From: a virus
IMG/VR virus record: IMGVR_UViG_3300038678_000084
Coordinates: 1-26,878 of that record
Direction: 5' to 3' (one strand)
Length of the DNA stretch: 26,878 nucleotides
Shown here: in pieces, positions 1 to 26,878 of the stretch
Layout of the letters: every line of letters begins with the position of its first letter
Numbering within the stretch: position 1 is the first letter of the stretch
Made by a program: the position numbers and the translations under genes
Notes under the pieces: model-generated
Databases searched by the model: none
Seen by the model: the letters and a program-made list of their open reading frames with translations, nothing else
Told to the model about the DNA's origin: nothing

Positions 1-540
1 GTTAAAGGGGGGGTTAACGGGGGGGTTAACCCTACGTTAACTGATGTAGAAGTAGATATAGAAGTAGATATAGAAGTAGAAGTAGATAGAGAAAGCAAAA
101 AAAAGAGTGATCCTAAAGTCAAGTATGGAACCTTTTTAAATGTCGCTCTCACCGATAAAGAATTTAAAAAGCTAAAGGAAAAATGGGGAATGGATGAGAC
201 CCTGGATGCGATTGAAACAATGAGCCTCCAAAAAGAGAACAAAGGCTATATCCATAAAAGCGACTACGCGGCTCTTCTCTCCTGGAGGAGAAACGACGAA
301 AAGAAAGGACGGCAACCAAACGGTCTCCCTGTAACAGCTAAACAGTTTATGAAATGGCTCAATATGAGAGGGTTTAAGTGTTTCAGCAATGGCAAGCGGA
401 CGGCCGACGAGATAATAAAGGGTTATGGTTTTGGTAAGACAGCGGCGGTCGAGAGGTTTATTAAAGAGTCTTATGCTGGCAGCAGAGAAGTACCGGCAAA
501 GAAAATCATAACAAAAGCAATCGAGGAGATAGGAGGTTAA
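1..540 (+). CDS. Phage replication protein, 3' part (DnaD/replisome-organiser type)
   Basis: The frame is open from base 1, so the gene starts before the window; about 179 residues are visible. The first 30 residues are a repetitive linker (GGVN repeats, then alternating E-V-D-I/V-D) of the kind that joins the N-terminal and C-terminal domains of phage replisome organisers. The rest carries the usual C-terminal pattern: a start like YGTFLNVALTDKEFKKL, a helical segment, then KGYIHKSDYAALLSWRRND with a conserved W-R-R/K-x-D. In known phages such proteins open the origin and recruit the host helicase loader. The linker is encoded by short direct DNA repeats that could be part of an origin. The ATG at 190 is internal, not the true start. 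A G-A-rich RBS for the next gene lies at its stop codon. Family call is by motif recollection, not a search. Confidence 0.72.
   Translation, partial: VKGGVNGGVNPTLTDVEVDIEVDIEVEVDRESKKKSDPKVKYGTFLNVALTDKEFKKLKEKWGMDETLDAIETMSLQKENKGYIHKSDYAALLSWRRNDEKKGRQPNGLPVTAKQFMKWLNMRGFKCFSNGKRTADEIIKGYGFGKTAAVERFIKESYAGSREVPAKKIITKAIEEIGG
7..30. repeat. Two tandem 12-base repeats GGGGGGGTTAAC in replication gene
   Basis: Exact copies at 7-18 and 19-30, preceded by a partial copy (GTTAAA at 1-6) and followed by another GTTAAC at 36-41. They encode GGVN-GGVN. The array may extend upstream of the window. Repeats inside a replication-initiator gene are often iterons, as in lambda O, but this role is inferred only. 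Confidence 0.6.
46..91. repeat. GAAGTAGATATA short direct repeats in linker
   Basis: GAAGTAGATATA occurs at 49-60 and 61-72, followed by the variant GAAGTAGAAGTAGATAGA. They encode the acidic E-V-D-I linker of the replication protein and are purine-rich on the + strand. Simple codon-level repetition explains them as well as any DNA function does. Confidence 0.55.
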
Positions 541-542
541 TT

Positions 543-722
543 GTGGAGTATGGAGAAGTAAAAAGACAATCTGATTATTTCCAATATGGTTATCAAGACG
601 CTATAGCTGAGAGAGCTTTTTTCCCTACAAATGGAAATAGTACCAGGGTCGGCAAAGAAAGTTATGTTTATGCTGAATATGAGCGAGGGTATAGCGAAGG
701 CAAAAAAAAGACAGGAGGTTAA
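543..722 (+). CDS. Small hypothetical protein (59 aa), G-Y-x(n)-G pattern
   Basis: Begins with GTG at 543 after a strong AGGAGGT at 531-537 that lies inside the end of the replication gene. The 59-residue product has two aromatic-glycine turns (YFQYGYQDA and YVYAEYERGYSEG) and a lysine-rich tail. The layout faintly recalls the ribosome-modulation-factor/CrpP-like small proteins (two G-Y/W-G helices), but the cysteine-proline motif of that family is absent, so I do not assign it. The tail contains an A8G run at 702-710 just before the stop, and the -1 frame there is open straight into the next gene. Confidence 0.6.
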   Translation: MEYGEVKRQSDYFQYGYQDAIAERAFFPTNGNSTRVGKESYVYAEYERGYSEGKKKTGG

Positions 723-727
723 ATATA

Positions 728-1054
728 ATGCAAGTTCAGATTGTTAAATGTAAAACACGTTTCGGCGGAACACAAAAGACCTATGAGGTCGATAAATTAT
801 TTGATAAGTACACGGAAGGAAAGATCAAAAGCGGCAAGGATCCGAGGGTCATATTTTCTAAAGGCGTCTTTCTTTATATGTCGACGCTTAAAAGCCTGGG
901 ATATTTAATCCAATTTAAAAACTCAGATCTTAAAAAAATCGTGCTGGATCCGGACGAGTTTGTAAAACTATACCAGGAGCACGGCGAGGGTCTTATGGAT
1001 CACGATTTTGAAATTTCAACCATTAGCGGGACAACGATCCTGGCTGGGAGATAG
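728..1054 (+). CDS. Hypothetical protein (108 aa)
   Basis: ATG at 728, with AGGAGGT at 713-719. The product is a soluble mixed alpha/beta protein of 108 residues with a basic first half (many lysines, residues 1-45) and a more acidic second half. No signal peptide or membrane segment is visible. I do not recognise the family. It sits in a row of small early genes between the replication protein and the resolvase, so a role in DNA metabolism or host takeover is possible but unproved. Confidence 0.65.
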   Translation: MQVQIVKCKTRFGGTQKTYEVDKLFDKYTEGKIKSGKDPRVIFSKGVFLYMSTLKSLGYLIQFKNSDLKKIVLDPDEFVKLYQEHGEGLMDHDFEISTISGTTILAGR

Positions 1055-1063
1055 GAGGTTAAA

Positions 1064-1243
1064 TTGAAAGTTTTACTTGAAAAAAATATATGGTTAGCGC
1101 CAGGAAAGGGGGATCCGGCCAGGACTTGTGTTGAGGGTATGGCTAAAGAGTTTTATACTGTCAAGGCCGCACGAGAGGCGCTGGAGGAGGCAAGAAAGCA
1201 TCGACCTTATAAAAATGCAGTTATTCAGGAGGGTATCTTTTGA
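1064..1243 (+). CDS. Small hypothetical protein (59 aa)
   Basis: TTG start at 1064 preceded by AGGAGGT at 1053-1059. The product has a short N-terminal strand (KVLLEKNIWLAPG), a central C-V-E-G, and a charged helix (KAAREALEEARKHRP). The pattern looks like a small helper protein with a 'transcribe data, then helix' fold, but I do not recognise it. Its last codons carry the AGGAGGG (1227-1233) that serves the next gene, so the two are translationally coupled. Confidence 0.55.
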   Translation: MKVLLEKNIWLAPGKGDPARTCVEGMAKEFYTVKAAREALEEARKHRPYKNAVIQEGIF

Positions 1244-1587
1244 ATGAAAATAACAATCGAGCTGGAGTTCCCTCTCCCGACTTGGAACCGGATCCTGACA
1301 ATGAAACTCAGGGAGCGAATGAAGTTAAAACGTTTACTTCACGAGTTGACGTCACTTTCCATTCGTTCAGATATAGGCTTGCCGATCCCGATAACCTCAG
1401 TGGCAAAGCTATACTGGACGAGTGCGTTAAAGCCGGAATACTTAGCGATGATTCGACCAAAGAAATCAGAGCCGTTAATCATACCCAGGAGAAGATTGGG
1501 AAGGATCAAGAGGAAAAAACGATACTAACTATTGAGGAGATTGAAGATGCCAGCAAGGAAAAACAAGCCGCCGTTGACGGAGGCTGA
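1240..1587 (+). CDS. RusA-like Holliday-junction resolvase, C-terminal frame
   Basis: This frame holds the catalytic half of a RusA-family endodeoxyribonuclease: RYRLADPDNLSGKAILDE, then AGILSDDSTKEI, i.e. the D-x-D-N-L...K...D...DD set that binds metal in RusA. A final strand (KTILTIEEI) completes the fold. RusA resolves four-way junctions during phage recombination or packaging. A TTG at 1240 is 6 bases from AGGAGGG, but the first 30 residues from there (many N, P, D, E) look non-native, whereas the proper first strand is in the other frame starting at 1244. A -1 frameshift would join the two. The next gene's RBS and ATG lie inside its 3' end. Confidence 0.6.
   Translation: MNENNNRAGVPSPDLEPDPDNETQGANEVKTFTSRVDVTFHSFRYRLADPDNLSGKAILDECVKAGILSDDSTKEIRAVNHTQEKIGKDQEEKTILTIEEIEDASKEKQAAVDGG
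1244..1528 (+). CDS. RusA-like protein, N-terminal frame
   Basis: ATG at 1244 directly follows the previous stop (TGAATG), 10 bases after AGGAGGG. Residues 1-20 begin with MKITIELEFPLPTWNRIL, matching the opening strand and P-x-x-x-N-R motif of RusA-type Holliday-junction resolvases. After about residue 38 this frame stops looking like RusA and becomes basic and atypical, ending in RRRLGRIKRKKRY. The catalytic DPDN and DD motifs lie instead in the frame one base back (1240-1587). Either the true enzyme needs a -1 shift around 1320-1370, or the gene is broken or carries a sequencing indel, or this is a separate overlapping gene. Known RusA proteins are about 120 residues; a spliced product here would be close to 113. 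Confidence 0.5.
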   Translation: MKITIELEFPLPTWNRILTMKLRERMKLKRLLHELTSLSIRSDIGLPIPITSVAKLYWTSALKPEYLAMIRPKKSEPLIIPRRRLGRIKRKKRY

Positions 1588-1942
1588 GAAAAAGGCGATA
1601 GCAGAGTTAAGACTAAAAAGAAAGATTAAGAGAAAGGAAAAGTGGTTTGGCCAATTCAAAAAAGGACTTTTAAAGAATTTAAACGAGGAGGATCAAAAAA
1701 GGTTTAATGAATTGAGGTTGCAACAATGCGAGTTAGAGCGCAATAACGGTAATATGTTAAATAATAAACAGATAGCGTCTTTAAATGGAGAACAACGGCT
1801 TATATTTAATCAATGGAGTAAGATCATAGAGGAGATCCAGGAGCTTTATCGTGTCAACCGGAGGACTTACGGAAATGGCAGGGGTGCCAGAATGAAAACG
1901 GGAGCCAATTTTCTTAAGGATATAAAGGAGGCCAGGACATGA
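1547..1942 (+). CDS. Basic coiled-coil hypothetical protein (131 aa)
   Basis: I chose ATG 1547 over the upstream TTG at 1532 because GAGGAGA (1534-1540) sits 6 bases before it. The 131-residue product is very basic in its first third (MPARKNKPPLTEAEKKAIAE then K/R clusters) and is predicted almost wholly helical. No known domain is recognised. It starts inside the RusA-like frame and overlaps the next gene by 4 bases (ATGA), so translation is coupled on both sides. A nucleic-acid-binding helper is plausible from charge alone. Confidence 0.6.
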   Translation: MPARKNKPPLTEAEKKAIAELRLKRKIKRKEKWFGQFKKGLLKNLNEEDQKRFNELRLQQCELERNNGNMLNNKQIASLNGEQRLIFNQWSKIIEEIQELYRVNRRTYGNGRGARMKTGANFLKDIKEART

Positions 1943-2169
1943 AAGATTTTGTTGTAATGTTAACCAAAGTCGTAAGAGCTGAGGACGAGGATGACGCTCT
2001 CGATGAATTTTGCAGGGTAGTTTATAAAGAATTAGACAAGAGAGAGAGTGCACCGGATGATCTCTATAAACTAAGAAAATTCGTTTACAGCCATAAGGTC
2101 GACGGTGATTTTGAGGCTTACGCAAAGGGCGAATTTTACAAACCGCACTATTTGAAAAGGAAAGAGTGA
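1939..2169 (+). CDS. Hypothetical protein (76 aa)
   Basis: ATG at 1939 overlaps the preceding stop (ATGA); AAGGAGG at 1925-1931 is a good RBS. The product is acidic in the N-terminal half (VVRAEDEDDALDEF) and basic at the end (FYKPHYLKRKE). I do not recognise it. Just past its stop another frame continues with natural-looking acidic sequence (see findings), so the C-terminus may have been altered by a frameshift. Confidence 0.55.
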   Translation: MKDFVVMLTKVVRAEDEDDALDEFCRVVYKELDKRESAPDDLYKLRKFVYSHKVDGDFEAYAKGEFYKPHYLKRKE

Positions 2170-2258
2170 AGATCTCAGCTCCCCTCTCGGCGCAACGGGC
2201 TCTATGGAGATGGCTTCCGACCTCGCCGACCTGGAGGAATCTTTTAAATAGGTGATTT

Positions 2259-2531
2259 ATGTCAGAAAAAAGAAAACCTCTTTTAATAATAATGCTTAGA
2301 TATCAAGGCAAGAAAGAGAGCAACAAGGTTGAGATCTTTGATGCGAGCTTATGGAAAGGATCCAGTCGGCCTCGGTGTTTTGGAGACGGCCAGCGATATC
2401 GTATAAGGGTTAACGGTAAATGGTTTGATCTTCCTGGCGGTCTCAGGTATGCCGGCATTTTACTTTATGAGCTAAGGGATATTTTTTGGAGATCTGTCAA
2501 GAGAGCTTTAAAAGAACAATTAAAAAGATAG
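2259..2531 (+). CDS. Hypothetical protein (90 aa)
   Basis: ATG at 2259 with a modest GGTGA at 2251-2255. The 90-residue product is basic and looks like a small beta barrel followed by a helix: strands KPLLIIMLRYQG, NKVEIFDASLW, RYRIRVNGKWFDLPGG, then a helix ending in KRALKEQLKR. No family recognised. The C-terminal helix is rich in K/R, so nucleic-acid or membrane-surface contact is possible. Confidence 0.6.
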   Translation: MSEKRKPLLIIMLRYQGKKESNKVEIFDASLWKGSSRPRCFGDGQRYRIRVNGKWFDLPGGLRYAGILLYELRDIFWRSVKRALKEQLKR

Positions 2532-2540
2532 GGGGTGAAA

Positions 2541-2759
2541 ATGAGTTTAACACAGGAGGAAAAACAAATATTAGATGGTATATTTTCACTTATGTCGGCC
2601 GATTCACAAATCGGATATATAATGTCAATGGTTCAATACTACAGGACAATAACAAGAAATATAAAGCCTCAAGAAAACGATGCCTGGTGGGGTGCGTTTA
2701 GAGAAGTTGTTGAGGAATCAGAACAAACAAAGAGCAAGGTTGATGATGAGGGGGTGTAA
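2541..2759 (+). CDS. Hypothetical protein (72 aa)
   Basis: ATG at 2541, 5 bases after a GGGGG-TG box; the in-frame GTG at 2535 is the alternative start. The product is a small helical protein with a conserved-looking middle (SLMSADSQIGYIMSMVQYY) and a WW pair (DAWWGAF) before an acidic tail. No recognised domain. It ends one base before the GTG of the next gene, with GAGGGGGTG as that gene's RBS. Confidence 0.55.
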   Translation: MSLTQEEKQILDGIFSLMSADSQIGYIMSMVQYYRTITRNIKPQENDAWWGAFREVVEESEQTKSKVDDEGV

Positions 2760-2760
2760 G

Positions 2761-3072
2761 GTGAATTATTACAACACGACAAACGTTAAAGGTGAGGAGC
2801 TCAAGGCAAGGACGGAGAAAACAAAGTCGCAAAGGGATATTATCCTGGATGTGTTTAGGAGATATCCCAACTATAGTTTTACGCCGTTTGAAATTCACAC
2901 AGTACCAAGATTGCGGAGCGCACCTATAACGTCGATAAGGCGAGCTATAACAGATCTGACGACTGAGGGTAAGCTCTTTAAATGTCCTAGCAAAAGAGAG
3001 GGAAAATACGGAGCTACCAATTATACTTGGACACTTAACAGTCCTGGCGAACGAGGAGATTTAAAATGGTAA
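2761..3072 (+). CDS. Winged-helix DNA-binding protein (103 aa)
   Basis: GTG at 2761 preceded by GAGGGGGTG. After an 18-residue leader the sequence follows a winged-helix plan: helix 1 (QRDIILDVFRRYPN), helix 2 (FTPFEIHTV), recognition helix (APITSIRRAITDLTTEGKL), then a two-strand wing ending in TNYTWTL. Such small phage proteins are often transcription switches at the early/late boundary, and this one lies right before the packaging genes. Function as regulator is inferred from fold and place. It overlaps the terminase start by 7 bases. Confidence 0.65.
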   Translation: MNYYNTTNVKGEELKARTEKTKSQRDIILDVFRRYPNYSFTPFEIHTVPRLRSAPITSIRRAITDLTTEGKLFKCPSKREGKYGATNYTWTLNSPGERGDLKW

Positions 3073-3821
3073 AGCGAGGACGGCCACTTAAAAAAAGGAT
3101 CGTCGACAAGACGGATTACGGGTCGATTGAGAGGATTGCCGCCCTGGGACATACCGATCAGGAGATCGGGACTATCCTCGGAGTTTCAGAGTCAACTATT
3201 AATCGATGGAAAGACGATCCTCTATTTTTGGGAGCCCTAAAAAAAGGAAAGCTCGTCGCCGATCACAATGTCGTTAAATCACTATATAAAAACGCCGTCG
3301 GTTATGAGACCCAGGAAATAACACATAGGCGCATAGAGCTTGAGCCGGCAAAGAGGAGAACAAAGACCACAAAAGCAAAGCCGGCAAAGCTGGGCGTCAT
3401 AGTTCAAACGGTAGTTAAGCAAGTTCCAGGCGTCCCTAACTGTCAATTTTATTGGACAAAAAACAGACGGCCGGATCTATGGCGAGACCGGAAAGAGCTC
3501 GGCCTTGACGGATCCCTGGGGATCTATCACGACCAGGCTAAACTTATGACCAGGGATCAAGTCTTTTCTCTTATGACCCAGGCGATTGAGAGAGGCGAGA
3601 TTGAGCTAAACGCAAACGGAGAGTATGTTCTGGCCGAGAAGGTCGAACCGACAGAGAAAGGGGGTCACATTGAACGCAAGAAAAGCACGAAAGCTCAGGG
3701 CAATGGCAAGGCTAACGGGTCAAAAAAACCAGCTCCAGGGAGTAACGGTCGAGGGAAATTACGAGTACAAGGCCAAAAAAGGAAAAAGAAAGGGGGAAAT
3801 GGATCGAACGGCAAAGGTTAA
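3066..3821 (+). CDS. terS: Terminase small subunit
   Basis: ATG at 3066 after GAGGAG at 3054-3059. The 251-residue product has an N-terminal helix-turn-helix (about residues 18-60: IERIAALGHTDQEIGTILGV then SESTINRWK), a middle with the small-terminase signature A-V-G-Y-E-T and, after a basic linker, FYWTKNRRPDLWRDRKE. TerS recognises the packaging site and loads the large subunit. The last 60 residues are low-complexity K/G/N/S and are read over the start of a second gene in another frame for 152 bases, an unusually long overlap. The fold-bearing part ends near residue 195, so the tail may be expendable or DNA-binding. Confidence 0.85.
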   Translation: MVKRGRPLKKRIVDKTDYGSIERIAALGHTDQEIGTILGVSESTINRWKDDPLFLGALKKGKLVADHNVVKSLYKNAVGYETQEITHRRIELEPAKRRTKTTKAKPAKLGVIVQTVVKQVPGVPNCQFYWTKNRRPDLWRDRKELGLDGSLGIYHDQAKLMTRDQVFSLMTQAIERGEIELNANGEYVLAEKVEPTEKGGHIERKKSTKAQGNGKANGSKKPAPGSNGRGKLRVQGQKRKKKGGNGSNGKG

Positions 3822-3963
3822 TCTTTGTAAGGGTGTTCTGATTAAGAATAAAGGCACTAAGGACGAGACCAGGGAGGAGGTTTCCTCTCCTGGGATCCGG
3901 TACGTTAAAGGATCCTATCGCCGGCATTACCAGGATCTCAAGAGGATCGAGAAAGGGGTGTAA
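3670..3963 (+). CDS. Basic phage protein (97 aa) overlapping terS tail
   Basis: TTG at 3670 follows AAAGGGGGT (3658-3665) at good spacing. The product starts NARKARKLRAMARLTGQ and ends SYRRHYQDLKRIEKG, the pattern of small basic proteins commonly found beside phage terminases (leading K-A-R-K-L-R and closing Y-x-x-L-K). The first 50 residues are encoded within the terS 3' end in another frame; the last 47 are not overlapped. Because the unique part looks natural and the RBS is good, I believe this gene is real. Its job is unknown; RNA or DNA contact is likely from charge. Confidence 0.65.
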   Translation: MNARKARKLRAMARLTGQKNQLQGVTVEGNYEYKAKKGKRKGEMDRTAKVNLCKGVLIKNKGTKDETREEVSSPGIRYVKGSYRRHYQDLKRIEKGV

Positions 3964-3965
3964 TT

Positions 3966-4169
3966 TTGGATGCTCAATTCGAGAAATGGTTTGACGGATA
4001 TTGTGAGAAATGGCCTGGCTTAGATAGTCAGAGAGAGTCGATATATGAATACTGCAAGGACGCATGGCAAGCTCGGGATCCAGAGATCACGAAACTTTTA
4101 GGAACGGTCGGAGAGTTAAATAAAATAATAAACGACGTCCGGCAAGTGTTGTTGACCGCTGGACTTTAA
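3966..4169 (+). CDS. Small W-rich protein (67 aa), paralogue of gene at 4343
   Basis: TTG start at 3966, after AAAGGGGTG at 3953-3961. The N-terminal half has the pattern F-E-K-W-F...C-E-K-W-P...A-W-Q-A, shared with the protein at 4343 (F-E-E-W-W...V-K-E-W-P...A-A-W-V-A). This F-E-x-W-W/F ... A-W-x-A layout is common in tiny phage proteins of unknown function. The second half is a separate helix (LGTVGELNKIINDVRQVLL) that looks like a coiled coil. Confidence 0.6.
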   Translation: MDAQFEKWFDGYCEKWPGLDSQRESIYEYCKDAWQARDPEITKLLGTVGELNKIINDVRQVLLTAGL

Positions 4170-4177
4170 AAGGGTAA

Positions 4178-4191
4178 ATGGAAAACTCCAT
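4178..4191 (+). terminator. Weak hairpin after small gene, before tRNA
   Basis: ATGGA and TCCAT flank an AAAC loop, followed some bases later by CATTTTTG. The stem is only 5 pairs, so this is at most a weak terminator separating the upstream genes from the tRNA. Confidence 0.25.
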
Positions 4192-4200
4192 ATATCATTT

Positions 4201-4228
4201 TTGTTATATTATCAAACAGAGATAAGAT
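4201..4228 (+). promoter_or_regulatory. Possible weak promoter before tRNA
   Basis: TTGTTA and TAAGAT are 16 bases apart in an AT-rich gap of about 80 bases just upstream of the tRNA. Each box matches the sigma70 consensus at four of six positions. Support is weak. Confidence 0.25.
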
Positions 4229-4251
4229 GAAGGGTTTTATTTTACAGTAAA

Positions 4252-4325
4252 AGGGGTATAGCTCAAAGGTAGAGCAGGGGATCGATAATCCTCCGATAAA
4301 GGTTCGAGTCCTTTTGTCCCTACCA
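4252..4325 (+). tRNA. tRNA-Ile-like (anticodon GAT), CCA encoded
   Basis: A full cloverleaf can be drawn. Acceptor AGGGGTA (4252-4258) pairs with TGTCCCT (4315-4321) with two G-U pairs. D stem GCTC/GAGC encloses a 7-base loop containing GG. Anticodon stem GGGGA/TCCTC (one G-U) encloses TCGATAA, and T stem AAAGG/CCTTT encloses TTCGAGT. The discriminator is A and CCA is encoded at 4323-4325. The anticodon in canonical register is GAT (4284-4286), isoleucine. Position 33 is C, not the near-universal U, which is odd. The gene sits between two related small protein genes in the packaging region. Confidence 0.8.
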
Positions 4326-4342
4326 TAGAAAGGAGGCTGATT

Positions 4343-4540
4343 ATGTATTATCGAATATTCGAGGAGTGGTGGAAAGCACACGTTAAAGAGTGGCCGGTTA
4401 ATGATTGTGATACGTCAAAGGGTCTCGCAAAGGCCGCCTGGGTTGCGAGTATTAAAGTTATTGAGGAGCCGCTCTGTACGAAGTGCGGCAGAAAGGTTGA
4501 CGACTGGGAGGTTAAAGATAGTGTCTCTCGGAAAGAATAA
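4343..4540 (+). CDS. Small W-rich protein (65 aa) with CxxC
   Basis: ATG at 4343 preceded by AAAGGAGG at 4329-4336. Residues 4-38 repeat the F-E-E-W-W...E-W-P...A-A-W-V-A layout of the protein at 3966, so the two look like paralogues. The C-terminal part differs: it carries a C-T-K-C-G knuckle (half a zinc site) inside PLCTKCGRKVDDWE. No function is known to me. Confidence 0.6.
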   Translation: MYYRIFEEWWKAHVKEWPVNDCDTSKGLAKAAWVASIKVIEEPLCTKCGRKVDDWEVKDSVSRKE

Positions 4541-4579
4541 CAAACACGAAATGACAAACAAACAAACAAGGGGTGAGTA

Positions 4580-4771
4580 ATGAAAAGGATAGAGTTGAAG
4601 TATAGCGACAAAAAAGCCAGAGAGTATAAATACTTTCTCAGTCGACTTTATAACAACAATCGAGTCGGACTTAAAAAATTAATCGAAATGGCGGTAATAA
4701 AGGCCGTCAATGAGGGTGCTCAAAAGGAATTGGATCAAGCTCGAAAGGAATTAGAGGACATGGGCGAATGA
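4580..4771 (+). CDS. Small helical protein (63 aa)
   Basis: ATG at 4580 after AAGGGGTGA. The product starts with a strand (KRIELKY), then two or three helices, closing with an acidic coil (KELDQARKELEDMGE). The order strand-helix-helix could fit a ribbon-helix-helix protein, but I see no clear match. It ends with a 4-base ATGA overlap into the large terminase, so it is translated with it. Confidence 0.6.
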   Translation: MKRIELKYSDKKAREYKYFLSRLYNNNRVGLKKLIEMAVIKAVNEGAQKELDQARKELEDMGE

Positions 4772-6204
4772 CAGAACCAGCTTTAAAGACAAGTGACGAG
4801 ACTCTCCTCGGGCTGATCGGAACTTTTAATCTCTTTCAAGCTGAGGATCGCCTCTCTGGTTTCGTTCGAGGCGTCCTGGCTATTATAGATCCTGGAACCC
4901 TTTACAAACATAACTGGCACGTCGATCTGATATGTGAATACCTGGAGGCGGCCTGGAGACGTGAGATCCGACGTCTGGTGATTAATATCCCGCCTCGATT
5001 TATGAAGTCGACCATAACAACGATTGCCTGGCCAGCCTGGATCCTCGGCCACAATCCAAGCGAACAAATAATATGCGCCTCTTACTCCTCGTCGCTTGCA
5101 ATCAAACACTCGGTAGAGTGTCGTCTTGTAATTCAATCTCTCTGGTATAGATCTCTTTTTCCGGACGTGATGCTTACCGGCGACATGAACGTCAAGAGCG
5201 AGTTTGTCACTACCAAAAGAGGCCACCGGATTGCAACGAGTGTCGGAGGTACCACGGTCGGTAAGGGTGGTAATATCCTGATTGGGGACGATATCCTTAG
5301 TCCCGAACAAGCTCTCTCTGATACGGTTCGCCAGACGGCTAATGACTGGATCGATCAAACTTTCTTAACCAGGTTCAACGACGAGAAAACAGGTGTCTTT
5401 GTTAACGTGCAACATCGATTGCATGAGGCGGATCCGACGGGACACTTGATCGAGAAAGGTGGCTTTACAGTCCTATCAATACCAATGGAGGCTGAGAAAA
5501 GAACGATTATTGATTTTGGATCCGTGAAGGTTAAGCGCAAGGCCGGCGGTCTCTTGCATCTGGAGCGGTTCGGAAAGGCTGAGGTTGCTCAGAAAAAGAG
5601 AGACGTCGGGTCGTATGCCTGGGCTGGCCAGTATCAACAGAGGCCGGCTCCTCTTGTGGGCGGCATGATTCAACTCTCCTGGTTTAAGCGTTATAAAGTA
5701 AAACCGAGAAACGTCATAAGGAGGATCCAGTCCTGGGACACGGCCGGCAAAGGGAAGGAGATCAATAATCCGTCGGTTTGTGGTACCTGGCTCGAGACGG
5801 AAAAAGGTTATTACCTGGAGGACGTTTACAGGAACCGGATCGGATATCCAGGGCTCAAACGTGCTGCCAAGAGTAAGTATAAGCAAAAGAGACCGGATCT
5901 GATATTGATCGAGGATAAGTCCAGCGGTGAGGTTTTGATCCAAGACTTAAGAGAGGATCCAGAGGATCATTATCCGATAAAGGCTATCATGCCGGTTAAC
6001 GATAAGATTACTCGAATGTCAACGGCCTCTCCGACGATCGAGGCTGGCCTGGTATGGTTGCCGGAAAACGCTCCCTGGCTGGCTGACTTTGAGCTGGAGA
6101 TCTCTAACTTTCCAAATAGCGAGACAGCGGATCAGGTTGATATGGTGTCACAATTTCTAAACTATGTTAAGAAAAGGACGAGGCCGAGGGTCTCGGTGCT
6201 TTGA
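4768..6204 (+). CDS. terL: Terminase large subunit
   Basis: 478 residues, the usual size. The ATPase half has a P-loop variant IPPRFMKST (residues 74-82), Walker B with catalytic acid ILIGDD (170-175), and the coupling motif QHRLHEADPTGHL. The C-terminal RNase-H-like nuclease shows SWDTAGKG (Asp324), LIEDKSSG (Glu382/Asp383) and DQVDMVSQFL (Asp458), the expected acidic triad. The protein drives DNA into the prohead and cuts the concatemer. It belongs to the Terminase_6-type large terminases by motif. ATG overlaps the previous gene by four bases. The gene is rich in GATC sites (about 16 in one kb). Confidence 0.96.
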   Translation: MTEPALKTSDETLLGLIGTFNLFQAEDRLSGFVRGVLAIIDPGTLYKHNWHVDLICEYLEAAWRREIRRLVINIPPRFMKSTITTIAWPAWILGHNPSEQIICASYSSSLAIKHSVECRLVIQSLWYRSLFPDVMLTGDMNVKSEFVTTKRGHRIATSVGGTTVGKGGNILIGDDILSPEQALSDTVRQTANDWIDQTFLTRFNDEKTGVFVNVQHRLHEADPTGHLIEKGGFTVLSIPMEAEKRTIIDFGSVKVKRKAGGLLHLERFGKAEVAQKKRDVGSYAWAGQYQQRPAPLVGGMIQLSWFKRYKVKPRNVIRRIQSWDTAGKGKEINNPSVCGTWLETEKGYYLEDVYRNRIGYPGLKRAAKSKYKQKRPDLILIEDKSSGEVLIQDLREDPEDHYPIKAIMPVNDKITRMSTASPTIEAGLVWLPENAPWLADFELEISNFPNSETADQVDMVSQFLNYVKKRTRPRVSVL

Positions 6205-6214
6205 GGGGGTGTAC

Positions 6215-6379
6215 ATGAAACATGAAGAAAAAGAGGAACTTGTCAGCAGAATATGTGAGGCGCAAAAGGTACTACGAAAAGAGTTAGGCGACGACTGGAA
6301 TGATTTATTGAAAACTATGTATGAACCTCGTGTAATGGCAGCAATGATAAAATTTTCAGATCAGGAGAGGGGAATTTAA
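6215..6379 (+). CDS. Small helical hypothetical protein (54 aa)
   Basis: ATG at 6215 after GAGGGGGTG at 6203-6211, which overlaps the terminase stop. The 54-residue product is charged and helical (KHEEKEELVSRICEAQ...). A longer reading from 6164 lies inside terL and lacks an RBS. After its stop a 13-codon reading frame (6382-6423) overlaps the start of the next gene; I do not call it a gene. Confidence 0.55.
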   Translation: MKHEEKEELVSRICEAQKVLRKELGDDWNDLLKTMYEPRVMAAMIKFSDQERGI

Positions 6380-6415
6380 CGATGCTAACGGACGTTAATT
6401 TAAAGGAGGTTAATT

Positions 6416-6853
6416 ATGTTTAAAAAATTGATCGTTAAAGAGTTTACAGTTACCCAGGAACTTATCGACAAGGCTAATAGGAGCCTTGAGGTAGGCGATA
6501 AATACTCATATTTTTATGACGAGGAGTCAAAGAAATATTACCGGCCGAAAGATACGTTCATAGTGGCCAGCATAGACTTAGAAAAGTATTTTGAGGAGGT
6601 TGTCCCGGTAGAGGATTATGACTCTGGCCTGGATCGGGAGGAGAGCCAGGAGACCATCTGTGAACTCCTGTCTTTCAAGGATGCAGTTAAACAATGTAAA
6701 GTGAGAGGGTATATTCGAAGACGAGGCGTTTTTAGATCATGGTCAAAAAATCATATCGAGCCTCTCGAAAAAAGAGTACCTCTCTCGGAACAGAAAAAGA
6801 GCGACTGGGTGTGTCACGATCCGGAGGGACCCGAGACATCAATTGTCGGGTAG
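6416..6853 (+). CDS. Phage protein with C-terminal W-x-K-N-H / D-W motif (145 aa)
   Basis: ATG at 6416 preceded by AAAGGAGGT at 6402-6410. Residues 1-75 are an unrecognised acidic domain. Residues 85-140 match a small phage module I know from many tailed phages: a helix (LLSFKDAVKQCKVRGYIRR), then S-W-S-K-N-H, L-E-K-R-V-P-L and D-W-V-C-H-D-P. Some proteins of this general shape (DUF2829-like, W-rich) act against host defences, but I cannot claim that here. It is the last gene before a roughly 400-base control region. Confidence 0.6.
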   Translation: MFKKLIVKEFTVTQELIDKANRSLEVGDKYSYFYDEESKKYYRPKDTFIVASIDLEKYFEEVVPVEDYDSGLDREESQETICELLSFKDAVKQCKVRGYIRRRGVFRSWSKNHIEPLEKRVPLSEQKKSDWVCHDPEGPETSIVG

Positions 6854-6899
6854 TGACAATTTATCTCTAAAAAATAATTTTACGACTCTTTTTTGTCAC
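6841..6899 (+). promoter_or_regulatory. Two overlapping inverted repeats after the 145-aa gene
   Basis: AATTGTC (6841-6847) and GACAATT (6855-6861) form a 7-bp stem around the stop codon. GTGACAA (6853-6859) can instead pair with TTGTCAC (6893-6899). The two use the same bases, so they are mutually exclusive. No T-run follows the first stem. They could be an attenuator, an operator with TTGTC/GACAA half-sites, or a processing site. Confidence 0.4.
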
Positions 6900-6919
6900 G
6901 ATGTTAAGGAGATATTGCT

Positions 6920-7057
6920 TTGATTACCATCTACATCGACATATCCCTTGTAGATGCCTACATATCACAGGGTTGGGAGTGTAGGTTCAGTAAGTTCTAT
7001 CATGCCAGAGGGATTAATGGTTTGTGTTATGTAGCAATATTCAGATTTTTTACTTGA
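6920..7057 (+). CDS. Tiny hypothetical protein (45 aa)
   Basis: TTG at 6920 preceded by AAGGAGAT at 6906-6913. The product reads ITIYIDISLVDAYISQGW then a C, basic residues and an aromatic tail (YVAIFRFFT). Both the good RBS and the protein-like composition support it, but it is short and unrecognised. Its stop overlaps the -35 box of the promoter described next. Confidence 0.4.
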   Translation: MITIYIDISLVDAYISQGWECRFSKFYHARGINGLCYVAIFRFFT

Positions 7058-7081
7058 CGATCACAATATCTTGTGTATTAT
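7054..7081 (+). promoter_or_regulatory. Sigma70-like promoter with operator in spacer
   Basis: TTGACG (7054-7059) and TATTAT (7076-7081) are 16 bases apart; each matches the consensus at five of six positions. The spacer holds a perfect dyad CACAA-TATC-TTGTG (7062-7075), a place where a bound repressor would block RNA polymerase. It lies at the boundary of the packaging genes and the head module and points toward the head genes. Confidence 0.55.
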
Positions 7082-7141
7082 TTGAGGTACCGTACCACAA
7101 CATCTTGTAGCTTCCTGGAGCTCGTCGACCACAACATATTG
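7062..7141. repeat. Three CACAAYATMTTG dyads at exact 34-base steps
   Basis: Copies: CACAATATCTTG (7062-7073), CACAACATCTTG (7096-7107) and CACAACATATTG (7130-7141). All are centred on CAA-N4-TTG; the first is a perfect CACAA/TTGTG dyad. Start-to-start distances are both 34 bases, a little over three DNA turns. The layout resembles a set of phage operators overlapping and following a promoter. No obvious repressor gene lies next to it, apart from the winged-helix gene at 2761. Confidence 0.6.
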
Positions 7142-7187
7142 ATATTTTAATAATCGACGGAGATTTTATTGAGGATCCTTAACGGGT

Positions 7188-7246
7188 GTCCGACTATTAA
7201 GCTCGATCAACTGACCTTCCAGGTTAGCTTGTCGGGCTTTCTTTTA
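7188..7246 (+). terminator. Nested hairpin with U-rich tail
   Basis: Outer stem GTCCGAC (7188-7194) with GTCGGGC (7231-7237), allowing one G-U, followed by TTTCTTTTA. Inside it, CTGACCT (7211-7217) and AGGTTAG (7221-7227) form a tight 7-bp hairpin with a TCC loop. AAGCT (7199-7203) could also pair with AGCTT (7226-7230), competing with the inner stem. This fits a leaky terminator or attenuator between the promoter at 7054 and the gene at 7249. Confidence 0.45.
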
Positions 7247-7248
7247 TT

Positions 7249-7425
7249 ATGGCTAAGAACATTATGACAATACGGGCAAGCGAAGTCGCCAAAGAACTTA
7301 CTATGACTGTAAACGTCACAGGTTTAAAGATATGGAGAGTCCGTCTATTTGTTGGGTTGTTATTGCTAAGAGCGTCAACCTGGGTAATGGGTTGCGGCAT
7401 TGAGCTAATTGATAAAAAAGAGTAA
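7249..7425 (+). CDS. Small phage protein (58 aa), hydrophobic R-L-x-x-G motif
   Basis: ATG at 7249. The product contains a stretch VTGLKIWRVRLFVGLLLL followed by RASTWVMGCGIELIDKK. The R-x-R-L-x-x-G-x-x-L-L-R-A-x-x-W-V-M-G-C pattern is one I recognise from many tiny phage proteins, often next to the portal gene. The hydrophobic centre and the C in M-G-C suggest peripheral or inner-membrane association, which is inference. The RBS is poor and the start lies just after the U-rich tail of the preceding hairpin, so expression may depend on its state. Confidence 0.6.
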   Translation: MAKNIMTIRASEVAKELTMTVNVTGLKIWRVRLFVGLLLLRASTWVMGCGIELIDKKE

Positions 7426-7431
7426 CACTTA

Positions 7432-7590
7432 ATGACTGTAAGATATACCATACTCCCTTTTGTAGACAATCCAAAGGCCGGTGACATCGTCGACTTACTG
7501 CCGATGATCTATCTAGCAAGCGACGAGTTTATCGATGCGCTATGCAAAGAGATTGAAACGGCTCTATCAGTTAAAGAGCAAGATCCATGA
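7432..7590 (+). CDS. Tiny hypothetical protein (52 aa)
   Basis: ATG at 7432, six bases after the preceding stop, so probably coupled. The product is soluble and acidic (DNPKAGDIVDLLPMIYLAS then a helix DEFIDALCKEIETALS). It is unrecognised. Codon use is like its neighbours, and it ends before the portal leader. A TTGACA at 7609-7614 lies downstream, but I see no matching -10 box. Confidence 0.45.
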   Translation: MTVRYTILPFVDNPKAGDIVDLLPMIYLASDEFIDALCKEIETALSVKEQDP

Positions 7591-7663
7591 CATACTAAAT
7601 TTATAACTTTGACAATTAAATAGGCTTTCCTGGATTGGCCTCCAGGGTGCCAAGCAATTTAAG

Positions 7664-7700
7664 AGACCGTCTTTCGTGCACGACGAGGGGCGGTCTTTTT
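7664..7700 (+). terminator. Rho-independent terminator before portal gene
   Basis: AGACCG (7664-7669) pairs with CGGTCT (7691-7696), continuing straight into TTTTT. The loop holds the palindrome TCGTGCACGA. Just upstream, CCTGG (7629-7633) and CCAGG (7641-7645) form another hairpin, itself flanked by GGC and GCC. Together these could set readthrough into the portal gene, whose ATG is at 7722. Confidence 0.65.
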
Positions 7701-7721
7701 GTTTGGCTGGAGATTGAACTT

Positions 7722-8990
7722 ATGACGATTAGACAAAGGATCGGTAATGCAATTAAGAGGACGGGATCCTGGCGGCCGTTTAGAAAAGAATCAGCGATCG
7801 GCAAAGCGGTTGCCCTCTTTAAGTTGGGTCAGCCGGTATGGACTCCCAGGCAATATGATAAGCTCGCCGAGGAAGGTTATCAAAAGAACGTTATCGCTTA
7901 CTCGTCGATCAACATGGTCGCCAGGGGAGCGGCATCGATTGAGTGGACACTTAATAGGAAACGAGCAGACAAGCTCATTGAGATTAAAGAGCACCCCCTC
8001 TTGACACTTCTTAACCGGCCGAACCCTCTCCAGGGAGGATCGGCTTTTCTTGAGTCCATGTATGGATATTATCTTATAGCTGGTAACAACTACATTGAAA
8101 GCATAACGAACACGAGAGGGACGCCACTTGAGCTTTACACGCATCGTCCGGACAGAATTAAGATTGTCCCTGGAACGTTCGGGCTCCCCCAGGCTTACGA
8201 GTACACGATCAATGGGGTCTCTCAAAGGGTATGGGAGGTTGATCAGATCCGAGGCAAGTCTCCTCTCCTCCATAATAAAATGTTTCACCCGTTAAACGAT
8301 TGGTACGGCATGAGTCCTCTTGAGGCGGCGGCTTTCTGGATTGATATCCACAACCAAGCCGGAGCCTGGAATAAGTCGCTTTTAGATAACGGAGCCAGAC
8401 CGTCGGGAGCTCTGATTGTAAAAGAGGAGCTGGGGAATTTAACAGTGGAACAGAAAACAGAGCTCAAGAAAGAATTAAGAGAGGCTTATGCTGGAGCAAC
8501 TAATGTCGGCCGGCCGATGTTGTTAGAGGGTGGTATGGACTGGAAAGAACTCGGCCTCTCTCCTAAAGACATGGAATATATCGAGAGTAAGAACACGTCC
8601 GCCAGAGATATCGCTCTTACCTACGGTGTCCCGCCGATGTTGCTCGGTATTAAAGGTGACAGCACGTTTAATAATCAGAGAGAGGCCAGGCTCTCACTCT
8701 GGGAAAATACAATCCTCCCACTGGCTTATTTGCATCGTGACGAGTTTAATAACTGGCTCGTCCCGATGTTTGATCCTTCACTCGTCCTGGGGCTCAATGA
8801 AGATAAGATCCTCGCTCTGGCTCCGAGGCGTGACGCTATTTGGGACAGAGTCAAGGGAGCGGAACATTTAACTCTCAATGAAAAGAGAGCGGCAACAGGA
8901 CAAGACGAAAAGCCAGGCGGCGACGAGCTCTATGTCTCAATGACACAAGTCCCGCTCGGGCTCGGTGACGTAAAAAAAAAGAATACTTGA
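7722..8990 (+). CDS. HK97-family portal protein
   Basis: 422 residues, typical length. ATG 7722 chosen because CTGGAGA lies 8 bases before it and a terminator rules out the earlier in-frame start at 7635. HK97-portal marks are clear: an N-terminal helix with NVIAYSSINMVARGAASIEW, EHPLLTLLNRPNPLQGGSAF, the G-N-N-Y-I-E segment, WYGMSPLEAAA, then N-G-A-R-P-S-G and YGVPPMLLG...STFNNQREA. It forms the dodecamer at the DNA entry vertex. The gene ends in A9G then AAT-ACT-TGA; the -1 frame is open through to the next gene, so a portal-MuF fusion is possible. Confidence 0.95.
   Translation: MTIRQRIGNAIKRTGSWRPFRKESAIGKAVALFKLGQPVWTPRQYDKLAEEGYQKNVIAYSSINMVARGAASIEWTLNRKRADKLIEIKEHPLLTLLNRPNPLQGGSAFLESMYGYYLIAGNNYIESITNTRGTPLELYTHRPDRIKIVPGTFGLPQAYEYTINGVSQRVWEVDQIRGKSPLLHNKMFHPLNDWYGMSPLEAAAFWIDIHNQAGAWNKSLLDNGARPSGALIVKEELGNLTVEQKTELKKELREAYAGATNVGRPMLLEGGMDWKELGLSPKDMEYIESKNTSARDIALTYGVPPMLLGIKGDSTFNNQREARLSLWENTILPLAYLHRDEFNNWLVPMFDPSLVLGLNEDKILALAPRRDAIWDRVKGAEHLTLNEKRAATGQDEKPGGDELYVSMTQVPLGLGDVKKKNT
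8972..8981 (+). other. Slippery run A9G before portal stop (candidate -1 frameshift)
   Basis: Nine A and a G, read in the portal frame as AAA-AAA-AAG, give the canonical heptamer A-AAA-AAG. Slipping back one base gives GAA-TAC-TTG-AAC, which runs without a stop into the gene starting at 8987. The same A9G run occurs at 17887-17896 in the tail chaperone. Confidence 0.45.
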
Positions 8991-9793
8991 ACCTGGGCTA
9001 TAAGGTCTTAAACGATCTCACTCCCCAGGCAAGGCTAAGAGAATGGCAATCACAACAAACGATAATGATCGCAATGGAAAGGGCTCTCATTAAGCGCATG
9101 GAGAATTTACTTATAAAACAGGGTCAGATCTCGGCTGAGGCTTTTGAGTCAGATGGTAAGCAGGGCGTCGAGCTCTCTTTTCGGGATCATCCCCAGGAAG
9201 TCGAAACACTCCTGGTTGCTCATTATGGCGTCGTCATGCAGACTTTCGGCCAGCGGATCGTTGACGGAATCTCAAAAGAAAAGTCGGAGGCTATCCTGGA
9301 GAGTAAAGATCAACAGTCTTTCTTTCGCCGATCTATTGTCGAGTGGGTCGAGCAACATGCAGGCAACAAGATCACGCAGATTGCCAAGACCACGAAAGAA
9401 GAAACTATCCTGTTGGTAAGGGCTACCGTGCGACAAGCTGAAACCGAGGGGTGGGCGTTATCTAAGATCGTCAAACAGATCAGAGAGGGCACGGCAATTA
9501 AAGCGGCTTACAGAGCACGCCGGATTGCTATTACCGAGACTCACTCGGCGGCGGTTGCGGCTGGAGATATGGCAGCGGATTCAACTCAGTTGCCATTACA
9601 AAGAGAATGGATGGCGGCGCTTGATGGACGGGAGAGATCTTCGCACGCAGACCTGAACGGTCAGAGAAAACCAATGAAAGAGCCTTTCCAGGGCAACGGG
9701 TTTTTAATCATGCGTCCTGGGGATCCCAGAGCACCGGCCGAGGAGACGATCAATTGCAGATGTTCAATTATCTACGTCACAAAGGAGGCATAA
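8987..9793 (+). CDS. Minor head protein, MuF/SPP1 gp7-like
   Basis: The C-terminal 110 residues have the MuF-domain marks: R-I-A-I-T-E-T-H-S-A, EWMAALDGRERSSHADLNGQ, a P-F-x-G turn, RPGDPRAPAEETINCRC. Such proteins are packaged minor head or ejection components bound to the portal. The N-terminal half is helical. The best initiator in this frame is TTG 8987, which overlaps the portal stop (TTGA) and has no real RBS; the next choice is ATG 9064. The absence of an RBS fits either tight coupling to portal translation or production as a portal fusion through the A9G site at 8972. Confidence 0.85.
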   Translation: MNLGYKVLNDLTPQARLREWQSQQTIMIAMERALIKRMENLLIKQGQISAEAFESDGKQGVELSFRDHPQEVETLLVAHYGVVMQTFGQRIVDGISKEKSEAILESKDQQSFFRRSIVEWVEQHAGNKITQIAKTTKEETILLVRATVRQAETEGWALSKIVKQIREGTAIKAAYRARRIAITETHSAAVAAGDMAADSTQLPLQREWMAALDGRERSSHADLNGQRKPMKEPFQGNGFLIMRPGDPRAPAEETINCRCSIIYVTKEA

Positions 9794-9794
9794 A

Positions 9795-10073
9795 ATGAGG
9801 GACAAGAATAGAAAACCTGTCGTTGTTTATATGGTAGGAAAGCGAACGGAAACTGGAATATTGACAGGCAAGATCCAGGATTACAAAGGAACATTTAACA
9901 CCAAGAAAGAGGCACTCGACGCTTGTACGGATCCGTCGTTGAAGTATTACACTGTTGAGAATACTCCAGAGGCGATCTATACCTACATTCCAAACCTCAG
10001 TAAAAAGGTCAAAGGCAAAGGCGGTACGACCAATTTAAAGGCAACGCATGAAGTTGACGGCGAGGACAGCTAA
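9795..10073 (+). CDS. Hypothetical protein (92 aa)
   Basis: ATG at 9795 after AAAGGAGG at 9780-9787. The product has strands near the start (KPVVVYMVGKRT), a middle with N-T-K-K-E-A-L-D-A-C and Y-Y-T-V-E-N-T, and a basic tail. It is not recognised. It begins the four-gene stretch between the minor head protein and the protease that is not typical of head modules, and is followed closely by the SpeD-like gene. Confidence 0.6.
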   Translation: MRDKNRKPVVVYMVGKRTETGILTGKIQDYKGTFNTKKEALDACTDPSLKYYTVENTPEAIYTYIPNLSKKVKGKGGTTNLKATHEVDGEDS

Positions 10074-10078
10074 GAATA

Positions 10079-10453
10079 ATGTCAAAGCCTTACGGAAACG
10101 AATTGATCCTGGATCTGCATTTATGCGATACGACTAAATTTAATCGCAAAGATATTAAGAGGTATTTCGAGGATCTCTGCAAGCTGATTAACATGAAAAG
10201 GGAGGATCTACACTTTTGGGATTACGAGGGAGATCCGGAGGGTTACAAAGCGGCGCCGGTTCACTTGAAAGGGACAACAGCCGTCCAGTTTATCAGCACG
10301 AGCAATATAGTCATTCACACGGTTGACGATATGCGAAACGCCTATATTAACATTTTCTCTTGTAGGGAGTTTAATCCGAACACAGCTCAGAAGTTTACTA
10401 TGGATTACTTTAAAGGGCTTGTCGTTAAAGCGGTCTTTACTGAAAGGAAATAA
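10079..10453 (+). CDS. speD: S-adenosylmethionine decarboxylase-like (SpeD) pyruvoyl enzyme
   Basis: The 124 residues follow the class 1B AdoMet-decarboxylase plan: G-N-E-L-I-L-D-L-H at the start, then AVQFISTSNIVIHTVDD and AYINIFSC. Against bacterial SpeD (A-V-V-V-I-S-E-S-H-L-x-I-H-T ... F/Y-T-C-G), the self-cleaving serine corresponds to Ser75, the processing His to His80 and the catalytic Cys to Cys95; the residue before the serine is Thr, not Glu, and the His after it is Asn. Such enzymes make decarboxylated AdoMet for spermidine; some SpeD homologues have shifted to ornithine or arginine decarboxylation. Whether this one self-processes, and its substrate, cannot be told from sequence. 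Base use matches the phage, so it is not a very recent arrival. Confidence 0.72.
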   Translation: MSKPYGNELILDLHLCDTTKFNRKDIKRYFEDLCKLINMKREDLHFWDYEGDPEGYKAAPVHLKGTTAVQFISTSNIVIHTVDDMRNAYINIFSCREFNPNTAQKFTMDYFKGLVVKAVFTERK

Positions 10454-10992
10454 TGAATGTTGTCTTAACTAAAGAGTTTTTACAAAAAGAATATATCAAG
10501 AAGAAAAAACCTATCAACCAAATTGCTAAGGATGCTTCTTGTGGTGTGGGAACTATTTTTAATTACCTTAAAAAATTTAAAATAAAAACAAGAACTTATT
10601 CAGAGTTAATGCGGGGGAGCAATAATCCAAATTTTAGAGGAATGTCCTTAAATCATCGTAAGAACATTAGTAAGGCGAAAAAAGGAAATAGAAACAGTTT
10701 TAAGGGAGGGCGAAATTATAACGATGCAGGATATATTTTAATCCACATGCCTACTCACCCTTTCAGTAATAACTGCGGATATGTTCGTGAACATCGTTTA
10801 ACATTAGAAAAATATCTTGGTCGATATTTAAAACCAAAAGAAGTTCCCCATCATCTAAATGAGGTTAAGGATGATAATAGGGTGGAAAATTTACTACTTT
10901 TTGCTTCTCAGTCTGCACATGTGAGGTTTGAAAACAATAGAACAGTAAAACCAGAAGAAATTATATTTGATGGGAGAAATTGTAATGTTTAA
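10453..10992 (+). CDS. HNH homing endonuclease with N-terminal HTH
   Basis: 179 residues. Residues 15-50 form a resolvase-like HTH (PINQIAKDASCGVGTIFNYL), residues 60-90 a basic N-x-N-F-R-G/K-x-G-x-R linker as in NUMOD-type homing enzymes, and the C-terminal half an HNH_3-like nuclease (GYVREHRLTLEKYLGR, VPHHLNEVKDDNRVENL, then S-A-H). The start overlaps the speD-like stop (TAATG) and the end overlaps the start of the DUF3326 gene. The gene is AT-rich and contains no GATC at all, unlike its neighbours, so it is a recent free-standing insertion between the two enzyme genes. Confidence 0.88.
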   Translation: MNVVLTKEFLQKEYIKKKKPINQIAKDASCGVGTIFNYLKKFKIKTRTYSELMRGSNNPNFRGMSLNHRKNISKAKKGNRNSFKGGRNYNDAGYILIHMPTHPFSNNCGYVREHRLTLEKYLGRYLKPKEVPHHLNEVKDDNRVENLLLFASQSAHVRFENNRTVKPEEIIFDGRNCNV

Positions 10993-11995
10993 TACAGTTC
11001 TCATAATTCCGACAGGAGTCGGGGCGGAAATAGGCGGCCACGCCGGAGACGCAAATCCGGTCGCCAAACTGATCGGCTCGGTATGTGACAAAGTCATATT
11101 GCACCCGAACGTCGTCAACGCCTCAGACATTAACGAAATGCCGGATAACGCTCTTTATGTCGAGGGATCCATACTCGATAGGTTCCTCGAAAAGAAGATC
11201 TCGCTCCAGGAGGTCAAGAGTAATCGGGTATTAGTTGCGACTAATGCGCCGGCCTCGAGTGATATTGTCAATGCCGTATCAGCGGCGAGAGCAACCCTAG
11301 GTCTCGATGCTGTAATAGTTGAGCTCGAAACTCAATTAAGAATGGTCGCAACGTTAAACGGGTCCCAGGCCAGCGGGGACGTTTACGGCTGGAAAGATCT
11401 TGTCGAACAGGTCAGCCAGTATGACTTCGATGCCCTGGCCATTGCCTCACTGATCGAGGTCGATATGAAAATCGCCACAAGCTATTTAAAAAGCGGAGGA
11501 GTTAATCCCTGGGGTGGCGTCGAGGCGAAAGCCTCACGGTTAATCGCTGAGGCATTAAATAAGCCGGTCGCCCATGCGCCAGTCGAAAGCGACGCCTTGA
11601 AAGATTTTAAAGAGATTGTCGATCCTCGCATGGCGGCGGAAATGATCTCGAGCTCTTATCTACATAGTGTCTTAAAAGGATTACAGAAAGCGCCGAGGAT
11701 CGGGAAAGGGTTATCCGTTAAGGACGTTGATTGCCTGGTCACTCCCTGGGGCTTATATGGCCGGCCGCATAGGGCTTGTTTAAAAGAAGGGGTCCCAGTT
11801 ATTGCAGTTAGAGAAAATAAGACAATCGGTTGCATTGAGCATCCCAAGTACACAAAAGTCGACAATTATCTCGAGGCCGCCGGCATGATCCAGGCCATGA
11901 GAATAGGAATAATGCCTCAATCGGTGAGACGGCCGCTCGAGGAGACTCAGGTTATTAAAAATATGGAGGTCAGTTATGGAATACAAAGAGCTTGA
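10985..11995 (+). CDS. DUF3326-family protein (336 aa)
   Basis: I chose ATG 10985, 8 bases after GGGAGAA; TTG 10967 and ATG 10970 are in frame upstream. The start I-I-P-T-G-V-G-A-E-I-G-G-H-A-G-D-A followed by L-H-P-N-V-V-N-A-S, then N-A-L-Y-V-E-G-S-I-L-D-R-F, A-A-R-A-T-L-G-L-D, the G-G-V-N-P-W-G-G-V-E-A segment, A-H-A-P and a close of TPWGLYGRPHRACLKEG with I-A-V-R-E-N, is the full-length plan of DUF3326, known to me from cyanobacteria and plants. Function is unknown; the G-x-G-x-x-x-G-G-x-x-G-D-A loop suggests a nucleotide or phosphate site, which is inference. It is odd in a phage head cassette. GATC content is like the phage, so it is well settled. Confidence 0.82.
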   Translation: MFNTVLIIPTGVGAEIGGHAGDANPVAKLIGSVCDKVILHPNVVNASDINEMPDNALYVEGSILDRFLEKKISLQEVKSNRVLVATNAPASSDIVNAVSAARATLGLDAVIVELETQLRMVATLNGSQASGDVYGWKDLVEQVSQYDFDALAIASLIEVDMKIATSYLKSGGVNPWGGVEAKASRLIAEALNKPVAHAPVESDALKDFKEIVDPRMAAEMISSSYLHSVLKGLQKAPRIGKGLSVKDVDCLVTPWGLYGRPHRACLKEGVPVIAVRENKTIGCIEHPKYTKVDNYLEAAGMIQAMRIGIMPQSVRRPLEETQVIKNMEVSYGIQRA

Positions 11996-12632
11996 ATATG
12001 AGGTCAAGGCAGTAGGCGAGAACGGAGAATTTGAAGGACTGGCCGCTGGGATCGGCAATCTGGATCTCGGAAACGACAAGATCTTAAAAGGGGCTTTCAA
12101 GGAGACGATCGCAAAGGGTGTCCATTGGCCGATCTTAAGCTCACACCGTATAAAGGAGCACCTGGGATATAACCTCGAGGCAAAAGAGGTCAGCGAAGGA
12201 CTTTTTGTTAAAGGTCAACTCAACCTGGAAGTGCAGACGGCCAGGGAGAAACACGCTCTTGCTAAACAGGCTAAAGCAGTCGGCGCAAAGATGGGGCTCT
12301 CTATCGGCTACAATGCCGTTGAGTTTGAGTACGTCGACAAGGGGAATATCCGAGAACTCAAAAAGGTTGATGTACTCGAATATAGTATGACGGCCTTAGC
12401 AATGAACCCGAAAGCAAACGTAATTAATATCAAACAAGCTGACGGCGGGATCCTGGAGATCGAGGATCCGTCTTTAATAGACAATGTAAGAGATTTTGAG
12501 GTCTTCCTGCGAGATGTAGGGATCTCTAAATATAGGGCTAAGGTAGCGGCCTCAGTTATCTTTCAGCGAGACGTTGAAGGTGCGGAACTGATAAAGGCTA
12601 TCAAAGATCTAACAAAAAGTATGACTATTTAA
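11976..12632 (+). CDS. Prohead maturation protease (HK97 family, S78-like)
   Basis: 218 residues. ATG 11976 lies inside the DUF3326 3' end (20-base overlap) after ATGGAGGT. The serine-protease marks are present: SSHRIKEHLGYN (His57), MGLSIGYNA (Ser109) and the strand VDVLEYSMTALAMNPKA. The C-terminal 45 residues (NVRDFEVFLRDVGISKYRAK) match the usual R-D-F-E-x-F-L-R-D-x-G tail of these proteases. It cleaves the capsid N-terminal scaffold domain and itself during head maturation. Confidence 0.93.
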   Translation: MEYKELEYEVKAVGENGEFEGLAAGIGNLDLGNDKILKGAFKETIAKGVHWPILSSHRIKEHLGYNLEAKEVSEGLFVKGQLNLEVQTAREKHALAKQAKAVGAKMGLSIGYNAVEFEYVDKGNIRELKKVDVLEYSMTALAMNPKANVINIKQADGGILEIEDPSLIDNVRDFEVFLRDVGISKYRAKVAASVIFQRDVEGAELIKAIKDLTKSMTI

Positions 12633-12659
12633 TTAATCAATTTTCGGAGGATTATTATT

Positions 12660-13910
12660 ATGAATATGGAAGAAGTCAAAACCGCAGTCGATACACTCGG
12701 GACGACTTTCGAGGCGTTTAAAAACGCAAACGACTTGCGATTAAAAGAGATTGAGACAAAGGGTAATGCTGACCCGTTGCTTGAGAAGAAAGTCGACGAC
12801 TTAAATATTGCGATCGACGACGCAAAGGCAAAGCTCGACTCATTCGACGAGACCAATACTAAGGCGGAGGAGAAACGTCAAGAGACAATGGACAGGATCG
12901 AGGCAACGATCCAACGTATCGGCAAGGGCGGAACTCCAGGCGGAGAGGTTAAGTCAGCCGAGGTTATCGAGCATGAAAAGGGCTTTATAAGTTATATGAG
13001 AAAGGGTCTTGAAGATGGTCTCCCTGAGCTCCAGGAGAAAGCTCTCTCAGTAGGTGTCGACTCAGAGGGCGGATATCTGGTACCACAAGAGATCTCATCC
13101 AGGATCATAACAAAGGTCTTTGAGACAACTCCCATGAGACAGCTTGCGTCGGTTGAGACGATTAGCGGTGACTCTCTCGATATCCCCAGGGATTACGACG
13201 AGGCCACAAGTGGCGGCTGGGTAGGTGAGAAAGCAACGAGAGGCGAGACCGATACTCCGGACGTTGGCATGTTAAATATTCCAGCACATGAGCAATACGC
13301 CGAACCCAGGGCGACTCAAAAGTCGCTTGACGATATCGCTCGGAATCTGGAACAGTGGCTCGCCGCTAAGATTGGCAGTAAGTTTGCGAGGATTGAAAAT
13401 ACAGCCTTTATAAGTTCAGCCGGCGTCGCCTCTCCACGAGGCATCTTGACTTATACCGCTGGTACTGGTGATCGTCAGATCGAGCAAATAAGCTCAGGAT
13501 CTAACGGAGCCGTTACGGTTGCGGGCTTAATAAGCCTCCAGACTGCATTGTTTGAGGAGTATCAGGCAAACGCATCCTGGTTGATGGGACGGGCACTTAT
13601 GGGAGCTATCAGGAAACTCAAAGGGACTGACGTTTATTGGTTCCAGCCAAGTTTCCAAGTTGGCGCACCCTCAATGATTATGGGTCGTCCTGTATTCCTG
13701 GGCTCAGATATGCCAGTGGCAGCAACTAACTCTCTCTCTATCGTGTATGCTGATTTTAGAGAGGGTTATACCATCGTTGATAGGACTGGGATCCGTACCT
13801 TAAGAGATCCTTTTACAGCCAAGCCTTTTGTGAAGTTTTACACGACCAAGAGGACTGGCGGAGCGGTAACGAACGAGCAAGCGATCAAGATTCACAAGTT
13901 GGCCGCTTAA
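12660..13910 (+). CDS. Major capsid protein (HK97 gp5 fold)
   Basis: 416 residues. ATG 12660 is 9 bases after CGGAGG; a second ATG at 12666 is possible. Residues 1-110 are a charged coiled-coil scaffold (delta) domain. The mature capsid then starts near residue 115-130, with the classic E-G-G-Y-L-V-P-Q-E-I (SEGGYLVPQEISSRII), M-R-Q-L-A-S-V, GGWVGEKA, and a late SMIMGRPVFLGSDMPV plus V-Y-A-D-F-R-E-G-Y-T-I-V-D-R. Cleavage by the upstream protease is expected between scaffold and mature parts. Confidence 0.96.
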   Translation: MNMEEVKTAVDTLGTTFEAFKNANDLRLKEIETKGNADPLLEKKVDDLNIAIDDAKAKLDSFDETNTKAEEKRQETMDRIEATIQRIGKGGTPGGEVKSAEVIEHEKGFISYMRKGLEDGLPELQEKALSVGVDSEGGYLVPQEISSRIITKVFETTPMRQLASVETISGDSLDIPRDYDEATSGGWVGEKATRGETDTPDVGMLNIPAHEQYAEPRATQKSLDDIARNLEQWLAAKIGSKFARIENTAFISSAGVASPRGILTYTAGTGDRQIEQISSGSNGAVTVAGLISLQTALFEEYQANASWLMGRALMGAIRKLKGTDVYWFQPSFQVGAPSMIMGRPVFLGSDMPVAATNSLSIVYADFREGYTIVDRTGIRTLRDPFTAKPFVKFYTTKRTGGAVTNEQAIKIHKLAA

Positions 13911-13924
13911 GTCTAAAACCCAAA

Positions 13925-13960
13925 CGAGAGAGGGGGATCGCCTTAAGTGGATCCCTCTCG
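13925..13960 (+). terminator. Stable hairpin after capsid gene
   Basis: CGAGAG (13925-13930) pairs with CTCTCG (13955-13960) and GGATC (13935-13939) with GATCC (13950-13954). No clean T-run follows. It may stabilise the capsid mRNA or partly terminate before the next gene. Confidence 0.5.
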
Positions 13961-14006
13961 CAGACCTTTAACCAATATTGTTAACTTAATTCGGAGGATA
14001 AAGATT

Positions 14007-14435
14007 ATGCGAGACCTACATAATAACATTAACATAACTCAAGTCCTGGATCCGGTTGTCGTTACGGCTGACGTCGAATCGACGGCAATCGATATGCAGG
14101 GGTATGATTCACTTGAGCTGGTCGTCCTGATGGGTGAGTCGGGAGACACATTGAGCGGATCTCTTTATACCGAACTGATACTCCAGGAGGGAGCAGAGTC
14201 GGACGGGTCAGATGCCGCCGCCGTTGCTCAAAATGATGCTATCGGGACGGTGACGAGTGGCGTTTTTGCAACTGTCGATGCGGCCGCTGAGGACGATGCA
14301 GTCTTTAAGATCGGTTATATCGGTGACGCCAGGTATGTAAGAGTCGCAATTGATGTTACCGGAACCCATACAAACGGGACACCGATCGGCATTATTGCCA
14401 TAAGAAGTAACGCCGAAAAACGTCCAGTAGCTTAA
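14007..14435 (+). CDS. Probable head decoration or accessory virion protein (142 aa)
   Basis: ATG 14007 follows TTCGGAGGATA, the same RBS text used for the capsid gene. The product starts MRDLHNNINITQVLDPVVV, has G-Y-D-S-L-E-L-V-V, a middle rich in A and D, and ends with GYIGDARYVRVAIDVTG...P-I-G-I-I-A-I-R-S. This beta-rich layout is a frequent small virion protein coded right after the capsid gene in phages with HK97 heads. Decoration of the capsid is inferred from place. It lies between two strong hairpins. Confidence 0.7.
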   Translation: MRDLHNNINITQVLDPVVVTADVESTAIDMQGYDSLELVVLMGESGDTLSGSLYTELILQEGAESDGSDAAAVAQNDAIGTVTSGVFATVDAAAEDDAVFKIGYIGDARYVRVAIDVTGTHTNGTPIGIIAIRSNAEKRPVA

Positions 14436-14450
14436 CAGATAGGAGGATAA

Positions 14451-14477
14451 CTGGGGGAGAGTGATCCTCTCCCCTGG
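14451..14477 (+). terminator. Strong GC hairpin after decoration gene
   Basis: GGGGAGAG (14454-14461) and CTCTCCCC (14467-14474) form a perfect stem with loop TGATC, extendable by three pairs (two G-U). AGATCTTTTTAA follows. The U-run overlaps the spacer before the next ATG (14489), so termination would be partial. An AGGAGGATA at 14441-14449 just upstream has no start codon behind it. Confidence 0.5.
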
Positions 14478-14488
14478 AGATCTTTTTA

Positions 14489-14887
14489 ATGGCACTTAAA
14501 CTAAAAGATATATACGAACGGATCTCTCCGGATCCGCTACCTAAAAAGGGGGCAGTTATGAAAGTTAAGATGTTATCTCAACAGCTCGGCGTTGACGATG
14601 GAAATATCCATCCAGAGACGTTTGAGAAAGGTAAGACGTATAAAATCGGTACGGATCTCGGTACCGCTTTTGTCGATGCTGGAATGGCAACTAAGGTCAA
14701 GGAGAAAAAACAGGCCGAGTCTCCAGAGAATAAGCAAATTGAACCTGGGGAAAATAAAGAAGATGCGCCAGGAGGGGAAACAGTAACTCTCGGAACCTCG
14801 CAAGTGGTCGGCACAGAGGGCGAGGATAGCAAGATCGATCCTCCGGCTGACGACAAGGATCCTAACAAGGATAAAGGGGACGAATGA
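14489..14887 (+). CDS. Hypothetical protein with acidic tail (132 aa)
   Basis: ATG 14489 after TGGAGA. Residues 1-70 are a compact domain (KVKMLSQQLGVDDG, HPETFEKGKTYKIG, A-F-V-D-A-G-M-A-T), as in small head or connector accessory proteins with a 'fill in X, reach edge, A-G-x-A' layout. Residues 70-132 are disordered, with many E, D, P, G and K. It lies between head and connector genes and overlaps the connector by four bases (ATGA). A role in head completion is a guess from position. Confidence 0.6.
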   Translation: MALKLKDIYERISPDPLPKKGAVMKVKMLSQQLGVDDGNIHPETFEKGKTYKIGTDLGTAFVDAGMATKVKEKKQAESPENKQIEPGENKEDAPGGETVTLGTSQVVGTEGEDSKIDPPADDKDPNKDKGDE

Positions 14888-15468
14888 GATCTTCACTATT
14901 ACAAACCGTCGCTCCGACAGTGGAGCCGGTCACAGTACAAATGATCAAGAGCTTTTTAAAAGTTGACGGTAACGACGACAACGATCTTTTGAAAATCCTG
15001 ATTGAAGCGGCCAGGAATAAAGTCGAGGCAAATCTTGGGAGATCTCTCATAACTCAGACTTGGAAACTCACGCTTGACGAGTTTCCGGAGACGAATTATA
15101 TCGAGCTATCTCTCCCGCCTCTCATATCCGTTACGACGGTGACGTCTTATGCCTCGGACGACTCGGGAACGGTTTACTCGTCGGATAATTATTACGTCGA
15201 CGTGCCAGGATCCAGGATCTATTTAAACGATGGTCAAGTATGGCCACAAGCTACCAGGCCGCACAATAAAGCGGAAATAATCTATGTCACAGGTTACGGA
15301 GCGGCCGCAACTAACGTCCCTGGGGCTCTCAGGAGCGCAATTTTGATGCTCGTCGCTCATTGGTACGAAAATCGAGAGGCAGTCTCACTTGGAGATATCT
15401 CAACGGAGGTTAAAGTGGGCTATGATGCGCTCTTACAGCCTTACAAGATATTGAGCATATTAATATGA
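14884..15468 (+). CDS. Head-tail connector protein (phiE125 gp8 / HK97 gp6-like)
   Basis: 194 residues. The start (VEPVTVQMIKSFLKVDGNDD then LLKILIEAARNKVEANLGRS) is the typical adaptor helix set: E-P-V-T/L-x-x-x-K-x-x-L-R/K-V-D, D-D, L-I-x-A-A-R. The middle has beta strands with YYVDVPGSRIYL and the end has I-Y-V-T-G-Y-G, P-G-A-L-R-S-A-I-L-M-L-V-A-H-W-Y-E-N-R-E-A. It forms the ring below the portal. Overlaps its neighbours by four bases on both sides. Confidence 0.9.
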   Translation: MRSSLLQTVAPTVEPVTVQMIKSFLKVDGNDDNDLLKILIEAARNKVEANLGRSLITQTWKLTLDEFPETNYIELSLPPLISVTTVTSYASDDSGTVYSSDNYYVDVPGSRIYLNDGQVWPQATRPHNKAEIIYVTGYGAAATNVPGALRSAILMLVAHWYENREAVSLGDISTEVKVGYDALLQPYKILSILI

Positions 15469-15785
15469 TCGGAGATCTCCGGAAAAGATTAGAGCTCCAG
15501 GCTTTAACAGAGACGGCCGACGGCGGTGGAGGATTTACCGAGCTATGGGCGAAAGTGACAATCGTTTGGGGGAGTGTCCAGCCGATCACGGCAAGCGAGA
15601 GGTTTCGAGCTATGTCACTTGAGACGCCTATTACTCACAGGATAGAGATCCGGTACCGGAACGATGTTACGACAAAGAGCCGGTTACTGTTAGGATCTCG
15701 AATATTTAATGTTCGATCGGCCGTCAATGTTGACGAACGAAATAAGTATCTTGAAATATTGGCCGAGGAGAACGTCCCGACATGA
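15465..15785 (+). CDS. Head closure / head-tail adaptor protein
   Basis: 106 residues, matching the Phage_H_T_join family: MIGDLRKRLELQALTETAD, G-G-F-T-E-L-W, W-G-S-V-Q-P-I, then H-R-I-E-I-R-Y-R and a closing S-R-I-F-N-V-R-S-A-V-N-V-D-E-R. It is the stopper ring between connector and tail. ATG overlap with the previous stop. Confidence 0.92.
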   Translation: MIGDLRKRLELQALTETADGGGGFTELWAKVTIVWGSVQPITASERFRAMSLETPITHRIEIRYRNDVTTKSRLLLGSRIFNVRSAVNVDERNKYLEILAEENVPT

Positions 15786-16303
15786 GCAACGTTAAAGGAA
15801 CAATTGAAGGACTCCCGAGTCTAAATAAACGGCTTAGAGATCTTCCTATCCAGATAAAAAAGGAGATCTCAAAGGCCGTTGCCCTGGGCGCAATAGATAT
15901 TCAAAACGATATTAGAGTATCGATGCGGAACACTCCCAGGCTTGTTAATACAAAGTACAAGAGGCGCAAAGGGAGCTCATTTAAAAAGGGGACTCGGATC
16001 CGTAAGAAGGGAGCCGAAAAGATGTTTCACCATCCGTCGCTTGAGGGACACCCGCCGGCGATCGACACTGGTCGTTTAGTAAGTCATGTTAATTATATTG
16101 TCGACCTTGACGGCCTGGGCGCATCGATCGGAGCAATGGACGCCGCAACGCTCGAGTATGCCGAGCCTCTCGAGTTCGGGACTTCTAAAATGGCGGCTCG
16201 TCCCTGGCTCCAGCCGGCGTTTAAAAGGAATAAAAAAAAGGTCAGCGATCGGATAGAAGTTGCAGTCAGCAAGTCAATTAAAAGAGTGAGCAAGAAAAAA
16301 TGA
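15782..16303 (+). CDS. HK97 gp10-like tail-joining protein
   Basis: 173 residues. Marks of the family: a start with G-L-P-S-L-N-K-R-L-R-D-L-P, helix VALGAIDIQNDIR, H-P-P-A-I-D-T-G-R-L, Y-A-E-P-L-E-F-G-T-S-K-M-A-A-R-P-W-L-Q-P-A-F. Between residues 55 and 90 there is a basic insert (K-Y-K-R-R-K-G and K-K-G-T-R-I-R-K-K-G). Such proteins sit at the head-tail interface or help tail completion. Confidence 0.92.
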   Translation: MSNVKGTIEGLPSLNKRLRDLPIQIKKEISKAVALGAIDIQNDIRVSMRNTPRLVNTKYKRRKGSSFKKGTRIRKKGAEKMFHHPSLEGHPPAIDTGRLVSHVNYIVDLDGLGASIGAMDAATLEYAEPLEFGTSKMAARPWLQPAFKRNKKKVSDRIEVAVSKSIKRVSKKK

Positions 16304-16698
16304 CGACTTCTTTGTGGGCTCTCCAGGCCGCTATTTACACAGCCTTAAACGACGACTCCACTCTTGGAGCTTTAATCTCCGGTGTTTATGATTACGTCCC
16401 CCAGGAGACGGAGAAAGATTACGTTGTTATCGGAGAGCAAAGCGGCACCGACTGGGACACTAAAACTTTCCAGGGCTGGGAGGACGAGATCTCAATACAC
16501 ACTTTCACAGAAGGACGAGGGAAAAAAGATTGTAAAGCAATCATGGACGAAATTTACAGGATCTTGCATGGCCAGGCGTTAACGGTTGCAGGATTCAATC
16601 TTCTATTTATACGCCAGGAATTTGTGACACTACTCCAGGAGGAGGACGGGCTCACGTTTCATGGTGTACAACGATTCAAAGCGATAACGCATAACTAA
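16300..16698 (+). CDS. Tail terminator / completion protein (DUF3168-like)
   Basis: 132 residues. The family pattern is clear: ALQAAIYTALNDDSTLGALI, G-V-Y-D-Y-V-P-Q, Y-V-V-I-G-E-Q-S-G-T-D-W-D-T-K-T, then I-S-I-H-T-F-T-E-G-R-G, and a last part with M-D-E-I-Y-R-I-L-H. It caps the tail tube at the head end. Four-base overlap with the gene before; a separate RBS follows for the tail tube gene. Confidence 0.9.
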   Translation: MTTSLWALQAAIYTALNDDSTLGALISGVYDYVPQETEKDYVVIGEQSGTDWDTKTFQGWEDEISIHTFTEGRGKKDCKAIMDEIYRILHGQALTVAGFNLLFIRQEFVTLLQEEDGLTFHGVQRFKAITHN

Positions 16699-16713
16699 AA
16701 GGAGGGTTTTATC

Positions 16714-17100
16714 ATGGCTCAAAAAGGAAATTTAGTTTTAATCAAAGTAGGTGGCACGACCATTGCCGCTCAGAGGATAAGCTCTCTATCGATCAATAAT
16801 GAAATGGTCGATATCACAAACAAGGACTCGGCCGGAATGAGGGAGATCCTCGACGGTGGTGGGATCCAGTCAATGTCAATGACGTGCTCGGGTGTTTTCA
16901 CTGACGACGCAACTCAGGAAACGATAAGAGCTAATGCGGCGGCTAACGCCCTGGCGACTTACTCTTTTGTAACTGAGGATGCCGGTATCTTCTCCGGATC
17001 CTGGTTGATAACCAATTACGAAAGAGCTGGAGAGCACAACGGCGAGGAGACCTGGTCAATTACTTTTGAGAGTTCCGGAGCAATAACTTACACGCCTTAA
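16714..17100 (+). CDS. Major tail (tube) protein, TP901-1 type
   Basis: 128 residues. AAAGGAGGG precedes ATG 16714. The sequence starts with KGNLVLIKVGGTTIAAQRIS, contains VDITNKDSAGMREILDGGG and ends with WSITFESSGAITYTP: the Phage_tail_2 layout (L-I-K-V-G-x-x-x-x-A/G...V-D-I-T-x-K-D-S...W). It polymerises round the tape measure to form the tail tube. Short against the usual 135-170. Confidence 0.92.
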   Translation: MAQKGNLVLIKVGGTTIAAQRISSLSINNEMVDITNKDSAGMREILDGGGIQSMSMTCSGVFTDDATQETIRANAAANALATYSFVTEDAGIFSGSWLITNYERAGEHNGEETWSITFESSGAITYTP

Positions 17101-17103
17101 ACG

Positions 17104-17147
17104 ACTAGTAAATTACTAGTAAAGTACCAGTAATTTATCAGTAATAA
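17104..17147. repeat. Four 11-base tandem repeats ACTAGTAAATT-type
   Basis: Units: ACTAGTAAATT, ACTAGTAAAGT, ACCAGTAATTT, ATCAGTAATAA, in direct contact right after the tail-tube stop and before the RBS of the next gene. All share A-Y-Y-A-G-T-A-A (with A at position 3 of units 1-2 read as CTAGTAA). The step is close to one helical turn. Confidence 0.6.
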
Positions 17148-17159
17148 CGGAGGTTTATT

Positions 17160-17522
17160 ATGGCACTTTTAACAATCCAGACCATTGTCGAGGCTGGCCT
17201 GACACATACTTTCGAGTCGGCTGCCGGTGGCGGTGATACGTTCCCGAACGCTAACGGCGACGTAATGTTTTATATCAAAAATGGCGGTGGTGGATCGATC
17301 AACGTTACTTTTACAGTTCAACAAACGACAGTCAAAAAGCCTGGGTTTGGAGACGTGACAGCGGCAGACCTGGTCGTCGCCGTTGGAGCTGGTGTTGATA
17401 TGTTGATCGGATCCTTTCCGACTCTTAAATATAACAACTCGTCGTCCCAGGTTGTCGTCTCTTACAGTGGCGTAACATCGGTCACGGTCAGAACAATAAG
17501 AATGCCGAGAGATTATCGTTAA
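17160..17522 (+). CDS. Small beta-rich virion protein (120 aa)
   Basis: ATG 17160 with CGGAGG. The layout is A-G-G-G-D-T-F-P-N, a strand with F-Y-I-K-N-G-G-G-G-S-I-N-V-T-F-T-V, then G-x-x-x-D-L-V-V-A-V-G-A-G, I-G-S-F-P-T-L-K-Y-N, and a final V-V-V-S-Y-S-G-V-T-S-V-T-V. I know this small family from many phages, where it sits near the capsid or tail-tube gene and is thought to decorate the virion. The exact site (capsid or tail) cannot be told. Confidence 0.65.
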   Translation: MALLTIQTIVEAGLTHTFESAAGGGDTFPNANGDVMFYIKNGGGGSINVTFTVQQTTVKKPGFGDVTAADLVVAVGAGVDMLIGSFPTLKYNNSSSQVVVSYSGVTSVTVRTIRMPRDYR

Positions 17523-17557
17523 GCGGTAATACGGGAATATTAAAAGGGGGTGCAAAC

Positions 17558-17926
17558 ATGGCGAACAAAGAGAGAGGAGAAGTCGAGGTCAGCCTCAATG
17601 GATCCACTTACATAATGCGGCCGACTCATAATGTAATAACTGAGATCGAAAGCCGTCTCGGGATCGGGATCTTTAGAGTTGCCAGCCGGCTTAGAATGGC
17701 CGACTATTGGTTTACTGATATCTCGGTCATTATTTGCGAGGGAATTAAGGGCGGTGTCCTGGATCCTAAAGAGGCGTTGTCCCAGGACGACGTCTCTCGC
17801 ATGATTGCGGAGAAGGGTCTCGACGACTATATCCAGCCGACAATTCAATTAATCAGTCAAATGATAACGAGTAAAGACTCGGGCGGAAAAAAAAAGACTC
17901 GGGCGACGTTGGGAGACAAACCCTGA
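17558..17926 (+). CDS. Tail assembly chaperone, first frame (GTA gp10-like)
   Basis: 122 residues with RBS AAAGGGGG. The start NKERGEVEVSLNGSTYIMRP and N-V-I-T-E-I-E-S-R-L-G-I-G match the GTA-gp10-type family coded between tail tube and tape measure, which is the place of the lambda gpG/gpT chaperone. An A9G run at 17887-17896 near the 3' end (A-AAA-AAG in frame) allows a -1 shift; the shifted frame codes a typical second chaperone domain. The zero-frame product ends with KKKTRATLGDKP. Confidence 0.85.
   Translation: MANKERGEVEVSLNGSTYIMRPTHNVITEIESRLGIGIFRVASRLRMADYWFTDISVIICEGIKGGVLDPKEALSQDDVSRMIAEKGLDDYIQPTIQLISQMITSKDSGGKKKTRATLGDKP
17887..17896 (+). other. Programmed -1 frameshift site A9G in tail chaperone
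   Basis: In frame the run reads AAA-AAA-AAG, i.e. heptamer A-AAA-AAG. After slipping, translation continues at GAC-TCG-GGC and goes to the stop at 18127-18129. This is the conserved place and arrangement of tail-chaperone frameshifts in long-tailed phages. Confidence 0.7.
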
Positions 17927-18129
17927 CGGAGTATCCCTGGAGTGAGATTATGGAGGTCTCTCTCGGTATGCTTAAGATCTCGCCGAGGGACTTTTGGCTT
18001 ATGACACCGATTGAGTTAAAACGTGCTTATGATGGAACGTTGCGAATGTATAAAGGTGACACAGTCGAACCGGCAACAAGAGAAGATCTCGAGCGATTAA
18101 TGGAGAAATATCCAGATGGCGACACTTGA
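17896..18129 (+). CDS. Tail assembly chaperone, -1 extension (T-like domain)
   Basis: The -1 frame codes 77 residues: after a short linker, Y-P-W-S-E-I-M-E-V-S-L-G-M-L-K-I, then S-P-R-D-F-W-L-M-T-P-I-E-L and a closing helix. The S-P-x-x-F-W-x-M-T-P-x-E motif is the known second chaperone domain, in gene transfer agents a separate small gene. Joined by the slip it would make a protein of about 190 residues. Separate initiation at ATG 17950 (behind TGGAGTGA) is the alternative. It overlaps the tape-measure start by 14 bases. Confidence 0.75.
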   Translation, partial: DSGDVGRQTLTEYPWSEIMEVSLGMLKISPRDFWLMTPIELKRAYDGTLRMYKGDTVEPATREDLERLMEKYPDGDT

Positions 18130-19897
18130 TGAATTAATAGTCCGGATCCAGGCCGATACCAAGCAACTGAGGGGCGAGATCGGCAAAGCGACGAAAGTAA
18201 CGGATAAATTCTCGAAAGATACTAATAAATCGATCAAGAAGATGGACTCCTCTTTTGCCGGCTTAAAGAAAAACTGGATTGCGACAACGGCGATAATTGC
18301 CGGAGCGTCGATTGCAATATCGAAAGCGGTCGGCCTGGCCTTTGATGCGGCGAAATTTGAGTCACAACAGGTTGCATTTAGAAACCTGGCCAAGTCTCAC
18401 GGCGCAATGGCCGACGATATGATCTCGAATCTCAAGAGGATCTCGGCCGGCACGATAGACACACAAACTCTCATAGAAAAAGCGGGCACCGCCTTGCTCT
18501 TAGGAATAGATCCGACAGCTCTTACGAAGTTAATGGAAGTCGCCAGGGCATCGTCCCGAGTGACTGGTCAGTCCGTCTCTCAGGCTTTCTCCGATATCTC
18601 TATGGCCGTCGGCCGACAATCACGAATGATCCTTGATAACTTGGGAATCATTGTCCGAGTCGAGGACGCAAACAAAGAATATGCAAAGCAACTCGGTAAA
18701 ACGTCGGAGGCTCTCACTGATGCAGAAAGAAAACAGGCGTTCCTTAATGCAACGCTGGCGGCCGGTGAGGATATAATCCAGAGGGTTGATATTTCAGAGA
18801 CGACCAGGCTCGAGCGTATGCAAAAAATGACAGCGGCATTGACTGATTTAAAGCTGGGTTTCGGCAGTCTTATTTCAACGTTAATAACTTTTCCGCTCGA
18901 CGTTATAGATAAAATCACATTGCCAGAGTCGCAGTTCCAGGAGACACTCGCTGGCCTGGAAGATGTGCAAAAGCATATAGAGGCTTTCGGAGAGTCCTCG
19001 GGGACGACAAACAGACTTAAAGAATTGGCCGACGAACTCTTGAGGTTAGAACGAAACGCCAGACTTGCCGGCGTTGAGTTCGGCAAGGTTCGAGGGCTTA
19101 TTTCGGCACCGATCAAAGAGGATCCTCAAAAAGCTATCGATGCGATCAATGAGGCTTTTAAGGCGCTCGGAATAAGTAGCGAGCAGTCTCTCAAAAAGAC
19201 AGCGACCGATGCACTAAAGAATTTCACAACGATTAGGAATAGCGGAACAGCAACGCCAAATGAGATCGCTCAGGCTTACGAGAGTGCAAAGTCAGTCATA
19301 GTCGGAGTGCTCTCAGCAATGGGAACGCAACTCGATAAAGTCCAGGAGAAAGGAGCGGCTTTTGCGGGAGAGTTTAGAGACGTCGCCGACAGTGTTGACG
19401 AGATCCGGTTAGTGTTAGATCAATTAAGTACGGTCGCCTCAATGCCGACGATTAACGTTGACGGCCTGGAGGTTGCCAATAGTGATCTGGATCTTGCGAT
19501 CGACTCTCTTGACCAGCTCGACAGTACCGTTGCCACTCCCAGGGTTGAAGTCCAGGGAATCGACTCGGCTCTTAATCAGATCTACAACTTACAAAACGAG
19601 CTTAATTCGATAGGCGGGATCCGCTCAGGCGCACCGTTGCGTTACAATTCAAGTGGGAGCTCCGACTTACTCGGGAGAGGCGGTCAATTGAGTATCCCTC
19701 TTTTCCAAAGTGGGACACCGTTTGTCCCTCGTGACATGCTGGCCTTATTACATAAAGGCGAGCGGGTCGTCCCAGCTAACGAAAATAACACAAATTACGG
19801 GGGGGTAACTATCAATATTGTAGGAGTGTCCGGCGATACGAGGTCTCTTACACGACAGATCCGAAACGAACTTGAGACCCTGGAGGGGAGATTGTAA
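18116..19897 (+). CDS. Tail tape measure protein
   Basis: 593 residues, short for the class. The start (LDELIVRIQADTKQLRGEIG, K-A-T-K, helices with regular K/D/S) is typical, followed by a hydrophobic stretch (WIATTAIIAGASIAIS, residues 54-75), coiled-coil regions, and the usual C-terminal F-Q-S-G-T-P-F-V-P-R-D-M-L-A-L-L-H-K-G-E-R-V-V-P-A-N-E. By the usual rule of about 0.15 nm per residue the tail would be near 90 nm. ATG 18116 lies inside the chaperone extension. Confidence 0.93.
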   Translation: MATLDELIVRIQADTKQLRGEIGKATKVTDKFSKDTNKSIKKMDSSFAGLKKNWIATTAIIAGASIAISKAVGLAFDAAKFESQQVAFRNLAKSHGAMADDMISNLKRISAGTIDTQTLIEKAGTALLLGIDPTALTKLMEVARASSRVTGQSVSQAFSDISMAVGRQSRMILDNLGIIVRVEDANKEYAKQLGKTSEALTDAERKQAFLNATLAAGEDIIQRVDISETTRLERMQKMTAALTDLKLGFGSLISTLITFPLDVIDKITLPESQFQETLAGLEDVQKHIEAFGESSGTTNRLKELADELLRLERNARLAGVEFGKVRGLISAPIKEDPQKAIDAINEAFKALGISSEQSLKKTATDALKNFTTIRNSGTATPNEIAQAYESAKSVIVGVLSAMGTQLDKVQEKGAAFAGEFRDVADSVDEIRLVLDQLSTVASMPTINVDGLEVANSDLDLAIDSLDQLDSTVATPRVEVQGIDSALNQIYNLQNELNSIGGIRSGAPLRYNSSGSSDLLGRGGQLSIPLFQSGTPFVPRDMLALLHKGERVVPANENNTNYGGVTINIVGVSGDTRSLTRQIRNELETLEGRL

Positions 19898-19981
19898 ATG
19901 GAAACTATTTATTTAAAGGTAGCAATAACAGTCCTGGCTTGTCTTGTCGTCATAATAGGTATGTCGCTCGCTTATGGTTAG
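19898..19981 (+). CDS. 27-residue single-span membrane peptide
   Basis: ATG 19898 follows GGAGGGGAG at 19882-19890. After METIY the product is one hydrophobic helix (VAITVLACLVVIIGMSLAYG). Too short for a normal holin, it may be a small holin-like or tail-associated peptide. The RBS and the all-hydrophobic makeup argue for a real gene. Confidence 0.5.
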   Translation: METIYLKVAITVLACLVVIIGMSLAYG

Positions 19982-20039
19982 ACGATTGGCCAGGATGCCA
20001 TATATGGATCGTGAAGGGTATTTTTAAAGGTGATTAGCA

Positions 20040-20891
20040 ATGTCAGCTATTAAGTTTGAAAGATTAACAGCTCCGATCGGAGTATTGCAGTTTACCAGAG
20101 TCTTTGATTTTGGCAAGCGAGATCCGGTTGAATTTTCACAGCCAGTCGATCGCTCGGACGGCGGAGATATTTATATCTATAATAAAGGACTCTCTGAGAA
20201 TACGATCGTTTTACCGTTTCAGAATTTACCGGAGAGTGATTATAAAAATAATAACTTTCTATTAAACTGGCTCTTTAATGATTGGGCGAATGGAGCCTCG
20301 TCCGCTCCTGACGATTGGACTTTGAGTGGCGCTGGAGCCTCGATCGCACAAGAGGCGACCATAATAAAAAAAGGTACCTATTCGGCAAAGCTAACAAGGG
20401 GCGGGGCTGATTGTTATCTGTCAAATAATGCTCGTGGTAGTGTTTCAGTTATCCCGTTGAGAGACCAGAACGTCACTTTCGGAAAGTGGGTATATGCTAC
20501 CGTAGCAAATAGGGCGAGGCTTAGGATTAGCGATGGTATTAGCGCAGACGTTAGCAGTTATCACACGGGAGGTAGTTCCTGGGAATTTTTAACAGTGACA
20601 AGGACTATCGATTCGGCCGCCACAAAAGTTGAGCCTCAATGCCATGTCCTGACCGGAGATACCTCGGCCTATTTTTCTGGAGGCATTGTCGAGAAAGTAT
20701 CGACCGTGACAACTCCAGACGGAAACCTTAAGGCGTTCGCCGAGGAGATCGTCGAGGGCGCCGCAAATTCCTTTACTTATACTGACGAGAACGGGATCGA
20801 ACACACTTGTCGGCTCCTTACTCCAAAGATAGATTTTGCAGACACTCGCAACGGAACCCGCCAGGGTAATTTAATTTTAAGGGTTGAGTAG
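20040..20891 (+). CDS. Distal-tail-like protein with inserted CBM-like domain
   Basis: 283 residues. Residues 1-70 and 220-283 together resemble a small phage tail protein of about 140 residues that ends in F-T-Y-T-D-E-N-G-I-E-H-T-C-R-L and L-I-L-R-V-E. Residues 75-217 interrupt it with a jelly-roll, carbohydrate-binding-like module: D-D-W-T-L-S-G-A-G-A-S-I-A, then G-T-Y-S-A-K-L-T, a middle with G-K-W-V-Y-A-T, and S-W-E-F-L-T-V-T-R-T. This is the usual signature of CBM_4_9-like domains in phage tail proteins. It likely joins the tail tube to the hub and may touch surface sugars. Confidence 0.7.
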   Translation: MSAIKFERLTAPIGVLQFTRVFDFGKRDPVEFSQPVDRSDGGDIYIYNKGLSENTIVLPFQNLPESDYKNNNFLLNWLFNDWANGASSAPDDWTLSGAGASIAQEATIIKKGTYSAKLTRGGADCYLSNNARGSVSVIPLRDQNVTFGKWVYATVANRARLRISDGISADVSSYHTGGSSWEFLTVTRTIDSAATKVEPQCHVLTGDTSAYFSGGIVEKVSTVTTPDGNLKAFAEEIVEGAANSFTYTDENGIEHTCRLLTPKIDFADTRNGTRQGNLILRVE

Positions 20892-23800
20892 ATGTTAAGT
20901 TTCCCGACTAATTTTGAGGCAGAGAAAAACTTAAAAACTGGGATCTCTCCTGTTTGGTTTTTGAAATGTCCGTTTACCTCTCCTGGAACAAGATATATTT
21001 CCGATCGTGTCTTTAATATTCCAGGCTGGGACGGATCTCCGACGACTAAGTCCTGGGTTAAGAGTTGGACGCCAATAGATGAAAATATCGACAGCGGGAT
21101 TGCAAGTCCGATTGTCTCGGATATGTCCCTGGAGCTTATAAATGATCCAGACGACGCTAACAATATAGAGGCCATTCTTGAGAGCGCAAGCAATAATATT
21201 GAGACGACAGATTGTGAGTTGTATTTATGGTTTCTCGGCCTAGATGCCACAACGGATCCGCCTCAAATAATGTGGGTCGGCAATATGATTGACTGGAGGC
21301 AAATTAACGAGCTTATATTCTCAATGGAGCTGGTCGATCAATCAGTTAAAGTTAATAAATATATTGGGAGCAAGATTGACAAGACGGATTATCCCAGCGC
21401 GGATCCAGACGATATCGGAAAGATCGGGAATATCGGTTACGGAACGGTCGTAAAAGTTCCGACACTCGCTATCCTGGCCGGTGCTCTTGACTTCCTGGAC
21501 GGTGATATTACGGCCGCCGCAACGACTCTCGACGTCGGCGACGCCTCAGAGTTTCCAAGTTCCGGAACCGTCGGCATCGAGGAGGAGGAAATCGATTACA
21601 GCGGAAAGAGCTCGAACCAATTAACAGGGCTCACGAGGGGAGTCAACTCGACAACGGCCGCCGTCCACGTTGACGGAATGGCAACTTGGGAGGTTCGATC
21701 TGATTTTACATATCAGGCTTTCGATCACCCGATAAAAACTTTTAACAAAGTTTGGGCGGTGGGATCTAACGTCCGGCTTAATATAACATCGATCGTTACA
21801 ACGTACACTGGCCAGAGCGGGGATCAACACGGCACCTGGCCAAATAAAGGAATGATTGTCGTTCCGAGCAAGATAACTAAGTCCCAGGCGGTAAGTTTAG
21901 GGGTTAGCGATACGATCGGGATCACTGACGGTATGACTATTTCCGATCTACTTATTATATTAGATCCGTCTCACTCTCACAGCGTCTCAGGCGGCGGAAA
22001 TGCCTCGCCGTCTTATGCGAGTTGTTTACCGACGGGATCTTTTAGCTGTATTCAGATGCACGACTCGAATGACTCAACCTGGGGCTGGCTAAATTCAGGA
22101 TCCCCGACTATCACGAATAACTATACTCACGGCGTCCCCGAGTCCGGAAGGCGGCCGACGAGAATCAGTGTAACAATAAAAGCGGAGTTTTGGAGTGGGA
22201 CACCCTCAGCCTCACAACTAAGAGTCAACGGGGTATATTTCGGGGTCGGGACTGAGTTTCCAAATCCGGCCGACTCTAAAACGGTATGGATCCCAGCGAA
22301 CGCCTGGGGCGACGTGACAAGCGTATTGCTCACGATGAACAACTCCGCAAGCTGGCATATTCACGAGATAATATTTAACAGTTTTGATTGGGAGTTTACC
22401 GGCACGAGCACAAGTCCGGCCGGAGTTTTAAGATCCGGAACGGTTGATAGGAGCGGTGATATTACGAAGTCAGGGACTGTTACTTTGAGCGGTGTTTCGG
22501 TTGCCGATATCGTTGTCGCTGATAGTGTTCTGGTCGATGCTGACTGTTACCAGGACGACGGATCCGGAACATTTACAGGAACCCCTAACGCATTGATCGA
22601 AAGGGCTGACCATGTATTCAAACATTTTTTATATACTTATGGAGCCTGGCCGGTTGCAAACTTTGAGACAGACGCCGGAAGTAAGTTTAGCTCCAGGAGT
22701 TATAATTTTGCGGGCGTTATAAACGAGCAAAAGAAGTTTAAAGAATGGCTCTCGATCCTGGCGTTTCAGTGCCGATGTTATTTCCGGTTTCATGCCGGCA
22801 AAGCTAAATTGATATGGCGTCCCTCCGGTATTCCGGCGTCGGAAAAAACTATAACCGATTTAATGATCCGTATGTTACCGGATGCGACCACGTCAAAAGA
22901 GATCTCAAGATCGCCGATCACTGACGTTATTAACAAAGTGGATTTACATTATGATCGAGAGTGGATGCAGTCAGGCGACGGGGCTTACAAAGAAATTTCA
23001 AAAGACTCCGACTCGGCATCGATCACGAAATATGGCGAGAAAGAAATCCCCGAGTTGTTCTTTTTTGACTTTGTAAGAACACAAGCAATGGCCGACGACG
23101 TGCGGGATTTTTACCTGGAGAAGTACAAGGATCGCTGGAAGATATCGAGCCAGGAGGTTTTCCTGGACAATTCAGAGCTGGAGTTTTCAGATGTTGTCAC
23201 TTTCGACGGGACGACAGTTTATGAGATATTAAAGTCGAACATTTACCCTGGGAGTGGAAGGGATAAGCGAAACGATAGGATCCTCCTCTCAGCTATCGAA
23301 AGAGGGACGTTTTTCCCGAGTATCTCTTATGCTCCGTCTCCGGCAATAAGTATAGCTGGGATAGTCAATCCGACGGTACTCTCAGGAACGCAATTAACAC
23401 CGGCGCAGTCGACAGCGGTTGCCGCTAAAGTGGATCCGAGCGTCGTCCTGGGGAGTTTAACTATTCAGCCGGCGCAATCAGTTTCCGTTGTTAGCTCAGT
23501 CGACCCAGGCGTTGTTGTAGGCGTTCCCGAAGTTACAATATTGGACTCCTGGAATGGTATTCCTAACTTTACTGAGGGCAGTTTTGCTCCGAGTGCCGGA
23601 TCTGATAGGCTTGTCGTTATTGCTATCTCTTACGAGGATAGCTCAGGGGCGAGGAGTATTACCTCTTGCAGTCTCGGTGACAAAAATTTGACTCAAATAG
23701 AGATGCGGAGTCAAGGGACGACTTTTAGAAATGGCCTTTATCTCGGCTATTTGAAAGAGTCCGATATCGCCGCAAGGACAGGGGACGCTATCACGTTTGC

Positions 23801-24164
23801 ATGGGACACGACTCCCGACGCTGAGATTCATGTCGCATGGGCTTGTTATGAGGGCGCTCACCAAACGACGCCAATCCCCGATACGGCTTGGGCGACCGTA
23901 CAAAACGATAACAGTCTCCAGGTCAGCTCGACACTTGATGCCAACGAAGGTGATATTGTTTTTTATGGTACGACGACGGGGAATGGGGGCTCTAACCATA
24001 CGCCGGATAGTGGCTACGCTGAAAAGATCGAACTTGATACGTCTATTTTCTCAAAGGCAATAGCGACGAAAGCTATTACGGGAAGCGGAACAGAACAGCC
24101 GACGGCAACATGGAACTCAGCTCATAGAATAGTCATTATAGGGGCAACAATACAAGCGGCATAA
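20892..24164 (+). CDS. Tail tip hub / host-specificity protein (1090 aa)
   Basis: Starts one base after the previous stop. Residues 1-190 form a first tail-hub-like domain. Residues 195-262 carry a common phage motif: D-V-G-D-A-S-E-F-P-S-S-G, I-E-E-E-E-I-D-Y-S-G, L-T-G-L-T-R-G-V. The middle (about 555-720) is baseplate-hub-like: N-A-L-I-E-R-A-D-H-V-F-K-H-F-L, E-W-L-S-I-L-A-F-Q-C-R-C-Y-F-R-F. Residues 813-880 hold three 23-residue V-x-P repeats like those at 25924. Residues 880-1090 are a C-terminal beta domain found in phage tail adhesins. It is probably the central tip protein carrying receptor contact. Confidence 0.8.
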   Translation: MLSFPTNFEAEKNLKTGISPVWFLKCPFTSPGTRYISDRVFNIPGWDGSPTTKSWVKSWTPIDENIDSGIASPIVSDMSLELINDPDDANNIEAILESASNNIETTDCELYLWFLGLDATTDPPQIMWVGNMIDWRQINELIFSMELVDQSVKVNKYIGSKIDKTDYPSADPDDIGKIGNIGYGTVVKVPTLAILAGALDFLDGDITAAATTLDVGDASEFPSSGTVGIEEEEIDYSGKSSNQLTGLTRGVNSTTAAVHVDGMATWEVRSDFTYQAFDHPIKTFNKVWAVGSNVRLNITSIVTTYTGQSGDQHGTWPNKGMIVVPSKITKSQAVSLGVSDTIGITDGMTISDLLIILDPSHSHSVSGGGNASPSYASCLPTGSFSCIQMHDSNDSTWGWLNSGSPTITNNYTHGVPESGRRPTRISVTIKAEFWSGTPSASQLRVNGVYFGVGTEFPNPADSKTVWIPANAWGDVTSVLLTMNNSASWHIHEIIFNSFDWEFTGTSTSPAGVLRSGTVDRSGDITKSGTVTLSGVSVADIVVADSVLVDADCYQDDGSGTFTGTPNALIERADHVFKHFLYTYGAWPVANFETDAGSKFSSRSYNFAGVINEQKKFKEWLSILAFQCRCYFRFHAGKAKLIWRPSGIPASEKTITDLMIRMLPDATTSKEISRSPITDVINKVDLHYDREWMQSGDGAYKEISKDSDSASITKYGEKEIPELFFFDFVRTQAMADDVRDFYLEKYKDRWKISSQEVFLDNSELEFSDVVTFDGTTVYEILKSNIYPGSGRDKRNDRILLSAIERGTFFPSISYAPSPAISIAGIVNPTVLSGTQLTPAQSTAVAAKVDPSVVLGSLTIQPAQSVSVVSSVDPGVVVGVPEVTILDSWNGIPNFTEGSFAPSAGSDRLVVIAISYEDSSGARSITSCSLGDKNLTQIEMRSQGTTFRNGLYLGYLKESDIAARTGDAITFAWDTTPDAEIHVAWACYEGAHQTTPIPDTAWATVQNDNSLQVSSTLDANEGDIVFYGTTTGNGGSNHTPDSGYAEKIELDTSIFSKAIATKAITGSGTEQPTATWNSAHRIVIIGATIQAA
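23328..23530 (+). repeat. Three V(D/N)P-type repeats in hub protein
   Basis: Protein repeats of 22-23 residues around A-G-I-V-N-P-T-V-L-S-G, A-A-K-V-D-P-S-V-V-L-G-S-L and V-S-S-V-D-P-G-V-V-V-G. They separate the hub from its C-terminal domain and match the array at 25924-26565 in another gene. Confidence 0.75.
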
Positions 24165-24201
24165 TGAATTTTAACTAACACTAAAAAAGGAGGGCTTTAT
24201 C

Positions 24202-24660
24202 ATGGCTGGTATTACTAATCGAGGAAAATTTAATTTTTTAGGTTGGATCTTTAGGGGGGTGTCTCTCCCGACTAACTTTTATGTCGCACTTGTTACGAGT
24301 GCGACGGCTCCTGGGGCTGATATCAACACACTGGGCGAACTAACAGAGATTGCGGCTGGTAACGATTACACGACAGGCGGGATCCAGTTAACAAAAAACT
24401 CAACCGACTTTGACGTGTTGACCGAGGACGACACGAACGATCTAGCTCTCGTTCAGATCAAAGATCTTGTATGGGAAGCAAATGGCGGGAATATACCGGC
24501 AAGTGGCGATGGTGCCAGGTATGCCGTATTGACTGACGATAACGGCACAATCGGGAGTAGAGAGATCTATGCTTACTGGGATCTAACATCGGACAGGACT
24601 GTTTCAGATGGTCAGACATTGACTCTCCAGGATTGCGAAATGGATCTAACGGAGACTTAA
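24202..24660 (+). CDS. Tail fibre-associated virion protein (152 aa)
   Basis: ATG 24202 with AAAGGAGGG. The product begins A-G-I-T-N-R-G-K-F-N-F-L-G, then F-Y-V-A-L-V-T-S-A, L-T-E-I-A-A-G-N-D-Y-T-T-G-G, V-W-E-A-N-G-G-N-I-P-A-S-G-D-G-A-R-Y-A-V-L-T-D-D. This is a known phage structural family of about 150 residues coded near tail-fibre genes. Its detailed role is unknown. Confidence 0.75.
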   Translation: MAGITNRGKFNFLGWIFRGVSLPTNFYVALVTSATAPGADINTLGELTEIAAGNDYTTGGIQLTKNSTDFDVLTEDDTNDLALVQIKDLVWEANGGNIPASGDGARYAVLTDDNGTIGSREIYAYWDLTSDRTVSDGQTLTLQDCEMDLTET

Positions 24661-24712
24661 GGAACTTTCAGGCATTGTCGGGATCAATTGTAAATTAAAA
24701 TGGAGGTTTATC

Positions 24713-25009
24713 ATGGCAAAGAAACTCCCCGAGTGGGCGAAAGTAAGCAAGGACGGCGGCCGCATAGAGGTTGAGCCGTCAACTGTATATCCTCTTTTTC
24801 TTAAGAGACTGGGCTTTGAAGGAGTGACTCAGGACGAGCTCGAAGTCGCCAGGCGTTGCTTTACAAATGAGCTAATAGACACTATTGGTAGGGGAATTTT
24901 ACTGAGGATCCTAAAGGACGAAGATTATATGTTGAGCAAATTCCCCCAGGGGAAGGATCCTAAGATTAACCCTAACAATTTCAGGGCGCATTATAACAGA
25001 ATGAAATAA
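24713..25009 (+). CDS. Hypothetical phage protein (98 aa)
   Basis: ATG 24713 with TGGAGG. The product is mainly helical: LPEWAKVSKDGGRIEVEPST, then YPLFLKRLGFEGVTQDELEV, and a basic end. I do not recognise it with certainty. It lies between virion and lectin genes. Base use is still of the phage type, unlike the next gene. Confidence 0.6.
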   Translation: MAKKLPEWAKVSKDGGRIEVEPSTVYPLFLKRLGFEGVTQDELEVARRCFTNELIDTIGRGILLRILKDEDYMLSKFPQGKDPKINPNNFRAHYNRMK

Positions 25010-25023
25010 GGAGGTCTTAAGTA

Positions 25024-25290
25024 GTGGCAATCATAGCCGGTACAATAAAAATCTCTGAAACCGAGTTCTATACTATTCCTGATATGTCTAAAGAGCTTGG
25101 AACGGATAAAGAGATAACGGATAGAATAAAGATTGAAGCTGATCTTGCTTTGAAGGATACAAATATTGGGGCATATTTCCATATATTTTCAAAAGTACCT
25201 TATGCCTATGCAATTAGACTGTCGCCTAAAGGCGTTAAACCTGAAGCCGAATGGTGGAATACGCCTGAAGTGCTTAATGGAGAAATTTAA
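25024..25290 (+). CDS. Hypothetical protein (88 aa), AT-rich segment
   Basis: GTG 25024 after AAGGAGG at 25008-25014. The product has strands and helices without a recognised domain (a middle with TEFYTIPDMSKELGTDKEI). This gene and the first half of the next are AT-richer and poorer in GATC than the flanks, so both may have come in together. Confidence 0.55.
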   Translation: MAIIAGTIKISETEFYTIPDMSKELGTDKEITDRIKIEADLALKDTNIGAYFHIFSKVPYAYAIRLSPKGVKPEAEWWNTPEVLNGEI

Positions 25291-25292
25291 GT

Positions 25293-26654
25293 ATGGCTGA
25301 AGTAATATATGAAGGTTTTGAGGGGATTGGGTATGAAAACAGCTGGGCTGAGACTGTAGAATCTGGCTGCACTCTCAATGAAGATGATACGTTACCTGTA
25401 AATACAGGTACTTATTCACTCCGATCATTTACGGTTAGTGGTGGCAATACTGAAGATTCTGCTTATGCTAAGCATGATTCTGGTGCTGGCGAAGCAGTCA
25501 ACTATGTTCAGTTTGAGATATACTTTAATGCTTTAAACATGTCTGGTGGTAATACAGTTCAACTTATGTATATGACCACGGACTCAGGTGGTAGTTCTAT
25601 TGCTATACGATTAGACCTTTTCCAGACGAGCGGTACTAATAAATTAAGGATGTATTATTGGGACGATTCATTACAGAACATAGACTCAGTTGCTACAGTC
25701 ACGACGGGTCAGTGGTATAAGATTGAAATTAAATATGATACTACAGGTAATACGTATGATTTTCTAATAGATGATAGTTCGGAGGGTAGTGGAAGTTTAA
25801 CAGGTGCGAATAGATCGCCAAGATATTTATTCCTCGGACAAATAGCGGGAACTGCAGCTGGTAATATTGATCTTAACATAGATGATTTTAAGTGGGATGA
25901 TGCTGAGTTTCCTGGTGGCGGCGTTAGTGTTACTCCCTCTCCGACTTCTTGCGTTAGTAATAGAGTAAATCCGACGATCGAGCTGGGGAGCTTGTCTCTT
26001 GCCTTATCTCCAGCGTTAGCGATTGCCGCCAGAGTAAATCCGACGATCGAGTTGGGGAGTCTCTCCCTAACACCGAACCCAACAACAAGCGTCGCCGGCA
26101 TAGTGGATCCGATCGCAGTCCTGGGGAGCTTGTCAGTTACTCCAGGGATAATCACGGCGATAGGCGCAACGGTGGATCCGACGGTCGAGATAGGAGCTCC
26201 AGGAGCCGTCCTGGTCGTACCGTCTCCAGTGACAGCGGTTGCGGGGGTAGTCAATCCGACAATCGTATTAAGTAGTATGGCGATAACGCCGAGTCCGACA
26301 GCGGCGATCTCAGGGCGGGTCAATCCGGTTATTGTCCTGGGCGGACTCTCTCTCAGTCCGAGTCCTGTAACGAGTGTCGGCGTCGCTATAGATCCGACAA
26401 TTACCCTGGGGAGTATTTTAATCGTGCCGGTGGCCTCCTCAGCGGTTGCCTCGATTGTAGATCCGAGTTTGATCCTGGGGACTATCTCGATCACTCCGAC
26501 GTCGACAGCGGTTATCGTTAGCACGATTGATCCGGTTGTCCTGGCTGGGATCCCCGCCGTCTCGATTGCCTCGGAGGTTAGAATAATTACAATCGACACA
26601 CGGAGACGATCGATCAACATCGATTCGACTCGCCGGATAATAACAAAACATTAA
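25293..26654 (+). CDS. Lectin-like tail adhesin with V(D/N)P repeats (453 aa)
   Basis: Residues 1-208 form a concanavalin/LamG-like lectin: E-G-F-E-G at the start, S-L-R-S-F, a run of strands, then TTGQWYKIEIKYDTTGNTYD and N-I-D-L-N-I-D-D-F-K-W-D-D-A-E-F. Residues 212-425 are nine 23-residue repeats, then a basic tail (T-R-R-R-S-I-N-I-D-S-T-R-R). The lectin DNA is AT-rich and poor in GATC, while the repeat DNA is GATC-rich like the phage, so the protein looks like a new head on an old stalk. Probably a receptor-binding fibre. Confidence 0.75.
   Translation: MAEVIYEGFEGIGYENSWAETVESGCTLNEDDTLPVNTGTYSLRSFTVSGGNTEDSAYAKHDSGAGEAVNYVQFEIYFNALNMSGGNTVQLMYMTTDSGGSSIAIRLDLFQTSGTNKLRMYYWDDSLQNIDSVATVTTGQWYKIEIKYDTTGNTYDFLIDDSSEGSGSLTGANRSPRYLFLGQIAGTAAGNIDLNIDDFKWDDAEFPGGGVSVTPSPTSCVSNRVNPTIELGSLSLALSPALAIAARVNPTIELGSLSLTPNPTTSVAGIVDPIAVLGSLSVTPGIITAIGATVDPTVEIGAPGAVLVVPSPVTAVAGVVNPTIVLSSMAITPSPTAAISGRVNPVIVLGGLSLSPSPVTSVGVAIDPTITLGSILIVPVASSAVASIVDPSLILGTISITPTSTAVIVSTIDPVVLAGIPAVSIASEVRIITIDTRRRSINIDSTRRIITKH
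25924..26565 (+). repeat. Nine 69-base / 23-residue repeats in adhesin
   Basis: Consensus near T-P-S-P-T-x-A-V-A-G-x-V-D/N-P-T-I-V-L-G-S-L-S-L. The first two units are almost identical in DNA: AGAGTAAATCCGACGATCGA at 25962 and again at 26031, 69 bases apart. The later units have diverged. Confidence 0.8.
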
Positions 26655-26666
26655 TGGAGATCTGTT

Positions 26667-26878
26667 ATGAGCGTCGAGCCTTTTAAAACAAAAACAAATG
26701 ACACAGGAAAACCTTATAAGTTTGAGCTGACCGATTCTGACGGCGGCGTCGACCTGACAGCGACGACATTTTCAGTTACTATGACGAACATTGAGGACGG
26801 CTCAAAGGCGATCGATGCCTCGGCCGCCGGAATCACACTTGACGGCGATCAAACCACAAACCCAGGAGTCGGAGAGAG
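26667..26878 (+). CDS. BppU-like baseplate protein N-terminus (partial)
   Basis: ATG 26667 after TGGAGA. About 70 residues are visible and the gene leaves the window. The start K-T-K-T-N-D-T-G-K-P-Y-K-F-E-L-T-D-S-D-G, then V-D-L-T, S-V-T-M-T-N and N-P-G-V-G-E is the pattern of BppU N-terminal domains in phage baseplates, where residue runs like 'D-L-T-x-A' follow the first hairpin. Function as baseplate or fibre anchor is inferred. Confidence 0.65.
   Translation, partial: MSVEPFKTKTNDTGKPYKFELTDSDGGVDLTATTFSVTMTNIEDGSKAIDASAAGITLDGDQTTNPGVGE

Follow-up and report, generated by a model that had tools for sequence, protein, structure and literature searches.

The window, that is the whole 26,878-nucleotide stretch of viral DNA analysed here, contains a head module which is of the normal HK97 type according to PHROG and NCBIfam matches. 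Within this module, an open and intact frame on the plus strand is translated into a full-length DUF3326 protein. The gene and its surroundings comprise the following features:

4768-6204: terminase, part of the HK97-type head module
7635-8990: portal, part of the HK97-type head module
8987-9793, plus strand: minor head/head morphogenesis (MuF-like) protein (phrog_2468, E=1.8e-45)
9795-10073, plus strand: open reading frame of 92 aa, directly upstream of the cassette described below
10079-10453, plus strand: SpeD-like pyruvoyl-type decarboxylase, 124 aa (PF02675, 52.6 bits, cut-off 25)
10453-10992, plus strand: HNH homing endonuclease (PHROG HNH, E=8e-21; PF13392)
10985-11995, plus strand: DUF3326 protein, 336 aa (PF11805, E=1.6e-69)
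11976-12632, plus strand: HK97 prohead protease (TIGR01543, 61 bits, cut-off 59)
12660-13910, plus strand: HK97 major capsid protein (TIGR01554, E=2e-101)

The initial annotation had recognized the whole DUF3326 plan in the product of 10985-11995 and had proposed a profile search against PF11805. This search gave a significant match (E=1.6e-69, 235 bits, cut-off 25) that covers nearly the whole profile, with residues 3-314 aligned to profile positions 1-336 of 337, and all motifs quoted earlier were found. The phage-like, GATC-rich base use ascribed to the gene is likewise confirmed by a GC content of 0.498 and 8.9 GATC/kb, compared to 0.462 and 10.3/kb for the window. For the window as a whole, this GATC density is well above the approximately 4/kb estimated from base composition alone; the HNH gene has none. 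Translation of DUF3326 starts at the ATG at 10985, which is preceded by GGGAGA, with an in-frame TTG upstream at 10967, and the end of the gene overlaps the start of the prohead protease by 20 bp. The minor head protein and the protease had been named correctly as flanks, but the three genes between the minor head gene and DUF3326, including the SpeD-like gene, had gone unmentioned. The 92-aa frame had no PHROG or NCBIfam match and only sub-cut-off Pfam matches. Elsewhere, the window carries a phage-borne tRNA-Ile (GAT) at 4252-4325 among small genes upstream of the terminase, and tail-region proteins (25293-26654 and 20892-24164) with many repeats like V-x-P-[ST]-P-x-x-x-V-x-x-x-V-[ND]-P-x-[IV]-x-L-G-S-[LI].

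DUF3326 is also present in cyanobacteria and plants, to which the family had been assigned at first; its range extends to Planctomycetota, Chloroflexota, Pseudomonadota, Fidelibacterota, Verrucomicrobiota, and others. Its presence in plants is documented (PMC13294368). No counterpart was found in PHROGs, INPHARED phages or PLSDB plasmids, so that DUF3326 is a novelty among annotated phages.

An alignment search of IMG/VR revealed 54 DUF3326 loci, from which 50 non-redundant viral records, window included, were used. A SpeD-like gene is encoded in the locus of 47 of these. The distance from its stop to the DUF3326 start lies between -26 and +35 bp in 35 of 45 pairs, with -4 (an ATGA-type overlap) being the commonest value, and three further pairs are separated only by the N-terminal extension of a long-form DUF3326. 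Exceptions to this close pairing are the window with its HNH gene, two records with endonuclease-type genes in between (L018 and L019), one with reversed gene order (L022), and one in which the intervening gene reads as an acetyltransferase (L044). After clustering of all flanking genes, no other neighbour family occurred in more than six of the 50 loci, terminase being the most frequent. This indicates that the SpeD-like gene and DUF3326 move together between unrelated phages, outside the head machinery. The description of DUF3326 as settled in a head cassette was therefore misleading: the gene recurs in about 50 viral records, but at differing positions, for which reason the reading as a conserved head gene was rejected. 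Within the viral branch, the divergence of the two proteins is correlated (Spearman 0.38, with none of 1000 permutations as high); as this correlation is only moderate, some reshuffling of partners is likely.

The association is not strict: DUF3326 is found without SpeD on two long phage records (350 and 46 kb), and several records carry a SpeD-like gene without DUF3326; the latter (L058, L066, L070, L071, L073-L076, L078-L081, L084) may hold clues to the substrate of the SpeD-like protein. In one phage record without SpeD (L047), a phosphatidylserine-decarboxylase-like gene at 4970-5689 (PF02666, E=2.9e-26) overlaps the start of a long-form DUF3326. The pairing of DUF3326 with a decarboxylase is well supported, and no description of it was found in the literature available.

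The HNH gene that separates the two partners in the window differs in composition from its surroundings, with a GC content of 0.315 and no GATC compared to a GC content of 0.42-0.50 in neighbouring genes. Its frame begins with MNVVL (5' end ATGAATGTTGTC / ATGAATGTTGTCTTA), and these are the first five residues of DUF3326 in uninterrupted relatives such as L013 (ATGAATGTTGTT / ATGAATGTTGTTCTT). The endonuclease of L018 begins similarly with MNIVL, and in both loci the DUF3326 gene behind the endonuclease restarts from a new ATG (MFNTVLIIPTG in the window, MNIVMIIPTG in L018). Homing-endonuclease-type genes of differing kinds are thus found exactly at the SpeD-DUF3326 junction in the window (10453-10992), in L018 (806-1605) and in L019 (5394-6001); those of L018 and L019 read as GIY-YIG-type endonucleases, an assignment made from their sequence and not from a family search. 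Judging from two loci, it looks as if homing endonucleases inserted themselves at the very beginning of the DUF3326 coding sequence, within its first codons, and captured the start, which was then rebuilt downstream. In this phage, an HNH homing endonuclease has been inserted between the SpeD-like gene and DUF3326, apparently using the original start of DUF3326, which restarts from its own ATG.

Splitting of the pair by a homing endonuclease and the varying position between phages could mean that DUF3326 is a passenger without effect on this phage. This is highly improbable, given that the gene is intact with all invariant residues kept and phage-like base use, has its own ribosome-site-like sequence, overlaps the protease start, and has been kept in about 50 diverse viral records. 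Of the auxiliary metabolic or DNA-related job that the initial annotation had envisaged, the metabolic part is supported by the intact gene, its recurrence in these records and its tie to a decarboxylase, and the DNA-related part found no support.

The SpeD-like protein of the window has the profile and the fold of class 1b SpeD proteins. Its structural model (pLDDT 96.8) matches the AdoMet decarboxylase (AdoMetDC) of Thermotoga maritima (1tmi, TM 0.79/0.83, E=1e-8), and its residues S75, H80, and C95 align with S63, H68, and C83 of that enzyme, which are needed for self-processing and catalysis (PMC10407285). Among 78 aligned relatives, 75 have kept this Ser/His/Cys set, two more show a one-residue change in spacing and one is without Cys. 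Of 75 relatives, 74 are without the proline typical of AdoMetDC (HTWP gamma-Pro), and the window protein has Asp83 in its place; canonical SpeD genes located beside SpeE in these genomes have kept the proline. Together with a TIGR03330 equivalog score of 30 bits, well below the cut-off of 75.65, this led to the rejection of a bona fide AdoMet decarboxylase.

Several observations point to another substrate. Core positions of the relatives hold Gln (69 of 75), Thr (67 of 75), Phe (75 of 75), and Tyr or Phe (72 of 75), and Gln, Thr, Phe, and Tyr are named as diagnostic of SpeD-derived ornithine decarboxylases by Li et al. 2023 (PMC10407285). The corresponding residues of the window protein (Q70, F71, T74, Y89) are likened to this set by kind and not by position, and a Leu following the conserved His-Thr counts against the match. 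Furthermore, a full-length SpeE match is missing in 11 of 16 genomes with the SpeD-like gene, and the remainder carry a separate SpeD beside SpeE. The same genome pattern served in PMC10407285 to recognize SpeD proteins that had acquired a new substrate. A direct role in the spermidine pathway was set aside in view of the usual absence of SpeE, and the SpeD-like partner is not the usual SpeD of that pathway; ornithine would be a first guess for its substrate, and arginine a second. Another SpeD branch (ESH...HTFP...NIDxFSC; L172-L176) occurs in genomes of the NspC-like type and is not located beside SpeE.

SpeD homologues that are encoded by phages and decarboxylate ornithine or arginine have been described before (PMC9992855; SpeDC/SpeDA, PMC10407285). 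They share with the window protein the small class 1b SpeD fold, the Ser/His/Cys residues, the loss of the AdoMetDC proline, and a Gln/Thr/Phe/Tyr core that is likened in residue kind, not in position. In contrast to these homologues, the window protein appears to belong to a distinct branch, with only two INPHARED records matching at E<1e-3 (31% identity), and its usual neighbour is DUF3326 and not a known triamine synthase.

A genome scan yielded 152 DUF3326 relatives, and the best 80 of these 152 were kept; the sample consists mostly of MAGs and leaves out the cyanobacterial copies. Two forms exist, a short one in phages and a long one with approximately 90 extra N-terminal residues in most bacterial copies sampled. 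The likeness between the phage form and the PF11805 proteins of cyanobacteria, plants, and other bacteria extends over the whole domain, with all invariant residues shared. What distinguishes the phage form from the bacterial one is the absence of the extension of about 90 aa and its place in a well-supported, mainly viral branch: 60 rows with the window and nearly all viral rows split from the rest, which is almost all long form, with a support of 99.

In the 64 long-form bacterial loci, DUF3326 is accompanied either by a SpeD-like gene (30 loci) or by an NspC-like gene (31 loci), never by both, and by neither in the remaining three; the partner state switches at least seven times on the DUF3326 tree. 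A corresponding distribution is found in 39 whole genomes, with NspC-like genes in 21, SpeD-like genes in 17, and neither in two. Only one genome (G001) contains both kinds of partner, and there DUF3326 is present twice, in a long copy beside the NspC-like gene and a short copy beside the SpeD-like gene. The NspC-like protein is a PLP-dependent decarboxylase with an alanine-racemase fold that is unrelated to SpeD, and its TIGR01047 scores of 252-307 bits stay below the cut-off of 409. In a branch from Planctomycetota, Verrucomicrobiota, and Lentisphaerota, neither partner is located near DUF3326, and the same apparently holds for the cyanobacterial gene, which is located with fed3 and DUF650 (PMC4284462). 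With the phosphatidylserine-decarboxylase-like gene mentioned above, three unrelated decarboxylases thus occupy one slot, and of all the evidence this argues most strongly for DUF3326 acting in concert with a decarboxylation step.

NspC-like decarboxylases beside a partner enzyme are also known from the CASDH/NspC gene pairs. In contrast to these, the partner here is DUF3326, which has no kinship to saccharopine-type dehydrogenases detectable by profile comparison; most genomes with NspC-like and DUF3326 genes are without the PF16653 dehydrogenase domain, and the NspC-like scores lie below the CASDH/NspC-type cut-off given above. DUF3326 was also considered as a missing triamine synthase, because about 10 of the 39 genomes are without matches to SpeE, PF16653, and DHS; the case is weak given the gaps in MAGs and a count that has no background set, and it was rejected.

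The further neighbourhood of the pair varies. Upstream, a GspS-like ATP-grasp ligase with DUF1190 and DUF350 is found (17, 14, and 12 loci, respectively), and L106 has a pyruvoyl arginine decarboxylase (PvlArgDC; PF01862, E=3e-55). Downstream genes encode AMP-binding enzymes (six loci) and glutamine-synthetase-like proteins (four loci). The context thus speaks for amine metabolism. In Rhodospirillales-type loci, the ligase, DUF350, and DUF1190 found near the pair are those also known from SpeD/GspS-like/DUF350/DUF1190 operons linked to PspA (PMC11237479). The constant part here is, by comparison, the SpeD-like-DUF3326 pair; DUF3326 is not named in the passages on those operons, and PspA was not conspicuous among the gene families that recur around the pair.

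The recurrence of amide- or acid-activating enzymes of these three kinds, together with the link of related SpeD/DUF350/GspS operons to membrane stress (PMC11237479), could indicate that the cassette makes a non-polyamine amine, which a ligase joins to a carboxylate or peptide, e.g., as a membrane or stress conjugate. Since the phage cassettes are without a recurrent ligase neighbour and both the SpeD and NspC families have known members in polyamine pathways, such a product is considered unlikely.

Other upstream genes were observed as well. Repeatedly (L130, L136, L138, L143), the pair is preceded by a gene for a membrane protein of approximately 400 aa to which no Pfam family matched. PtuA and PtuB, the ATPase and HNH proteins of Septu, are encoded directly upstream on the same strand in L103, L104, L109, L117, L121, L125, L137, L141, and L158, which represent several phyla; five of the nine loci were assigned with PADLOC (E down to 1e-65) and the others by clustering. 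From this Septu association in about nine bacterial loci, and from the fact that other upstream genes (membrane protein, cyclase-like plus methyltransferase) vary while the pair stays, it might be concluded that decarboxylase and DUF3326 together produce a small molecule that serves a defence or signalling operon, with which phages interfere by carrying the pair. This is very unlikely, however, as defence genes are missing from most loci and cluster by chance, and the phage copies show no signs of inactivation. It is also quite unlikely that decarboxylase and DUF3326 act as a general source of a small, amine-derived molecule not yet described, which would feed several kinds of bacterial operons (GspS-like ligase, Septu-type PtuAB, membrane proteins), with phages carrying this source alone to adjust or disturb the level of the molecule in the host.

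The structural model of DUF3326 (pLDDT 90.7, pTM 0.87) consists of two alpha/beta domains with boundaries derived from structure matches, one formed by both chain ends (residues 1-75 and 245-310) and the other by residues 77-240. No significant fold match was found in PDB or BFVD, the best Foldseek hits having E values of about 1e-3 and TM scores of at most 0.30; carbamoyltransferases were among the weak rows with TM scores of at most 0.24. VIA-align matches to half-domains of proteins such as lumazine synthase and glycosyltransferases reached Z scores of at most 9.1 and were taken as generic alpha/beta matches. A Pfam scan of 80 members found only DUF3326, and hhalign comparisons with DHS, saccharopine-type dehydrogenases, OTCases, NspC-like, and SpeD proteins revealed no relationship (all probabilities below 1% for the DHS, saccharopine-type, and OTCase sets) and no internal duplication.

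Across 80 relatives, with the window and with phage and bacterial members included, 28 columns are invariant. Many of the invariant residues are polar, including T10, N42, N45, S47, D48, N55, Y58, N174, E180, H197, E219, and E297; Asn, Asp, Glu, His, and Tyr are frequent in the invariant set, which contains no Cys or Lys. It would suit an enzyme that does not use thiol or Schiff-base lysine chemistry, and together with the gene context it suggests that DUF3326 is an enzyme. Tight translational coupling and 1:1 pairing would also be expected if DUF3326 were a subunit that binds, activates or chaperones the decarboxylase, and the predicted alpha/beta structure with its two domains could accommodate a small ligand. 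Specific subunit contacts are hard to reconcile with partners of three unrelated decarboxylase folds, DUF3326 also occurs without a neighbouring partner, and its many invariant polar residues suggest an active site, which makes a non-enzymatic role unlikely.

The preferred reading, with a probability of roughly 0.6, is a mobile auxiliary metabolic cassette of two genes, in which DUF3326 comes second and acts in the same short polyamine-type pathway as an amino-acid decarboxylase. Its basis is what can be read directly in the DNA, i.e., family membership, pairing, coupling, partner swaps, and the intervening HNH gene; from there we infer catalysis, substrate, order of steps, and a benefit to the phage. 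The product of the first gene would be a small amino-acid decarboxylase of the self-cleaving pyruvoyl type with its origin in the AdoMet decarboxylase SpeD. DUF3326 would either use the amine released by this enzyme or act before it, by making the amino-acid-type compound to be trimmed by the decarboxylase; the substrate field is most likely polyamine-type. The best single guess, which is tentative and may well be wrong, is that the SpeD-like enzyme converts ornithine to putrescine, followed by a DUF3326-dependent step on putrescine. The phage cassette would represent a variant of phage-borne polyamine-type metabolism that is apparently undescribed.

DUF3326 is an unexplained conserved family that is scarcely mentioned in the literature. 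The repeated swap of unrelated decarboxylases narrows the search for its function to a step next to amino-acid decarboxylation, and the pairing gives the family a first testable role in making or using polyamine-like amines, for which the two-gene phage version offers a small system for bench study. Among the polyamine-type functions carried by phages, the cassette would contribute a step not described so far.
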